A stretch of DNA of 64,000 bases from an uncultured cyanobacterium (GTDB lineage: Bacteria > Cyanobacteriota > Cyanobacteriia > Cyanobacteriales > Nostocaceae), in the NCBI GenBank assembly GCA_903848645.1, contig CAINGU010000020.1, forward strand, positions 1 through 64,000, written 5' to 3'. A program made the translations under genes and the position numbers. Under the pieces are notes generated by a model. That model was not told where the DNA came from and ran no database searches. It saw only the letters and a list, made by a program, of their open reading frames with translations. Positions 1-64,000 of the stretch are shown here, one piece after another. Each line of letters opens with the position of its first letter. The first letter of the stretch is position 1.

Positions 1-189
1 ATAATTTTGAAGTGGCTAAACTCAAAAATTAAAAGTTGCACCTTTTCAACTCAAGTAGCTATACATATCAAGGTACGCTTAAACGAATTAGTAACTATGT
101 TTATGTTTATTGGTAGTATGTATGTATTGGTTGCTTACTCAATTTACCCGTGCTACATTTGGTCAGTGAGTAAATATTGAGTAACTGCG

Positions 190-228
190 CTAGTTCCGAA
201 AGGAGTGAATGGTGAGAGTCCTTTTATA
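190..228 (+). repeat. Inverted partial copy of the adjacent tRNA-Leu gene
   Basis: Bases 190-209 are the exact reverse complement of 268-287, and 218-227 of 251-260. Both targets lie inside the tRNA-Leu gene on the other strand, covering the 3' side of the anticodon stem, the variable arm and the T arm. The eight bases between the two blocks are diverged and there is no acceptor stem, so this is a fragment and not a second tRNA gene. The two copies face each other and could form a long hairpin. The origin is unknown; an integration scar or a local inverted duplication are both possible. Confidence 0.8.
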
Positions 229-245
229 GAAGCAACTATTAAAAA

Positions 246-327
246 TGCGGATAAAAGGACTTGAACCTTCACTCCTTTCGGAACTAGAACCTAAATCTAG
301 CGCGTCTGCCAATTTCGCCATATCCGC
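246..327 (-). tRNA. tRNA-Leu (anticodon UAG)
   Basis: Read on the minus strand this folds as an 82-nt class II tRNA. The acceptor stem is GCGGATA paired with TATCCGC, with discriminator A and no encoded CCA. The anticodon stem-loop has loop TTTAGGT, giving anticodon UAG. A long variable arm is followed by a T arm with GGTTCAAGTCC. It lies about 110 bp downstream of alr on the same strand. An inverted partial copy of its 3' half sits just beyond it at 190-228. Confidence 0.95.
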
Positions 328-436
328 ACGAATACCTTATAATAACATAAGAAATTATTGATGGCAATAGGTAAAAATGCAAAATTTAAAATTAGAGTAT
401 GGGGGGTTGATGATTTCTCCCCAAGTCCCCAATCCT

Positions 437-1624
437 CTACATCACAGCTACACGAGGTAGACGATGTTTGAAGCCGCAGAGAATTTCCCAAGAAATGGTG
501 TTGAGGATATTTGCCCAATCATCAGCAGAGATTCGTTCTTTTCCCTGTTCTCCTAGCAAAGTGACGATTTCCCCTTCTTGCAAATCGGGTATAGCACTCA
601 CATCTAACATGATTTGATCCATGGTAATTGCGCCAATTTGCGGTACACGTTGCCCACGGATTAACACCTGCATTTGGTTAGAAAGATGACGAGGAACTCC
701 GTCTGCATAACCAATGCCAACTACAGCCAGACGCATTTCCTCAGTAGCAGTAAAATGATGCCCATAGCTAACTCCAGTTCCTGCGGCTATGGTTTTCACT
801 TGGGTAACTCTGGCTTTGAGTTGTAAAACGGGTTGCAGTTTGATGTGATTTTGTAAGTGAGTAGCAGGATAAAGCCCATAAATAGCTAAACCTACACGCA
901 CCATATCATAGTGTAATCTTGAATCTCCAAGGGTAGCGGCTGAGTTGGCTAAATGTAAACTGGGAATTTTGATCCCTTTAGTTTTAATCTGTGCAATTGC
1001 TTCTTCAAACCGTCTATGCTGTTCTACCATCACCGTAGCATCAGGACTATCTGCTGTTGCTAAGTGAGAATAAATACTTGCAAGATCTAAGTGAGGTAAT
1101 CCTTGTACCAACTGCACAAACTCTGCTGCTTGTTGCCAATTAGTGCCTAGTCTAGACATTCCCGTATCTAATTTGATGTGTACAGGTAAAGAAGAATTAT
1201 AATTAATGGCTTCTAATGTGTTAGAAAATTCTAAAGCTTGCTTAGGACTACATAATGTTGGCTGAAGTTGCCAATGAGCGATCGCTTGAATTTGTTCTGG
1301 TGTGTTGGTTGCCCCTAAAATTAGAATCGGGGCTTTAATGCCATCTTCCCGTAGTTGAATACCTTCGGGAACAGTCGCTACACCTAACCAACTAGCACCC
1401 GCTTCTAAAGCAGTTTTAGCAACTGCTACAGATCCATGTCCATAGGCATCAGCTTTGACAACTGCCATTAATTCCGTACACGGGGATAAAAACTTTACCA
1501 ATTGCTGGACATTATGAGACAACGCCCCTAAATCAATTTCTACCCAAGCCCGCTGGGAAAACCAGGCATAAGTATCACGTTCCTGATGATCAGCAAAAAT
1601 TGGGGTTTGTTTGCGACTTAACAT
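437..1624 (-). CDS. alr: Alanine racemase
   Basis: A PLP-dependent enzyme that interconverts L- and D-alanine in the cytoplasm and supplies D-Ala for peptidoglycan. The 395-residue length is close to normal for the family, with about 25 extra N-terminal residues. Visible motifs are AVVKADAYGHG with the PLP lysine at about residue 57, and the C-terminal GYADG block that carries the catalytic tyrosine. The start at 1624 is supported by a GGAG-type ribosome site 6-10 bases upstream. The gene is alone on the minus strand, followed by tRNA-Leu, and diverges from the HNH gene at 2008. Family assignment is secure. Confidence 0.96.
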   Translation of the reverse strand: MLSRKQTPIFADHQERDTYAWFSQRAWVEIDLGALSHNVQQLVKFLSPCTELMAVVKADAYGHGSVAVAKTALEAGASWLGVATVPEGIQLREDGIKAPILILGATNTPEQIQAIAHWQLQPTLCSPKQALEFSNTLEAINYNSSLPVHIKLDTGMSRLGTNWQQAAEFVQLVQGLPHLDLASIYSHLATADSPDATVMVEQHRRFEEAIAQIKTKGIKIPSLHLANSAATLGDSRLHYDMVRVGLAIYGLYPATHLQNHIKLQPVLQLKARVTQVKTIAAGTGVSYGHHFTATEEMRLAVVGIGYADGVPRHLSNQMQVLIRGQRVPQIGAITMDQIMLDVSAIPDLQEGEIVTLLGEQGKERISADDWANILNTISWEILCGFKHRLPRVAVM

Positions 1625-2007
1625 TACACTCCACTCCTATCACACCACCGAAAAGCTTCTCACATCCCCTAGAAGCCCTGTCACCTTAATCAGGAAGTTT
1701 AACTTTGATCCGGTAATTTATACAAGATAGTAGCACGAGCAATATTAATGTATCCGCATATCCAACACTTTTTGATTATTTTATGATAGTTCTTCCTTAT
1801 CAATTTCATGATAACAAATTTAAAACCAAACGTCAACCCCTAAATACTCTTTTATGGCGATTTTGTTCTCAAGTTTAGGAAAATGATCCCGGACTTCTGG
1901 AAAAGTTGGGGATTTGAGTCCAGAAAGAAAGTATAAATTATTCTCATACCCCCAACAGAGTGTATTTGTGTTAATATATGTAAAACTAATACCTTGAGCG
2001 CAGATTC
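1625..2007. other. Divergent intergenic region, alr / HNH gene
   Basis: AT-rich spacer of 383 bp between two divergent genes, so it should contain both promoters. I see no open frame, tRNA or clear palindrome in it, and I cannot place a -10/-35 pair with confidence. Confidence 0.5.
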
Positions 2008-2505
2008 ATGAGGAAGGTTTTAGTCCTGAACGCCTCTTACGAACCGCTCAACATCACCAGTTGGCGACGAGCCACCGTGTTGTTGATTAAAGGCAAGGCT
2101 GAACGCTTAGAATACAACGGTAAATTCCTTTACTCGGATTTTCCGTTACCGACCGTGATCCGGTTGCGTCATTATGTCCGCGTTCCTTATATGGAAATTC
2201 CTCTGACTCGACGAAATATCTTGCATCGTGATAGCCATACTTGTCAATACTGTGGTCACACGGGAGACGGGTTAACTCTAGATCATGTGATGCCAAGATC
2301 ACGAGGAGGGGGAGATACTTGGGAAAATATTGTCACTGCTTGTGTACGCTGCAATATTAAAAAAGGCTGTCGTACACCCCAAGAAGCCCGAATGCCTTTG
2401 CGCCATTTACCCCGTCAACCTTACAGCAGCCTCTACTTTGAGGTAACAAAGCATCTAAAAAGTGGACTTCACCAGGAGTGGCAAAAGTATGTCATAGGTC
2501 TTTGA
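2008..2505 (+). CDS. HNH endonuclease family protein
   Basis: A 165-residue protein with a zinc-bound HNH fold. Cys79-x2-Cys82 and Cys112-x2-Cys115 form the zinc knuckles. Asp92-His93 in LTLDHVMPRSRGG, with the following Asn in WENIVTAC, form the nuclease motif. The N-terminal 70 residues (MRKVLVLNASYEPLNITSW) are the typical lead-in of a small HNH family that is widespread and conserved in cyanobacteria. No intein, intron or restriction gene is next to it, so the role is more likely a housekeeping DNA function than mobility. The exact substrate is unknown. The gene stands alone. Confidence 0.9.
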   Translation: MRKVLVLNASYEPLNITSWRRATVLLIKGKAERLEYNGKFLYSDFPLPTVIRLRHYVRVPYMEIPLTRRNILHRDSHTCQYCGHTGDGLTLDHVMPRSRGGGDTWENIVTACVRCNIKKGCRTPQEARMPLRHLPRQPYSSLYFEVTKHLKSGLHQEWQKYVIGL

Positions 2506-3157
2506 CATTACACATAATTAACTACAAAAACTCAGGAAAAATTGCACCTGTGGATATAACTGTTTGGCTAATTAAAAGTCAATGACAGTAACTACAAGTA
2601 GGGTTTTCGCTTGTGTTGGGTTAGTGATGACTACAGCTTATGGCAAATTTGCAATAAGCTGATATTTTCATGTCCGCAGTATCTGACAACATCAATGGAC
2701 AGAATTGGCGTGGTGCTGCAAAAAAACGACATTATAGATAGTTTTTGTTCTTAACTGATAATTTGTTACAATTACAAGTAAATGATTTGCCACCAAGCAA
2801 TTGAGATATCAATTTGCACACAGAATATCCAAGATAACACAAGTCAAATAAATATTCAAGATAATTATCAAATTTTTTTCATAAAAGTCTGCATATTTGT
2901 TTAGACAAAGCCGCAAATTATGAGGTGGTATATATTTCCAGAAGTAAAGCGTACTTGATTTTCAGCATCTCTGTAGCACTTTAGGTGGATGCAATAGATC
3001 CTTGACTCATGCTATTGACAAAAAATAAACTACCCTACACAGTGCCACAATTAGTTTTAGATTATTGTCAAGTCTTATGTAGCTTCATAGGCGCATAAGT
3101 GCTTGAATTGTATCTACATAAATAGTACCAATTCCACGCTTAAAAATACAGTTCCTT
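2506..3157. other. Long AT-rich intergenic region
   Basis: About 650 bp with no open frame of note, no tRNA and no strong inverted repeat that I can find. It probably contains the promoter of the DHH gene, but no element can be pinpointed. Confidence 0.5.
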
Positions 3158-4435
3158 ATGTACGTGAATTATCCGGCTTCTCAATTTGATAGTTTATCAT
3201 TGACCACAGATCCGCATCCAGAGGAAGTAGAAATAGAGAAAGAGTTAATTGAACTTCCACCTTTAACCCGGACTTCTTTACCATCCTCTAATGGTGATGG
3301 AGGTATTTATTTAGCCCAACGTGGTAATTCTCTGGCTACTCAGAAATCAGAAGAATTAAAAAAAACTCTACTGGGACACCGACATGAGCGTCAGTTAGTG
3401 ATTTTACAGGATTTTCCTGATCCTGATGCTCTTTCTTGTGCGTGGTCTTACCAATTAATTGCCCAACAGTATGATATCAAGTGTGATATTATTTACGCGG
3501 GAACTTTAAGCCATCAGGAAAATATTGCTTTAGTTAAGCTGACTAATTTACCTGCTCAACGCTGGACAATGCAAACCTTAAAAAATAAGGATTTGTCATC
3601 TTATCAAGGGTTTGTGTTAATTGACAACCAGGGAACTACGTCTCAATTATTACCAGCAATCCAACAAGCGGGAATTCCCCTGATAGTGCTGGTGGATCAT
3701 CATAGTTTACAAGGGGAACTCAAGTCAGAATTTGCTGATGTTCGTCCTTATGTACGAGCCACAGCCACAATTTTTACTCAATACTTACAATCAGGGTTAC
3801 TAACTTTAGATAACAGCATTAGCCAGCACGTTAAATGTGCTACAGCTTTAATGCACGGTTTGCGCTCAGATACAAATCGGTTAATGCAAGCCCAAGAAGA
3901 AGATTTTATGGCTGCTGGGTATTTGAGCAGATTTTATGATGCTCAGTTACTAAATGCTATTTTACAAGCAAATCGTTCTAAGCGGGTGATGGATGTGATC
4001 GAGCGATCGCTTAAAAACCGCATCGTTCAAAATAACTTTTCTATAGCTGGTGTTGGTTACTTGCGCTATGATGACCGGGATGCAATTCCCCAAGCCGCTG
4101 ATTTTCTGGTTACGGAAGAAAATGTGCATACCGCAGTAGTTTATGGAATTGTTCATGATGAAGATGACGAACTAGAAGTAGTGATAGGTTCTCTGAGAAC
4201 CACAAAACTTACCTTAGATCCTGATGAATTTATTAAAGAAGCCTTTGGACAAGATAGCGCCGGGCGGTTTTTTGGTGGGGGGAGGACGGGTGCGGGAGGC
4301 TTTGAAATTCCCATGGGTTTCTTATCTGGTGGTAATGAAAATTCGGCTTATGCCAAAATCAAATGGGAAGTTTTTGATGCACAAATCAAACAGAAATTAT
4401 TGAGATTGGTGAATCCTAGAGATAATCCAATTTAG
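3158..4435 (+). CDS. DHH-family phosphoesterase
   Basis: A 425-residue member of the DHH/DHHA1 phosphoesterase superfamily, whose members include nanoRNases, pApA/c-di-AMP phosphodiesterases and exopolyphosphatases. Metal-binding motifs are FPDPDALS at 86-93, VLIDNQ near 153-158 and the name-giving DHH at 180-182. The DHHA1 part near residues 370-385 has GGGRTGAGG in place of the usual GGGH stretch. The first 60 residues look unstructured and lie outside the catalytic fold. A cytoplasmic Mn-dependent hydrolase of short oligonucleotides or cyclic-dinucleotide products is the family expectation. The true substrate cannot be read from sequence. Confidence 0.88.
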   Translation: MYVNYPASQFDSLSLTTDPHPEEVEIEKELIELPPLTRTSLPSSNGDGGIYLAQRGNSLATQKSEELKKTLLGHRHERQLVILQDFPDPDALSCAWSYQLIAQQYDIKCDIIYAGTLSHQENIALVKLTNLPAQRWTMQTLKNKDLSSYQGFVLIDNQGTTSQLLPAIQQAGIPLIVLVDHHSLQGELKSEFADVRPYVRATATIFTQYLQSGLLTLDNSISQHVKCATALMHGLRSDTNRLMQAQEEDFMAAGYLSRFYDAQLLNAILQANRSKRVMDVIERSLKNRIVQNNFSIAGVGYLRYDDRDAIPQAADFLVTEENVHTAVVYGIVHDEDDELEVVIGSLRTTKLTLDPDEFIKEAFGQDSAGRFFGGGRTGAGGFEIPMGFLSGGNENSAYAKIKWEVFDAQIKQKLLRLVNPRDNPI

Positions 4436-4468
4436 TCTTAAATCGGATTTAAAGACTTGATTAATTTA

Positions 4469-4489
4469 GGGTTTAGCAATGCTGAACCC
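4469..4489. repeat. Short palindrome, GGGTTTAGCA type
   Basis: An imperfect inverted repeat (GGGTTTAGCA, then TGCTGAACCC) in the 180-bp spacer between the DHH and RusA genes. The same palindrome family occurs in a perfect version at 17677-17705. A 42-codon open frame without a start (4442-4570) runs through it and is not considered a gene. Confidence 0.6.
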
Positions 4490-4616
4490 ATGCAAATGAA
4501 TTTAGCTTTTGCTGTCAAAGAAGCAGGTATAAATTTGGTACAATTTAGAAATATATCCAAGATTTGTTGAAGGTGCTTATAAGTTTGTTAAGTTATAATC
4601 AAGAGATGCACTGGGA

Positions 4617-5027
4617 ATGCCAATAATACCTTTTGAATTTCTCATTCCCAGACGGCCTGTTTCATTACAAGCAAAACCAAAAGGACTGAATGAATGGAAA
4701 ACTTTTGTTCGTTCTGAAGCCGAAAAGTTTTGGAAAGGTGACAGTTCAATTAAAGGATCTTATCTACAGCTTACGCTAGTTTACATTTGTAGTGATGATT
4801 CTCCACCTGATACTGATAACATTATCAAACCAATACAGGATGCACTTATAGGCTTAGTTTATGAAGATGATAATTTAGTATTAGATGTAGATAGTCATCG
4901 TCGGTTTATGTCAGATCCGATTGATACTACAAATCTACCTTCTTTATTACAGCAAGGTGTGTTCACACGTCAAGAGTGTGTTTATGTAAAAGTGAGTGAA
5001 TCTCAACCATTGGAAAAATATTTATGA
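4617..5027 (+). CDS. RusA-family Holliday junction resolvase
   Basis: A 136-residue protein with the RusA signature: PDTDNIIKPIQDAL at residues 64-77 followed by YEDDNLVLDV. The aspartates near 65, 67 and 84-85 match the metal-binding acidic cluster of RusA crossover-junction endonucleases. RusA proteins are typically carried by phages and other mobile DNA and cut four-way junctions. The stop codon overlaps the start of the next gene by four bases (ATGA), so the two are almost certainly co-translated. No other phage genes are visible, so this is an accessory pair and not a prophage. Confidence 0.88.
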   Translation: MPIIPFEFLIPRRPVSLQAKPKGLNEWKTFVRSEAEKFWKGDSSIKGSYLQLTLVYICSDDSPPDTDNIIKPIQDALIGLVYEDDNLVLDVDSHRRFMSDPIDTTNLPSLLQQGVFTRQECVYVKVSESQPLEKYL

Positions 5028-6220
5028 TTATTAACAACACTAAAACTCTACATCATGATAAGGTCAAATCTCTAGCAGAGAAGTATGTTAATGAAGGATT
5101 TGACGTTGTGATTGAACCCAAAATGAATCAATTACAATTACCCTTCAATTTAGGTAACTATCAGCCGGATATTATTGCTACCAAAAATAACTCAGGTTTG
5201 GTAATTGATGTGAAGACCAGCACCAACCGAGTTTCTGTGGAGAATTTACAAGCTATATCTGAGGAAATTAGCAGACATCCAGACTGGCGTTTTTTATTGG
5301 TGACACTTGAAGATATAGAAGCCGAATCGTTACCTGGAACATCTGAAGAACTGCCTTCCTGGGAAGAACTAATTGACCATTTTAGTCAAGTTGGGAAGCT
5401 TATTAAAAATAATGATATTGAACCTGCTTTTTTGTTTCTTTGGAGTGTTTTTGAGGGGGCATTAAGAAAAAAAGCAGTTGATGTATCAATTCCTATTGAA
5501 CGTTTACCAGCAATAAAATTGCTAAGATCAATGTACTCTTTGGGAGAGTTATCAATTTCTGAATTTGACATTATTCAAGCTTGTCTTGAAGAGCGAAATC
5601 GCATGGCTCATGGATACATTCAAAAGCTAAATTTGGAGGTTTTAGCTAACTTTGTAAAGTTGGTTGTTGTGTTATTGTGTGAATGGATTCCTGACATATA
5701 TATAAGCCTTTTAAGCCAAACAGTGGCTAGTATGAAAAGAAGTTTTAATGAAACCAAAGCACAAGAATATCAGAAATGCCTGGAAATAGTTGCTTCTGTA
5801 TTACAAGACGTACCAACAGAAACAAAGGATAGAACACTGGCAGCTATTAAGGAGATTTCGGAACAAGAAGGATTAACTACTAATTTCAATGATCTTCAAC
5901 TCATAGTTTATGAATATTGCGATATTTCTACTGAATCTAATAATCAACAGATAAACAAAAATAAAATAGTTTTAGATGATAACGCACAAATAGCACTTGA
6001 TGCCTTACCAACTCAAGAGAAAGAAAAAATTAGTCATGCTATTAGTTATCTAGAAAAATTTCCTAATTGTTCAGAAATGGAAGTTTCTAAACTGGATTCA
6101 ATTTCAGGTAATTTTATTGCAAAGTCAGGAATATATAGAATCATTTTTGAAGTTCAATCTGAAAAAGTAACTATTGTTGATATAGTTAATTATAACCGGA
6201 TTGAAATGGCGTTTAAATAA
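5024..6220 (+). CDS. Nuclease-HEPN-RelE/ParE-like fusion protein
   Basis: A 398-residue protein that appears to contain three conflict-type modules. Residues 40-64 carry a PD-(D/E)XK core (Pro48-Asp49, then Asp62-Val-Lys64). Residues about 115-225 are an all-helical segment with RNRMAH at 191-196, the R-x4-H motif of HEPN ribonuclease-type domains. Residues about 314-398 read like a RelE/ParE toxin: helical hairpin, a GIYRIIFEV strand, then VTIVDIV and a basic tail. The segment in between (230-310) is helical and unassigned. It is translationally coupled to the RusA gene. The domain calls are by eye: the first two fairly clear, the third good. A role in phage defence or mobile-element maintenance is inference. 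Confidence 0.72.
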   Translation: MIINNTKTLHHDKVKSLAEKYVNEGFDVVIEPKMNQLQLPFNLGNYQPDIIATKNNSGLVIDVKTSTNRVSVENLQAISEEISRHPDWRFLLVTLEDIEAESLPGTSEELPSWEELIDHFSQVGKLIKNNDIEPAFLFLWSVFEGALRKKAVDVSIPIERLPAIKLLRSMYSLGELSISEFDIIQACLEERNRMAHGYIQKLNLEVLANFVKLVVVLLCEWIPDIYISLLSQTVASMKRSFNETKAQEYQKCLEIVASVLQDVPTETKDRTLAAIKEISEQEGLTTNFNDLQLIVYEYCDISTESNNQQINKNKIVLDDNAQIALDALPTQEKEKISHAISYLEKFPNCSEMEVSKLDSISGNFIAKSGIYRIIFEVQSEKVTIVDIVNYNRIEMAFK

Positions 6221-6443
6221 AGTTTTAGTAGACTCATGCAAAGTAATTTGCATAACATTTGATCAATTAGCTAGAGATATGAGAGATAGACTTTCACTGT
6301 ATCCGCTGATTTATGAAGCTTCAACTTTACTTTTAGAAATCCTCAGAGTTAGAATTGCTAAACTGCTGACTCTTGCGCTCTTCTTTGCTTCTTTGTGTCT
6401 TTGCGCGAAACAAAAAATAATATAAAAACATCAAACTAAAAAC

Positions 6444-6938
6444 ATGGAACTATACTTAATTCGTCATGGTATTGCCGAAGAACATCAACCAAACCTAAAA
6501 GACGAAGAACGACAACTGACCCCAGAAGGACGACAAAAAACCGAGAAAATAGCTCAAAAATTACTAAAGCTAGAATTACATTTTGATCTAATTCTTACCA
6601 GTCCCCTAGTCCGCGCTTACCAAACAGCAGAAATACTCATTGCTGCTGGATTAAGTTCTCAGTTAGAAGCATCGCATCATCTTAACTTTGATGGTAATAT
6701 TCAAAATTGGCTGCAAGAATGGCTTGAACCCAGAAATTATCCCCAGAAAACCCGACTAGCATTGGTAGGTCACGAGCCTAATTTAAGCCATTGGGCAGAA
6801 ATTCTCCTGTGGGGAGAAGCAAAAGAGAGCCTCATCCTCAAAAAAGCAGGTATGATGGGAATAAAACTACCAGATGATGGTTCAGCTTGGGGTCGTAGTC
6901 AAATGTTTTGGTTGACACCACCCAAGTACCTGCTATAA
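6444..6938 (+). CDS. sixA: SixA-type phosphohistidine phosphatase
   Basis: A 164-residue histidine-phosphatase-fold enzyme. The catalytic RHG is at residues 8-10 (LIRHGIAEEH), a second arginine lies in the TSPLVRAYQTAE block, and the second histidine is in LVGHEPNLS. This is the compact SixA form of the family, which in other bacteria dephosphorylates phosphohistidine on phosphotransfer or nitrogen-PTS proteins. The target here is unknown. It is followed by a hairpin and then gltA on the same strand 87 bp later. Confidence 0.88.
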   Translation: MELYLIRHGIAEEHQPNLKDEERQLTPEGRQKTEKIAQKLLKLELHFDLILTSPLVRAYQTAEILIAAGLSSQLEASHHLNFDGNIQNWLQEWLEPRNYPQKTRLALVGHEPNLSHWAEILLWGEAKESLILKKAGMMGIKLPDDGSAWGRSQMFWLTPPKYLL

Positions 6939-6961
6939 CAGTTGTTACATCTGCAACTGTT
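6937..6961. terminator. Hairpin after sixA
   Basis: A perfect inverted repeat (AACAGTTG and CAACTGTT at 6937-6944 and 6954-6961) overlaps the end of sixA. There is no following T run, so it may be a weak terminator or an RNA-stabilising hairpin. Confidence 0.45.
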
Positions 6962-7025
6962 GTGGTGAAAATAGTCTCTGGTAAGTTAACGTAAGCAGAT
7001 ATTTTACAAAGTAAATGGTGTTGCC

Positions 7026-8162
7026 ATGACGGTATGCGAATACAAGCCTGGTTTAGAAGGCATTCCCGCAGCCCAGTCGAGTATTAGTCATGTAGACGGG
7101 CAGAAAGGAATTCTAGAATATCGTGGTATCAGGATTGAGGAATTAGCCGAAAAAAGTACATTCCTAGAAACTGCATATCTGTTAATTTGGGGTGAGTTAC
7201 CAACCAAAGAAGAACTAAAAGCATTTGAGCATGAAGTTCTCTTTCACAGACGCATCAAATACCGCATTCGGGACATGATGAAATGTTTCCCTGAAAGTGG
7301 TCATCCCATGGATGCTCTTCAAGCTTCTGCTGCTGCTTTAGGTTTATTTTATTCTCTTCGGGACTTACATAATCCTGTCTATATTCGAACTGCTGCTGTG
7401 CGTTTAATAGCCACTATTCCCACAATGGTAGCAGCGTTCCAGTTAATGCGAGAAGGTAATGATCCCGTTAAGCCTAGAGATGATTTAGGTTATGCTGCTA
7501 ACTTTCTGTATATGCTTAATGAGAAAGAACCTGATCCTTTAGCTGCCAAAATATTTGATATCTGCTTAATTCTTCATGTTGAGCATACAATGAATGCTTC
7601 TACCTTTAGTGCTAGGGTAACAGCTTCTACCTTAACCGATCCCTATGCGGTAGTTGCTAGTGCTGTAGGTACTTTAGGCGGTCCACTGCATGGGGGAGCG
7701 AATGAAGAAGTAATTCAGATGTTAGAAGACATCGGTTCTGTAAAGAATGTTGTCCCTTATGTGGATGATCTTCTGCAACGCAAAGCCAAAATTATGGGCT
7801 TTGGGCATCGTGTTTACAAAGTCAAAGACCCCCGCGCGACAATCTTACAAGGCTTGGCAGAGCAGTTGTTTGAGAAGTTTGGCTATGACGAATATTATGA
7901 AATTGCCCTAGAAATGGAACGGGTAGTTTCCGAAAAACTGGGTGGCAAAGGGATTTATCCTAATGTTGACTTTTATTCCGGTTTAGTGTATAGGAAAATG
8001 GGAATTCCTACAGACTTATTTACACCAGTATTTGCGATCGCTCGTGTAGCTGGTTGGTTAGCACACTGGAAAGAACAACTGGTAGAAAACCGGATTTTCC
8101 GTCCTACCCAAATTTACAACGGTCGTCACGAAATCGCTTACACTCCCATTGAGCAACGTTAA
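7026..8162 (+). CDS. gltA: Citrate synthase
   Basis: Catalyses acetyl-CoA plus oxaloacetate to citrate, the entry step of the TCA branch that supplies 2-oxoglutarate for nitrogen assimilation. The 378-residue length fits the short prokaryotic type. Motifs are EHTMNASTFSARV (catalytic histidine), GGPLHGGANEE, GFGHRVYKVKDPR (second histidine and Arg) and the late IYPNVDFYSG block with the catalytic aspartate. The N-terminal EYKPGLEGIPA opening is typical of cyanobacterial enzymes. A gltA gene upstream of ndhA is an arrangement I recall from other cyanobacteria, but a 560-bp gap makes co-transcription uncertain. Confidence 0.96.
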   Translation: MTVCEYKPGLEGIPAAQSSISHVDGQKGILEYRGIRIEELAEKSTFLETAYLLIWGELPTKEELKAFEHEVLFHRRIKYRIRDMMKCFPESGHPMDALQASAAALGLFYSLRDLHNPVYIRTAAVRLIATIPTMVAAFQLMREGNDPVKPRDDLGYAANFLYMLNEKEPDPLAAKIFDICLILHVEHTMNASTFSARVTASTLTDPYAVVASAVGTLGGPLHGGANEEVIQMLEDIGSVKNVVPYVDDLLQRKAKIMGFGHRVYKVKDPRATILQGLAEQLFEKFGYDEYYEIALEMERVVSEKLGGKGIYPNVDFYSGLVYRKMGIPTDLFTPVFAIARVAGWLAHWKEQLVENRIFRPTQIYNGRHEIAYTPIEQR

Positions 8163-8722
8163 CTATGACAGTGGACAAGGTGGTTAGGACATTCTGAAAA
8201 TCTCGAAGTCAGCAATGACAAGGTTTTTACTGTTGCCTCTTGCCTGTTGCTACAACAAATAACTCAACTCTAGATTTTGGATGTTCAATTCAAGTCCTCT
8301 AGTGGACAGATTGATAACTGTCATATCTGCCATTGAGGCTTGTAGTCCAAAATCATAACCCGCTAAAATTGGCAAATTTACAACAGCAGCCAGTTTTGGA
8401 AAATCAGACAATTTGGATACAGTAGATAACCGTTACCAACCTGGAAGCGGCTAATTTGTCTTGTTTGATCACTTAATGGGTAAACTTTTGCCCATTTCCC
8501 CACTCACCAATCATTAATTTCCAATCCCAACCATAAGCAGAAGTTGTCTCTTGAGTCTGATGGTGAAAACCATCCAAGGATATACTAAACTCATGAATTG
8601 GCAAATGTATTGAACTCCAATCAAGCATCATCTCAGCAGAGATTATTACTAAAGCTGAAGATGGGAATAACTGATTTCATACTTTATAGTTCATCAGCAC
8701 GTTGACTTAAAGAGCAGCAAAC
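8163..8722. other. Intergenic region, gltA / ndhA
   Basis: 560 bp without a credible gene. It should hold the ndhA promoter. I see no tRNA, strong palindrome or tandem repeat here. Confidence 0.5.
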
Positions 8723-9841
8723 ATGAATCCAGGAATTGACCTCCAAGGAACTTTTATTCAATCTGTCAAGGACTTAGGCGTACCTCCAGGAGCAGCCAAA
8801 GCCCTATGGATGCCATTACCAATGGTATTGATGCTGATTGGGGCTACAGTAGGCGTACTAGTTGCCACATGGCTAGAACGGAAAATTTCTGCGGCGGCAC
8901 AGCAACGGATTGGTCCTGAATATCAAGGGCCTTTTGGATTGTTAGTGCCTGTGGCAGATGGTCTGAAGCTGGTATTTAAAGAAGATATCATCCCAGCTAA
9001 AGCAGATCCTTGGCTATTTACCATTGGTCCAATTATTGTCGTTTTACCAGTATTTCTGTCTTATTTAATTGTGCCATTTGGACAGAATATCATCATTGCT
9101 AACGTCGGCATGGGCGTATTCTTATGGATTGCATTATCCAGCATTCAGCCCATTGGTTTATTAATGGCAGGCTATGCCTCTAATAATAAATACGCCTTGT
9201 TGGGAGGTTTACGGGCAGCAGCGCAGTCCATCAGTTATGAAATTCCCTTAGCATTGAGTGTACTAGCGATCGCCATGATGTCCAACAGTCTTAGCACCGT
9301 TGACATCGTGAATCAGCAATCTAATTTTGGCATTTTAGGCTGGAACATTTGGCGACAACCATTAGGTTTTATGATCTTTTGGATAGCCGCCCTAGCAGAA
9401 TGTGAACGCCTACCCTTCGACTTACCAGAAGCAGAAGAAGAACTAGTAGCAGGGTATCAAACCGAATATTCAGGGATGAAATTCGCCCTCTTTTACCTCA
9501 GTTCCTACATCAACCTGGTACTTTCTGCCTTATTAGTAGCAATTTTGTACCTTGGTGGTTGGCATTGTCCCATACCCCTTGACATGATCACTGGTTGGTT
9601 AGGAGTCAGTGAAAGTGACCCAGCAATTCAGGTGGTAACAGCGGTTACAGGTATTACCATGACCGTAATTAAAGCCTACCTACTCGTATTTCTGGCCATT
9701 CTCATTCGTTGGACAGTACCACGGGTAAGGATTGACCAATTGCTAGACTTAGGATGGAAATTCCTCTTACCAATAGGCTTGGTAAATCTTCTATTAACCG
9801 CAGCCTTCAAACTAGCCTTTCCCTTCGCATTCGGTGGGTAA
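8723..9841 (+). CDS. ndhA: NDH-1 subunit NdhA (NuoH-like)
   Basis: Membrane subunit of the thylakoid NDH-1 complex, which takes electrons from reduced ferredoxin for respiration and cyclic flow around photosystem I. The 372-residue protein has about eight hydrophobic segments. Hallmark blocks include [21 protein letters not shown] near the start, [10 protein letters not shown], and the loop [21 protein letters not shown] that lies near the quinone site. It is the first gene of ndhA-ndhI-ndhG-ndhE. Confidence 0.97.
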
Positions 9842-9844
9842 AGG

Positions 9845-9917
9845 AATTTTAGATTTTAGATTTTAGATTTTGGATTGAATCTGAAATCTAAAATTCAAAA
9901 TCCAAAATCCAAAATCG
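9845..9917. repeat. Heptamer tandem repeats, ndhA-ndhI spacer
   Basis: Three ATTTTAG-type heptamers are followed by the inverse arrangement (TCTAAAATTC, then repeated CAAAATC units), so the whole block can fold back on itself. This is a short tandemly repeated repetitive (STRR) sequence of the kind common in filamentous cyanobacteria. It lies between co-transcribed ndh genes and may affect message processing, but no function is established. Confidence 0.8.
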
Positions 9918-9938
9918 TAAAGAGTAGAGTCATAAACA

Positions 9939-10523
9939 ATGTTAAAGTTCCTCAAACAAGTTGGTGATTACGCCAAAGAAGCAATACAAGCAGGTCGTTA
10001 CATAGGTCAAGGATTAGCCGTCACCTTTGACCACATGAGCCGGCGACCCGTTACCGTCCAATATCCCTACGAAAAATTAATTCCTGGTGAAAGATTTCGC
10101 GGGCGCATTCACTATGAATTTGACAAGTGTATTGCTTGTGAAGTTTGTGTACGCGTATGTCCCATTAATCTTCCTGTAGTTGACTGGGAAATGGACAAAG
10201 GCACGAAAAAGAAAAAGCTCAAACACTACAGTATTGATTTTGGAGTTTGTATCTTCTGCGGTAACTGTGTGGAATACTGTCCCACCAACTGTTTATCCAT
10301 GACAGAAGAATACGAACTAGCTACTTATGATCGCCATGAACTTAATTACGATAGCGTAGCTCTGGGACGTTTGCCCTATAAAGTCACAAATGATCCAATG
10401 GTGACACCATTGAGGGAACTTGTTTACCTACCTAAAGGCGTAATGGACCCCCACGGAGTACCTGCCGATGCCCCCCGCGCTGGTTCTCGTCCAGAAGACC
10501 TAGTAGAAAGTGGTAATGGGTAA
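9939..10523 (+). CDS. ndhI: NDH-1 subunit NdhI (2x[4Fe-4S])
   Basis: A 194-residue peripheral-arm subunit of NDH-1 with two ferredoxin-like cluster motifs, [12 protein letters not shown] and [12 protein letters not shown], binding two [4Fe-4S] clusters that pass electrons toward quinone. The N-terminal helix ([16 protein letters not shown]) is typical of the cyanobacterial and plastid protein. It sits 97 bp after ndhA, separated by heptamer repeats, and continues the operon. Confidence 0.97.
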
Positions 10524-10618
10524 CAGGTAATGGGTAATAGGTAATGGGGAATCAAAAATTTTTTCCAATTACCAATTACTAGTCAGCATTTATTAAACAT
10601 CAATAAGGACAGAAAACA

Positions 10619-11230
10619 GTGAATCTAGCCGAAGGAGTACAGTCTGTATCACTTGGCATTCTTGGTGTAATGATGATTGGGACAGCACTGGGTGTGGTGC
10701 TATTCTCTAACATTGTTTATTCCGCCTTTTTGCTGGGAGGAGTATTTATCAGCATGGCGGGAATATACCTGTTGCTAAATGGTGATTTTGTCGCATCAGC
10801 ACAAATACTAATTTATGTTGGTGCAATTAACGTTTTAATTCTGTTTGCCATCATGTTGGTAAACAAAAGACAGGATTTTTCACCATTACCTAGTGCGGGA
10901 TTACGGAAAGTATTTACAGCTTTAGTCAGTTTTGGACTATTTGCGCTTTTAAGTACAATGGTATTAGCTACGCCTTGGGCTTATACAACTAATCCCGTAG
11001 TTAGTCAAAATTCCATCATTGTCATTGGTGAGCATTTCTTTAGCGACTTTTTGCTACCCTTTGAGTTAGCTTCTGTCCTGTTGCTAATAGCGATGGTAGG
11101 GGCAATTATTTTGGCGCGTCGGGAATATCTACCTGACCAAGTACCAACTTCTGACCTACAACAAACAATTTTAACCCTACCAGAACGCCCCAAAGAACTC
11201 ATCAGCACTGGTAGCAGTTCTGACAACTAA
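10619..11230 (+). CDS. ndhG: NDH-1 subunit NdhG (NuoJ-like)
   Basis: A 203-residue membrane subunit of NDH-1 with five hydrophobic segments, and blocks [11 protein letters not shown] and [21 protein letters not shown] that identify the NuoJ/ND6 family. Translation probably starts at the GTG at 10619, after an AAGGA ribosome site about a dozen bases upstream. The preceding 95-bp spacer contains GGTAATGGGTAATAGG-type repeats. The C-terminal 35 residues are soluble. The next gene, ndhE, begins 19 bp downstream. Confidence 0.95.
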
Positions 11231-11249
11231 CAACGGACAACTGACAATC

Positions 11250-11555
11250 ATGCAACTCCAATACTTTTTATTACTAGCCGCAGCTTTGTTTTGCATTGGT
11301 ATTTATGGTTTAATTACCAGTCGCAACGCAGTGCGGGTACTTATGTCAATTGAGTTATTGCTAAATGCCGTTAATTTAAATTTAATGGCATTTTCCAACT
11401 TCATTGATTCAGCCTTAATTAAGGGTCAGGTTTTCACAGTTTTCGTGATTACCGTGGCAGCTGCAGAAGCGGCGGTAGGGTTGGCGATCGTTCTAACTAT
11501 TTATCGCAACCGTGATACCGTTGACATGGAGCAGTTTAATCTCCTGAAGTGGTAA
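11250..11555 (+). CDS. ndhE: NDH-1 subunit NdhE (NuoK-like)
   Basis: A 101-residue protein with three transmembrane helices. The [14 protein letters not shown] block carries the conserved membrane glutamate of NuoK, and a second acidic residue lies in the [14 protein letters not shown] helix. Both belong to the proton-translocation path of complex I. It ends the ndhA-I-G-E run, only 6 bp before nadK. Confidence 0.96.
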
Positions 11556-11561
11556 TAGTGC

Positions 11562-12482
11562 GTGCAACTCAAGCAAGTAATCATTGCGTATAAAGCGCGA
11601 GATCCCCAGAGTAAAAGCTGGGCTGAACTCTGTGCTAAACAACTAGAAAATCGTCAGTGCCAAGTATTGATGGGACCTAGTGGGCCAAAAGATAACCCCT
11701 ATCCGGTTTTTTTGGCCTCTGCTAATCAACCAATTGATCTAGCTTTGGTACTTGGTGGTGATGGTACTGTCTTAACCGGTGCTAGGCATTTAGCCCCAGC
11801 CGGTATTCCCATTCTCGGAGTGAATGTAGGCGGCCATTTGGGGTTTTTAACTGAGTCAGTAGATGAGTTTCAAGATCCAGAAATAGTTTGGGACAGGCTG
11901 TTAGAAGATCGTTATGCTATTCAACGGCGGATGATGTTACAAGCAGCGGTATATGAGGGAACTGGCTCAAATTTAGAACCTGTGACGGAAAGTTATTTGG
12001 CTTTAAATGAGTTTTGTGTCAAACCCGCTTCTGCTGACAGAATGATTACCTCAATTCTGGAAATGGAAATTGATGGTGAAATAGTAGATCAATATGTGGG
12101 AGACGGGTTAATTATCTCTACTCCCACAGGTTCTACTGGTTATACTGTTTCTGCCAGCGGACCAATTATGCACGATGGTATGGAAGCAATTACCATCACT
12201 CCCATTTGTCCCATGAGTCTTTCTAGTCGTCCTCTGGTTTTACCCCCTGGTTCTGTGGTCAGTATTTGGCCGTTGGGAGATTACGATTTAAGTACAAAAC
12301 TGTGGATGGATGGTGTGTTATCTACTTCCATTTGGCCAGGACACCGGGTTGATGTACGAATGGCTGATTGTCGCGCTAAGTTTATTGTATTGCGGGCAAA
12401 TAATTCATATTATCAAACATTACGTGAGAAGTTACTTTGGGCTGGTACAAGAGTTCGCTACAACAATAATCACCGCAATTGA
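11562..12482 (+). CDS. nadK: NAD kinase
   Basis: Phosphorylates NAD to NADP in the cytoplasm. The 306-residue protein has the family's ALVLGGDGTVL motif near residue 65 and the glycine-rich STPTGSTGYTVSASGPI block. The start is the GTG at 11562, six bases after the ndhE stop, so the gene is probably read with the ndh operon. That pairing makes sense because NDH-1 and NADP pools are both part of photosynthetic electron balance. Cyanobacteria usually have two NAD kinase genes, and which paralogue this is cannot be decided here. Confidence 0.95.
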   Translation: MQLKQVIIAYKARDPQSKSWAELCAKQLENRQCQVLMGPSGPKDNPYPVFLASANQPIDLALVLGGDGTVLTGARHLAPAGIPILGVNVGGHLGFLTESVDEFQDPEIVWDRLLEDRYAIQRRMMLQAAVYEGTGSNLEPVTESYLALNEFCVKPASADRMITSILEMEIDGEIVDQYVGDGLIISTPTGSTGYTVSASGPIMHDGMEAITITPICPMSLSSRPLVLPPGSVVSIWPLGDYDLSTKLWMDGVLSTSIWPGHRVDVRMADCRAKFIVLRANNSYYQTLREKLLWAGTRVRYNNNHRN

Positions 12483-12542
12483 TTTTTATGTATCTTTTCT
12501 AAACATTGCCCCAGTAAGTCCGTAATAGTAAATTCATCTTTG

Positions 12543-12572
12543 CCCCCAATTTTAATATATTTGGGGGTTTTT
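12543..12572 (+). terminator. Rho-independent terminator after nadK
   Basis: Arms CCCCCAA (12543-12549) and TTGGGGG (12561-12567) are followed by five T residues. It lies 60 bp beyond the nadK stop and should end the ndhAIGE-nadK transcript. Confidence 0.85.
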
Positions 12573-12690
12573 AATGTATATTCTTACTGACAATTGAAAG
12601 TATGAACTGGGTGAATTTGTATCTTATCACCAGATTTTTTGAGCAGTTAAGCTCATAATGAAAAGAATGTAATAACCAGAATAACCAGAT

Positions 12691-12715
12691 CCCCCACTTC
12701 TTTAAGAAGTCGGGG
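12691..12715. repeat. CCCCC-ACTTCTT palindrome
   Basis: A near-perfect inverted repeat (CCCCCACTTCTT, TAA, GAAGTCGGGG) lies 30 bp before the next gene. It resembles a dispersed palindromic repeat found in many cyanobacterial genomes. Its closeness to the start codon means it could affect leader folding. Confidence 0.6.
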
Positions 12716-12746
12716 ATATACATCCTAGCCCTATTTAGGAAAACAG

Positions 12747-13529
12747 ATGGAACTTTCTTATCGCTACAATAATTATCAACTCTATCCTCCTGATTTTCCC
12801 ATTTTGCAAACTGATAAATATATCCTGCGTTTAGCTGCAAATGTAGAAGAACTAGAATCTATTTTTAAGTTGCGATTTGAAGTATTTAATTTGGAACTTG
12901 GTTTAGGATTACCTAATGCTAATATTTACCAAATGGATCAAGATAAATTTGATCAAGTTTGTCATCATTTATTACTTATTTCTAAAAGTACGGGTGAAAC
13001 AATTGGTACTTATAGAATGCAAACTTATACCATGGCTGCTCAATATCTAGGATTTGATGCGGCTGATATATTTAATCTTCACGGTATTCCTGATGCTGTT
13101 CTTCAATCTTCTGTTGAGGTGGGACGTGCTTGTATAGCCAAAAAGTACCGCAATAGTCATACCCTATTATTACTGTGGAAAGGATTAGCTAATTATTTAA
13201 TCTGGACTAGAAAACAATATTTTTTTGGCTGTGCATCATTACTTACACAATCTCACTGGGAGGCAGCTTGTACTTTTAATTATTTAAAACAAAACAATTT
13301 TATACATCCTTATATTTTAGTATCTCCCCATTCAGAATATTTAATAGAACTACTACAAAATTATCCAGAGAAGTCTAATATATCAATTCCTAATATTTTT
13401 CAGGCCTATCTAAATATTGGTGCTAAAGTATGCAGTTTACCAGCTATTGATAAACAATTTAAAACTATTGATTTTTTGGTTATTTCTAATCTTGCTGATT
13501 TTGCTAGATGGGATTATAGCAGGAGTTAG
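12747..13529 (+). CDS. GNAT-like N-acyltransferase (OlsB/hemolysin-type)
   Basis: A 260-residue protein resembling the acyl-ACP-dependent GNAT branch that includes autoinducer synthases and ornithine lipid OlsB. The supporting blocks are LRFEVFNLELG near residues 43-53, GTYRMQTY near 92-99 and the SSVEVGRACIAKKYR stretch near 125-140. In that family R, E and the VGRxCV block line the acyl-acceptor site. No partner acyltransferase is adjacent. Cyanobacterial homologues are often labelled hemolysin-like without biochemical support. The substrate is unknown. Confidence 0.72.
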   Translation: MELSYRYNNYQLYPPDFPILQTDKYILRLAANVEELESIFKLRFEVFNLELGLGLPNANIYQMDQDKFDQVCHHLLLISKSTGETIGTYRMQTYTMAAQYLGFDAADIFNLHGIPDAVLQSSVEVGRACIAKKYRNSHTLLLLWKGLANYLIWTRKQYFFGCASLLTQSHWEAACTFNYLKQNNFIHPYILVSPHSEYLIELLQNYPEKSNISIPNIFQAYLNIGAKVCSLPAIDKQFKTIDFLVISNLADFARWDYSRS

Positions 13530-13596
13530 AAGTTAGAAGTCAGGAGTTAGGAGCAAGAAGAAAGAAGAAAGGAGTTCTATGAGAGAATGGGGAGCA

Positions 13597-14802
13597 TCAA
13601 GAACATGAACTAAATTGAACAGAGCATATTAATGGTAAGGTAACTATTACTGTTGTCCCTAATCCTATTTCGCTTTCCATTTCAATTTTACCTGCGTGCA
13701 TATCTACGCATTTTTTCACAATAGCTAATCCTAATCCTGTTCCTTGAATATTTTGGACATTACTAGCACGGTAGAAATTTTGAAATAGATGTCCTTGATC
13801 TTTTGCCGGAATGCCAATTCCTTGATCTTGGATACGAAAAATAGCATTATGATCTTTACAGATGACATCAAAGTGAATTTTGCTATGGCTATGAGAATAC
13901 TTGATGGCATTAGAAAGTAAATTACTGAGAATGCAGCTTAATAAATCTTCATCCATTTCTACTTGGGTACATTCTCCTTGGTAATTAAAAATAATTTCGT
14001 ATTGGTTTTTCGTACTCAGTTGATTGATTTCTGTAATCTCTAGACAAAATTCTTCTAAATTCAGTTCTATTGGTTGATATTTAGTTTTCGCTGATTCAGC
14101 TTTATTGATAAATAAAATATCATCTAATAATTGTAGCATTTTATCAATAGCATTTTGAATTCTCAAAAAGTATTTTAATCGGCGTTCATCATTCAGGGTA
14201 GAACCGTGATATTCCAGGATTTCTACAGAACTTCTAATTATGGTCATCGGGGTGCGAAATTCATGAGATACCATAGCCACAAAGTTAGATTTGAGTTCAT
14301 TTAATTCCTGTTCTCTAGCTAGTGCTTTACGAGTTTTTTCTTCACTTTCTCGCAGTTTATTTAGAATTTCTCCTCGTTCAATAGAATAGCGAATTGCTCG
14401 TTCTAATCTTGGCATTGTTATATCATCTTTAACAATGTAATCCTGTGCGCCTTGTGCCATGGCTTGTAGTGCCAAATCTTCACTATTTAAACCTGTCAAA
14501 ACTACTACGGGAATATCTGGTACTGCTGCACGATATTCTTTTAGTGTTTCCAGTCCTATAGAATCTGGGAGGCTGAGGTCTAATAAGACAACATCGAACT
14601 TTCTATTATGATAATTTTCTTGTCGGGAATTAGGATTATTTAATTGCGAGTTATTTGTACTAATTTCAATAGCTTCTTCTAATTCTTCAACATGGGTGAT
14701 ATACCATTTTTGGGGATTGGCACGGGAAAATATCCGATTTAGCATAACGGCATCAGTCGGACTATCTTCTACTAATAAAATATGAATAGTTACTTGCTCC
14801 AT
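13597..14802 (-). CDS. Receiver-histidine kinase hybrid
   Basis: A 401-residue cytoplasmic signalling protein with the order receiver, short coiled coil, HisKA, HATPase. The receiver (about 5-130) has phospho-acceptor Asp75 in VVLLDLSLPDS and Lys125 in YIVKDD. The kinase has phospho-His180 in MVSHEFRTPM, and N, G1 and G2 boxes in the last 140 residues ([18 protein letters not shown]). With no sensor or membrane segment, it is presumably driven by phosphorylation of its own receiver from another kinase. No cognate regulator is adjacent. Confidence 0.92.
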   Translation of the reverse strand: MEQVTIHILLVEDSPTDAVMLNRIFSRANPQKWYITHVEELEEAIEISTNNSQLNNPNSRQENYHNRKFDVVLLDLSLPDSIGLETLKEYRAAVPDIPVVVLTGLNSEDLALQAMAQGAQDYIVKDDITMPRLERAIRYSIERGEILNKLRESEEKTRKALAREQELNELKSNFVAMVSHEFRTPMTIIRSSVEILEYHGSTLNDERRLKYFLRIQNAIDKMLQLLDDILFINKAESAKTKYQPIELNLEEFCLEITEINQLSTKNQYEIIFNYQGECTQVEMDEDLLSCILSNLLSNAIKYSHSHSKIHFDVICKDHNAIFRIQDQGIGIPAKDQGHLFQNFYRASNVQNIQGTGLGLAIVKKCVDMHAGKIEMESEIGLGTTVIVTLPLICSVQFSSCS

Positions 14803-15103
14803 AGTTAGGAATTATTTTATTATCTTGATCTGGAAATTTATAAATCTCATGTTTGCACGAGGATAATAATTTTAATCATTTCATCTGATGGTGATCTTTA
14901 TAAGTAAAAAAATATTATTTTTTGTTAAGAATTCATACTAATTCTAGATCGTTAATTAATCAAATCTGGAGTTATAGGGAGTAATTTCCATTACTAATTA
15001 CCAATTATCTATTATTAACCTAAATTTATATATACCCAAAAAATGCAAAAAATCGTCTAATTAGATACAATTTATAAATATTAGAGAAGCTTTGGAGAAT
15101 AAC
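14803..15103. other. Divergent spacer before gshA
   Basis: AT-rich spacer of 301 bp between divergent genes, presumed to carry both promoters. No other structure is recognised. Confidence 0.5.
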
Positions 15104-16243
15104 GTGGTCTTATCAAAGGGCTTTGAGATTGAGATGTACACTGGCACGCCTCAAGGTGACATTGTAGGACTCTCAGATAAAATTATTAGGGATTTAGATG
15201 GCTTTATGCGAGAACCGGATAGCCGCAATGTAGAGTACATAACTCAGCCATCTACAAATTATGAAAATTTATTGTGCGCTTTACTACGTCCTAGACAAGA
15301 GTTGCGGAATTACCTCCAAAGCTTGGATAATTATACTTTGATACCGGGTAGTACATTATCTTTGCAAGGAAGCCAACACTTTTTGCGTTCTGACCCCAGT
15401 AATCCCTATCATGACTACATTGAACAAACCTATGGAACAAAAGTAGTTACTGCCAGTGTCCATATCAATATCGGCATTAGTGATCCAGAGGTATTAATGC
15501 GTGCCTGTCGGGTGATCAGAATGGAAGCACCCTTATTCCTCGCTATGAGTGCCTCATCTCCCTTCCTGGATGGTAAAACCACTGGTTATCATTCTACTCG
15601 CTGGGGAATATTCCCTCAAACCCCTGATCATGTCCCCTTATTTGCTAGTCATGCCGATCATATTCAATGGGTAAACGAACAGTTAGCGGCTGGGACAATG
15701 CAAAATGTGCGGCATTTATGGGTATCAGTGCGCCCAAATGGCGATCGCCGACCTTATGATTTAAATCGTCTGGAATTGCGAATTTGTGACTTAGTTACAG
15801 ATCCTATTGCTTTGTTAGCTATGACTGCTTTATTAGAAGCGCGGTTAATCCAAATTATTAACAACCCGACTATTGATCCTTTAACTCAAAGTACATTTTC
15901 TCCTGAAGAACTGATTACCTTAACCATGAAAAACGAAATGGCTGCCGCAACTGATAGTCTTGATGCGAGATTGCAGCGATGGCAAGATGGTAGCAGCATT
16001 CTAGCTAGAGATTGGATAGCAGAAATGTATCAAGAAGTTTGGGGGATTGCCAAGCAACAGGGCTTTAGTTGTTTCCTATCCCCCGTGCAAAAAATCCTGC
16101 GGGAAGGTAATGAAGCCCAACAGTGGTTACAACTACACAAGGTCGGTGTTGATGTTCAGCGTGTAATTACTCAAGCGATTCTTGCTACCCAGGAACGAGA
16201 AACTGAACTAGAAAGTAAAATATGTTCATCTGTTAGGGAATAG
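15104..16243 (+). CDS. gshA: Glutamate-cysteine ligase, cyanobacterial type
   Basis: First step of glutathione synthesis, joining glutamate and cysteine with ATP. The opening KGFEIEMYTGTPQGDIVGLS, the NVEYITQPSTNYE block and the central HVPLFASHADHIQWVN are typical of the roughly 380-residue cyanobacterial GshA family. A TTG at 15092 would add four residues, but GTG at 15104 has a GGAG ribosome site 6-10 bases upstream and matches the usual MVLSKGFEIEMYTG start, so I chose it. The gene is monocistronic. A second gshB gene is expected elsewhere. Confidence 0.9.
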   Translation: MVLSKGFEIEMYTGTPQGDIVGLSDKIIRDLDGFMREPDSRNVEYITQPSTNYENLLCALLRPRQELRNYLQSLDNYTLIPGSTLSLQGSQHFLRSDPSNPYHDYIEQTYGTKVVTASVHINIGISDPEVLMRACRVIRMEAPLFLAMSASSPFLDGKTTGYHSTRWGIFPQTPDHVPLFASHADHIQWVNEQLAAGTMQNVRHLWVSVRPNGDRRPYDLNRLELRICDLVTDPIALLAMTALLEARLIQIINNPTIDPLTQSTFSPEELITLTMKNEMAAATDSLDARLQRWQDGSSILARDWIAEMYQEVWGIAKQQGFSCFLSPVQKILREGNEAQQWLQLHKVGVDVQRVITQAILATQERETELESKICSSVRE

Positions 16244-16901
16244 GGACATACTTAACAATTCAAAATTAAAGACATTTGGAGTTGGGGATTTAAACCCCAA
16301 CTCAACTGATACAGCAGATTTCGCAGAAATGAGGTACAACCTTGAATAATGAAACTCTTGTGGTGCTGGCATCTTGCCCGCTATGTGTACCTTAGAGGAT
16401 GTTTTAAAAGTTTTTAATGTGTAAACAGACCCCTCTGGTAAACCTCTCCCCTGGTAGGGGAGAGGCTTTAAAACCTCCATTCCAGCTAACAAAAGTTTTT
16501 CCGCTTCCCTCTCCTAAGAGGAGAGGGTTAGGGAGAGGTAGGGAAGGGGGGTAGGAGGTTTTGGGAGATTATGGGTTTCATATAATACTTTATGGCTAAC
16601 GCCACGCTTCGCTATCAAACACCCTCTTATAACAGCAGGAATCGCTGTAACTTATGGGTTTTCAAAAATGCCTTGATTGTTAGATTTATATGATTACACA
16701 AAACGCGAATTTTTAACCATACAACGGGCTATTTTTATTGCCAAATTGGCATTAAAAACCCTGGTAATTATTTATTCTCCTTTGCTGAAACTGAATCATA
16801 GAAAAGATTAATAGATAATTCATTGAAGTTAAATACTTAAGATATATCCATCTTGAATATTTAATGATAAATTTATTCAATGATAAATTGATCATCTCAA
16901 A
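16244..16901. other. Repeat-rich intergenic region
   Basis: 658 bp without a credible gene. It holds a MITE-like copy (16310 to about 16395), a pair of CCTCTCCC/GGGAGAGG repeats (16440-16545) of a type common in cyanobacterial spacers, and a copy of the GATAGCGAAGCGTGGCG repeat in reverse at 16591-16618. An 88-codon frame on the minus strand crosses several of these repeats and is not a gene. Confidence 0.7.
16310..16395 (+). mobile_element. MITE-like element, copy 1 (right end degenerate)
   Basis: It begins with TACAGCAGATTTCGC and reaches GAGGTAC, then has the internal block TTGAATNATGAAACTCTTGT and GGCATCTTGCCCGC, then GTACC. It matches copy 2 at 21401-21507 closely through this stretch, but the right terminal repeat has diverged. 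It contains no gene and would depend on a transposase elsewhere. Confidence 0.6.
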
Positions 16902-17474
16902 ATGAACAGCAAAACTAATTTATTGTTTTTAGTTAAATCAACAAAAAGCGTAAATGTTTCTAGCTGTGGTTTTACCATGCTGGAAATGTTAGTAGTTGTT
17001 TTCATAATCAGCATAGGATTAGGAATTGTCGCACCAACTTGGTTAGCTTTTGTCAATACTCGTCGCTTGAATGTTGCCCAAAATCAAGTTTATCAAGCTA
17101 TGCGTGAAGCCCAACGCCAAGCCAGAAAAGAAAAATTGACTTACCATGCTAGTTTCCGGGAACAAAATAATATTCTCCAATGGGCTGTGCATCCGGCTAC
17201 AATGAATCCATCTCATGCTAATTGGAATAATTTAGATCCCGCTGTGCAGTTAGTTGAAGCAGAATCTACATTAGACAAATTGCCTAATAATGTCAGACGA
17301 GTCCAGTTTGATTACATAGGTAGTGTCCCCCTAAGTCAATTAAGTAGAATCACCCTATCTAGTAAATCTAGTGGCAAGATAAAGCGTTGCGTTTTCGTTT
17401 CCACTATCTTAGGTGCAATGCGAACCGCTAAAGAAAATTCTAAACCTGACAAAACTGGTAAATACTGCTATTAA
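16902..17474 (+). CDS. Prepilin-like protein (GspH/pseudopilin type)
   Basis: A 190-residue secreted protein with a type IV prepilin signal. The 23-residue leader ends in Gly23, followed by FTMLEMLVVVFIISIGLGI with Phe at +1 and Glu28 at +5. Such proteins are cleaved and N-methylated by PilD and assembled by the type IV pilus machinery. The long leader and the globular remainder resemble minor or GspH-like pseudopilins rather than major pilin. No other pil genes are nearby. A role in motility, DNA uptake or secretion cannot be assigned. Confidence 0.85.
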   Translation: MNSKTNLLFLVKSTKSVNVSSCGFTMLEMLVVVFIISIGLGIVAPTWLAFVNTRRLNVAQNQVYQAMREAQRQARKEKLTYHASFREQNNILQWAVHPATMNPSHANWNNLDPAVQLVEAESTLDKLPNNVRRVQFDYIGSVPLSQLSRITLSSKSSGKIKRCVFVSTILGAMRTAKENSKPDKTGKYCY

Positions 17475-17676
17475 TTTCATCATTGTTATTTAAGCAGTTG
17501 TTGGTCAGATGCAACATAATTAAGGGCTAAAAATCTCATAAGTGTCAACTTAACATAAAACCTCTAATCCAACCGGGAATGATAGCGTCGGGTGGTAAGC
17601 CATATTCCGACTTGAAAATCCCTATATATTGCATTTGATTCTATACTCAAGACGGCTTGATTGTTTGATTCTAAAG

Positions 17677-17705
17677 GTAGGGGTTTAGCACTGCTAAACC
17701 CCTAC
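17677..17705. repeat. Perfect 14-bp-arm palindrome
   Basis: GTAGGGGTTTAGCA at 17677-17690 is the exact reverse complement of 17692-17705, with a single C between. It shares its core with the palindrome at 4469-4489 and is probably a dispersed element. It lies 45-75 bp upstream of the next gene. Confidence 0.85.
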
Positions 17706-17779
17706 AAATCTAGGTTTTTTGTCATTTTGCAAAAGTTTATATCCCACCCATGTTTAGTATATTAATTAAAATTTGTTAT

Positions 17780-18865
17780 ATGCTTGATCAAGTTATTTTC
17801 GCTTTTGAACACAAAGATTATCAAACAGCAGCAAAATTACTCCAACAACTGCTCATAGAATCACCAGAAAATCCTTGGGTACAACTGTATTTTGGTAAAT
17901 TGCAGGAAGTTTCTCAACAGCGACAGGAAGCTGAAAAAATATATCGCCAATTACTCCGCTTGACAACTCATAGTAAAATCATCTCCCAAGCACGTCAAGG
18001 TTTACAGAGATTAGAAGAAATTAAGCAAGAAGAAAAGCAAAGAGCAATCGCTAAAGCTACAGCCGCACCTAATCACAACGAACTGGGAATATTAGTTTTA
18101 GAACCCATTAATAACGAACTCAAAACCAGCGCAGCCAGAAATTTTGCCCAAATCATGCAGATAGACGCTTACACAGCAAGAGTGATATTACCTAGCCAAA
18201 ATTGGCGAGTTTATCGCCTTGGTAAAGTAGGAGAATTAGCATTTTATGGCAGACAATTACAACAGGCAGGTATTCCCTGTTTCTGGGTAAAAATTCCCCA
18301 AATTCAACAAATTCAAGTATTTCAAGTTAAATATTTATCAGCAAATAAATCTCAAATCAAAGTCAGTTGTCAAAATGAAGCAAATCAAGTTGGTTCGATG
18401 ACATTTGATTTATCAGAAGTTACTGCTAGAGTTGTGGGACTTTTACCAATTTTTGAAAAAGTTGTAGATATTAATGCTAGGGGTAAATTAGAACGCAAAG
18501 ATAAAACTCAAGATTATGCTCAATTTTGTGATTTACACCTACCAAAAAGACGGAGTATTTTGCGAATTTATGATCAAGGATATGAATTCCAGAAAGGTTT
18601 AGAAATTAAACCCCAAACTCATCATAATACAATGAGAATCAATTGGAATAATTTAATGAAATGGGTCGAGCAGCAGTTACCTGAAGTTAAGCTTTGGTCT
18701 GACTTTCAGCCTTTTGCACAAACAGTTATAGACCAAACAGAAACCCTAAATCAAATTCCATCTCACATTAATTTATTTCGGCGAGAACAAAGTAATTGGG
18801 ATGCAGCTTTTCATTTATATAGTGGGATTATCTTTACTAAAAATATTCAAGCTTGTATAATCTGA
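17780..18865 (+). CDS. TPR-containing protein of unknown function
   Basis: Residues 1-95 form about two tetratricopeptide helices (DYQTAAKLLQQLL, then EAEKIYRQLLRL), followed by a roughly 260-residue region that looks globular. The latter includes DAYTARVILPSQNWRVYRLGKV and the late NLFRREQSNWDAAFHLYSG block. I do not recognise the C-terminal family; similar proteins appear to be widespread and uncharacterised in cyanobacteria. An upstream ATG at 17750 would add ten residues, but MLDQVIFAFE at 17780 is a better TPR-type start. No signal peptide is present. The gene stands alone. Confidence 0.7.
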   Translation: MLDQVIFAFEHKDYQTAAKLLQQLLIESPENPWVQLYFGKLQEVSQQRQEAEKIYRQLLRLTTHSKIISQARQGLQRLEEIKQEEKQRAIAKATAAPNHNELGILVLEPINNELKTSAARNFAQIMQIDAYTARVILPSQNWRVYRLGKVGELAFYGRQLQQAGIPCFWVKIPQIQQIQVFQVKYLSANKSQIKVSCQNEANQVGSMTFDLSEVTARVVGLLPIFEKVVDINARGKLERKDKTQDYAQFCDLHLPKRRSILRIYDQGYEFQKGLEIKPQTHHNTMRINWNNLMKWVEQQLPEVKLWSDFQPFAQTVIDQTETLNQIPSHINLFRREQSNWDAAFHLYSGIIFTKNIQACII

Positions 18866-18900
18866 TTTTTTCATTTTTAATTTTTCATTCCGCCCTGCGG

Positions 18901-18958
18901 TAATAGGTAATAGCCCAAATTAGCAACTATTACCCATTACCAAGAATTAAATTAATCC
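18901..18958 (+). repeat. Left copy of 58-bp direct repeat
   Basis: Matches 21804-21861 at about 51 of 58 positions in the same orientation. The two copies bracket four minus-strand genes (PepSY to coiled coil). The right copy covers the end of psaL, so the left one looks like a duplicated psaL 3' end. The GGTAATAG part is also a common spacer repeat, which weakens the duplication reading. Confidence 0.7.
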
Positions 18959-19148
18959 ACTCATCAGCAACACGCGCTTAGTTTCACCGCCAAAAAGTGA
19001 TCTCTGAGATGGATGGCATCAACCCGCGCCAAAGCATCTCCAAGGGCAACTCGCAGCGCGGTAAGATGGCACTTCACCATACCCTGCAAGCAAAACTGCA
19101 ACGCGAGAATCGCTAATTTGGATTTCGACAGGCTGTGTCGCTTGCAGT

Positions 19149-19481
19149 TCACGACTCACCATTGCCTTGAGCCTCATTAAATTGCTTGTGAGAAGTACGC
19201 CGCAGATGAAACCACATATAAATTCCCGTAAAAAGTAAGATGAACAAGCCGATAGCATTCAGGAATGGATAAATGATTTCTAGATTAAGTGCGCCAAAAT
19301 TTCCTTTGTGCCAATCTAATAACCAGTAAAACGCATCTTTTTTGCCTGCCAAATCAACGATCTGAAAAATAGTTCCTGTAATAGTTGTCAGCAATAAAGG
19401 CAACAACATAATGGGAGCAAGTATGCTGTGAAGATGGCTAATATATTGAAAATAGTGGCTATGATTTTTGGAGGTTGTCAT
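19149..19481 (-). CDS. Short PepSY-associated membrane protein
   Basis: A 110-residue protein with two hydrophobic helices (about 18-40 and 68-92) and the YISHLHSILAPIMLLPLLLTTITGTIFQ and LLDWHKGNFG blocks of PepSY-associated transmembrane proteins. Full members of that family have four helices and 350-500 residues, so this is a short form. It starts four bases inside the end of the DUF5335 gene, so the two are probably co-translated. Downstream to 18964 there is repeat-like DNA with frames in three phases that do not look like genes. The function is unknown, possibly linked to membrane redox or metal handling. Confidence 0.7.
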   Translation of the reverse strand: MTTSKNHSHYFQYISHLHSILAPIMLLPLLLTTITGTIFQIVDLAGKKDAFYWLLDWHKGNFGALNLEIIYPFLNAIGLFILLFTGIYMWFHLRRTSHKQFNEAQGNGES

Positions 19482-19831
19482 ACAGATTGTAGCTGGATTA
19501 ACGTTTTTGTCCCGGCAGCATCACTAATCTGAACTGCTATCATCACACCGGTTGAGTTCTGTCCCGTTAAAACGTCCGTTAGTGAATCAATCGTGTGTCC
19601 GTATGTCATTTCATTTTTACCGACTTCGATAGATAAATTATCACCCTTCCCAGGGCGATCATAAATCATCGCCATCAAAGGTGCGTTCTGAATCAGTTCT
19701 TCGTCACCAAGTTCTGAATTGATGATTTCGATGGAAATACGCCGTCCACGATTATCATTTGAAAACTGATCAAAAAATTCACCCCATCGCTCACGCGGCA
19801 CAGATTTGTTGATGTCAATTTTACTTAACAT
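19478..19831 (-). CDS. DUF5335 family protein
   Basis: A 117-residue soluble protein with the DUF5335 pattern: a WGEFFDQFS stretch near the start, GRRISIEIINSELGDEE, then the LSIEVGKNEMTYGHTI block. I start it at the ATG at 19831, which has AAAGGA six bases upstream; the upstream ATG would add seven residues. The biochemical role of the family is unknown. It often appears with general-stress proteins, as here. Confidence 0.8.
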   Translation of the reverse strand: MLSKIDINKSVPRERWGEFFDQFSNDNRGRRISIEIINSELGDEELIQNAPLMAMIYDRPGKGDNLSIEVGKNEMTYGHTIDSLTDVLTGQNSTGVMIAVQISDAAGTKTLIQLQSV

Positions 19832-19966
19832 GATGATTCCTTTAAATATCAACGAACTTAAATATGTCCTAAACTAACACTGGTTACTATAAGTCATGCC
19901 TACACGGGCAGAATCCAGATGGTACGTGATTTGTAAAACTTTGATTTGATCTTAGTCCGCGCAGAC

Positions 19967-20001
19967 GGACTTTGTTTGTGTAGGAGCGATTTATAATCGC
20001 C
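19967..20001 (+). repeat. Dispersed 35-bp repeat (copy A)
   Basis: Matches the reverse complement of 47626-47660 at 33 of 35 positions. It ends in a small hairpin (GCGATTTATAATCGC). It lies between the YflT-like and DUF5335 genes, and its relatives lie inside the cpc operon. Confidence 0.8.
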
Positions 20002-20022
20002 GGAAATTTTCCAAACATACTC

Positions 20023-20562
20023 TTAAACAGGGATTGATATGCTCATTCCATGACTAATTCTGTCTAGCATCTGCCTTGCCTGACTGACATCCTCGTCGCT
20101 GCCTGTCACAAGGATTATGAACTCGCCTGCTTGGATTTGAGTTTCGTACTTAAGTACCTCGTGCCTGGGGATTCCTATCCCTCCTAAAGCACCTGCGAGT
20201 CCTCCTACAGCAGCAGCACCAGCAGCACCAACAAGCGTTCCTTCCAACCAACCTGCCAGCACTCCAGCAATGGGGCCAGCAATGATGATCGGAGCTATTC
20301 CGGGAATAAATAACACTCCAGCCCCCGCTAAAATGCCAAATAAACCGCCGATGAAGCTACCCCAATAGCCACCTCCTGTGGCTCCAGCCTTGGCTGTATC
20401 TTTCCAGGTAAGAAATCCCCGGACGTGTTCAGTGGTTTGGTAGTCTTTACCAATAATCGAGAGCTTTTGCATATCGAAGCCTAATTTTTGCAGTTCCAAT
20501 ACAACTCTCTCTGCTTCTGTATGGGAAGGAAAATGAGCAACAACTGTATGGGTATATGTCAT
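20023..20562 (-). CDS. General stress protein, YflT/17M-like
   Basis: A 179-residue protein. The N-terminal domain (HTVVAHFPSHTEAERVVLELQKLGFD) is the YflT/general stress protein 17M fold. It is followed by a glycine/alanine-rich hydrophobic middle (about 60-135) with two likely membrane hairpins, and a C-terminal block (GEFIILVTGSDEDVSQARQML) that repeats the ferredoxin-like fold. Such proteins are induced by osmotic or oxidative stress, but their biochemical role is not established. It lies 13 bp after the coiled-coil gene on the same strand. Confidence 0.8.
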   Translation of the reverse strand: MTYTHTVVAHFPSHTEAERVVLELQKLGFDMQKLSIIGKDYQTTEHVRGFLTWKDTAKAGATGGGYWGSFIGGLFGILAGAGVLFIPGIAPIIIAGPIAGVLAGWLEGTLVGAAGAAAVGGLAGALGGIGIPRHEVLKYETQIQAGEFIILVTGSDEDVSQARQMLDRISHGMSISIPV

Positions 20563-20575
20563 GAGTTTGTCTCCT

Positions 20576-21001
20576 TTATTTCTTTGTAGTTACCGCAGCG
20601 GCTTCGGCATCTAGTCTGGCGGTAATCGCTTCTAAGGTGGCTTTTTCAGCCTCTTCGAGGGTGGCAATGGCTAAGAATGTCACCGTAGCTGCATGATTCT
20701 CAGCTTTATCTGCCCGCTCTTCGAGTTTCTTGGCTTTGCGACTCGTTTTCCATTCCTCGACATGGGACTTCACTTCAGATTCTTTTTCCTCGAATTGAGC
20801 TTTAAGTTTTGCCCGGTACTCATCGAATTCTTTTTTCTTCGTGTCTAGCTTTGCTTTCGCTTCATCAAGTTGAGATTCAATCTCAATTTGAGTTTTTTTC
20901 GGTGCAGATTGAATACTTTCTCTTAGGGATTTTACCCGATCTTCAACTGCTTCTAAATTGTCATGAAGATTCTTGGTAAAGTTATCAATTGCAATACTCA
21001 T
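20576..21001 (-). CDS. Coiled-coil protein of the stress cassette
   Basis: A 141-residue, highly charged protein predicted to be almost entirely helical. Heptad-like stretches run through residues 15-95 (VEDRVKSLRESIQS, EAKAKLDTKKKEFDEYRAKLKAQFEEKE), followed by an alanine-rich tail. No enzyme motif, signal peptide or membrane segment is visible. It is first in a minus-strand run with the YflT-like, DUF5335 and PepSY genes, so a structural or stress-protective role is a reasonable guess. Confidence 0.75.
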   Translation of the reverse strand: MSIAIDNFTKNLHDNLEAVEDRVKSLRESIQSAPKKTQIEIESQLDEAKAKLDTKKKEFDEYRAKLKAQFEEKESEVKSHVEEWKTSRKAKKLEERADKAENHAATVTFLAIATLEEAEKATLEAITARLDAEAAAVTTKK

Positions 21002-21400
21002 GATAATTACTCTAGTATGTGGAATTTCTGAAATATGGCTATATTATCGTCAAGTTAAGATCGAATCTCAGCTTGAATTTTGTTTAGCTGCACATTTAAT
21101 AATTGCAAATTTGTCCCCATATAACCTCTACCTTTTGAAGGTTTTAGGAGAAGTTATCCAATTTAAACAATTCATCCACTATTTAAAACATAATTTTTCC
21201 TTTAACGATTCCCATTTGCTACTCTCAGCAAGACTTTCACTACTATATTTAGGCAATATCATCACAGTTTTATGTGACAATTATCAACTGCAACCATAGT
21301 GAATCTTTGCTTAATTTTTTATGAATATCTTCAAGCTTAATCCTTTGGGAGTAGTCATCTAATTCATGATTTATAATTAGTTTTTTTGTAAAATTATACT

Positions 21401-21507
21401 TACAGCAGATTTCGCTCTAATGAGGTACAAACTTGAATTATGAAACTCTTGTAGTGCGGGCATCTTGCCCGCTATATATGTACCTCATAACACCGGAAAG
21501 TGCTGTA
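21401..21507 (+). mobile_element. MITE-like element, copy 2
   Basis: 107 bp with 28-bp terminal inverted repeats that begin TACAGCA and end TGAGGTAC (21401-21428 and 21480-21507, roughly three quarters identical). The interior matches copy 1 at 16310. It carries no gene. A third relative with different tip bases lies at 61281-61380. Confidence 0.75.
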
Positions 21508-21685
21508 TTTAGGGCTTGCTGATAGCGTAGCGTGGCGTAAGCCATATAACCCAAAAACCTAGATATATTAAGAGTTTCCGGGTTGAAAAAGGTGAATCAG
21601 GTGCAAGGAATAAGCGTAGAAACCATTAAAAACCTATCACTTTCCCAGATTCGAGACTATTCTTACTTCCTTCTAATTCTTCCTT

Positions 21686-21744
<59 letters not shown>

Positions 21745-21803
21745 GCCATCACGACAAGACTTTTTCATCAAACCCTATTTATTTTCTAATATATTTCTCT
21801 CGA

Positions 21804-21861
21804 TAATAGGTAATAGTCCCTATTAGCAACTATTACCCATTATCAAGAATCAAATTAACCC
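21804..21861 (+). repeat. Right copy of 58-bp direct repeat
   Basis: See the partner at 18901-18958. This copy includes the psaL stop codon, so it is probably the ancestral position. Confidence 0.7.
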
Positions 21862-22319
21862 AATAAACCTTGGATTAATCCAGAATTACCTGTCAAGAAG
21901 AAAGCGACTACTGCGCCACCGATACCACCAATTAAGAAAGCACTGGCAAAATTATTCCAGCTTTCCTTAGAGTTAAAAGCATCAACAGGAGGATTGGGTA
22001 CAGCAATACTAGCAAGAGCCTTATCAGGATTGCTGTTGGCATATAAGGATAGGCAGGCTGTCAAAATTACAACTAAACCAATACTACCCAACAAACCAGC
22101 TAAGTTAGCATTGGGGGCATTGCGTAAAGGACCTAATTTATCGAAAGGTCCAAATAACAAATAACCATGAGCCATACCAACTTCTAAGCCACGTCTAAAA
22201 GGATTTAGACCGGGGCGATAAGCTGGTAAGTTGCTAATAAACCACTTCACCAAAGGAGCGGAATTGATGGGGGTTTCTAGGTCGCCTTTTTGTGGATCAC
22301 GTCCTGCTGCTATTGCCAT
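21855..22319 (-). CDS. psaL: Photosystem I subunit XI (PsaL)
   Basis: A 154-residue thylakoid membrane protein needed for PSI trimer (or tetramer) formation. The N-terminal stromal part has DLETPINSAPLVKWFISNLPAYRPGLNPFRRGLEVGMAHGY in its first 55 residues, including the conserved PFRRGLEVGMAHGYLL block. It is followed by helices near 75-97 and 125-150. The C-terminus ends NSGLIQGLLG. It is in line after psaF and psaJ with a roughly 300-bp leader, so it may have its own promoter. Confidence 0.97.
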   Translation of the reverse strand: MAIAAGRDPQKGDLETPINSAPLVKWFISNLPAYRPGLNPFRRGLEVGMAHGYLLFGPFDKLGPLRNAPNANLAGLLGSIGLVVILTACLSLYANSNPDKALASIAVPNPPVDAFNSKESWNNFASAFLIGGIGGAVVAFFLTGNSGLIQGLLG

Positions 22320-22616
22320 AACTATTTTTAGATCCCTTGAATCACTAGGTGGGTTTTTGATGAGCTTACGGCTTGAGTCATGTTGTTTGCTCGGTTTTCA
22401 ATTAGAAAAATGGCATTTTTAATGAAAATTAATTTTGCCACTTTCTAATTAAGAAAAGTATGAAACTCCCAAACAGTGGACAACATGACGAGTTTCATAC
22501 ATTAGTGAAGATTGCTAATTTGAGTGATATTTTCACCTAACTAGGTTTGATAACTCAATGAGACAATCTACAAGCAAAAGCTAAGTACATTAGCTTTTCT
22601 GAACCGGATTTTCAAC

Positions 22617-22763
22617 CTATAGGGGGTGGAAAAGGAGGTCAGGGAAGAAGCGATTAAATTCAATCAAAATCCCGGCTGTGATTGTCAACCAGATAGTTGC
22701 TGCAACAGGAGCAGTGGAGATGAATGTAATCAAATAGTTGGTTTCGTTACCTTTTTCAGCCAT
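22617..22763 (-). CDS. psaJ: Photosystem I subunit IX (PsaJ)
   Basis: A 48-residue single-helix protein. The minus-strand reading begins [20 protein letters not shown] and ends [10 protein letters not shown]. PsaJ sits beside PsaF in PSI and helps to hold it in place. The length and the FNRFFPDLL tail are typical. It begins 39 bp after the psaF stop, so the two are co-transcribed. Confidence 0.96.
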
Positions 22764-22802
22764 GAATTTAGTCTCCAGAATGAGTAAGTGACAACAAATG
22801 AA

Positions 22803-23297
22803 TTAACGTGGTGAAACGGTAATTTCTGAATCCTTCGCTGTTAACTCCCCAGAGAGCAATTCCTTGATTGCTGCTGCTGGCCAAGCAAAACCGGAGGTGA
22901 TGATAGGTAGAGCAATACCCAAATCAATTTGGATTTCTTTTTGCTCTGCATCTGATCCTTTTTTGATTGCTTGTAGATAAGCACGGCCTACCCAACCAAT
23001 CCAACCAGCAATGTAGAGGAAGAGAATACTAGGGATTAAAAAATCACCAGCATGATCAAGACGGCCATCTACAATCAAGTGAGGATAACCTTCTGGTCCA
23101 CAGAGTGCCTGGGAATAACGTTCAAACCGCTTTTTACCTGATTCAGGGTCAGGGGTGGTGTTACGGGCATTTCGTGCTAGCTCTTGAAAGGCGGGAGAGT
23201 CTTTACAAGGGACAAGATTTGCGCCTAGTGCTTTAGCTTCAGGAGCAAAATTGAACCAAAGAGTAATCGCCAAAAGCAAAGCAAACAATCGTCTCAT
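22803..23297 (-). CDS. psaF: Photosystem I subunit III (PsaF)
   Basis: A 164-residue precursor. Residues 1-23 are a signal peptide ending in AKA; the mature protein begins [14 protein letters not shown]. The two cysteines (CKDSPAF and ALCGPEG) form the conserved lumenal disulfide. A membrane helix lies near 88-110 ([20 protein letters not shown]). PsaF is involved in docking of plastocyanin or cytochrome c6 in some phototrophs. It leads the psaF-psaJ-psaL run. Confidence 0.97.
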
Positions 23298-23466
23298 GGA
23301 GTTGTTTCCTTTTATTACAAAACGAGAAGTTTTTTGTACAAAACGAAGCGGCTTGTACAGTCTTTATTTTAGATAACTAGGAAGTTATCATACTCTTGGC
23401 TGGGAACTGAGTAAAGTTTAAGTCAACAAAAGTTAAAGCTTCTCAATCAAAAGATAGGGAAGAGGA

Positions 23467-23506
23467 GGGGTATAGGGGTGTAGCGGTGTAGGGGTATAGG
23501 GCTGTA
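23467..23506 (+). repeat. Five tandem 8-bp units (GGGGTATA-type)
   Basis: 40 bp of octamers with small variations (GGGGTATA, GGGGTGTA, GCGGTGTA), followed at 23538-23558 by three TGTTCCC heptamers that run up to 12 bp before tsaD. The tsaD leader is thus nearly all repeat. Confidence 0.85.
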
Positions 23507-23570
23507 GGGAAAATATGGGAGAATATATATATTATTCTGTTCCCTGTTCCCTGTTCCCTATGAATCTACT

Positions 23571-24614
23571 ATGACAACCGTTTTAGCCATTGAAACCAGT
23601 TGTGATGAAACTGCTGTTGCAATTATTAAGAATCGTGAAGTGTGTAGCAGTATTATTACTTCACAAATTCCCGTTCATCAACAATATGGTGGGGTAGTGC
23701 CAGAGGTGGCCTCACGTCAGCATTTAGAAACGCTGAATTATGAAATAGAGCAAGCTATGGAGTCTAGTAATCTAGACTGGCATCAGATTGATGCGATAGC
23801 TGCCACCTGTGCGCCTGGACTGGTAGGGGCGTTGCTGGTGGGGTTAACAGCCGCCAAAACCCTGGCAATTGTCCATGATTTGCCTTTTTTGGGAGTGCAT
23901 CACCTGGAAGGTCATATTTACGCGACTTACTTGAGCGAGCCAAGTTTAAATCCTCCCTTTCTTAGCTTACTTGTTTCCGGCGGTCATACAAGCTTGATTT
24001 ATGTTAAAGATTATGGTATGTACGAAACTCTGGGAGAAACCCGTGATGATGCGGCGGGTGAGGCTTTTGACAAGGTGGCGCGGTTGTTAAAACTGGGTTA
24101 TCCCGGTGGACCAATAATTGATAAATTGGCACAAACAGGTAATCCCCAAGCCTTTGCATTACCGGAAGGAAAAATTTCTTTACCAGGTGGGGGTTATCAT
24201 CCTTATGATTATAGCTTTAGCGGATTAAAGACAGCAGTATTACGTTTAGTGCAGCAGTTGGAGAAAGAGGGAAAAGAAGTACCAATTGCCGATGTAGTGG
24301 CTAGTTTCCAGGATACTATAGCGCGATCGCTAACCAAAAGAGCGATCGCCTGCGCTCGTAACTATGGAGTAGATACCATTACGGTAGGTGGTGGTGTAGC
24401 TGCTAATAGTGGGCTGAGAAAGCATTTACAAGCAGCAGCCAGTAAAAATAATTTGCGGGTTCTTTTCCCCCCCTTAAAGTTTTGCACTGACAACGCCGCC
24501 ATGATTGGCTGTGCCGCAGCCGAACACCTATCCCGTGGTCACACTTCCCCTCTCACATTAGGAGTACATTCTCGGCTCTCACTGAACCAAGTCATGCAGT
24601 TATACGAAAATTAA
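23571..24614 (+). CDS. tsaD: tRNA N6-threonylcarbamoyladenosine transferase
   Basis: Transfers the threonylcarbamoyl group to A37 of tRNAs that read ANN codons, working with TsaB, TsaE and TsaC in the cytoplasm. The 347-residue protein has [11 protein letters not shown] at the start, the metal-binding HHLEGHIYA with two histidines, [12 protein letters not shown], and [13 protein letters not shown] in the second ASKHA domain. Length and motifs are fully typical. Confidence 0.97.
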
Positions 24615-24639
24615 TTTCCAGCCTCCTGACAACTGACAA

Positions 24640-25548
24640 CTAACCACTGACAACTGACAACTGACCACCAACAATTGACCGAATATTTTCAGCTACAGCT
24701 TCTGGTTGCTCTAACATAGCCAGATGCCCACAATCGGGAATTTCAATCACATTATCGCCAACGTATTGGAAAAGCCAATGAAAACTCGCTAAATGGCGGA
24801 TATATTTAGGTTCCATCACCTTATCGTCAGCACCAGCTAAAAAATACACTGGCTGCTTTAATTTAGATACTAATTGAGGTAAACAGTTAATTTCTTCTTC
24901 CGTAGTGGAGTCTAAAAGAGTTCCTAAAGCAGCTTCGGGATCAGCGACCATAAAATCAATTAGTCGTTGACGCGCCCAATATCGCTCTAAAGGATGCAAT
25001 ACACTAGCTTTAGTAAACAACAAATCAATCCAAGGCATTTGTGAAAGCCAACGGGGACGGACTTGTAAAAATTTCTGCCCTGCGGCACGGAATTGCTCAA
25101 ATGCTTCCTTGAGATAAATCCCACCACCGGCATTCACACAAATTACGCCTTGGATACAATCAGGTAGTTGAGCCGCTGTCCATAAAGCAATAGTGCCACC
25201 CAAAGAATGACCTATTAACCAAGCACTAGAAATATTCAAGTGTTGGAGAAGAACAGCTAAATCCTGAGCATAAGCAGATGGAGAATATAGAGAATCCAAG
25301 GACGAACTAAGCATACTAGAGTCTGTGTAAGTCAGTTCTATATCTAATGTCACCTGGGATTGTGATTCACCAAAGCCTCGTAAATCATAAGATAAACACT
25401 GCAAATCTACTGATAGACGAGAAATCACAGGTTGCCAGTATACACGGCTATTCAGCCAACCGTGGATAAATACTAAAGTATGGGGGCATGATGTAGGAGC
25501 GGTTAGCTCATAAGTATGTGGAACGCCTAAGATTTCTATTGTTGCCAT
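24640..25548 (-). CDS. Alpha/beta hydrolase
   Basis: A 302-residue serine hydrolase of the alpha/beta fold: oxyanion HGW near residues 29-31, nucleophile Ser115 in LIGHSLGG, acid at Asp241/Asp242 (AGADDK) and His275 in DCGHLAM. There is no signal peptide, so it is cytoplasmic. The substrate is not predictable; an esterase or C-C hydrolase is likely. The last eight residues (GQLSVVSG) and the stop come from a spacer repeat related to TGACAACTGACAAC, so the C-terminus was probably extended by repeat expansion. The gene converges on tsaD. Confidence 0.85.
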   Translation of the reverse strand: MATIEILGVPHTYELTAPTSCPHTLVFIHGWLNSRVYWQPVISRLSVDLQCLSYDLRGFGESQSQVTLDIELTYTDSSMLSSSLDSLYSPSAYAQDLAVLLQHLNISSAWLIGHSLGGTIALWTAAQLPDCIQGVICVNAGGGIYLKEAFEQFRAAGQKFLQVRPRWLSQMPWIDLLFTKASVLHPLERYWARQRLIDFMVADPEAALGTLLDSTTEEEINCLPQLVSKLKQPVYFLAGADDKVMEPKYIRHLASFHWLFQYVGDNVIEIPDCGHLAMLEQPEAVAENIRSIVGGQLSVVSG

Positions 25549-25649
25549 AGTTAAATATCGTCCCCCTCAAAATTGGGTGCGACTCAATACAAATCAATAC
25601 AAACAGAGAAAGAATAATTCAAAAATTTTGAATTTTGAATTAGCTAATT

Positions 25650-26369
25650 CTATTGACCAAGTAACCTATTTTTAACTCCTTCCGCAATTCTGTGACCCAG
25701 ATATTCAGGAATTAGACTTTCATTTGGACCCAACAAGTAGAGAATCAGCCGAGTGCGTCCGCGCCAAACGAGTAAATTGGCATTGACTACCAGTAGGTCT
25801 TCTTGCCAGATAGCGTACATCACTTTGTAAAATAATCCGGGTTGATTATCAGCTTCAATCACTAAAGCGGGAAGATGAAAGACAGGATCGACATAGAAGT
25901 CAGTTTGTACCTGCTCTAAACCAGCATCAAGATTAAATTCTACCGCCAGCATTTCTTCTACTTCAAATCGGCCTCCTAAGGCTTCACGAATAGCACGGCA
26001 AACGTTATCAGCGGTTTTTTCAGTCAGTGCTTTACTACCACGAGATACCAGTAATTTAATAAAAACTAGCATCGGTGGTCGAATTTGACCGTATAAACTC
26101 AGACCATGAATAGTTAAACCATAAGCTGCCAGGACACCAAAAATATCGCTGAGGAGGAAAGATTGATTGCGGTAGGCAAAATGCAGGGCGCTTTTGCTCC
26201 CTTCCGACTTCATCTCGATCACAGCCCGTCTGGTTTTATAAAGACGGTATGCCAGACGTAAATTTTGAAGTTGAATCTCACTGCTAACAAATTGCTCATA
26301 GAATTGGGGGAACGCTCGATTAAAGCGTTTAAGGAGTTCTAGAGTTGAAGATTTTAAACCAGAAGCCAT
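25650..26369 (-). CDS. ACT-domain-like regulatory protein
   Basis: A 239-residue protein beginning MASGLKSSTLELLKRF. The segments near residues 75-130 (FLLSDIFGVLAAYGLTIHGLSLYGQ) and 170-235 (ALVIEADNQPGLFYKVMYAIWQEDLLVVNANLL) both resemble ACT ligand-binding modules, as in GlnD/UTase tails. An upstream start at 26441 would add 24 residues encoded by CTGGGGA repeats, so the ATG at 26369 is preferred although no clear ribosome site is seen. It has no catalytic domain. The role is unknown. Confidence 0.72.
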   Translation of the reverse strand: MASGLKSSTLELLKRFNRAFPQFYEQFVSSEIQLQNLRLAYRLYKTRRAVIEMKSEGSKSALHFAYRNQSFLLSDIFGVLAAYGLTIHGLSLYGQIRPPMLVFIKLLVSRGSKALTEKTADNVCRAIREALGGRFEVEEMLAVEFNLDAGLEQVQTDFYVDPVFHLPALVIEADNQPGLFYKVMYAIWQEDLLVVNANLLVWRGRTRLILYLLGPNESLIPEYLGHRIAEGVKNRLLGQ

Positions 26370-26905
26370 TGTTGGGGGTAAGACTTGCTTGTTTTGTACA
26401 AACTGGGGACTGGGGACTGGGGACTGGGGACTGGGGAGCAATAAGAATTTTTCTTGCCTCTTGCAAGAGTGCCTATCCCGAATCCCCGGACTTAGTTAGA
26501 ATTCTGAAATAATAATGTTATCTCTCAAAGTCTACAGCGTATCAGTTAAATTACCTGTTCTCATTGTGTCATTGAAGTTGACATTGATGAGCATAAGGTC
26601 AGCTTTATCTTGTCTATTTATAAAACTGTGCTGCCGAAATTTATCACTTAAGGCGGAAAGATACTTGAATTTTGGAAATTTTTTGCCTTTGGGTGAGTTT
26701 TATTGAGTAGTGTTAAAACAAAATGCTAAAGTTGAAAGTGATTGGTAAGAAACACCTGATAACTAGCTATGAGTATTGCAAATTGCCAAAACACCTAGAT
26801 TAGTTCTAGCTGATTGGCTAACAATGATCATAGTAATGTTAAATGTGAATCAACACTCTTAAAAAGTGGTAACCAATTCAGTCATACTACCCGAACTGCG
26901 TTGGC
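26370..26905. other. Divergent spacer with heptamer repeats
   Basis: Holds five CTGGGGA heptamers at 26403-26437 and otherwise AT-rich DNA with no credible gene. A 63-codon frame at 26515 has no family features. Confidence 0.55.
26403..26437 (+). repeat. Five tandem CTGGGGA heptamers
   Basis: 35 bp of perfect seven-base units immediately upstream of the ACT-domain gene, inside the frame that a longer start would translate. Confidence 0.95.
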
Positions 26906-27433
26906 ATGGGTTTTTGGAAAAGTTGGTTTAGCACTCCTGAATCTTTAACGGCAAGTAAAAACACTGCTGTTAATGAGCATACAGCGGAAGTTGAAGGTAA
27001 TTCTAGTTTAGGTAAGGATCAAATCGTTTTCAGTACAGAACGAGATATTGACCTCTATGAACTAGAAGAACTCTGTGATGCAGTTGGCTGGTCACGTCGC
27101 CCTCTCAGAAAAGTAAAAAAAGCGATTGAGCATAGTTTTCTCGTGGCCTCTATGTGGCAAGTACGAGGAAACAAAAAGCGTTTGATTGGTTTTGCCCGTG
27201 CTACCTCAGATCATGCTTTTAATGCCACTATTTGGGATGTAGTCGTTCATCCTGATTTTCAAAGTAGAGGGCTAGGTAAGGCATTAATGAAATATGTCCT
27301 CAAAAAACTCAGGAGTGAAGAAATTAGTAATGTCACTCTTTTTGCTGACCCTCATGTTGTAGATTTCTACAAGACCATGGGCTTTATGTCAGATCCTGAA
27401 GGTATCAAAGGAATGTTTTGGTATCCTCAGTGA
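26906..27433 (+). CDS. GNAT family N-acetyltransferase
   Basis: A 175-residue acetyltransferase. The acetyl-CoA loop is [23 protein letters not shown] (motif A, R/Q-x-x-G-L-G). It is followed by [19 protein letters not shown] (motif B), which is standard for GNATs. The first 40 residues are poorly conserved in type. The [15 protein letters not shown] block resembles the cyanobacterial/plastid GNAT group that includes plant NSI-like acetyltransferases. It is cytoplasmic and the substrate is unknown. It lies 165 bp before tRNA-Pro on the same strand. Confidence 0.88.
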
Positions 27434-27597
27434 TCAAGGTGGCTGGGGTTTGGGGATTAGGGAATTTAACATATTTCCCTAAATCTTATTTTTTCTGGAT
27501 TATTAGGTTTGCATTTATTTTTTTTTGTGCTATGATAAGTGGGATGAGCCGAAGGAACGTAATTTAATTTATGTGAAACTTGGTTTTGATGACTTTA

Positions 27598-27671
27598 CGG
27601 GATGTAGCGCAGCTTGGTAGCGCGCCTGCTTTGGGAGCAGGATGCCGCAGGTTCGAATCCTGTCATCCCGA
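27598..27671 (+). tRNA. tRNA-Pro (anticodon UGG)
   Basis: A 74-nt cloverleaf: acceptor CGGGATG with CATCCCG, D arm with AGCTTGGTAGCG, anticodon loop TTTGGGA giving UGG, and T arm GCAGGTTCGAATCCTGT. Discriminator A, and no encoded CCA. An accessory block with a REP-type transposase begins 35 bp downstream. Confidence 0.97.
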
Positions 27672-27705
27672 TTTGTGAGAATAAGAACCCCACACCCAAA
27701 TTATT

Positions 27706-27733
27706 GGGGCAACCACGGGGGGATTGCCCCTAC
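27706..27733 (-). repeat. REP-like palindrome, copy a
   Basis: A 28-bp element reading GTAGGGGCAAT and then GTGGTTGCCCC on the minus strand; GGGGCAA and TTGCCCC form the stem. Its TAG is the stop codon of the adjacent RAYT gene. Confidence 0.9.
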
Positions 27734-28248
27734 GTGGGGAAATTTTCGGGGTTGTTGGGATGAAGGGTGTCAACATCCCATAATATTGGATTATCTCTTA
27801 TATATTCTCGTAAGCGATCGCATGATTTTTCGTTACGAATAATGTGTTCATGATAATTGCGTTGCCATAGTCTCTTTTCAAAAGCTGGCCATTCTTTTTC
27901 ATAAACACCATGACGATATCTAGCAGTGGTTAAAGATTTAAACCGATGAACTACATCTGGTAATTTCATGGAACAATTAGGTTCAAGGATAATAATACCA
28001 TGAATATGATTAGGCATTAAAACGAAAGCATCAATATCAATTCCTTGGTAATGTGTAGGAATTTCATCCCAAACAATTTGTACCATTTCTCCTGCGGGTG
28101 AAGGGTACATAATACCTTCTTGAATATTACCAAGGAGCGATCGCCTTTGATTAATACAAATAGTCACAAAATACGCCCCTGCCTGAGAATAATCATATCC
28201 TTTCAGACGAATAGAACGGCGACGATGAATATCAGGATTATACGCCAT
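27730..28248 (-). CDS. REP-associated tyrosine transposase (RAYT)
   Basis: A 172-residue Y1 HUH-type nuclease. The HxH metal motif is MPNHIHGIII near residues 87-96, and the catalytic tyrosine lies in RNYHEHIIRNEKSCDRLREYI. These are hallmarks of the REP-associated branch of IS200/IS605 transposases, which act on short palindromic repeats. I start it at the ATG at 28248 (MAYNPDIHRRRSIRLKG); a TTG at 28275 lies inside the flanking repeat. The gene is flanked on both sides by inverted copies of one palindrome (27706-27733 and 28266-28293), its likely substrate. It appears intact. Confidence 0.9.
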   Translation of the reverse strand: MAYNPDIHRRRSIRLKGYDYSQAGAYFVTICINQRRSLLGNIQEGIMYPSPAGEMVQIVWDEIPTHYQGIDIDAFVLMPNHIHGIIILEPNCSMKLPDVVHRFKSLTTARYRHGVYEKEWPAFEKRLWQRNYHEHIIRNEKSCDRLREYIRDNPILWDVDTLHPNNPENFPT

Positions 28249-28265
28249 AAAAACAAATAATATAC

Positions 28266-28293
28266 GTAGGGGCAATCCCCCCGTGGTTGCCCC
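28266..28293 (+). repeat. REP-like palindrome, copy b
   Basis: Identical in sequence to copy a but in opposite orientation, so a and b frame the transposase gene. A partial copy of the right half (TTGCCCCGATAATT) follows at 28306-28319. Confidence 0.9.
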
Positions 28294-28382
28294 GATAATT
28301 TGTGTTTGCCCCGATAATTATCGGATTAATAATCAATTCTACATGGGTTTTGATGTAATGCGATCGCCCAAATTCCCAATAT

Positions 28383-28410
28383 GTAGGGGCAATCCCCCCG
28401 TGGTTGCCCC
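28383..28410 (+). repeat. REP-like palindrome, copy c
   Basis: Same 28-bp element as copy b and in the same orientation, 90 bp further on, in DNA without a gene. Confidence 0.9.
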
Positions 28411-28568
28411 GATCATCATTGGTTACACCGATTTATATATGGGTTGTAATGCGATCGCCCCAATAATCAATTTATTGATAAATACAAATATCGGGTCAAC
28501 CAAATGATTACCACAAATATTAAGGTAATCGCGTGGTAATTATAAATATCGTGGCAATCACGGGGGAT

Positions 28569-28595
28569 GGGCAACCACGGGGGGTTTGCCCCTAC
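28569..28595 (-). repeat. REP-like palindrome, copy d
   Basis: A 27-bp variant (GTAGGGGCAAA on the minus strand, one G fewer at the far end). Its TAG at 28592-28594 is the stop codon of the 875-residue gene. Confidence 0.88.
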
Positions 28596-28699
28596 ACACA
28601 TACACGAAAACCGTAGATGAGGCTGTCGTTGCCCGCGAGATTGTAGTTGCGAAAGCCAGCAGCGCAATTATTAGTAACGTTGCACCAGCCACCACCACG
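28592..28699 (-). other. Candidate DGR variable region
   Basis: The last 36 codons of the preceding gene. Fixed positions (RGG, W, N, C, R, N, I, GFRV) match the frame seen in cyanobacterial DGR target proteins. Positions that are AAC in typical DGR templates read as TGC, GGC, TAC, CTC, GAC or AGC here, as expected from adenine-specific mutagenesis. No template repeat or reverse transcriptase is present in this window. Confidence 0.6.
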
Positions 28700-31219
28700 C
28701 AGTGACTTGTTGTTTTGAGATGTATTAGCATACGCCTTGCCATTTTTAGGTAAATCAGCAACATTACTTGTCCAGGAATCTGCACACCATTCCCACACAT
28801 TACCGTGCATATCCACTAAATGCCAAGGGTTAGTATGGGTATCCTCTTTTTCTTTCACAGAATGGGTTTGACTACCTGAATTATCTGTGTACCAAGCATG
28901 GTTTTTTAACTGGCTGTCATTGTCTCCAAACCAATATTTTGTGGTTGTACCAGCACGACAAGCATATTCCCATTGGGTTTCACTAGGGAGGGTAATTTTG
29001 ACGTTAATTCCCTGTTTGTTAAGATGTTCAGTCAGCTTTTGACAAAATTCCGTTGCCATGTTCCAATTGACGTTCTCAACTGGATGATTTTCTTTGCCAC
29101 TACCTGAAAAATGAGATGGGTTTGTACCCATGACAGCTTGATATTGTGCCTGGGTAACGGGATATTTACCCATGCGAAACTCAGAAAGATTTATAGTGTG
29201 TCCTCCTGCCATTGTTAATACCCCAGCACTAATCCAAACTAATTTTAATGTTTGATTATTAGGTAAAGGTAAAATCAAGGAACGAGGACGTTCTTCTTCC
29301 TCAACGCGTTTACGTGCTTCCTCTTCCTGACGACGGGTATCATTCCATTCCTTTTGCAAAGCATCCCGTTTATCGCTGGGATGTCCTAAAGTTACCGCTT
29401 GGTTATAGTTAGCTATAGCAATTTCATAGTTATTTAATTTTAGGTAAGTATCACCTCGTAAATCGTAAAATTCAGCCCTTTGAGGTTGGAGAGAAATAGC
29501 TTTATCTAAATCAGAAATAGCACTATTATATTCCTTGAATCCATAAAAAGCCTTAGCTCTTTGATAGTAAACATTTGCTTGAGGATTTAAAGAAATAGTC
29601 CGATCAAAATCAATCTTGGCTAGATCATAACGTGGTTCGTAGGGGCAATCCCCCCGTGGTTGCCCCGAAACCTCTCTAATTCCCTGTAAATGTTCAATAC
29701 CACGCTTAAAACATGATTTAGCAATATTAAGATAGTTGGTTACTCCTAAAACTTGTAAACAAGCATTGAAAGATTGGACAAAATTACTATCTTCAGGTAC
29801 AAGCATTTTACCAATGTCAATAATTGGATCAACACTATTATTAATATCTCGTTGTTTTAACCAAGTTTGCATAATTGCTTGTACTTGATTAGCAAAACCA
29901 TAACGTGAGGGAACAGACTGTAAAATTTTTGCCCAACCTAAACGCAATTCCACCATAACGGCGGGTTCAGTTTGCTCTAAACCATCAAATAGGGCATTAC
30001 AGTAGTCAATTACAGCTTTGGTTAAAGCTATACGTTCATCATCATCAAGATTAGCTTCATCAAATAAATCGGGCAATAATGTAGGCAAAAGGGGTAATTG
30101 CCGTTGGGGTGCATAAATTAAGAAATATTCATCTGTCACCATGCCTACATGAATAGAGTGTAAAACTTCCATATAGTGAGTGAAAGTTTCCCGACTGCGG
30201 CGACTAAATTCGGCTCTATCCAAGTCTGTTTGTATGGCTTTTCCTTGTTGTTGCCATTGTTGGAATAGGTTTTGAGAAATTTCGCTAATGGTATCTTGCC
30301 AACGCAGTTTTCTAACCACAGTTTCAAAGCGAGCATCATCAAAATCATTGTTCCAAAAACCGATGTTGATATTAAAAAATGATTCTTCTACTTCAGTTTC
30401 TAAAACCAGCACGGGAATAGAACGTAATTCACTAAATATTTGATTAACTGCTGACTCTGCACGACGGTTTTTTGTTACCCATTCTCCCGCCATAAATTTT
30501 ACTGGCCGTTGGTTGAGAGTATATTGTTTAAATAGTTCTCGTAAAGCACCAGAAAGGGTAGATTCCATCATGGGAAATTGACTCTGAGCGGTGCTATTTG
30601 GTAAAGGGTCGTAACGCAATACTGGGGGCGAAAAGAAGACTGTTAGGGGCATTTCTGGGCGGTTGTGGACTATTTCCAGAATGTCGTCAGCAACAGCAAA
30701 AAAGGGACTATTGTGATCTCTTCTAGTTTGTTTATCTCGTTGTCGGGTAATTTGCGCGTCAAGATAGCGAATTTCAATAGCAAATTGTTGATCTGTTTCA
30801 GTTTTCCATTTTTGAAAGGCAATATTATCAGTTTGGATGGCAATTTGTACTTCTGCTTTGAATTTTTCAATTGCTTGGGTAAATTCTCGTTGTTTTTCTG
30901 CTTCTAATACTTGGAATGCTTGCCGCATTTTTTCTTGTGTGAGCAAAGTTTCTACTTCCATAGCTTTAAGAGCAAGGCTAAATTCCTTATCTCCTTGATG
31001 TTCTTTAGCTCTGACACTTTGCCGCATCATTTCCATTTTGGCATCAAATTCCATGCGTTTAATTGCCAAATTTTGAGCGTCATTATCGCGTTTTTGAGCA
31101 AGTGCTAAAGATTGTGTTTGGGTAGTAATGATACGGGTTTTATTTAATGCCATTAATGTGGGAGCGATAGTCCCAGCTAATTTAGCAATACCACTGACTA
31201 TAGCACCGAGAATACTCAT
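28592..31219 (-). CDS. Coiled-coil / TPR / FGE-sulfatase-fold protein with DGR-like variable end
   Basis: An 875-residue protein. Residues 1-165 are a long charged coiled coil after a short hydrophobic start. Residues 170-500 are an unrecognised globular region. Residues about 530-615 hold two to three TPR motifs (AKAFYGFKEYNSAISDLDKAI). Residues 655-875 are the formylglycine-generating-enzyme (C-type-lectin-like) fold with FRMGKYPVTQAQYQ, LPSETQWEYACRAG and DMHGNVWEWCAD. The final segment (RGGGW at 841-845 to GFRV at 870-873) has the form of a DGR variable region: between 855 and 869, 12 of 15 codons end in C. A REP copy is translated in frame at about 516-525, and another supplies the stop. 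Probably a ligand-binding display protein; enzymatic activity is doubtful. Confidence 0.82.
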   Translation of the reverse strand: MSILGAIVSGIAKLAGTIAPTLMALNKTRIITTQTQSLALAQKRDNDAQNLAIKRMEFDAKMEMMRQSVRAKEHQGDKEFSLALKAMEVETLLTQEKMRQAFQVLEAEKQREFTQAIEKFKAEVQIAIQTDNIAFQKWKTETDQQFAIEIRYLDAQITRQRDKQTRRDHNSPFFAVADDILEIVHNRPEMPLTVFFSPPVLRYDPLPNSTAQSQFPMMESTLSGALRELFKQYTLNQRPVKFMAGEWVTKNRRAESAVNQIFSELRSIPVLVLETEVEESFFNINIGFWNNDFDDARFETVVRKLRWQDTISEISQNLFQQWQQQGKAIQTDLDRAEFSRRSRETFTHYMEVLHSIHVGMVTDEYFLIYAPQRQLPLLPTLLPDLFDEANLDDDERIALTKAVIDYCNALFDGLEQTEPAVMVELRLGWAKILQSVPSRYGFANQVQAIMQTWLKQRDINNSVDPIIDIGKMLVPEDSNFVQSFNACLQVLGVTNYLNIAKSCFKRGIEHLQGIREVSGQPRGDCPYEPRYDLAKIDFDRTISLNPQANVYYQRAKAFYGFKEYNSAISDLDKAISLQPQRAEFYDLRGDTYLKLNNYEIAIANYNQAVTLGHPSDKRDALQKEWNDTRRQEEEARKRVEEEERPRSLILPLPNNQTLKLVWISAGVLTMAGGHTINLSEFRMGKYPVTQAQYQAVMGTNPSHFSGSGKENHPVENVNWNMATEFCQKLTEHLNKQGINVKITLPSETQWEYACRAGTTTKYWFGDNDSQLKNHAWYTDNSGSQTHSVKEKEDTHTNPWHLVDMHGNVWEWCADSWTSNVADLPKNGKAYANTSQNNKSLRGGGWCNVTNNCAAGFRNYNLAGNDSLIYGFRVCV
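29639..29666 (+). repeat. REP-like palindrome, copy e (inside coding sequence)
   Basis: Identical to copies b and c but inside the 875-residue gene, which it keeps in frame. On the coding strand it is read as GQPRGDCPYE, just before the first TPR helix. Confidence 0.92.
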
Positions 31220-31294
31220 GGATAAACTCTTTTTTTGTGGTTATTTATTGTGATGATTGAGATTCTTTTTCGAGTAAATTTTGTAATTGTCCTA

Positions 31295-32602
31295 CTATTT
31301 TTCTAAATCCTTGATTTCCTTGGGAACTCCCGCTGTTAAAACCTCATTTCCTTCTTCAGTAACTAATACGTCATCTTCAATGCGAATCCCAATTCCTACC
31401 CAACGAGGGTCAATTTCCGGTTGCTCTTCTGCGGGTTTGGTATCCGGTACAATATAAAGTCCTGGTTCTATGGTTAGCACTTGGCCAGGTTGTAAGCTTT
31501 GGGGGTTTTCTCCATCTTGATACATTCCGACATCATGAACATCTAAGCCTAACCAGTGACTGGTGCGGTGCATATAAAAGGGTTTATATTTTTCCTCAGC
31601 GATTAATTTATCAATTTCTCCTTTGAGTAAACCCAGTTCGACTAATCCTTCTGTTAATATCCGCACGGCTTGATTGTGAGGTGCATGGAAGGAATTTCCT
31701 GGCTTTACTTCTGCTATTGCTTGTTTTTGTGCTTCTAAAACAAGTTCATATAATATCTTTTGTTCTGGTGTGAATTTACCACTAACGGGAAATGTTCGGG
31801 TAATATCAGAATTGTAATAACCATAAGCGCAACCAGCATCAATCAATAACAGGTCATTTTCTTGCATTTGACAGTTGTTCTCAATGTAATGCAATACACA
31901 AGCATTTTTACCGGAAGCAACAATAGAAGGATACGCTGGACCCATTCCCCCACGAAGACGGAAAATATGTTCTATTTCGGCTTGGATTTCATACTCATAA
32001 CGTCCTGGTGCAGTGGTTTTTAAAGCATGATTATGAGCTTCTACGGCAATTTCTACGGCTTGACGCATTAAGTCTAATTCTGTTTTGCTTTTATATAGCC
32101 GCATGGTGCTGAGGACTATACAAGGGTCGGTAATGGATGTGGGTCCTGTACCACGTTTGGGATAGGTTCGGAGTAAGTTTTGATAATGTTGGAGAATTTT
32201 GTCGTTAAAATTGCGATCGCGTCCTAAATGATAATAAATAGTATTGGCTTTTTCTAAATATTGGGGTAGCTTCTCATCTAATTCCGCAATAGGGTAGGCT
32301 ACGTCTGCACCATAAAATTCTTTCGCTGCGTCTATTCCACAACGATAACCACTCCAAACTTCTTTTTCCCGATCTTTGGGTTGGACAAATAATATAAACC
32401 GATGTTCTGGGTGATGTGGTGCTAATACTGCTACTGCTTGCGCTTCGTTAAAGCCAGTTAAGTAAAAGAAATCACTATCTTGACGATAAACATACTCGAC
32501 ATCGTTGTGCATTACTGCTGTGGGCGCACTTCTAAAAATCGCTGTACCACTGCCTATTTTCGCCATTAATTGCTCACGACGTTGCCGATATTCTGTTTGC
32601 AT
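31295..32602 (-). CDS. pepP: Xaa-Pro aminopeptidase (M24B)
   Basis: A 435-residue cytoplasmic metallo-aminopeptidase that removes an N-terminal residue before proline. It has an N-terminal creatinase-like domain (RREQLMAKIGSGTAIFRSAP) and a pita-bread catalytic domain. The five ligands appear in order: DAGCAYGYYNSDITRTF (two Asp), HRTSHWLGLDVHD (His), TIEPGLY (Glu) and IRIEDDVLVT (Glu). Length and motifs match E. coli PepP. It lies 75 bp downstream of the 875-residue gene's start, on the same strand. Confidence 0.95.
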   Translation of the reverse strand: MQTEYRQRREQLMAKIGSGTAIFRSAPTAVMHNDVEYVYRQDSDFFYLTGFNEAQAVAVLAPHHPEHRFILFVQPKDREKEVWSGYRCGIDAAKEFYGADVAYPIAELDEKLPQYLEKANTIYYHLGRDRNFNDKILQHYQNLLRTYPKRGTGPTSITDPCIVLSTMRLYKSKTELDLMRQAVEIAVEAHNHALKTTAPGRYEYEIQAEIEHIFRLRGGMGPAYPSIVASGKNACVLHYIENNCQMQENDLLLIDAGCAYGYYNSDITRTFPVSGKFTPEQKILYELVLEAQKQAIAEVKPGNSFHAPHNQAVRILTEGLVELGLLKGEIDKLIAEEKYKPFYMHRTSHWLGLDVHDVGMYQDGENPQSLQPGQVLTIEPGLYIVPDTKPAEEQPEIDPRWVGIGIRIEDDVLVTEEGNEVLTAGVPKEIKDLEK

Positions 32603-32976
32603 AGCTGATTTATTAATAGTGTTGTTTTTGGCTTTAACAATTATAGACTACTGAGAAGGATGTCAGAAAAATTGCTAATTTTGCCTATTCTAGCCAATTT
32701 TTAATTTTCTTGACAATCCCCTAGTAATTCTATAAATAAGATTGTCAAGGAAACAGGATTTTATCTTTAAATAATGACTTTGATAAACAGAAAGTTAAAT
32801 ATTTTTTGATTGCTCAGATATCATTTTTAATTTTGAAGGTTAGTGTTTATGAACATTATGAAAATGTCTATAAATAATGACATTCAATAAAATTAATTAA
32901 ACAAATGTTTGTTGTTTACAGAATCTTCATGAAAAGCAAATTAAAAATGGATATTAATTACTCATAAAAATACATC
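32603..32976. other. Divergent spacer, pepP / FG-GAP gene
   Basis: AT-rich spacer of 374 bp with no gene. It must contain the promoters for both flanking genes, and I cannot pinpoint them. Confidence 0.5.
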
Positions 32977-34233
32977 ATGTCTAATTCATCAGCTTTATCT
33001 TTAAATACAAGCAGTTGGGCAGCAGACTCTCTTGTAAAATCAGCGTCTTTGACAAATCCTCTTGATACCTCACTTCCTCAAAGTTCTTCATCTCAATCAC
33101 AAATAGATCCATTATCAGGAACAAATCCATTAGCTCAATTACCAACAAATCCATTAACTCAATTACCATTGGGAAGCGCCAACCCCAATCCTAATCCTTA
33201 TTTAACCAGTGCAGCCATTGTGCCTGATTTCAACGGTGATGGTAAAGCAGATAAACTTTGGGTAAATCCTCAAACAGGTGAAATAATAGTTCGTCTGATG
33301 GATGGTACAAAGATTCTGCAACAGGGATCTTTGGGTAAATATGACTTAACAGCTTATGATTACAAATTTGCCGATTTCAATGGTGATAATAAGACAGATT
33401 TCTTATTACGGAATAAAACAACTGGTGAAAATACTGTTGTGCTAATGGATGGAGTTAAAGTTGCTAATGTAGTTGCTTTAGACAAAGTTGATCCCAATTG
33501 GACTGCTAGTATTGGCGATTTCAATGGCGATCGCAAAACTGATATTTTCTGGCACAATACACAAACAGGTCAAAACGCTATCTGGAGTATGGATGGTACA
33601 CAAGTTCTCAGTGCAACTGTTCTCGATACTACCGACCCATTATTAACTCCCAGCATTGTCGATTTTGATGGTAATGGTAAGAGTGATATCTTTTGGCGCA
33701 ATCCGACAACTGGCGAAAACAGTGCTTGGTTTATGGACGGAACTCAAGCCACTAAGTACACTTTGCAATCACAGGACGCATCTTGGACTTATAAACTTGG
33801 CGATTTCAATGGTGACTACAAGACTGATATTCTCTGGACTAACTCACAAACAGGTGAGAACAAGGTTTGGGATATGAATGGCATCATAGTCACAGAAGGT
33901 AATCTCAAAACCTTTGACTCAAACTGGACATCCAGCATTGCTGATTTCAACGGTGATGGCAAAACTGACATCTTCTGGCACAATAAAGCAACTGGCGAAA
34001 ACACCGCTTGGTTGATGGATGGGACAACGGTGAGTTCTGAAGCCTTCCTACCCAGCAATAGCCCAACTTTGACACCATCTTTTGGTGATTTCAATGGTGA
34101 TGGTAAGACTGATATTTACTGGCGTGATCAACAAACAGGTGCTGATACCATCTGGACTATGGATGGTACAAAGGCAACTGAAACTCCTGTTGCAGATGCA
34201 GATAAACTAACTCCAGATTGGTATACAGGTTGA
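32977..34233 (+). CDS. FG-GAP/VCBS repeat protein
   Basis: A 418-residue protein. The first 75 residues are low complexity, rich in Ser, Leu, Pro and Asn, with NPLxQLP repeats. The rest is seven to eight repeats of about 48 residues, each with a calcium-loop motif of the type DFNGDGKTD, followed by W/L-rich, GEN-containing and MDGT segments. This is a beta-propeller of the integrin-alpha FG-GAP/VCBS kind. No Sec signal peptide is visible, yet such calcium-binding propellers normally work outside the cell, so type I or another non-classical export is plausible. A HIP1-based terminator follows. Confidence 0.85.
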   Translation: MSNSSALSLNTSSWAADSLVKSASLTNPLDTSLPQSSSSQSQIDPLSGTNPLAQLPTNPLTQLPLGSANPNPNPYLTSAAIVPDFNGDGKADKLWVNPQTGEIIVRLMDGTKILQQGSLGKYDLTAYDYKFADFNGDNKTDFLLRNKTTGENTVVLMDGVKVANVVALDKVDPNWTASIGDFNGDRKTDIFWHNTQTGQNAIWSMDGTQVLSATVLDTTDPLLTPSIVDFDGNGKSDIFWRNPTTGENSAWFMDGTQATKYTLQSQDASWTYKLGDFNGDYKTDILWTNSQTGENKVWDMNGIIVTEGNLKTFDSNWTSSIADFNGDGKTDIFWHNKATGENTAWLMDGTTVSSEAFLPSNSPTLTPSFGDFNGDGKTDIYWRDQQTGADTIWTMDGTKATETPVADADKLTPDWYTG

Positions 34234-34238
34234 TTTAG

Positions 34239-34266
34239 TAATTGGTAATTGGTAATTGGTAATTGG
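34239..34266 (+). repeat. Four tandem TAATTGG heptamers
   Basis: 28 bp of seven-base units directly after the FG-GAP gene stop; an STRR. Confidence 0.95.
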
Positions 34267-34322
34267 TAATAAGGAAAAATCTATTATCAGTTTATCAAGA
34301 CTTGTACTGATAATTTATCTAG

Positions 34323-34364
34323 GCGATCGCTATTCATGATTTCTAGGAAAGCGATCGCTTTTTT
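34323..34364 (+). terminator. Terminator built from two HIP1 sites
   Basis: GCGATCGCT (34323-34331) pairs with AGCGATCGC (34350-34358) and is followed by six T residues. It lies about 90 bp after the FG-GAP gene and looks like an intrinsic terminator whose arms are HIP1 octamers. Confidence 0.75.
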
Positions 34365-34590
34365 GTTGTCAGTGCTACTCTCACATATATTAAAATTCTA
34401 GAGTAGATACATCCTTCTAAGGTAATAAAAAGGAGCGTTATACTTCCTTTTTTAGTAAAGAAACAATGCCAATTTGGCTATTAAACAACAATCACATCTT
34501 TTAATATAGTTTGTATTAATTGGTATAAGCTAAAGCAGATTATCAGTTAATAGTGATATTTGATTTTCATTTAATGAGAATAAACAAATT

Positions 34591-34830
34591 ATGACAGACA
34601 AACTATTTATTAGCTTATCTATTGAACAGCAAGAAGCAGTCTTTGGTGGTGCTACTAATAATACATTTAGTAATATACCTGATATAGCTGATAGTATTAT
34701 TAGTGGTATAACTGCCAATACTGGGTTATTTCCTGGTTTATCTTATACTGAAATAGTAAAATTGATATTCAATCGTGCAAATGCCGCTATACCTAGTTTA
34801 GTAGTCCCTACTATTCCCAATGTACCTTAA
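34591..34830 (+). CDS. Double-glycine leader peptide (bacteriocin-like precursor)
   Basis: A 79-residue peptide. Residues 1-20 (MTDKLFISLSIEQQEAVFGG) match a double-glycine leader with the L-S-x-E-Q-Q-E-x-V-x-GG pattern recognised by C39 peptidase-ABC exporters. Cleavage after Gly20 would release a 59-residue product rich in Ile, Asn, Thr and Ala, with no Cys and few charges. The ending is proline-rich (VVPTIPNVP). There is no exporter, immunity gene or modification enzyme nearby, so processing would have to be in trans. A terminator follows at 34878. Antibacterial activity is a guess; a signalling or surface role is as likely. Confidence 0.7.
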   Translation: MTDKLFISLSIEQQEAVFGGATNNTFSNIPDIADSIISGITANTGLFPGLSYTEIVKLIFNRANAAIPSLVVPTIPNVP

Positions 34831-34877
34831 TTCTGTAGTAACTGAGAGTTAATAACTTTCAGTTATAGCTAACATTT

Positions 34878-34912
34878 AAAAAGCCCCTGGAAATTAATCT
34901 AGAGGCTTTTTT
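34878..34912 (+). terminator. Rho-independent terminator after peptide gene
   Basis: AAAAAGCC (34878-34885) pairs with GGCTTTTTT (34904-34912), extended by a few more inner pairs and ending in a T run. It supports the peptide gene being a real transcription unit. Confidence 0.8.
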
Positions 34913-34967
34913 AGATGCTTATTAAATCTATTAAGAGACTTCCAATTAAAAAAATATCCTAAAATTT

Positions 34968-35030
34968 CTTGTGGTGCAGGCATCTTGCCTGCTAATAATA
35001 CAAGGACGGGCAAGATGCCCATCCCACAAG
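34968..35030. repeat. 63-bp imperfect palindrome with GGCATCTTGCC
   Basis: CTTGTGG and GGCATCTTGCC (34968-34989) face GGGCAAGATGCC and CCACAAG (35008-35030). The GGCATCTTGCC core is shared with the inside of the MITE-like copies at 16310 and 21401. The region 34831-35136 contains this, a terminator and a 25-bp dispersed repeat (35035-35059), and no gene. Confidence 0.8.
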
Positions 35031-35136
35031 ATTGGATAGCGAAGCGCTGCTGCAAGCAGTTCATCTTTTTTGTGGAGTTCTCTAAAGCCTCTTAGGTTAA
35101 GTTGGGTAACATCCGTCAACCCAACTTAACTACGTC

Positions 35137-35904
35137 TCAAAACTTATAACTCAAAACCTGGATTTCCGTATTTTCCGGCAAACTCTTAGAATTAATCATC
35201 ACAGAATCACTGTTACTCCGGCGGAGCTTAACATCCTGCATCAAGGTTAGAAAGTCATCTAGAAGTGAAATATCACAAGCAGCCGGATCAGCGGCTTTAG
35301 TGCGATAATGGGTGGGAATAACTAACTTAGGATTTAAGACTCCAATAGCATCCTTTGCTTCTTGGGCATTGTAAGCTTTAGCACTGCCACCTACAGGAAT
35401 AAATAATACATCAGGGCGACCCAGGAGGATTTTTTGTTCTAGGGTAATTGGTGCAGCAGCGCCTCCTAAGTGCAGCAGATTAATTCCTCCTTGCTTCCAT
35501 ATCCAAGCCACATTCTTCCCAAATTGCTTTCCACCTTTACGATCATGATCTGTGGCTATTCCTTGGAATTTAATACCTTTAAATTCATAAACACCCGGCT
35601 CATAAACTAATTTAGGGTTTCCTGGTAGTCCTTCTACAGCACCTTCATCTAACAGTTGACTGCTAATTAATACTAAATCTGCTGCTACTTTTGGGGGACG
35701 ATATCCAGCAGTACACCCGATAGGCCGAAAGGGATTAACCAGAATTTTGATCCCATTACCAGTCAATAAAAAGCAAGTATGGCCTAACCACTGAATTGAT
35801 ACACCGCTAGATTGGGCATTTACTGGAACTTGAGAACTTAAATTAGTAATTACAGCCGTTACTAAACCCGCCCCAGCATAGCCTATCAATTGTCGTCGTT
35901 TCAT
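35137..35904 (-). CDS. Metallo-beta-lactamase-fold protein lacking metal ligands
   Basis: A 255-residue protein with a possible Tat or Sec signal (MKRRQLIGYAGAGLVTAVI, ending near VNAQS). The fold is seen in WLGHTCFLLTGNGIKILVNPF and in ADLVLIS, which normally leads into HxHxDH. Here that stretch reads SQLLDEG, so the histidines are missing. Later positions (DHDRKGG, HLGGAA, PTHYR) keep some histidines. It is probably not a normal zinc hydrolase and may be a binding protein. Similar proteins may be widespread in cyanobacteria. It is followed 11 bp upstream by trpG/pabA on the same strand. Confidence 0.75.
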   Translation of the reverse strand: MKRRQLIGYAGAGLVTAVITNLSSQVPVNAQSSGVSIQWLGHTCFLLTGNGIKILVNPFRPIGCTAGYRPPKVAADLVLISSQLLDEGAVEGLPGNPKLVYEPGVYEFKGIKFQGIATDHDRKGGKQFGKNVAWIWKQGGINLLHLGGAAAPITLEQKILLGRPDVLFIPVGGSAKAYNAQEAKDAIGVLNPKLVIPTHYRTKAADPAACDISLLDDFLTLMQDVKLRRSNSDSVMINSKSLPENTEIQVLSYKF

Positions 35905-35915
35905 ATATTCTCGCT

Positions 35916-36503
35916 TTATAAAGTTCGCAGAAAATTTCTCAGCAATTCCTTACCCAAAGAAGTCAGAACACTTTCTGGATGAAACTGAACTCCTTGAATA
36001 TGAGGATAATTCCGGTGTCTCACGCCCATAATTGTGCCATCTTCTACCCAAGCCGTGATTTCCAATACTTCTGGGCAAGTTTCGCGCTCAATGACTAAAC
36101 TATGATACCTGGTAGCGGTCAATGGATTTTCTAATCCCTGAAAAATTCCTATGCCGGTGTGCGATACCTGAGAGGTTTTACCGTGCATCAATTCCGGGGC
36201 AGAGACGATTTTACCACCGAAAACCTGACCAATACTTTGATGTCCTAAACACACGCCTAAAATCGGTAGTTTATCTCCTAATTGAGCGATCGCATTGAGG
36301 GAAACTCCAGCATCATCTGGACGACCGGGACCTGGTGAAATCACCACTGCATCGGGGTTTAATGTCTTAATTTCGTCTACAGTAATCTTATCATTTCGGA
36401 CTACTTGCAGGTCATTAGCAACTGGAAAATCTACTGCTAATTCCCCCAGGTATTGTACTAAGTTATACGTAAAGCTATCGTAATTATCAATGACTAATAT
36501 CAC
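35916..36503 (-). CDS. trpG: Anthranilate/aminodeoxychorismate synthase glutamine amidotransferase
   Basis: A 195-residue class I glutamine amidotransferase subunit. The catalytic Cys is in [15 protein letters not shown], and the His-Glu pair in [23 protein letters not shown] is also typical. It passes ammonia from glutamine to a chorismate-using partner, in either tryptophan or folate synthesis. Many bacteria use one subunit for both, so trpG and pabA cannot be told apart. The partner gene is not in this window. Confidence 0.92.
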
Positions 36504-36577
36504 AATTTTTACCTAATTTTATTTAAAAATATCAAAGACGTTCCCCGGAAACGTCTCTACTATTGACAATCTACTAT

Positions 36578-37033
36578 CTAGAAAGTAGATAGAATTAAAC
36601 TTGCTAAAGGAGGCAATATTAGTGTAGAGGCAACCAATAATGCAACTAAAGCTGAAACAAGTACAGCCCCAGCAGCGCAGTCTTTAGCGACTTTTGCCAA
36701 CTCATGATAAGACTGTTTTACCGTTAAGTCTACAATGGACTCAATGGCAGTATTTACTAACTCTAAGGTCAAAACTAAGCCGCTGGTAATAGCAATTATG
36801 GCTATTTCCACTGTCTCTAGACGTAAAAATACACTTAAACCAATAGCCAAGGCGCAGACGGCTACATGAATACGAAAATTTCGTTGGGTTTGAAAACCAT
36901 AGGTAATTCCAGCCCAAGCATACTTAAAGCTAACAAGTAAATTAGAGGCAATTTGCCAGGAAAGTTCCCTATCTTTGGACACAAGCGTTGGTAAGCTGTT
37001 ATTGGTGGGTGATGACGAAACTTTTGGGGACAT
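36578..37033 (-). CDS. dgkA: Diacylglycerol/undecaprenol kinase, DgkA family
   Basis: A 151-residue inner-membrane kinase. After a roughly 30-residue hydrophilic N-terminus come SFKYAWAGITYGFQTQRNFRIHVA, three transmembrane helices and the central LELVNTAIESIVDLT and AKDCAAGAVLV blocks that bind Mg-ATP. Cyanobacterial and Gram-positive members phosphorylate undecaprenol rather than diacylglycerol, which would link it to cell-wall lipid recycling. It is followed upstream by ybeY on the same strand, a conserved pairing in many bacteria. Confidence 0.95.
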   Translation of the reverse strand: MSPKVSSSPTNNSLPTLVSKDRELSWQIASNLLVSFKYAWAGITYGFQTQRNFRIHVAVCALAIGLSVFLRLETVEIAIIAITSGLVLTLELVNTAIESIVDLTVKQSYHELAKVAKDCAAGAVLVSALVALLVASTLILPPLASLILSTF

Positions 37034-37170
37034 AGACAGAAAAATACGATATATGAGGGAGTAAGAATTTACCGATTTTCATAGCCAGATAAACTTTGAG
37101 GTAATTGTAGGCTATTTTAAATATCTCAACTATAAAGTAATTACCAAGATTCGCAGTTATCAAGATACAT

Positions 37171-37701
37171 CTACGATTCTAAGTTAATAATAATACCTAT
37201 TTTCTGTAGTAATATAACTTGTTGGCTTAACATTTCCATCAAACTTTCTTCGTCAGGATGATCCCAACCTAACAAATGCAATAAACCATGAGCCGTTAAC
37301 CAAGCCAATTCTGTAGATAAGCTATGTTCCTGCTGTTGTGCCTGACGTTGTGCCGTATCTATAGAGACAATAATATCACCCAGATACAAGGGCATAGAGG
37401 CCAGCATTTCTTCGCTTTGTGGTAAATCTGCTTCTAGAGATGCAAAGGCTAACACATCTGTAGGTTTATCCTGCTGACGATATTGAGAATTGAGGGTTTG
37501 AATTTCTGTGTCGGTTGTCAAACGCAAGCTGATTTCATAACTAGGTGCAGTTGGTAGATAATCCTCAAGAATTTCTAACCATTGCCAAAACCAGTTTTCC
37601 CAAGTTTCGAGAGGAATGGGGTAATTATCACCAATATTGACGGCTATGGGGGAAGAGTCGTCAAAGCAATTTTCTAAATATAACTCTACCTGTAGAGGCA
37701 C
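37171..37701 (-). CDS. ybeY: Endoribonuclease YbeY
   Basis: A 176-residue zinc-dependent RNase for 16S rRNA 3' maturation and ribosome quality control. The metal-binding motif HGLLHLLGWDHPDE (three His) is near residues 137-150, with the TDVLAF block before it. It lies 13 bp after the DUF3285 gene and before dgkA, all on the minus strand. Confidence 0.96.
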   Translation of the reverse strand: MPLQVELYLENCFDDSSPIAVNIGDNYPIPLETWENWFWQWLEILEDYLPTAPSYEISLRLTTDTEIQTLNSQYRQQDKPTDVLAFASLEADLPQSEEMLASMPLYLGDIIVSIDTAQRQAQQQEHSLSTELAWLTAHGLLHLLGWDHPDEESLMEMLSQQVILLQKIGIIINLES

Positions 37702-37714
37702 TATTTTTCCTCAC

Positions 37715-37870
37715 TTAGCGGGTAAGATATGCTAAACCCACAAGGACAGATAAAAGTCCTACGGCGGTTAATGCAAAGTGTTTGAGGGAAGTGCCGCCTT
37801 TTCTGACCATGTTTCGCATGGCAAGTTTGACGTAGCTGGGTTGGGGTTCTGAGGCAGGGGATTTGTCCAT
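37715..37870 (-). CDS. DUF3285 small membrane protein
   Basis: A 51-residue protein read as MDKSPASEPQPSYVKLAMRN and so on, ending GLAYLTR. It has a basic, soluble first half (MRNMVRKGGTSLKHF) and one hydrophobic helix (ALTAVGLLSVLVGLAYL). Very similar tiny proteins labelled DUF3285 lie next to ybeY or dgkA in cyanobacteria. The function is unknown. It starts at the ATG at 37870 and ends 13 bp before ybeY. Confidence 0.85.
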   Translation of the reverse strand: MDKSPASEPQPSYVKLAMRNMVRKGGTSLKHFALTAVGLLSVLVGLAYLTR

Positions 37871-37930
37871 AATTAATTGATCATCATCTCTATTTATTAC
37901 TTTAACCGATTGTGGGGGAATAGGGAAAAG

Positions 37931-38017
37931 GAGTCACCGAGTCAGGAGTCACCGAGTCAGGAGGAAGAAAAGAAGAATAAAATTTCTACTGTTCCCTGTT
38001 CCCTGTTCCCTGTTCCC
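37931..38017 (+). repeat. Tandem repeats between DUF3285 gene and prfB
   Basis: Two perfect 15-bp units (GAGTCACCGAGTCAG at 37931-37945 and 37946-37960), then four TGTTCCC heptamers at 37990-38017, ending seven bases from the prfB stop. Confidence 0.92.
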
Positions 38018-38023
38018 TCTGAC

Positions 38024-39137
38024 TTACGCGTCAACTATCTGGTTTTCTTGTCTGAGATACGCTTGAATGAACATATCAAGTTCACCATTCATGATATCGG
38101 TGACGGCTGTTGTTTCCATGTTTGTCCGTAAGTCTTTCACCATTTGATAAGGGTGAAATACATAGTTACGGATTTGATTACCCCAGGAGGCTTCGACCAT
38201 ATCACCGCGAATTTCGGCAATTTCTTGGGCGCGTTGTTCTTTGGCAATGATTAACAACTTGGCTTTAAGACGGGCTAGGGCTTTTTCTTTGTTTTGCAGT
38301 TGAGAACGTTCTTCTGTACAACGGACTGCAAGACCCGTGGGGAGGTGAACAATTCGGACTGCGGTTTCTACTTTGTTGACGTTTTGCCCACCTTTACCGC
38401 CAGAACGGGTGGTGCTAATTTCTAAATCTTTTTCTGGAATGTCCAATTTGACGGTGTTATCTATTTGCGGCATGACTTCGACTCCAGCAAAGCTGGTTTG
38501 TCGTTTGCCGTTAGCGTTGAAGGGAGAAATTCTGACTAGACGGTGAGTACCCATTTCCGAACGCAAATAACCATAGGCGTAACGTCCGGTAATTTCTAGA
38601 GTGGCGGATTTAATGCCGGCTTCGTCACCTTCTGATTCTTCGGCTAGGGTGACTTTATAACCATGATCTTCTGCCCAACGAGTATACATCCGCATCAGCA
38701 TAAATGCCCAGTCTTGCGCGTCTGTACCACCAGCACCGGCGTTAATTGTCAGGACTGCGCCTTTATCGTCGTAAATGCCGGAAAGTAGTTGTTGTAATTC
38801 CCATTGGTCAAGGTCATGATTGAGTTTGGTAATAGTAGATTCCGCTTCTTGCAATAGTGCAGTATCGGTTTCTAGTTCCAATAGCTCAACTACTACTCTG
38901 GTATCATCTAAATGGGAATGCCATTGGTAATACTGATCTAAATGGGATTTTAGATCATTGAGTTCTTGCAGGGTGTTTTGTGCCTGGGTTTGATCTTCCC
39001 AAAATTCTGTTTGGGCTGAGATTTGTTCTAAGTCGTGAATTTTGGCTTTGAGTGCGGGTACGTCAAAGATAGTCCTGGGTTTTACCCAGGCGGCTAGATA
39101 ACAGTTCGATTTCGCGTTTTAGTTCTAATACGTCCAT
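38024..39137 (-). CDS. prfB: Peptide chain release factor 2 (programmed +1 frameshift)
   Basis: RF2 recognises UAA and UGA. The start is the ATG at 39137; 24 codons ([24 protein letters not shown]) are followed by an in-frame TGA at 39065-39063. A +1 shift at CTT-TGA-C gives Asp and continues for 346 residues to 38024. The main part has the GGQ loop ([18 protein letters not shown]) for peptide release and the SPF motif (ISPFNANG) for UGA/UAA recognition. The total of about 370 residues is normal. The frameshift is autoregulatory: low RF2 lets the shift occur. Confidence 0.96.
39062..39068 (-). promoter_or_regulatory. RF2 programmed frameshift site CTTTGAC
   Basis: On the coding strand, TAT-CTT-TGA-C is preceded by an AGGA sequence that can act as the internal Shine-Dalgarno element. 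This is the same slip site as in E. coli prfB. The downstream frame runs on without interruption, which confirms that it is programmed and not a sequencing error. Confidence 0.95.
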
Positions 39138-39274
39138 AATTTTGGCTCAAGTTGCAAGGGCTTGAGATTTCTCTGCCGATAATTTGTATTTTAGATTTTA
39201 CTTGGATTTTGGTAAAGTCTCAGGTTTTATTAAAAAGGAGTCAGGAGGTAGGGGCGCAGGGCCTGCGCCCAGAA

Positions 39275-41344
39275 TTAGAAGTTGATAGAAAATTTTGGGG
39301 TATTTTGGGCTTTTGTGCGGGCTTCTATGGCTTGCTGATAGTCTGGTTTATATTCTATGGCTTTGTTGTAGGAGGCGATCGCTTGTTGGTATTGTTGCAA
39401 ATTTAACAACGCGTTGCCTTTACTGTACCAACTTTCATAGTGATTTGGTTTATAGCGGATTGCTTTATTGTAAGCAATGATCGCTTCTGGATATCTTTGT
39501 AAATTATATTGTGTATTTCCTAAATTATACCATATTAAATAATCATTTCCCTTTAAACTAATAGCTTTTTGATAAGATTCTATTGCTTCTGGATAGCGTT
39601 TGACTTGATGTAATGCCCAACCTCGATTATACCATGCTTGATATTGTTGAGGATTAGATTTAATTACTTGATTAAAAGAATCAATTGCTTCTGGATATCT
39701 ACGTAATGTCATCAATACATTACTTTTTGATAACCAGGCGGCGGAGTTATTTTGATTATACTGTACGGCTTGATCATAAGCTTGTAAAGCATATTCATAA
39801 CGATTTAAATTAACTGAGCAATTACCTAGGTTATACCAAGCTAATTCATAATCAGGTTTTAATTCTATGGCTTTTTTGTAAGCTACAATTGCTTCTTCAT
39901 ACTGTTTCAGATTTTGTAATGCTGATGCTTTTTTGTACCATGATTGAGCATTGTCAGGTTGCAAGTTAACCGCTTGTTCATAAGCTTTAACTGCATTATT
40001 ATATTGATTAATTTTGATGAAAACATCACCTTTGACTTGCCAAACTTGAGGATTATCATTTTTGAGTTGTAATGCTTTATCAAAAGTAGCCAGTGCTTCT
40101 GGATACCGCTTGAGGCTGACTAAAACAAAACCTCGATTAGTCCAAGCTTCTAAATAATTTGGTTGAATTTGAATGGCTTGATCATAAGCTATTAAAGATG
40201 CTTGGTATTTCTTTAATTGAAATAATGCTTTACCTTGACCATATAAAGCTTGAGGATAATTAGGTTTAATATCTATGGCTTTTTCATAAATTGCTAAAGC
40301 TTCTTCATAGCGTTGTAATTGAATGAGAGTATTTCCCTGATTATATAATTCTATAGCATTTTTATTATTGATACGATTGAGCATAAATATTGCGCCTACA
40401 CTACTAATACCTAACACAAATATTCCTAATAGTAATTTCCAGAATATCCCTGTTTTAATTTTGGAAGTATTTGCTTGATTTGGTAAAGTAGCAGGAGAAA
40501 AAACTATAGTTCCCGATGTATTTTTATTTAAGTTTTCTAAGGATTGTAATGCTATTGTCGCGGAAGCATAACGTTGACGAAAATCATAACACACCATTTG
40601 ATTTAAAAATTGGGCAAATTCTGGAGATACAGTGGCATAATTTTGCCAAATAATTTCGTTAGTTTCGGGATCTTTGTCTAATTGTTGAGGAGATAATCCG
40701 GTTAAAGCTTGAATAGCAATAATTCCCAAAGCATAGATATCACTACTAAATTTCGGTGTGCCTTGTGCTTGTTCTCCTGGGGTATAACCAGGTGTGCCAA
40801 TAGCCACAGTAGATTTAGTAATATCTGGAGAATTTACTAATTTTGTCGTAATTTGTTTAACTGCACCAAAATCAATTAGAATTAATTTATTATCTTGTTC
40901 CCGTCTGAGAATATTCCGAGGATTGACATCACGATGAATTACCTTTTGTTGATGTACAAAGTCCAAAATTTCTAAAATTTCTTGTAATAGGCAAATTACC
41001 TGATCTTGAGTAAAGATTATCCCTGGTTTTAATTCTTGACTAAGATCATTACCAACAATAAGTTCCTGAACCAGATAGAATTCGGCATTTTCTTCAAAGT
41101 AAGCTAAAAGTTGCGGAATGCGATCATGAGTCCCTAATTTGTATAAAACTTGTGCCTCTGTGTCAAATAACCTTCTAGCTATTTCCAGGTGCAAAATATC
41201 AGTAGACTGTGGTTTGAGTTTCTTGACTACACACTGAGGTGAGCCAGGTAATTGAGTATCGTTAGCAACATAAGTTTCCCCGAATCCTCCACCTCCCAAA
41301 TAGTTGGTAATTTGGTATCTGCCTACCAGCGTGTTTCCTAGCAT
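39275..41344 (-). CDS. Ser/Thr protein kinase with TPR sensor domain
   Basis: A 689-residue membrane kinase. The kinase domain is at 9-270 with a P-loop (LGGGGFGETY), HRDVNPRN at 137-144 and DFG at 158-160. A transmembrane helix follows near 300-322 (FWKLLLGIFVLGISSVGAIF). Beyond it are about ten consecutive TPR units of the YPEAIxSYxKAI type up to the end. The layout puts the kinase in the cytoplasm and the TPR array outside or in the periplasm as a protein-binding sensor. The substrates are unknown. Such kinases are numerous in filamentous cyanobacteria. Confidence 0.93.
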   Translation of the reverse strand: MLGNTLVGRYQITNYLGGGGFGETYVANDTQLPGSPQCVVKKLKPQSTDILHLEIARRLFDTEAQVLYKLGTHDRIPQLLAYFEENAEFYLVQELIVGNDLSQELKPGIIFTQDQVICLLQEILEILDFVHQQKVIHRDVNPRNILRREQDNKLILIDFGAVKQITTKLVNSPDITKSTVAIGTPGYTPGEQAQGTPKFSSDIYALGIIAIQALTGLSPQQLDKDPETNEIIWQNYATVSPEFAQFLNQMVCYDFRQRYASATIALQSLENLNKNTSGTIVFSPATLPNQANTSKIKTGIFWKLLLGIFVLGISSVGAIFMLNRINNKNAIELYNQGNTLIQLQRYEEALAIYEKAIDIKPNYPQALYGQGKALFQLKKYQASLIAYDQAIQIQPNYLEAWTNRGFVLVSLKRYPEALATFDKALQLKNDNPQVWQVKGDVFIKINQYNNAVKAYEQAVNLQPDNAQSWYKKASALQNLKQYEEAIVAYKKAIELKPDYELAWYNLGNCSVNLNRYEYALQAYDQAVQYNQNNSAAWLSKSNVLMTLRRYPEAIDSFNQVIKSNPQQYQAWYNRGWALHQVKRYPEAIESYQKAISLKGNDYLIWYNLGNTQYNLQRYPEAIIAYNKAIRYKPNHYESWYSKGNALLNLQQYQQAIASYNKAIEYKPDYQQAIEARTKAQNTPKFSINF

Positions 41345-41462
41345 TTCATTAGCCTATCTGACTATAATGTTTATTATGACAATTTTGCCACACAAAAATG
41401 AGGAAATCGGGAAAAATATTAATCAGTAGCTAAAAACCTCAAACCCAAATGTGAAGGTTAAG

Positions 41463-42164
41463 ATGATTCCTATAGATGACAATATTCGCACTTGGCAAAA
41501 GCCCATTATTAATTATTGGTTGATTGGGATTAACCTAGTGATATTTCTCTGGGAAATCAAATTAGACTTGAGCGATGAATTAGGGTATTTAATTAATAAC
41601 TGGGGGATAATTCCTGCTCAAGTAAATATTGCAATTGCTAATGCTTTTTCGGACAATTATGCTGCTTGGGTAATTGTCTTTTGGCGGCTACTTTCCTTAC
41701 CTGTGGCACTGTTTATCCATGGTAGTTTTAGCCAAATTTTAGGGAATATGCTGTTTTTATGGGTATTTGGGAAAACAGTAGAAAGTATTTTGGGGCATAA
41801 ACAATATTTACTACTTTACTTAACTGCTGGCTTTTTTAGTGGTATAGTCCAAATTATTTTATCATCAGAAATAACAGTTCCAATTATTGGGGCAAATGGA
41901 GCTATTGCATCTATTTTAGGGGCATATATCATCAAATTTCCCCAGGCAAAAATATATTCAGTTCTGACTTTATTAGTTTTATATATACCTGTTGAAATAC
42001 CAGCCATTTTCTATTTATTTTGGTGGTTTGTACAGCAGTTATTTTATGGAATAGGTAGTTTAAATATTATCGGTGGTCGTTCTTTCTCTAGTGTCAGTTA
42101 CTGGGGACAATTTGCCGCTTTGGTGACGGGTGCGACTTTTATGAAAATTAGGCAGAGACTTTAA
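41463..42164 (+). CDS. Rhomboid-like membrane protein without catalytic residues
   Basis: A 233-residue six-helix membrane protein of the rhomboid family. The L1 loop and second helix (FIHGSFSQILGNMLFLWVFG) are conserved, including His86 and Asn95. The catalytic Gly-x-Ser-Gly reads GANGA, so Ser is Asn145, and the histidine of the last helix is Gln216 (SYWGQFAALVTG). Both members of the Ser-His dyad are absent, so it is a pseudoprotease. The ATG at 41463 has GAAGG just upstream and is preferred to the GTG at 41451. It is probably a membrane chaperone-like or client-binding protein. Confidence 0.85.
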   Translation: MIPIDDNIRTWQKPIINYWLIGINLVIFLWEIKLDLSDELGYLINNWGIIPAQVNIAIANAFSDNYAAWVIVFWRLLSLPVALFIHGSFSQILGNMLFLWVFGKTVESILGHKQYLLLYLTAGFFSGIVQIILSSEITVPIIGANGAIASILGAYIIKFPQAKIYSVLTLLVLYIPVEIPAIFYLFWWFVQQLFYGIGSLNIIGGRSFSSVSYWGQFAALVTGATFMKIRQRL

Positions 42165-42283
42165 AATATTTGTATAAATTATATTAAAATGTTATATTCA
42201 TTTATAATATTTTTTTAGCTAAATCATAAAAATTAATTTTTTTAAATAACCATAGCAATAACTAAGGAAAAGGTAAGAATTTT

Positions 42284-43252
42284 ATGACAAGACTTAATCC
42301 TGAGAACTGCTTAATTTTAGTAGTAGACGATTTATTACTAAATTTGCAATTTATGGCACAAGCATTAGAATCAGCAGGCTATGAAATTACCCTGGCTTCT
42401 AGTGGTAAACAAGCCTTAGAACGAATGCAATTGGTACGTCCAGATTTAATATTATTGGATTTAATGATGCCAGACATGAATGGGTTTGAGGTATGTGATC
42501 AAATCAAATCAAATCTAAGTTTAGCAGATATTCCGATTATTTTTATCACTGCCAGTAATGAGCAGGAACACGTGTTACAAGCTTTTGATAAAGGTGCAGT
42601 TGATTATATCGTCAAGCCATTTAATACTTATGAACTTTTAGCTCGTGTCAGGACTCATTTAGAGTTGAGATATACACAAAATCAACTAAAAAAAATGCTG
42701 GAAGAGCAAAAAGAATTAGTTAAAAGTTTAGAAAGATTAGCGAATACAGATTCATTGACAGGAGTTTGGAATCGGCGTTATTTTTTAAAGATAGCCGAAC
42801 AAGAAACTGAACGTTCTCGCAGATATAATCGTCCTTTATCTGTACTCATGATTGATATTGATCATTTCAAAAGTGTTAACGATAATTATGGACACGCTGT
42901 CGGAGATGAAGTGCTGATAATCATGACAGAAACTGTCATAAATTATTTACGCAATTTAGATATTTTAGGCAGATTTGGGGGAGAAGAATTCGTGGTATTA
43001 TTGCCAGAAACTGATAATAAATCAGCAGTAATTACCGCTGAAAGGATTAGAGAAAATATAGAACAAGTAACTATTCCTGTTGATGGAAAATTAGTATCAA
43101 TCACAGTTAGTATTGGGGTGGGTAGCTATCAAAAAGGTGATGCAAGTATTGATATCCTAATTCAACGGGCTGACACAGCACTTTATCAAGCTAAAAATCA
43201 AGGACGTAATCGAGTGGTTTCTCATTATTTTCCTCAAGGAGTATATTCTTGA
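42284..43252 (+). CDS. Response regulator with GGDEF diguanylate cyclase
   Basis: A 322-residue protein: receiver (1-120) with acidic pair Asp15-Asp16, phospho-acceptor Asp59 in [13 protein letters not shown] and Lys111; a coiled-coil linker (about 125-155); then a GGDEF domain. The active motif is GGEEF at 232-236, and an RxxD inhibitory site (RNLD at 223-226) lies five residues before it. It should make c-di-GMP when phosphorylated and be product-inhibited. Its 3' end overlaps that of the large hybrid kinase by 19 bp on the opposite strand. Confidence 0.95.
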
Positions 43253-46200
43253 ATGAGAGTTTGTCGCACAGATGGAAAATCATTGACTATCTGATTAATG
43301 TTGGCTATATCAAAAGTATTTAAATTAGTTTTGAGATGATCAGCATAATCTGATAATAGTTGACAGTCATAATTTTTCGCTAACTCTTGCAAGCGTTTAT
43401 TGAAATGCTTTAATTCACGAATCTTGAGGGTTTTATGTAATACAAACCATACTTTTTCTTCTTGTTCTAATTTCATGAGTAAATCTGGTAAATTAATCGG
43501 GCATTTTAATAAAATTGGGTTATGACAATGAGGAAAAGAAGGTTCTTTAATTATTTCTTTTTCAAATATATGAACTAATTTTAAATGCTTTTTTAGTTCA
43601 GTAAATAGTTGTTGACGACTAACTGGTTTTCTTAAAAATCCTTGACAAATTTTCTCAAGTTCAAACTGCTCTTCCTTTTGAGATGAAGCAGTGAGAATAA
43701 CGACAGGAATACTTTGAGTATTTTGATCTTGTTTGAGATATTTTAATACTTCTTTGCCATCCATGCCAGGCATTCTCAAATCGAGTAATATTAGATGAGG
43801 ATGATGTAATTTGGTTAAATTAATAGCGTCCTCTCCATTATCTGCAAATATCAGAAAATGGTTAGTTTTTTCAAAATATCCTCTAATTAATTCCCGATTT
43901 GATTCTATGTCATCAACTACTAAAATTTTACTGGGTAAAAATTGGTTTAAATTATCGTCTTGACAAGATGATGTGATTTCTTTAATTACAGTACCAGGGG
44001 AAACTTGAGGAAACACAAAAGTAAAAATACTACCTTCTCCTAATTGACTTTGAACTGTGACTATTCCCCCCATGATATTGATTAAATTCCGTGTGATTGC
44101 TAGTCCTAAACCTGTACCACCATATTTACGATTACTTTGCCCATGAATTTGGACAAAATCTTCAAAAATACTTTGTTGTTGTTGACTATCAATGCCGATT
44201 CCTGTATCTTTAATAGCAATTTCTAGCCAGATATTTTCTTCATTTTCTACAAAATAGCTTTGAGAGCGCAGTGATATTTCAATATATCCTTGTTCTGTAA
44301 ATTTTAAGGCATTACCAACTACATTAAACAGAATTTGGCGTAATCTAATTTGATCAATATAAATAGCTGTGGGAACTGTTTCCGAAATATGGGAACGGAG
44401 GTTTAATTTTTTGTCACTTGCTGTGGGTTGAAAAATATGGAGAATTTCTTGAATGAGCGATCGCAAATTTACAGGTTCATAATATAATTCGAGTTTCCCA
44501 GCTTCAATCTTAGACAGATCAAGAATATCATTAATTAATCTGAGTAAAGTTTTCCCACTGGCAGCAATAGTATCAAGATAGAAACGAGGGCGTTCTTCAA
44601 TTACCACTGATTGCAATAAATCCGCAAAACCAAGAATAGCATTCATTGGTGTCCGAATTTCATGACTCATATTAGCCAGAAATTCACTTTTAGCTCGGTT
44701 AGCAGTTTCTGCTTGTTGTTTTGCTTGCTCTAGGGCTGCATTTTTCAGTGTTAATTCTTCTCGTCTATAGGTTTCTATTTCTAAGAAAGTAGCTTGAGCT
44801 ATAGCAATACCAACTTGAGCAGCCACAGCTTCTAATAATTCAATTTCACCAACTGTCCATTCCCGAATTTTTGGCTTTATATCTCCTTGTTCCCAGCAAT
44901 AATGTAAGCCGATAATCCCATTAGGTTTTCCTTGATAAGAAGTTTGAATAAGTAGTAAGGACTTTATTTGGACTTGATGACATAGAAAAAGAACGTTTTG
45001 CAACAATGGTTCAGTATCAATGTTAGGTGTAGCAATTGCTCTATCTGTACTTAAAGCTGCTGCTACATAAGGATTATCTCTCACAGGAACTGGTATTTCT
45101 TTCACAGATTGGTAATTCCCATTTAAGTATTCTGCAACTGAAAGCAAATGAGGTTCTGGTTGAGGATTATAGGTATGAATAAGACAACGATTAACAGCAA
45201 ATGCTTCGCCAATTTGCAGAGCAGCAGCGTCAAAAATATCCTGTGTTTTCAAATTCTGGCGAATTTCATCAGTAATTTGCTTGAGAAGCAACATTTTTTG
45301 TAATTGTTGTTGTAAAGCTACTTCTGCTTTTCTCCGTTCACTAATATCTCGAACCACACTTAGTAATCCGATTTTATGACCATATTTGTCTTTCAGAATT
45401 GTTACTGATGATTCCACAAATATCTCTTCTCCATTCAGTTTGCGGTGAATATTTTCTCCTTGCCAATAACCTAAAGTATTTAAGGCTGCAAAGGCATTTG
45501 TTTCATCTGTTGATTTTATCCAAAGATATTCATAACATTCATTAATATTTTTATTTAATGCTTCTGTAGCTTTAATGCCATATTTTTTTTCAGCAGCATT
45601 ATTCCAATGAATAATCCGGTAATTGACATCAATTGCTACTACTGCATCATTAACTTGTGCTAATAACTGGGCTTGAAATTTGACTTGTTTTTCAGTTTCT
45701 TGCCGCTGGGTAATATCCAAAATGACAGCTAAGAATACTTCTTTACCTAACTCTTTCATTAGTTGTAAATGAACTTCCACAGGATAGAAACTACCATTTG
45801 CCCGTTGATGAATAGTCTGAAACTGGATAATTTTTTGTTCACCTGCTATCAAGGGAGCAAGTAAAGATTGAAATTTCTCTACTGTCATCTCTGGTTTAAT
45901 ATCCAGAGGAGTCATTTGTTGAATTTCTGTCAAAGAGTAACCTAAATTCTGAAGCCCTCCTTGATTAACGTAGTGAAAAACTAATGTTTTAGCATCAAAA
46001 ACGTAAATTTCATTTAAACTAGCTTCGAGAAGATTGGACAGATAAACTCGCTCCGCTTCCACCATGAGACGAGAGCTTATATCCTTAACAAAATATGTAA
46101 ATTGGGGAGAATTATGATCACCATTGCCAATGTAATTAACTGTAGCCGATAAATATTTAGGAAGACTATTAACGGTTTGCTGATATTCAAAGTGGATAGA

Positions 46201-46593
46201 TTCACCAGTGTATTGACTTTCTCGATAGTGTTCTATCCATTGTCGGATATCTTTTTCAGACCTACCCATTTGACTAGCAAGTTTATTGGGTATATCCTCT
46301 GGAATAATGCCTAGAAATTGAGCAGTCATTGAGTTATCAGATAAATGGCGGATATCATCATCTAGTAATTCCACCACACCCATCATCATTGGTGCAGAAT
46401 CATAAAAACTACGCAGGATAGCTTGCTTGTCTTTGACTGCTGCTTCCGCTTGTTGTAAACGTTGGTTGAGAGCTTGTAATTCCGCAGTTTGCTGGGCTAC
46501 TTTAGCTTCAAGTTCAGCATTGATATTGATGACTTGCGCTAATTTAGATTTTAAATGGTGTAGCAACTGCTGATAAAATTCGTGTAATAGCAT
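43234..46593 (-). CDS. PAS/GAF hybrid histidine kinase with receiver
   Basis: A 1119-residue soluble sensor. A short coiled coil is followed by three PAS-type domains (about 60-170, 185-300, 305-425; two have the PAC-like ITQRQ or ISERRKAE endings). A GAF domain follows (about 435-610), then HisKA with phospho-His in [16 protein letters not shown], HATPase ([11 protein letters not shown]) and a receiver with Asp in [13 protein letters not shown]. The last 110 residues resemble the C-terminal extension of cyanobacterial hybrid kinases and lack a clear phosphotransfer His. The GAF lacks the Cys position of a typical phytochrome, so chromophore binding is not suggested. The convergent GGDEF regulator is a plausible partner. 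Confidence 0.92.
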
Positions 46594-46626
46594 TCTTCAG
46601 CAAAATTCTACAATAACCAATAAATT

Positions 46627-46663
46627 TAGGGTGTGTCAAGAATCATCTTCCTAACACACCCTA
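46627..46663 (-). terminator. Hairpin at the end of the cpc operon
   Basis: TAGGGTGTGT (46627-46636) and ACACACCCTA (46654-46663) form a perfect 10-bp stem about 130 bp past the cpcG4 stop. The flanks are AT-rich. It is probably the operon's terminator or a 3' stabiliser. Confidence 0.7.
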
Positions 46664-46795
46664 TAAATTGAAAATTTTTTGCTAAACTTAGTACACAACA
46701 GCGGAAGTCAACTAACTATTAAAAATTCCTAAAAAGCTTGTATAGTCTGCTTTTTTAATTTTTAATTATTAATTTTCAATTCCGAGAAAGCGGTA

Positions 46796-47557
46796 TTAGC
46801 GTCTACCACGGTAAGGAACAGCATTTAGGTAATCAATGTCAAAAGCAGATAACTTTTGAGCATAGTTACCTTGACCAGATACAGAAGCAGCCATCTCTGC
46901 AAATTTAGCAGGATCGCCTTCTTTCAAACGCTTTGCTTTTGCCTTAGCAGTGTAGAAGTTTTCCAAGGTAAAACGCCAGTCGGTTTTGACTGTACCGGCT
47001 GTTTCTTGGAAGTCCGCACCGTAACGAGGAGTTACCAAGTTAAAAGGACGATCTACAAACCGCTTGCGTTGGTAAGGTACGGTATTTTCACCGAAGTTTT
47101 GGGTGTACTCTTCGCTATCTAGTAAAACATCAACAAAGCCGCTAAAGCCTTTGTTGCAAATGACAATTGACCAAGCAATTTCTTCTTTTTTATTGTAAGC
47201 ACAACGACCCAATAAACGTTTAAGGGTGATATCTACTAAACGGTAGTTGTTGTTAACAGAGACAACTAAACGATAGAAAGCTTCAGATTTAGCTAAACCC
47301 CGGATAAAGTCACGAACGGATAAAGAACCATTTTTAAGTTGGGATTCTAAAGTCACTTGACGGTTAAACTTGAGAATTTCATGTTCGCTAAAAACTTGGC
47401 GATAAGCAGCCCAAATGATGTTTGTCATGTCAGTGTAAGAACTAACATCTTCAATCCGATAGATATAAGGTGTATCTTCATTTTGGTCAGCAACTCCAAA
47501 GCTGCCCACCCGATGATTTTGACTGCTTGGACTGTATTGAAGTAATGGCAATGCCAT
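46796..47557 (-). CDS. cpcG4: Phycobilisome rod-core linker CpcG4
   Basis: A 253-residue linker that attaches phycocyanin rods to the allophycocyanin core. The N-terminal 180 residues form the PBS linker domain ([79 protein letters not shown]). The soluble C-terminal tail of about 70 residues ([20 protein letters not shown] to [11 protein letters not shown]) distinguishes it. It is last in the operon and 357 bp from cpcG3, a gap filled with repeats. Confidence 0.93.
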
Positions 47558-47914
47558 ATTAATTTTCTCCTTTTATGATCAAATTAAACAACGATAATGA
47601 AACAGAGGATGTTTGAAAAGCTATCGGCGATTAGAAATCGCTACTACACAAACAAAGTCCCTTCGGGTTCGCCAGTTCCCTACGGAGGGAAACCCGCCTA
47701 CAGGACTGGTCTCACCACCTGCGTGGACTAATAAAAAATCAAGGTTTTTAACCCACGCAGGTGGGTTTCGCCCGTGTAGCCGCGACTTATAGTCGCTAGG
47801 TCGGTAATAAATTAGACTTGTTCATTCAACCTTTCCGCGAACAGGGAATGAAGAATAGTTTTACCCTATTGCTTATTCCCTATTTCCTCTTGATCTTATT
47901 TTCCCCTTAAAAGG
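47558..47914. other. Repeat-filled spacer inside the cpcG cluster
   Basis: 357 bp between cpcG3 and cpcG4 with no gene. It holds copy B of the 35-bp dispersed repeat (47626-47660) and a 12-bp-arm inverted repeat (47715-47726 and 47753-47764, CCACCTGCGTGG). It also holds a second relative of the dispersed repeat up to about 47797. This could attenuate cpcG4 expression. Confidence 0.8.
47626..47660 (-). repeat. Dispersed 35-bp repeat (copy B)
   Basis: The reverse complement of 19967-20001 with two differences. It sits in the cpcG3-cpcG4 spacer next to a strong inverted repeat. Confidence 0.8.
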
Positions 47915-48643
47915 TTAGTAGATATTACTAATTCCTAACCAATGGAGGATAAATAAGAATGTAATGCCTGCGGTTATTACTAGTAATACAGCAGACAATG
48001 CCCCCCAATCAACATTTTGCCCAGAGCCTGGGGACAAGAAACCGCGCCATTGACGAATATACGGCCATTTTTGGACAATACCTGCCCGGTCACGATAATC
48101 AGCACCATAGCGAGGGGTAAAGCTGACTGGGCGGTCTGTGGTCATGCGTTTGCGTTGATAGGGTACGGTATATTCGCCAAAGGCTTGTTCATACTCGCTA
48201 CTATCAATCAGAACATCCACAAATTTTCCCCAACCTAGAGTAGCAATTTGAATTGACCAGGCAATTTTTTCTTGCTCATTGTAGGGAGAACGACCTAAGA
48301 TCCTTTTCAGGAACATTTCTACCAACCGATAGTTGTTATTTGGTGTCACAACTAGCTGATAAAATCGCTCTGATTTCACCAAACCACGAATGAAGTCTTT
48401 AACCGTAATTGACCGATTTTTGAGTTGGGTTTCTAAGGTAATTTGGCGGTTAAATTTGAGAATCTCCTGTTCGTTGAAGACTTGGCGATAAGCAGCCCAA
48501 ATTAGTTGTTCAATTTCGCCGGTAGAGTTAGCATTTTCAATGCGGTAGATATAAGGATTGTCTTCGTTAATATCTGCCGTGCCAAAGCTGCTAACTCTTT
48601 GGTTTTGAGTTGTAGGTTTGTATTCAAGTAAAGGAATTGCCAT
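47915..48643 (-). CDS. cpcG3: Membrane-anchored rod linker, CpcL-type (CpcG3)
   Basis: A 242-residue protein starting [21 protein letters not shown] at 48643; an upstream start would add 11 residues. The linker domain ([46 protein letters not shown]) is normal. The C-terminus ends in a hydrophobic helix, [19 protein letters not shown], absent from the other three copies. That tail defines CpcL: it anchors core-less phycocyanin rods in the thylakoid and passes energy to photosystem I. The position as third of four cpcG genes agrees with the CpcL gene of Anabaena. Confidence 0.93.
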
Positions 48644-48783
48644 TTTAAAGAACCTGCCTTTTAGTAAAGTTGGCATCTTAAAATGTCGTCATACTTAGCA
48701 AACTAACTAAAATTAAAATCCTTAAAAAAATACAAACTTTATCACTTTTGTAACCGAGATTACCCAGCTAGTTAAAAAACTAT

Positions 48784-49527
48784 CTAGCGTCCGGGAAAAC
48801 CAGCACTAGGACTAATGGAAACAGGAATACCTGTTGATGTTGTTTCCCTAGTAGTGTTAGGAATTTGGATATTGGCAGTGCTAACTGGTGTGTAAGTCAC
48901 TGTTTTAATCTTAATGGAATTTGCCATATCCAAAAAGTTTTTGATGTCACCCCATTTATAACGAGCTTCTTCAAGTTGGTCGCGCCAGTAATCGCTGTAT
49001 CGTGGTGTTACCAAATTAAAGGGTCTATCTTTATAACGTCGTCTTTGGTAGGGAACGATATTTTCCCCAAAGTTGCTTTGATATTCTTCAGAATCTAGCA
49101 AAGCATCAACAAAACCACCCCAACCTTTGGTAGCAATCACAATTGACCAAGCGATTTCTTCGTCTTTGTTGTAAGGTGCGCGACCTAATAACCGTTTCAG
49201 CCCAATTTCTACTAATCTGTAGTTAGAATTACTCTGAATTACCAAACTTTGGAAAGCTTCAGATTTAGCTAAACCCCGGATAAAATCCCGGACGGTAATT
49301 GCCTTGTTTTTTACTTGGGATTCTAAATGAACTTGGCGGTAAAATTTGAGAATTACGTGTTCACTGAAAAGTTGCCGATAAGCCGCCCAAATCAATTCTT
49401 CTACTTCTCCACCAAAGGCATAGTCTTCGATGCGGTAAATTGTGGGTGTATCTTCGTTAGGAACTTCATAACCAGAAACGCGCTGGTTTTGAGAACTGGG
49501 TTTGTATTCTAGTAAAGGTATTGTCAT
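48784..49527 (-). CDS. cpcG2: Phycobilisome rod-core linker CpcG2
   Basis: A 247-residue linker with the standard opening [61 protein letters not shown] and [19 protein letters not shown]. The C-terminal 60 residues are soluble and rich in Ser, Thr and Ile (VTYTPVSTANIQIPNTTRE) and end in GFPGR. It lies about 90 bp after cpcG1. Each CpcG copy is thought to serve a different rod position on the core. Confidence 0.93.
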   Translation of the reverse strand: MTIPLLEYKPSSQNQRVSGYEVPNEDTPTIYRIEDYAFGGEVEELIWAAYRQLFSEHVILKFYRQVHLESQVKNKAITVRDFIRGLAKSEAFQSLVIQSNSNYRLVEIGLKRLLGRAPYNKDEEIAWSIVIATKGWGGFVDALLDSEEYQSNFGENIVPYQRRRYKDRPFNLVTPRYSDYWRDQLEEARYKWGDIKNFLDMANSIKIKTVTYTPVSTANIQIPNTTRETTSTGIPVSISPSAGFPGR

Positions 49528-49613
49528 GTTTGTTAGTTGTTAGTTTTTAGTTGTTAGGGAACAGGGAATAGGGAATAAGTGTTTCCCAATCACCAATTAC
49601 CAATTAGCAATAA

Positions 49614-50450
49614 CTAATTTTTGGCGTTAGCAGGAATATAACGATAAGGTAAAGAAACTGCTACAGGTTTAATTGTGGGTTGTTCTTGATGATCTCTGCT
49701 TGTATCAGGGATTTCGCTGCTACTAACAAAAGATTGGGCAGTGGCCAAACTGCGTTGGTAGTTGCATTCGTTGGTAATAATTGCCCCAGCCATAATGAAG
49801 AAGTTGGCAGGAATTGCCCGACGGATATCTGCTGTAGTTAGTTGTCCTGATGTGCGGATGCTATAGTAGGAACGGCCAGCGATACCACGAATGTTTTGGG
49901 TATCGCGCCAGTCAGAACCATAACGGGGGTTAGCGAGGTTAAAGGGGCGTGAACCAAAACGACGACGTTGGTAGGGGACAACATCATCACCAAAGTTGTC
50001 TAAATACTCGTCTGATTCTAATAACGCATCTATAAAACCGTGTAACCCTTTGGTAGCAATCACAATTGACCAAGCGATTTCTTCGGCTTTGTTGTAAGCA
50101 GCCCGCCCTAAGAACCGTTTTAAGGTGATGTCAACTAAGCGATAGTTGGAGTTGGTATCTGCTACTTGGGTGCGGTAAACGTCTGATTTACCTAAACCTC
50201 GAATAAAATCACGCAGGGTAATCGCCCGATTTCGCAATTGTGATTCTAAAGCGGTTTGCTTATAGCTGGCTAAAATCAGGTGTTCGCTGAAAATTTGGCG
50301 GTATGCAGCCCAGATGATGCTATCAATATCTTTATCTGAGGTAGCCCGATCTAAGCGATAAATAGTTGGGGTGTCTTCGTTAGGAACTTCATAACCTTCT
50401 ACTCGCTGGTTTTGCGATTTGGGCGCGTATTCTAGTAGTGGTATTGACAT
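49614..50450 (-). CDS. cpcG1: Phycobilisome rod-core linker CpcG1
   Basis: A 278-residue linker, the longest of the four. After the common linker domain (1-180, [60 protein letters not shown]) it has a tail of about 90 residues. That tail contains TADIRRAIPANFFIMAGAI and a proline-rich ending (VAVSLPYRYIPANAKN). It starts 38 bp after cpcF. The operon order places it as the first cpcG. Confidence 0.93.
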   Translation of the reverse strand: MSIPLLEYAPKSQNQRVEGYEVPNEDTPTIYRLDRATSDKDIDSIIWAAYRQIFSEHLILASYKQTALESQLRNRAITLRDFIRGLGKSDVYRTQVADTNSNYRLVDITLKRFLGRAAYNKAEEIAWSIVIATKGLHGFIDALLESDEYLDNFGDDVVPYQRRRFGSRPFNLANPRYGSDWRDTQNIRGIAGRSYYSIRTSGQLTTADIRRAIPANFFIMAGAIITNECNYQRSLATAQSFVSSSEIPDTSRDHQEQPTIKPVAVSLPYRYIPANAKN

Positions 50451-50487
50451 CTTTACTTTTACCTTGTTATATGGTATATAAATCAGT

Positions 50488-51087
50488 TTACTGGGCTAAG
50501 GCCAACTGAACGCGAGCGCGAACCGCTTTTTCAGTATCGTTAGTCAGCATTAATTGAAATTTAGCAAGAATAGGCGCTTGGACTATAGCTACTTTTGCTA
50601 AAGCTTGTAATCCAACAATAGCAGCATAACGAATTGACCAATCTGTATCTTCGCAGATAAACAGAAGTGTCTCTAGGGCGCGGTTGATAGCTATTTGACT
50701 TGCAGAAATGTCTAGCTTCTGCCAATGTAGATTTCCTAGTCCCTTAGCAGCGGCACGGCGAACACTGGGGGCAAAATCAGTCAGTGTCGTAGAGATGAGA
50801 ATATCTAAAGCACGGGGATCGGCGATCGCAGCTATTGTGCGAATCGAATAAGCCCGTGCGCCATAGTTATAATCATCAATTTGGTCTAGCAATTGTGGAA
50901 CTGCTATTTCTCCCAATTCTGTCAATCCTGCTGCTGCCACTATTGCCGCTTCTGGATTGTTATAACCAAAGACAGCAATTAAAGTCGGAATTGCCGATGG
51001 ATCTTTGGCTGCTGCCAGATTTTTAACCGCTGTCACCATTTGGGATGGTGTTTCTGCTACAGTGACAGCCCGAATTAGTTCATCCAT
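50488..51087 (-). CDS. cpcF: Phycocyanobilin lyase subunit CpcF
   Basis: With CpcE it attaches phycocyanobilin to Cys84 of CpcA. It is an all-helical HEAT-like repeat protein (IPTLIAVFGYNNPEAAIVAAAGLTELGE, AVPQLLDQI, SVRRAAAKGLGNL, SIRYAAIVGLQALAK). I start at the ATG at 51087 (MDELIRAVTVAETP), which has GGA five bases upstream; a TTG at 51114 would add nine residues. The product is then 199 residues. The spacer to cpcE is filled by GC-rich repeats. Confidence 0.9.
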   Translation of the reverse strand: MDELIRAVTVAETPSQMVTAVKNLAAAKDPSAIPTLIAVFGYNNPEAAIVAAAGLTELGEIAVPQLLDQIDDYNYGARAYSIRTIAAIADPRALDILISTTLTDFAPSVRRAAAKGLGNLHWQKLDISASQIAINRALETLLFICEDTDWSIRYAAIVGLQALAKVAIVQAPILAKFQLMLTNDTEKAVRARVQLALAQ

Positions 51088-51114
51088 TTTTCCGTTGTCA
51101 GTAGCAAAAAACAA

Positions 51115-51186
51115 CTTTGTGCGCGGGTAAACCCCATCATGGGCGGGGAAACCCCCATCATGGGCGGGGAAACCCCGCCCCTACAA
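51115..51186. repeat. GC-rich repeats between cpcE and cpcF
   Basis: Two tandem copies of about 21 bp (CCCATCATGGGCGGGGAAA) followed by CCCCGCCCCTAC. GGGCGGGG and CCCCGCCC form a strong hairpin. The repeat supplies the cpcE stop codon (TAG in GTAGGGGC on the coding strand). Confidence 0.9.
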
Positions 51187-52011
51187 GAGTGAATCCATGA
51201 GATTCATGACTCGGATAGCTTGTTCAGATATACCAAAAGTATCAGACTGTTTTGGCAGTTGATACTCTAATAATCCTTTCAAAGCAATAAGTTTAAAGCT
51301 ATTTTCCACTTGCGCTTGGGCTATCGCTTCTGCTGCGGCCAAATACCCAATTGCCCCCAAATCCCCCAACACAACGCGACGCATTTTCAAATCACCTGTT
51401 GCCAAAGTTTTCACTAATAACTCACCATAAATAGAGTCTTGTGTCATTTGGTACATGGCTCTAGCGGCGGAGCATTGCAATCGAGGAACTGAATGCTTGA
51501 GAAAAGGCTGAACAAGGGAAATAGCCTCAGTTGCACCCATAGCTCCCAAGGCTTCTAATACTGCTGTATAGGGCTGGGCAAGGTGGGGAAAACCAGGTAC
51601 TTGTATAGCTTGGTCAACTCCCCCATCTAGCAGTTTTATCAGGGCTGGTAATGCTGTTTTATCCCGGAGCATGGCCAAAGATTGGGCTGCTGCTTCGCGG
51701 ACATAAAAATCAGTACATTCTAAGCACTTAATTAAACTTGGTACGGCTTTTAAATTGCCTAATTTACCAAGCGCCCTGGCAGCATTGCGCCGTAAGGGAT
51801 AACCACCCAGTTCGGTTCTGTCAGATTCATCCTCTAACGCAGCAATGAGCGCGTCTATGGCTTCTGGCTGACTGACTCGGAACTTACCCAACCACCAAGC
51901 AGCATAATAGCGGAGACTTAAATCTGGTGATTGCAGGTTAGCAATAGCTATCTCTGGTGTCAGATTTGGTGCATTCTGGGCAGAATATTCTTCTCCACTG
52001 GTTTCTATCAT
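51181..52011 (-). CDS. cpcE: Phycocyanobilin lyase subunit CpcE
   Basis: A 276-residue HEAT/armadillo-like protein with repeats such as YYAAWWLGKFRVSQPEAIDALIAAL, PLRRNAARALGKLG, FYVREAAAQSLAMLRD and LQCSAARAMYQMTQD. It forms a dimer with CpcF for bilin attachment to alpha-phycocyanin. It starts 16 bp after cpcD. The TAG stop is formed by a GC-rich repeat, so the original end may have been slightly different. Confidence 0.94.
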   Translation of the reverse strand: MIETSGEEYSAQNAPNLTPEIAIANLQSPDLSLRYYAAWWLGKFRVSQPEAIDALIAALEDESDRTELGGYPLRRNAARALGKLGNLKAVPSLIKCLECTDFYVREAAAQSLAMLRDKTALPALIKLLDGGVDQAIQVPGFPHLAQPYTAVLEALGAMGATEAISLVQPFLKHSVPRLQCSAARAMYQMTQDSIYGELLVKTLATGDLKMRRVVLGDLGAIGYLAAAEAIAQAQVENSFKLIALKGLLEYQLPKQSDTFGISEQAIRVMNLMDSLL

Positions 52012-52027
52012 TGCCAGGAAGTTATAC

Positions 52028-52267
52028 TTATTCTGCTACAGTCAAAGTTTCAATTTTGACGATTCTGCCACCTAGACGGCTAATCCGTTGCATTTCTTCA
52101 TTCATGCGGCTGTAGGGGACGGTAATGAATACGCTACCACTACGGCGAATGTCGAATTTATTTTTGTCGGTTTCTTGGTTTTGCTTTAAGCCGACAACTT
52201 CGTAACGAAATACGCGGCTTGCAGACGAAGAAACGCTACCAGCACCAAGTGTGGTTTGACCAAACAT
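52028..52267 (-). CDS. cpcD: Rod-capping linker CpcD
   Basis: A 79-residue protein of the CpcD/ferredoxin-NADP-reductase linker fold: VFRYEVVGLKQ, SVFITVPYSRMNEEMQRISRLGGRIVKIETL. It caps the distal end of phycocyanin rods. It lies about 50 bp after cpcC. The same fold is present as the last 60 residues of CpcC. Confidence 0.96.
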   Translation of the reverse strand: MFGQTTLGAGSVSSSASRVFRYEVVGLKQNQETDKNKFDIRRSGSVFITVPYSRMNEEMQRISRLGGRIVKIETLTVAE

Positions 52268-52316
52268 TACTTCTATATCTCCTATGATGAGTTTTGTCGG
52301 TGAACAGCACCGGATC

Positions 52317-53177
52317 TTACGTGGAAATTACGCTGACAATTTTGCCGCCAACTCTCTGAATTTGCTGCATTTTGTCTAGAAGGCGCTCGTAAGGAACAAT
52401 AAATACTGTGCTGCTCCGGCGGACGCTGGGGTATCCTGGATTGCGAATGCCTGTAACTTCAACGCGGTAAGTGCGATTTGATTGTCCTACTGCATTACCG
52501 AGATTTTGCTTAGGAGCGTTATCCGCAGATACACGGAAACCCCAATTATCGTTACTACCAGATGGCCCAACAACTGAGGAAGATTTATTACTAGCTAATT
52601 CCCGCGCTAAACGAGATTTAGAACCTTCTACTTGAGCAGTATCGCTGTTGGCATAACCACGGTATAAACGGAACATCCGCGTAAAACCGGCTGCACTTTG
52701 TCCTGCTTGAAAATCAAAACCGCGATAGTAGGGAACAACACTTTCCCCAAAGCTGTTTTGATATTCTTCAGAATCAATGTAGGAGTCAATTTCCGCGTCG
52801 TAACCTTGGTTAATATATAAGTCTAAGTGATAAGTTACTTCGGACTCATTGTATGGTGCGCGACCCAACAAATGTTTATAGTTGAGTTCAATTAACCGAG
52901 TTTGGAAACTGTTGTAAAAGAATTTAGCTTTGTAGAGTTCTGATTTAGCAACGCTGCGGACAAACTCGCGCACGCTTAAATTACCATCACGGAGAAGTGA
53001 TTCTGCACCAATCAAACGATCTGATGCCAATATATAATCATTCCCTAAAACTTGCCGATAAACGGCACGAATTACCGCTTCGACTTCTTCGCGGCTGGCG
53101 TTGGGGCGCAGTTCAACTCTGCGTGCGTCACTAAAAGGCTCTGTTCCTAGTCTGGATGCTGCTGTTGTAATTGCCAT
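52317..53177 (-). CDS. cpcC: Phycocyanin rod linker CpcC
   Basis: A 286-residue linker starting [20 protein letters not shown] at 53177; an upstream start in the same frame would add 18 residues. It has an N-terminal PBS linker domain ([61 protein letters not shown]) and a C-terminal CpcD-like domain ([36 protein letters not shown]). It joins phycocyanin hexamers within rods. Confidence 0.95.
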
Positions 53178-53445
53178 ATTTTTCCCCTTTATTGTTTTCA
53201 ATCCAAAATCACTTTTTCCAGTGATTTTCACGCTCTGATTAACAACTTCTATCTGGAGATAAAACTATGCCCGGAGCCAGATCCAATTGCTAGGTGAACC
53301 AGAATGATCTTGGAGATTTTAACGTCACTTAATTCCCCGTCGGAATATTTTCCAACTTACGCAGTGACTCCCCATGAATAACTGGTGAACCCCTTGAGGG
53401 GTAAATCCATCTAACAATTGTATCCCTCTCCGGGCATGACGCTAT
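53178..53445 (-). promoter_or_regulatory. cpcA-cpcC intergenic hairpins
   Basis: A 268-bp spacer with a small hairpin (ACCCC and GGGGT at 53389-53393 and 53398-53402) soon after cpcA. A 10-bp long-range inverted repeat also spans it (ATGCCCGGAG at 53267-53276, CTCCGGGCAT at 53428-53437). In other cyanobacteria structures here separate an abundant cpcBA message from a rarer full-length one; the same role is inferred. Confidence 0.65.
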
Positions 53446-53934
53446 CTAGCTAAGAGCGTTGATTGCGTAGTCAATGTAGGTGTTAGCTTCGTTAGCAGCT
53501 TGACCGCTCAAACCATGACTAGCTTTGATTGATTTCAAAGCTTCTACGTACCAGCTAGGAGACAAGTCGAAAGCTGCGTGCATTTCAGTCAAACCAGCAA
53601 TTAAGAACTCATCCAAAGGACCTGTTCCACCAGCAACTAGGCTATAGGTGATGATGCGGAGGTAGTGACCAACGTCACGAGCGCATTTAGCTTTACCACG
53701 GCTATCAGCGGCAAATTGATTGCCTGGTGTAGAGGTGGTGTAAGGGAATTTGCTGTATACAGCGCTGGTAGCACCGTCAATTAATTTTTGAGCGTTAGCT
53801 GTCAAACCACGAGCAGCTTCCATGCTGGCAGCAGCACGAACTAGACGACCATTAACTGCTTGTAATTCGGTGTTGCTTAAAAAGCGTCCTTGGGTATCAG
53901 CAGATGCGATTGCTTCGGTAATTGGTGTTTTCAT
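53446..53934 (-). CDS. cpcA: C-phycocyanin alpha subunit
   Basis: A 162-residue globin-like biliprotein. The chromophore cysteine is in [18 protein letters not shown] (Cys84 in usual numbering). The rest ([49 protein letters not shown]) is typical. It pairs with CpcB in phycobilisome rods. It lies 73 bp after cpcB and before the hairpin-rich cpcC leader. Confidence 0.98.
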
Positions 53935-54007
53935 TGGTGAAAATCTCCTAGATAGTTTTTTGCTGGGAAAAGCTCAATTAAGATTCGAGCTAATTTGTAA
54001 TGAATTG

Positions 54008-54529
54008 TTAGGCAACAGCAGCCGCAGCGCGGTCAAAGTAGCTTGCAACTTCAGAAACCAAAGAACTGCAATCACCTTTGGTGATACCGTTAGGATCGTT
54101 AACGATAGCGATTGCTGCTTCTTTCATTTTGCCAACACCAACTGCTACGGAAGAACCAGGAGTACCCAAAGCTTGGTATGTTTCGCGCAAACCATTTAAG
54201 CAACGGTCATCAAGAACACTAGCATCACCAGCAATTGCTGCGTAGGTTACATAGCGTAAAATGATTTCCATGTCGCGTAAGCAAGCAGCCATACGACGGT
54301 TGGTGTAAGCGTTGCCACCAGGAGCGATCAAGTTGGGTTGTTCTTCAAACAAAGAACGAGCCGCGTTGGTAACGATAGCAGAAGCGTTGCTGGTGATGCG
54401 GTTAACAACATCTAAACGCTTGCTGCCGGAAGCTACAACTGCGGTTAAAGCATCGAGTTGTTCTGTGCTGAGGAATTCGCCTCTAGCGTCGGCTTGGGAA
54501 ACAACCTTGGAAAATACATCTAATGTCAT
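54008..54529 (-). CDS. cpcB: C-phycocyanin beta subunit
   Basis: A 173-residue subunit carrying two bilins: Cys82 in [16 protein letters not shown] and Cys153 in [15 protein letters not shown]. The conserved Asn (methylated in related proteins) is in GGNAYTNRR. It is first in the cpc operon, preceded by 618 bp of leader. The phycoerythrocyanin operon that precedes cpc in some Anabaena strains is not present in this position; an rluD-type gene is found instead. Confidence 0.98.
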
Positions 54530-55147
54530 GGACTCTAATCTCCTAAATTACTTAGTTGAGAGATGTCTAAATTAAAACTAATTCGGATTTGTTCGCAACG
54601 GAGTCAAATCAAAGCGTTTCTCATTTTGTCTTCTCATCTACTAGTTTACAGTTTACAAACCAGAAATTATGAGAGTCAAGGGGAATTTTCTGAGAAACTG
54701 GCAAACTTGATGAATTGCCTGCTTTTTCCAACTTTCTTCCGTTGTTTAACCCCTACAGTTTATGTTTATACAATGCCATAGAACCATTATTTGTTACAAA
54801 TTATGAATAAATAAGATGATAGCCTAAGAAAAGCCTCAAATCCTTCACATACAAGGAGTGTAACTGATAAAAATCCGATATTTCTGTTACATAACTTTAC
54901 TTTCTTTGACAAGAATCGCAATATTAAGCAGTTAAAGATTGTTTTAATTTTCCGGAAATGCCTTGTTATAAAACGATTACAGCAGTTTTCTGTTCCATAA
55001 GATTTATCTGAGTTTTGTTAAGGAGTGTTAAATTTACATTTCTAAATATTTTGAAAAGTTTCTGGTTGTTTCCCCCCTGGGGGGATATAAATGACAAAAA
55101 AGCTATATTCACAAATTGAGAGTAAATCGCTATTTTTGCAGAAATTC
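54530..55147. promoter_or_regulatory. Long cpc operon leader/promoter region
   Basis: 618 bp of AT-rich DNA with no credible gene between cpcB and the next minus-strand gene. It should contain the strong cpc promoter(s) and a long 5' leader. The first 60 bp before cpcB include a GAGATTAG ribosome-site region. I cannot place transcription starts from sequence alone. Confidence 0.6.
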
Positions 55148-56080
55148 TTAATAAAGACCACTACGACGGCGCAATACTTCCAGTAAAGTTGCAAAGCTGC
55201 GGGGAAGGGGTGCTGTCACTTCCACCAAATCTCCAGAAACGGGATGTTGTAACTGGAGTTTCCAAGCGTGTAATGCTTGTCCTGGCAAATTTACGCCGAG
55301 GGAATGACCAGAACTATAAATAGGGTCGCCGACGATAGGATGACCCATTTTGGCGCTGTGGACGCGAATTTGATGGGTACGTCCTGTTTCTAGTTGAAAG
55401 TGAATTAATGTGTAGTTTCCAAAGCGTTCTTTTACTCGCCAATGAGTGACAGCATTACGTCCACCATCTTCTACAGAAATAATGGCCATTCTTTTGCGGT
55501 CTTGGGGATTGCGACCAATGGGTAAGTCTATGATTCCGGTTTCTGTTTTAGGGACACCGTAAATTAAACCTAAATATTCTCTTCTAGCGGTTTTTGCTTG
55601 TAGTTGTGCTTGTAGATGTTGATAAGCCAGGTCTGTTTTAGCGATCGCAATCGCTCCCGTTGTATCCTTGTCCAAACGATGGACTATTCCCGGACGTTGA
55701 ACGCCACCGATGCCCGGTAAATTGGGACAGTGTGCCAAGATAGCATTAACTAAAGTTCCGTCAGGATGTCCGGGTGCGGGGTGAACCACCAAACCAGCGG
55801 GTTTATTGAGAATGATTAACTCGTCATCTTCATAAAGGATGTCTAGGGGAATATCCTCTGCGATTATTGCTAAAGGTTGAATAGCGGGAATTTCGAGAAT
55901 AATGCGATCGCCTGTTTTCAGGTTAATCTTCTTAGATTTGCAAACTGTATCATTAACTTGAACATGACCCTGTTCTATTAACTGCTGGATGCGAGAACGG
56001 GATAAATCTGATAACTCTTGGGATAAATAGCGATCTAGGCGATCAGTATTTTCGGGAACTTGGATATTAATTGCAGACAC
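55148..56080 (-). CDS. RluA/RluD-family 23S rRNA pseudouridine synthase
   Basis: A 310-residue enzyme. The N-terminal S4 RNA-binding domain (LDRYLSQELSDLSRSRIQQLIEQGHVQVN) is followed by the catalytic core with Asp in GIVHRLDKDTTGAI. The later ETGRTHQIRVH and GHPIVGDPIY blocks are typical. The S4-plus-core layout matches RluD rather than RluA or TruA. The exact uridine target cannot be told. Confidence 0.93.
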   Translation of the reverse strand: MSAINIQVPENTDRLDRYLSQELSDLSRSRIQQLIEQGHVQVNDTVCKSKKINLKTGDRIILEIPAIQPLAIIAEDIPLDILYEDDELIILNKPAGLVVHPAPGHPDGTLVNAILAHCPNLPGIGGVQRPGIVHRLDKDTTGAIAIAKTDLAYQHLQAQLQAKTARREYLGLIYGVPKTETGIIDLPIGRNPQDRKRMAIISVEDGGRNAVTHWRVKERFGNYTLIHFQLETGRTHQIRVHSAKMGHPIVGDPIYSSGHSLGVNLPGQALHAWKLQLQHPVSGDLVEVTAPLPRSFATLLEVLRRRSGLY

Positions 56081-56267
56081 GATTAAGTATTAGGTGATTT
56101 AAGAAACATGGAAATAAAGAATTAGAGGTGTTTAGGTAAAACCTCTCTACTTCATTTTTTCATATTATGTTTAACATACTTTTTTATTTCCCTAAAAAAT
56201 CTATAGTAACCTAAAAGGAAGAATTCAAGAATCAGAATTCAAAACCGTTGTAAAATCTAGTAATTAA

Positions 56268-57347
56268 ATGATCATGAAAGAAAAATTTAATGATCAATCT
56301 CAGAGCATGAACACAATTCCTATTAGTAGATATAGATTTTTCCAAAAGCTACAACCAATTACGCTATTAAAAAAGATTACTAATAATTCCTTTACTGGTT
56401 GTTTGCAAGTATTTAGTGAGTCTGGTGCATGGTCAATATATATGGATCAAGGCAAACTCATATATGCTGGTTACTCTGAGGAAATGTTTGAACCTCTTTA
56501 CCGAAATTTACAGCAGTTAAGTCAGCAAATTTCTACTCTTCCTCTGGGTATTAATGAACAGGTACGGATGATTTTTGAAAAGGACATTGAGAATCAATCC
56601 ATCCCCAATCCTGATTATTTAGCTATTTGTTGGTTAGTTAATCAAAAATATATTAGTCACTTTCAAGCTGCTTTATTAATCGAACAATTAGCATTAGAAG
56701 TTTTAGAATCATTACTAGATTTAGAACATGGTAGTTATGAATTTGTTCCCCATACTTTTTTAGATAATCTCCCTAAATTTTGCCATTTAAATTTAAAAAC
56801 TCTAGTGGAACAATGTCAAACAGGGGTAAAAGTTAATATTCAGGAAAATCTGAATTTTGAAACTTATCATCAACCAGAAGCACACAAAAAAGATCAGGAA
56901 CAATTAACCAAAAGCAATACTGATCAAGTTGATTTTGAGCCAAATATCAAGCAGCCTATTAACTCCCTAGTGACTGAGAGAAAGAAATGCAGTATTTTTT
57001 GTGTAGACTATGATTATAACATATTAAATACTGTAGAAGAATTTTTAGATGAGAAAATATTTTCTATTATTAAATTTATGGACTCTTCCCAAGCTTTAAT
57101 GGAAATTTTGCGCGTGCAACCAGATATCATTTTACTAAATGTAGAAATGCCTGATTTAGATGGTTATGAAATCTGTTCCTTATTGCGGAAACACACAAAT
57201 TATAAAAACACTCCTGTAATTCTGATGACTGAAAGAATGGGATTAAGAGATAGAGCAAAAGCTAAGTTTGTGAAAGCTAATGGTTATTTAGAAAAACCTT
57301 TTTCTCAAGGAGATTTACTGAAAATAATTTTTCAACATATTGTGTAA
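56268..57347 (+). CDS. PatA-like regulator with altered receiver
   Basis: A 359-residue protein: PATAN/DUF4388-type N-terminal domain (about 20-180, with FTGCLQVFSESGAWSIYMDQGKLIYAG), a variable linker, and a C-terminal receiver (240-359). The receiver keeps Asp247/Asp249, Thr321 and Lys343, but the phospho-acceptor position is Asn291 (LLNVEMPDLDGYE). It is therefore not expected to be phosphorylated in the normal way. Family members include PatA (heterocyst pattern) and PixG (phototaxis). No partner CheW-like or kinase gene is adjacent. Confidence 0.85.
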   Translation: MIMKEKFNDQSQSMNTIPISRYRFFQKLQPITLLKKITNNSFTGCLQVFSESGAWSIYMDQGKLIYAGYSEEMFEPLYRNLQQLSQQISTLPLGINEQVRMIFEKDIENQSIPNPDYLAICWLVNQKYISHFQAALLIEQLALEVLESLLDLEHGSYEFVPHTFLDNLPKFCHLNLKTLVEQCQTGVKVNIQENLNFETYHQPEAHKKDQEQLTKSNTDQVDFEPNIKQPINSLVTERKKCSIFCVDYDYNILNTVEEFLDEKIFSIIKFMDSSQALMEILRVQPDIILLNVEMPDLDGYEICSLLRKHTNYKNTPVILMTERMGLRDRAKAKFVKANGYLEKPFSQGDLLKIIFQHIV

Positions 57348-57366
57348 AAATTTCCAGATGTTTAAT

Positions 57367-57660
57367 TTATCTAATTGTTTCAGCCTTAATTTCTTGGATG
57401 ATTTTAGAAACTTCTTCCTGAGATTCAATATGACGTGACAAAACTTCCACAGTTGTATTTAATAATCGTTCATTAAATAACTTGGCTATATCTTCTCGTA
57501 AACCTTGTCCAATATAAAATTTCAGCAAAGCTTCTATAGACATATCTTTATTAACAGCTACTTCTTCTAGTGATGCTAAAGTATCTCTGGGTATTTTGAT
57601 GGAAAGAACTTCTGTGACACGAGGACGCAATTGTAATTTCATTTCTTCATTATTGCTCAT
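57367..57660 (-). CDS. Ribbon-helix-helix-like small protein
   Basis: A 97-residue protein. The segment VLSIKIPRDTLASLEEVAVNKDMSIEALLKFYIGQGLRED (18-58) looks like a ribbon-helix-helix DNA-binding fold, and the tail is helical and charged. Such proteins act as antitoxins or small repressors. Its start overlaps the cobA stop by four bases (ATGA), so it is co-translated with the siroheme gene. No toxin follows. A role in regulating the operon is possible. Confidence 0.68.
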   Translation of the reverse strand: MSNNEEMKLQLRPRVTEVLSIKIPRDTLASLEEVAVNKDMSIEALLKFYIGQGLREDIAKLFNERLLNTTVEVLSRHIESQEEVSKIIQEIKAETIR

Positions 57661-58412
57661 AGAATCTCCTTTCTTTCTTTACCGGATAATATACCGTGCA
57701 TTTTAACAACTGCACCAATTACCGCTATTGCTGGAGCAAGAAATCCCTTTGCTTCAACTTGTTCCACAATTGTCCCCAATTCACCAATTAATTCTTCCTG
57801 TTCTGGCCGAGTTCCCCAGCGGATTAAGGCAATGGGTGTATCTAAACTCAACCCCGCTAGAGTAAACTGTTCAACAATGTAGGGTAAATTGTGAATACCC
57901 ATATAAATGACTATAGTTTCCGAACCGTGCGCTATGGCTTGCCAATTTACCTGGGGTTTATACTTACCAGCAGATTCATGTCCAGTTACAAAAGTAACAG
58001 ACGAACTATAAAGACGATGAGTTAAAGGAATACCAGCATAGGCCGCTGCGGCGATTCCTGATGTAATCCCTGGCACAACTTCCACGGAAATCCCTGCGGC
58101 TACCAATTCCGCCATTTCTTCCCCACCACGACCGAAGATAAAAGGATCACCACCTTTGAGGCGGACAACTATGGCATTATTCTCCGCTTTCTCAATCAGT
58201 AATTGGGTGGTGACTTCCTGTAACAGTGAATGTCTACCCATGCGTTTACCCGCATTGATTTTTTCTGCTTCAGGATTGATCATTTCCAGCACTTCTGGAC
58301 TCACCAAAGCATCATAGATAACGACATCTGCACAGGCTAATAAACCTTTTCCCTTGAGAGTCATGAGTCCAGGATCTCCAGGACCAGCACCAACTAAATA
58401 AACTTTACCCAA
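57657..58412 (-). CDS. cobA: Uroporphyrinogen-III C-methyltransferase
   Basis: A 251-residue SAM-dependent enzyme that makes precorrin-2 from uroporphyrinogen III, the branch toward siroheme and cobalamin. The motifs VYLVGAGPGDPGLMTLKGKGLL (start), VRLKGGDPFIFGRGGEE and VVPGITSGIAAAAYAGIPLTHR are typical of the single-domain SUMT. It overlaps sirB/cbiX by 8 bp and the RHH gene by 4 bp, so the three genes are translationally coupled. Confidence 0.96.
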   Translation of the reverse strand: MGKVYLVGAGPGDPGLMTLKGKGLLACADVVIYDALVSPEVLEMINPEAEKINAGKRMGRHSLLQEVTTQLLIEKAENNAIVVRLKGGDPFIFGRGGEEMAELVAAGISVEVVPGITSGIAAAAYAGIPLTHRLYSSSVTFVTGHESAGKYKPQVNWQAIAHGSETIVIYMGIHNLPYIVEQFTLAGLSLDTPIALIRWGTRPEQEELIGELGTIVEQVEAKGFLAPAIAVIGAVVKMHGILSGKERKEIL

Positions 58413-59148
58413 AAACTTTTTCCTCTTCTTTGATGAAATCCCAGATTAAATCAGCAAATTCTCGACTTGTTCCTAATGGTTGTGCGAGTTGAAAACTTAC
58501 TGATGGAAATTGTAATTTTAGCGTTTCTACTGCCTGTGCGATCGCATCAGTGATGCCACCTGTAAATAAAAAATAGGGAAAAATCGCAATTTGTCCATAA
58601 CCAGCGGCTATCAATTCCTGTACTCTGACTTCTAAACTCGGAGGTACAGACCAATAAGCCGTAACTGCGCCCACCGTAGCTGCTATATTTTCCACAGAGG
58701 TATGAGAATCAGCCCGACGGCTACCATGAGCTAAAATAATTGATACATCTGCTTTAACCGAAGTCATCATCTTCGAGAAAAATCTTTCTAACCCAGGATA
58801 ACTACCAATATAAGGACGCAATTCTATGGTCATTCCTGCACTTATAGCCTCTTCTGCAAGGGCGATTTCTGCGGGAATATCAGTCATTACATGAAATCCC
58901 GGTAATAAAAATAGGGGGATAATTTGCACAATTTTACAGCCAAAAGCCTGAACACGATCAGTAAAATCCTGTATTTGCTGATGTAAAGGTTGGATATTAG
59001 CCTCTAGAGTAGCAACACCTACGAAATTTTCACCTTGAGGTAACATCTCACCTAAAAGCCCAGCTAATTGCTGCATAGCCAAATCAGGACGAGGATCACG
59101 ACTCCCATGAGATACTAAAAGATAAGCTGTAATTTTATTAGTTTGCAT
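58405..59148 (-). CDS. sirB: Sirohydrochlorin chelatase (SirB/CbiX type)
   Basis: A 247-residue two-domain chelatase. The first half has AYLLVSHGSRDPRP with the metal-binding His, and IIPLFLLPGFHVMTDIP; the second half repeats the pattern with SIILAHGSRRADSH and IFPYFLFTGGITDAI. Inserting iron gives siroheme for nitrite and sulfite reductases; cobalt insertion is the alternative (CbiX). I start at the ATG at 59148 (MQTNKITAYLLV) since the longer frame begins with nine unconserved residues. It precedes cobA with an 8-bp overlap. Confidence 0.9.
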   Translation of the reverse strand: MQTNKITAYLLVSHGSRDPRPDLAMQQLAGLLGEMLPQGENFVGVATLEANIQPLHQQIQDFTDRVQAFGCKIVQIIPLFLLPGFHVMTDIPAEIALAEEAISAGMTIELRPYIGSYPGLERFFSKMMTSVKADVSIILAHGSRRADSHTSVENIAATVGAVTAYWSVPPSLEVRVQELIAAGYGQIAIFPYFLFTGGITDAIAQAVETLKLQFPSVSFQLAQPLGTSREFADLIWDFIKEEEKVFG

Positions 59149-59177
59149 AATTAGGGAAAAATTGACAATTATCAATC

Positions 59178-60557
59178 TTAAGAATTGTAACAGCTTGTCA
59201 CCTTTGCCGCTAATGCTTTCATGTGTCTTCCTAACTGATTACCACTAACCCAAAAGTGAGAAGGTAAATGGCCTATTGGTGCTGATAACTTAAAAGATAA
59301 TTGTTGACGGACGGAAGTAGCATTGGGCAAATACCAACCTACCGTAGCGCAAAATTGTGCATAGTCATGATCACAGGTATGATAAATTTGGGTTTGGATA
59401 CTAAAACCAAAATGTCCTTGACTATATTTTGTCCACAATTGGTCAATTATTTGGAAATCCTGACAAGGTAAACTTTCTAAATCACTATTAGATAAATAAC
59501 TACCTATGCGTCTAGATAAAGCTTGACACATTAACGCCCAAGTTTCTTTATCTGCCTTTTCCCACTGTTTCCAGACCAGGAAATCACGTAACTGTTGGTA
59601 ATTCACACCAGTATCAGAACGAAGAGTAGTAAGTTGCTGTTTTTGTGCTGGTTGGGTTTTTATTTCTATTGCAGCTAGGACTTCTTGGGCGGATTTGTAA
59701 CGTTGAGCCAGGGCATTATGAATAAGTTTATCAATAATTTCACTGAGATGGGATGTAATATGATTATCTGGATGTAAATAATCTCGCCAAACCCAGCGAA
59801 CTGCTTGCAGCAGCGCTTCGCTATCGCTTGTATCATCAAATAAGTCAAAGGGAGAAATCCCCGTCAAGAGTTGAATGCAACTGACACCCAAACTATAAAG
59901 ATCACTAGCTGGTAATACCTTACCGCGCATTTGTTCAGGAGCCATATATTCAGGACTACCAATGGTTGTTCCTGTTTTCATAACTCCAGTTGCAGAAATA
60001 AATTTAGCAACACCAAAATCAATCAATACTAAATCTCCTCCAAGAGATTTTCGCATAATATTTTCCGGCTTAATATCCCTGTGAATGACATGATGGGTAT
60101 GAACAAATTCCAACACAGGTAGTAAATCTTGCAGTAGTTTCTGGATTTTCTCCTGATTAAAAACCCCTTGCTGCTCCAATTCCTGCGCTAATGTCTGGCC
60201 TGAAATTAATTCTTGTATTAAATATAATCTGTTTTCTTGTTCAAAATGTGCCAGTAGTTGGGGAATTTGGGGATGACGCAATTCATCTAAACGCACTGCT
60301 TCTTGACGAAATAAGTCTACAGCTTTTTGAAAACTGGCTTGATTTTCTTCTGAAAAACAGAGTTGTTTAATTACGCATTGAGGTTGAGAGGGGATATGTT
60401 CATCCACTCCTAATAATGTCCTACCAAAACCACCCTGGCCTAGAGGATAAAGGGGACGATAGCGATCTTTAAGTAACAGTGGTTTACCACATTTGAGGCA
60501 AAATCGCGCATTGTCGGGATTTTGCGGATACAGACAGTTAGTACAAAAACTCATCAC
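59178..60557 (-). CDS. Zinc-ribbon Ser/Thr kinase fused to GUN4
   Basis: A 459-residue soluble protein. Residues 1-25 are a zinc ribbon (Cys5, Cys8, Cys20, Cys23). Residues 33-300 are a Ser/Thr kinase with P-loop LGQGGFGRTL, HRD at 159-161 and DFG near 180. Residues about 319-459 are a GUN4 domain (YQQLRDFLVWKQWEKADKETW to the FCATVGWYLPN block). GUN4 domains bind porphyrins, so the fusion is a candidate tetrapyrrole-sensing kinase. It lies 29 bp upstream of sirB on the same strand, next to the siroheme genes. Residues 245-253 come from a dispersed repeat. Confidence 0.92.
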   Translation of the reverse strand: MMSFCTNCLYPQNPDNARFCLKCGKPLLLKDRYRPLYPLGQGGFGRTLLGVDEHIPSQPQCVIKQLCFSEENQASFQKAVDLFRQEAVRLDELRHPQIPQLLAHFEQENRLYLIQELISGQTLAQELEQQGVFNQEKIQKLLQDLLPVLEFVHTHHVIHRDIKPENIMRKSLGGDLVLIDFGVAKFISATGVMKTGTTIGSPEYMAPEQMRGKVLPASDLYSLGVSCIQLLTGISPFDLFDDTSDSEALLQAVRWVWRDYLHPDNHITSHLSEIIDKLIHNALAQRYKSAQEVLAAIEIKTQPAQKQQLTTLRSDTGVNYQQLRDFLVWKQWEKADKETWALMCQALSRRIGSYLSNSDLESLPCQDFQIIDQLWTKYSQGHFGFSIQTQIYHTCDHDYAQFCATVGWYLPNATSVRQQLSFKLSAPIGHLPSHFWVSGNQLGRHMKALAAKVTSCYNS

Positions 60558-60615
60558 ATAGTAGTTATTTTCCGGGACTACTTGGATCTTAAGTCTTGAT
60601 CTGATTTATGTTAAT

Positions 60616-60996
60616 TTATTTTTGTTCAGCATTGTAAGTATAAAATTGATTTAATGCTGCCACTGTTTCAAATTTGTATCCTGGTATCCAAGAATCAAGT
60701 TTTATTTCCGTGCGGTAAATACTAAAGATCATATAATCTTGCCGGTTAGTTGTGGTAGTAATTAGTTCTTTGATGTGTGGTGTGGCGGATTGAAGCAATT
60801 CTTGACAATTAACTTTGATTAATTTTTCTAGAAAGCTTGGTGTTTTGTGACAGACATCAGCTTCTAAATATGTCGTCAGCTTTTGGACTGCATACTGTTC
60901 ATATTCTCCCTGATTGGGGTTGGTTTTCGCCATAATTGCCCCCAGAACAGTAACGCTCGCTGCTCCTACACATATAAGAATAGTCAAAGGTTTCAT
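60616..60996 (-). CDS. DUF4359 protein
   Basis: A 126-residue protein with an N-terminal hydrophobic segment (residues 3-22, PLTILICVGAASVTVLGAIM) that is a signal peptide or anchor. The extracytoplasmic part has YAVQKLTTYLEADVC, two more cysteines and IFSIYRTEI. It resembles DUF4359, a family of unknown function in cyanobacteria. It sits 58 bp before the kinase-GUN4 gene on the same strand. Confidence 0.75.
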   Translation of the reverse strand: MKPLTILICVGAASVTVLGAIMAKTNPNQGEYEQYAVQKLTTYLEADVCHKTPSFLEKLIKVNCQELLQSATPHIKELITTTTNRQDYMIFSIYRTEIKLDSWIPGYKFETVAALNQFYTYNAEQK

Positions 60997-61121
60997 ATTC
61001 TAGCCTGATCTGGTATATTTATTAGTCTTTTAAAGACTACCAAGAAAATTATCTAATTTCTGCTAAAAAAAGCTTGATTATTTTCTGGAGGTAGTGCTAT
61101 ACTTACAGAAGTAAATTGAAT

Positions 61122-61196
61122 GGCGAGCGTAGCCAAGTGGTTAAGGCAGTGGTTTGTGGTACCACCATTCGTGGGTTCGATCCCCATCGTTCGCCC
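61122..61196 (+). tRNA. tRNA-His (anticodon GUG)
   Basis: A 75-nt cloverleaf with acceptor GGCGAGC paired with GTTCGCC, anticodon loop TTGTGGT giving GUG, T arm GTGGGTTCGATCCCCAT and discriminator C, as expected for tRNA-His. No CCA is encoded. Confidence 0.95.
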
Positions 61197-61515
61197 TGAT
61201 AAATATGTTCTTGTAGTGATTTGATGAATTTTAGATTTGTGACACTGCGATAGTTCACTAAATTTTTGTTAATTCACTAATATATAGCAATTACCATTCA
61301 AGTGAGGTACAAGAAGTGAGAATTGAACGCAAATAAACGCAGATAATTTTGTACCTTGTTAGATTAGAAACCGCTATATACTGGTTAAAACTATTGAATT
61401 TGATAGAATAAATTAGTAATATGATGCCTGGGGTGTTTTCGTAGCCTTTGCACGCCGTGAAAATATGTTTACATTGTGGTGATAGAATTTTAAACAAGCA
61501 TTTAACCATATAGAA
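61197..61515. other. Spacer between tRNA-His and SGNH gene
   Basis: 319 bp with no gene. It holds the 100-bp MITE-like copy 3 (61281-61380); the rest is AT-rich. Confidence 0.6.
61281..61380 (+). mobile_element. MITE-like element, copy 3
   Basis: 100 bp framed by TATATAGC and GCTATATA. The terminal inverted repeats reach GAGGTAC on the left and GTACC on the right, as in copies 1 and 2 (61281-61310 and 61351-61380, about 20 of 29 positions paired). The interior differs from the other copies. No gene. Confidence 0.65.
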
Positions 61516-62676
61516 ATGGCTAATATACTAGGATACATCAAAAACAATAAATATTTACGTCGAGCGATATTGGGTATATTTGTTTATATTCTATCGCTGG
61601 CAACATCTACAAGCCCTAGTTTTGCTGCAAAGCAAATTATCTTTCGCTACGGTTTATTTGAAGAATCAGTATCTGTCACTGATTTACACAACTATGCTGA
61701 TGGAAAAAAAGCATCTTCTAATTTACAATCTTTACTCGATTTTTTCAATAGCGAACAACAGAAGAGTTTTCATCAAGCACTACAAGTAAAAATACCGCTT
61801 GAGCTTGGAGCTTTAGATAAAGTATTAAATACAGAACTAGCTCAAGGAATTTTAGCTACTGTTTCTCAAAGTATAACCCGCAATGATCAAGCTGGAGTGC
61901 AAGCAATAGATGCTGCTATTATTCTAGGAGCTAATTCTCCCACTGGGTTAGGTATCATTAGTTTTCTTGAAGCTTATCCTAGTTCAAGATTAGTTATTAA
62001 TATTCCAGCAGCATTAGAGATGTCGAAAAAGTTAAATTTAGTGCCTACGGAGATTCCACCTAAAGATAACTTAAGTTCCACAGCTTTATGGCAACTTGAA
62101 GTTCAATATCAGGAATTTGCTACTCAAGGAAAAAAATTCTCAGCTTGCTTGTTTGGGGATTCCGTTACTGCTGAACTTGGTAATACCTTAAATAAAAATA
62201 CTTTTAATTTTGCCTTAAATGGTATAAGTGGAATCTCACTTGTAGAACAACTAAAACTACTGAATGCTCACAATATTAAATGCGAAAAAGCTGTAATTGC
62301 CATCGGGGGAAATGATGCTTGGTATGGATTGAGCGATGAAATGTTTGCCAAGAAACTGCAAGAATCAATTTCCTTAGCGCAAAGTCTTGGTAGTAAGAAA
62401 ATATTTCTGATTCCTGCTTTTTACTCAACAGTTTTAGCTAGTCAAGATCCCAGTATTTCGGCAACAAATCCTAGAGTAACTCAGATTAATACTGTTATGC
62501 AGCAAGTTGCAATTAAAAACAACATTCCATTAGCAATGGAACAAGTTAAATCATTAAATCAGAATGAGGCGTTGAAAGATAGTGTAAGCTCAGAAGATGG
62601 CGCTCATTTGAATAATGAAGGACTAAATATTTATCGCCAAGCATTATTGAAAATTTTAGGTAATAATGACAGTTAA
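61516..62676 (+). CDS. DUF1400-SGNH hydrolase (GDSL-type)
   Basis: A 386-residue exported protein. A signal peptide covers residues 1-37 (ending PSFAAK). It is followed by a DUF1400-type region (38-175, IIFRYGLFEESVSVTDLHNYADG and later IDAAIILGAN), then an SGNH hydrolase. Catalytic blocks are FGDSVTAEL (Ser), GISGIS (Gly), IGGNDAWYG (Asn) and DGAHLNNEG (Asp and His). DUF1400 usually precedes alpha/beta hydrolases in cyanobacteria; joining it to an SGNH domain is less usual. It is likely an outer-wall esterase or lipase. Confidence 0.82.
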   Translation: MANILGYIKNNKYLRRAILGIFVYILSLATSTSPSFAAKQIIFRYGLFEESVSVTDLHNYADGKKASSNLQSLLDFFNSEQQKSFHQALQVKIPLELGALDKVLNTELAQGILATVSQSITRNDQAGVQAIDAAIILGANSPTGLGIISFLEAYPSSRLVINIPAALEMSKKLNLVPTEIPPKDNLSSTALWQLEVQYQEFATQGKKFSACLFGDSVTAELGNTLNKNTFNFALNGISGISLVEQLKLLNAHNIKCEKAVIAIGGNDAWYGLSDEMFAKKLQESISLAQSLGSKKIFLIPAFYSTVLASQDPSISATNPRVTQINTVMQQVAIKNNIPLAMEQVKSLNQNEALKDSVSSEDGAHLNNEGLNIYRQALLKILGNNDS

Positions 62677-62807
62677 CAAGGATTATTAATTGGTTAAAAT
62701 GTGTAGAATATCACTAAGGAAAAATTAATGTAGAGAATAAAAATATAAAATAGCGATAATTATCGAAAATTCTGGTAAAGTAACCAGTTAAATTGGCAGA
62801 TTTATAT

Positions 62808-64000
62808 ATGAATAACAATGATTTAGCTTTTACCCCAGCATTAGAGTTAGCACAATTAATCCGTCTGCGGGAAGTGTCACCTCTAGAGTTGGTGGAAGTA
62901 TATTTAGAAAGAATTGAACGCTTAAATCCCCAACTGGGAAGTTATTTTACAGTTACGGCAGATTTAGCGGTTGCTGATGCTAAAAACAAAACAGAATTAC
63001 TGACAACGACTTCAGAATTACCGCCATTTTTTGGTGTCCCCATTTCTATTAAAGACTTAAATGCGGTTGCAGGTGTTACCTGTACTTACGGAAATCCGGC
63101 ACTGTTAAATAATATTGCTAATCATGATGATGGCGTAGTTACAAGAATTAAACAAGCTGGTTTTATTATTCTTGGTAAAACCGCAACTTCGGAATTAGGT
63201 TCTTGTCCTTACAGCGAACCTACGGGATTTCCCCCAGCGAGAAACCCTTGGAATTTGGAATATACTCCTGGTGGTTCTAGTGGTGGTGCAGCAGCATCGG
63301 TAGCAGCGGGATTAAGTGCGATCTCTCAAGGTTCAGATGGTGGTGGTTCAGTGCGTGGTCCTGCGGCTTGTTGTGGTGTTATCGGCATCAAACCCGCCAG
63401 AGGAAGAGTCTCTAAAGCCCCTGTAGGCGATCGCTTGGGGGGTATTGCGGTGGATGGTCCCCTTGCCCGCACGGTGGCTGATGCAGCGGCTATGTTAGAT
63501 GTAATCTCTGGCTATGTCACAGGTGATCCTTATTGGCTACCAGATCCCCAACCATCATTTCTTGCCGCAACTGAGGTTAAATTAGATAGTCTGAAAATTG
63601 CCTTTAGTACCAGTGTTCTGCCCTTTGGAGAAGCTGACGCTAACTGTAAACAAGGAGTATTAAAAACCGTCGAGTTATTAGCACAATTTGGACATCAAGT
63701 TACGGAAAAATACCCAGATTTCAGCAGTTTAATTGAACCATTTAAAGTAGTTTGGCAAGCTGGAATAGCAGCAGCAGGAATTCCTTCACAAGCTTTGCAA
63801 CCGTTGAACCAATGGTTATTAGCCAAAAACGGTTCTGTGGCTGAATACCTGCAAGCACTTTCCCAAATGCAAATTGTCTCCCGGCAGATTATTGCATTTT
63901 TTGATACTGTAGATGTGTTAGTATTGCCGGTTTATCTCCATTCTCCCATTCGTATAGGTGAATGGGCAAATTTGACTGTAGAAGAGACATTTGCTAAAAT
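62808..64000 (+). CDS. Amidase signature enzyme (3' end outside window)
   Basis: The first 397 codons of an amidase are seen; the gene runs off the window. The Lys-cisSer-Ser triad is visible: Lys in ISIKDLNAV, GGSSGGAAASVAAG with the cis-Ser, and Ser in GSDGGGSVRGPA. The opening SPLELVEVYLERIERLNPQLGSY is shared by amidases and GatA. The exact Gln in the oxyanion loop and the lack of gatB/gatC nearby argue against it being the tRNA amidotransferase, so a general amidase is preferred. It begins with ATG at 62808, 131 bp after the SGNH gene. Confidence 0.9.
   Translation, partial: MNNNDLAFTPALELAQLIRLREVSPLELVEVYLERIERLNPQLGSYFTVTADLAVADAKNKTELLTTTSELPPFFGVPISIKDLNAVAGVTCTYGNPALLNNIANHDDGVVTRIKQAGFIILGKTATSELGSCPYSEPTGFPPARNPWNLEYTPGGSSGGAAASVAAGLSAISQGSDGGGSVRGPAACCGVIGIKPARGRVSKAPVGDRLGGIAVDGPLARTVADAAAMLDVISGYVTGDPYWLPDPQPSFLAATEVKLDSLKIAFSTSVLPFGEADANCKQGVLKTVELLAQFGHQVTEKYPDFSSLIEPFKVVWQAGIAAAGIPSQALQPLNQWLLAKNGSVAEYLQALSQMQIVSRQIIAFFDTVDVLVLPVYLHSPIRIGEWANLTVEETFAK

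Follow-up and report, generated by a model that had tools for sequence, protein, structure and literature searches.

A cyanobacterial FGE-domain gene that is probably an orphaned DGR target

We propose that an 875-residue protein of an uncultured cyanobacterium of the Nostocaceae, encoded at 28592..31219 on the minus strand of the 64,000-nucleotide stretch analyzed here (the window), is probably an orphaned DGR target, that is, a target whose DGR is missing from the genome. The end of the gene carries the signature of a DGR variable region (VR), no DGR-type reverse transcriptase (RT) or template was found in the assembly, and a scrap of a DGR RT lies elsewhere in the genome. The window comes from contig 20 of a 5.4 Mb draft in 119 contigs, with a completeness of 99.99%. 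Under our reading, the last surface loop of the protein's FGE domain would once have been overwritten by a DGR, whose template RNA would have been reverse-transcribed with errors at adenines. The error-bearing copy would then have replaced the 3′ end of the gene, turning AAC/AAT codons of the template into random NNC/NNT codons, and RT, Avd and template would since have been lost from the genome.

The protein consists of an N-terminal part with no Pfam match, tetratricopeptide repeats (TPRs; residues 548–611, 29387..29578, minus strand; PF00515, PF13181 and PF07719), a charged linker and a C-terminal FGE-sulfatase/C-type-lectin display domain (residues 673–873, 28601..29203, minus strand). This last fold, which an earlier note on this DNA had suggested, is recognized by PF03781 at 121.8 bits, against a cut-off of 23.3. 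Its closest relative in the PDB is variable protein 1 of Treponema denticola (2y3c, E 8.1e-35), itself a DGR target, and the next solved relative follows only at E 1e-8; by both matches, the domain is akin to known DGR targets. The likeness to variable protein 1 is one of sequence, and an AlphaFold2 prediction of the full 875-residue protein from five sequences has a mean pLDDT of 36.7. The combination of TPRs with an FGE/C-type-lectin domain suggests a protein of sensor or signalling type, by analogy with what is known of the family (PMC7517822; PMC10907252).

Downstream of the target lies an IS200-like (Y1) transposase gene (27730..28275, minus strand; PF01797), and a closely similar transposase gene sits in the same place in the relatives G099 and G094, judging by eye from the ORFs of L106 and L107. 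REP-like palindromes (GGGGCAACCACGGGGGGATTGCCCC) occupy positions 28280–28592 between the target and the transposase gene, and a ten-base pattern taken from their start has 7 matches in the window. The neighbors in the ORF list are a peptidase-like and a GNAT-like gene, both named by eye, and a transposase gene.

Codons 841–876 (28592–28699, minus strand) read RGGGWCNVTNNCAAGFRNYNLAGNDSLIYGFRVCV and then the stop. They contain the VR core of 24 codons (846–869; 72 nt, 28613..28684, minus strand), which lies between two conserved anchors. The 5′ anchor, LRGGGW (CTGCGTGGTGGTGGCTGG; 28685..28702, minus strand), matches the RGGSW anchor of cyanobacterial template repeats (TRs) and VRs. The 3′ anchor, GFRVCV plus stop (28592..28612, minus strand), is defined by codon alignment, in which the window has one codon fewer (GTA in most) than the five aligned orthologues. 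The location of the VR in the last codons, the RGGxW and GFRV anchors and the NNC codons are those of a DGR variable protein, and the VR reading frame is open. The earlier note had drawn attention to codons 855–869, of which 12 of 15 end in C, and the count proved to be unique among the 15-codon stretches of the 48 window ORFs compared (ATG-started, at least 150 aa, target gene included): C-ending codons make up 15% of codons 1–839 of the gene (where third bases that are pyrimidines number 454, 126 of them C), the count of 12 is reached nowhere else in the gene, and the other 47 ORFs reach at most 10. The same note had derived six codons from template AAC. TGC (846), TAC, CTC, GAC and AGC do stand at varying positions, but GGC (855, 863) does not. 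GGC at both positions and TGC at 852 are shared by each of the four close orthologues, and GCG-GGC occurs in two templates laid out like the window VR, so these codons are probably letters of the template itself.

Searches of 145 family, 16 genus and 388 class genomes, together with one pattern scan of the genome_contigs collection, found seven FGE-ended carriers of the gene: the window genome, G099 (92% identity), G094 (86%), G137 (86% over residues 275–873, on two contigs), Kamptonema sp. UHCC 0994, Geminocystis sp. GBBB08 and G475 (78% over the first 640 residues, with an FGE tail). Several of these assemblies are drafts and two are MAGs; G475 is in 10 contigs. The gene is delimited by its ORF, its Pfam matches and four aligned orthologues (92, 86, 77 and 71% identity). 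The N-terminal part also occurs with no FGE match in Planktothricoides sp. SR001 and in G446, where its contig is just 4.5 kb long; a viral-contig scan with this part found no relative. In Planktothricoides (L116, 7995–10524) the same N-terminal module and TPRs, spread over two ORFs, are followed by a GUN4 end in place of FGE, a swap of the C-terminal domain.

A codon alignment of six FGE-ended copies shows the loop between RGGxW and GFRV rewritten, with the third bases of NNC/NNT codons mostly kept. Among four of them (window, G099, G094 and G137, leaving out the more distant L114 and L115), 37 of the 72 VR columns vary, 17, 16 and 4 of them at codon positions 1, 2 and 3, as against 22, 21 and 48 in the FGE flank (168 codons) and 52, 31 and 106 in residues 275–672 (379 codons; begun at residue 275, one orthologue being split). 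For third versus first-plus-second positions in VR and flank, Fisher's test gives p 8e-6. Adenine is among the states in 29 of the 37 variable VR columns, compared with 157 of 280 elsewhere (p 0.012); 8 of the 37 show no A and 4 are third positions. In addition, we compared the VR with 19 templates of other DGRs, hand-chosen from 44 candidates by leaving out near-duplicates, other lengths and A-poor rows. They have 28 mostly-A columns, 23 of which are variable in the window family, and 14 of the other 44 columns vary; put differently, 23 of 37 variable but 5 of 35 invariant VR columns are adenine columns of the templates (p 3e-5, or p 0.011 with codon positions 1 and 2 only). These p-values are guides only, since columns depend on one another and the four sequences share descent. 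Among the copies, variation falls mostly on adenine-derived sites at codon positions 1 and 2; the A-specificity of the window VR is inferred from the orthologues, no cognate template having been seen. With the relation to 2y3c, this pattern backs the proposal of the earlier note that the C-terminus is a DGR-type VR on an FGE/C-type-lectin domain.

The window genome has five RVT_1 matches, on contigs 48, 50, 93 and 100 (two) and none on contig 20, in keeping with the earlier statement that the window holds neither an RT nor a template repeat. Three are group II-type RTs (TIGR04416, one above and two just below the cut-off). The RT at 67182–67802 of contig 50 is retron-type (best PADLOC match RT-Protease XI, followed closely by RT-Toprim I-C and RT-TIR XII), that at 72433–72927 of contig 48 is UG14/DRT-type by its best PADLOC match, and NCBIfam concurs with both calls below cut-off. 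As candidates for a DGR RT, these two were rejected on their best family matches in PADLOC and NCBIfam, which lie elsewhere. None of the five matches of this 99.99%-complete draft is thus of DGR type, and no complete DGR was found. The search for a DGR RT in the genome, named beforehand as the refuting test of the earlier proposal of a remote target served in trans, came out empty as far as the draft assembly shows, and the proposal was not borne out.

Two query proteins gave the same picture. Of the 145 family genomes, 75 gave BPP-1 Brt a match at E 1e-6, and identity and ORF length mark many of these matches as RTs of other types; its single match in the window genome (1.8e-9) is a group II-type RT on contig 100, and it had no match in G099 or G137. 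The DGR RT of the congener G027 retrieved intact DGR RTs (E 1.9e-153 or better) from 5 of 16 genus genomes and from Planktothricoides, and from none of the seven FGE-ended carriers. Best matches in the carriers were at 5.7e-12 in the window genome, 1.5e-8 in G099, 3.1e-11 in G094, 2.9e-12 in Kamptonema, 1.4e-13 in Geminocystis and 4.2e-13 in G475, with none in G137; the listed matches are 23–34% identical, the scrap described below excepted. Zero in seven proves little by itself, because the rate of 5/16 in the genus gives (11/16)^7, or about 0.07.

No template repeat aligning to 28592–28699 was found either. By blastn, the VR DNA matched itself in its own genome and otherwise only stretches of 16–27 nt. 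One of 21 nt on contig 40 was rejected as a template, being the end of a 458-residue, solute-binding-protein-like ORF on the other strand. A model built from 22 VR and TR sequences had one match in the window genome, the VR itself (150 of 1664 first-look candidates scored). Avd had no match within the window or within 20 kb of contig 69.

The approach does see DGRs of the window clade where they are present, because, in 23 VR–TR pairs from relatives and plasmids with DGRs, changes fell on 322 of 668 adenines of the template and on 2 of its 1102 remaining bases (pairs of equal length only, 19 of 27 loci named, with the most A-rich hit per locus taken as TR). The cores of these control pairs start 7 nt further upstream for many loci, and comparison with the window-family VRs reached two templates only. 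The comparison was repeated with the 35 of 44 candidates of equal length, a set in which one genome can stand behind several loci (L101, L119 and L139, for example) and a few candidates are A-poor VRs (for example, L091 and L141). A cognate TR with adenine-only differences was not among these 35 same-length foreign candidates, the closest of which has 12 mismatches to the window VR over 41 non-A positions. Among these candidates, only the templates of G151 and G005 have the GCG-GGC of the window VR, and neither fits. Plasmid pANA02 of Anabaena sp. 90 (L135, 5376–9187) carries an apparently complete DGR with two FGE targets, Avd, an RT 95.7% identical to that of G027, and a TR at 9088–9187; one of its VRs seems to have 1 nt deleted relative to the TR. 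The degraded, RT-only cassette of Anabaena sp. 90 mentioned in PMC7517822 is perhaps another copy.

What the window genome does contain is a scrap of a DGR RT at 10361–10486 of contig 69 (L131), matching DGR RT residues 95–136. Over nucleotides 16–126 (111 nt) it shares 75.7% identity with the RT gene of G151 (E 3e-18), and its first 25 nt, including an in-frame TGA, are a dispersed repeat that recurs elsewhere on the contig. G151 is also the closest at the protein level (66.7% over 42 residues, among eight rows of DGR RTs, G027 twice). The scrap lies 165 nt after a tRNA-Cys gene, and in G151 an intact DGR follows that tRNA-Cys on the corresponding side, likewise oriented and with the same flanking gene. 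The island that follows tRNA-Cys in G151 comprises Trypco1, trypsin-VMAP and AAA genes, an 890-residue FGE protein, Avd, RT and TR. Its RT lies about 7 kb from the tRNA-Cys, and its outer border is unseen, the far flank not being on the same contig stretch. FGE/trypsin islands are present at this tRNA-Cys in the congeners G027 and G114; the site is empty in G099, where 116 nt separate tRNA-Cys from the next gene. Because of the scrap, the island of G151 and the short gap of G099, the window lineage probably once held a DGR at tRNA-Cys and lost it. The shortness of the scrap limits its weight as a DGR relic. That the DGR behind it served the window gene is a guess, and it may have been a different DGR.

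Partial DGRs were also seen elsewhere. G145, in which no intact DGR RT was found, has a C-terminal DGR RT fragment (residues 308–347; contig 37, 18354–18476). In Geminocystis sp. GBBB08 (L115, 1125–4235) an avd-like gene, 61% identical to avd of G027, comes immediately after the target. Its occurrence in a genome where no DGR RT was found perhaps reflects another kind of half-lost DGR, or perhaps a gap in a MAG.

The distribution of changes within the VR gives some indication of timing. Between window and G099, the 5′ half of the VR has 5 differing sites and the 3′ half 13, and outside the VR 15% of fourfold sites differ (46/298); both have TGC at codon 846 and GTT at codon 848. As 3′-primed homing, known from BPP-1, predicts change toward the 3′ half of the VR, these sequences fit one or more 3′ rewritings after the two lineages split. 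The rewriting would then have covered the 3′ half of the loop or more, and taken place in one of the two lineages after that of the window parted from G099, the nearest sampled relative. Kamptonema and G475 have one common VR, with 1, 2 and 3 differences at codon positions 1, 2 and 3 over 21 codons (flank, 10, 9 and 14 over 183), which look like ordinary drift. G094 and G137 differ mainly in the 5′ half (7 versus 2), the opposite of the pattern that 3′-primed homing predicts.

It is unlikely that the gene is a living remote target, its loop still being rewritten in trans by a DGR on a plasmid or an unassembled stretch. Such a DGR might escape a 119-contig draft, the VR keeps an open frame, and DGRs do occur on plasmids in the group, such as pANA02 with its RT, Avd, TR and two VRs. 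Against this, the draft is 99.99% complete and yielded neither DGR RT nor TR, no DGR RT was found in any of the seven FGE-ended carriers, including G475 in only 10 contigs, and 72,556 plasmid and 50,697 phage records gave no hit to the VR DNA at E 0.01. Templates of congeners were rejected as the VR source by their non-A mismatches (14/41 for G027, 16/47 for G151), and the pANA02 template falls outside the best six of the 35 candidates.

It is less likely still that homologous recombination shuffled the C-terminal segment among FGE-domain genes, with no DGR acting on the gene itself. Recombination has moved the FGE segment as well, because the FGE flanks of G094 and G137 (4.0% divergent) are too alike for their N-terminal parts (12.4%). 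Moreover, G099, G137, G094 and G154, all genomes with no DGR RT, each hold 3 to 5 further VR-like FGE tails by the 22-sequence model. The window genome shows no second VR-like sequence under that model, the TGC..GGC..GCGGGC letters of its VR are unlike those of the paralogues, and recombination alone would not keep third bases while varying the first two. Several of the tails (L169–L183) look like NNC-rich former VRs. Sixteen stretches around the model's hits in these four genomes were read and rejected as templates, because each closes an open frame with an FGE-type motif; the Kamptonema orthologue itself is among them, as L184. The least probable reading is ordinary point mutation under strong diversifying selection on the binding loop. 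Such selection could by itself vary codon positions 1 and 2 of a surface loop, but third bases are pyrimidines in 21–23 of the 24 VR codons of each of the four copies, transversions dominate the VR (12 of 18 changes between window and G099, versus 17 of 48 in the flank), and the variable columns coincide with the adenine columns of other DGRs' templates.

For the orphaned target that we favor, the DGR is no longer found in the genome, and the loop is therefore probably frozen, a fixed binding surface that drifts by ordinary mutation and no longer diversifies. A doubtful extension would be that visiting mobile DGRs, on plasmids or in tRNA-Cys islands, rewrite resident chromosomal targets and then vanish. 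Should that improbable scheme apply, each lineage would keep one sampled, fixed loop, and the protein family would be a trans-only target with no travelling mutator.

Remote DGR targets in cyanobacteria are not unprecedented. PMC7517822 (2020) describes such targets, which TR identity links to a DGR within their own genome, and reports plasmid-borne DGRs in Anabaena sp. 90 and Fischerella. Like the window gene, those targets have a C-terminal CLec module, a VR near the 3′ end and often a signalling-type N-terminus, and they are dispersed away from the RT, some with IS200/IS605 transposases nearby. Unlike them, the window gene sits in a genome where neither DGR RT nor TR was found, and the six other carriers likewise yielded no DGR RT. 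The same paper presents all3226 of Nostoc sp. PCC 7120, which has remnant TR–VR homology and neither an RT gene nor an RT pseudogene close by; two DGRs persist in PCC 7120, whereas none was found in the window genome. The window gene is thus a well-documented further case, remnant cyanobacterial targets being already in PMC7517822, and in the DGR literature consulted this gene family was not described as an orphaned target. Dore et al. (2024; PMC10907252) treat clade 5E cyanobacterial DGRs with VMAP/Trypco ternary systems, which the tRNA-Cys DGR of G151 resembles in lying beside Trypco1, trypsin-VMAP and AAA genes; the window gene, with its peptidase-like, GNAT-like and transposase neighbors, does not.

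If our reading is correct, this family would offer a DGR target that has outlived its mutator, with orthologues at several distances by which the loss could be timed. DGR surveys anchored on the RT would miss orphaned targets of this kind, and PMC8144416 says of its own short-contig survey that it would not detect remote targets. Genomes that lack a DGR RT can, as seen here, hold several VR-like tails.
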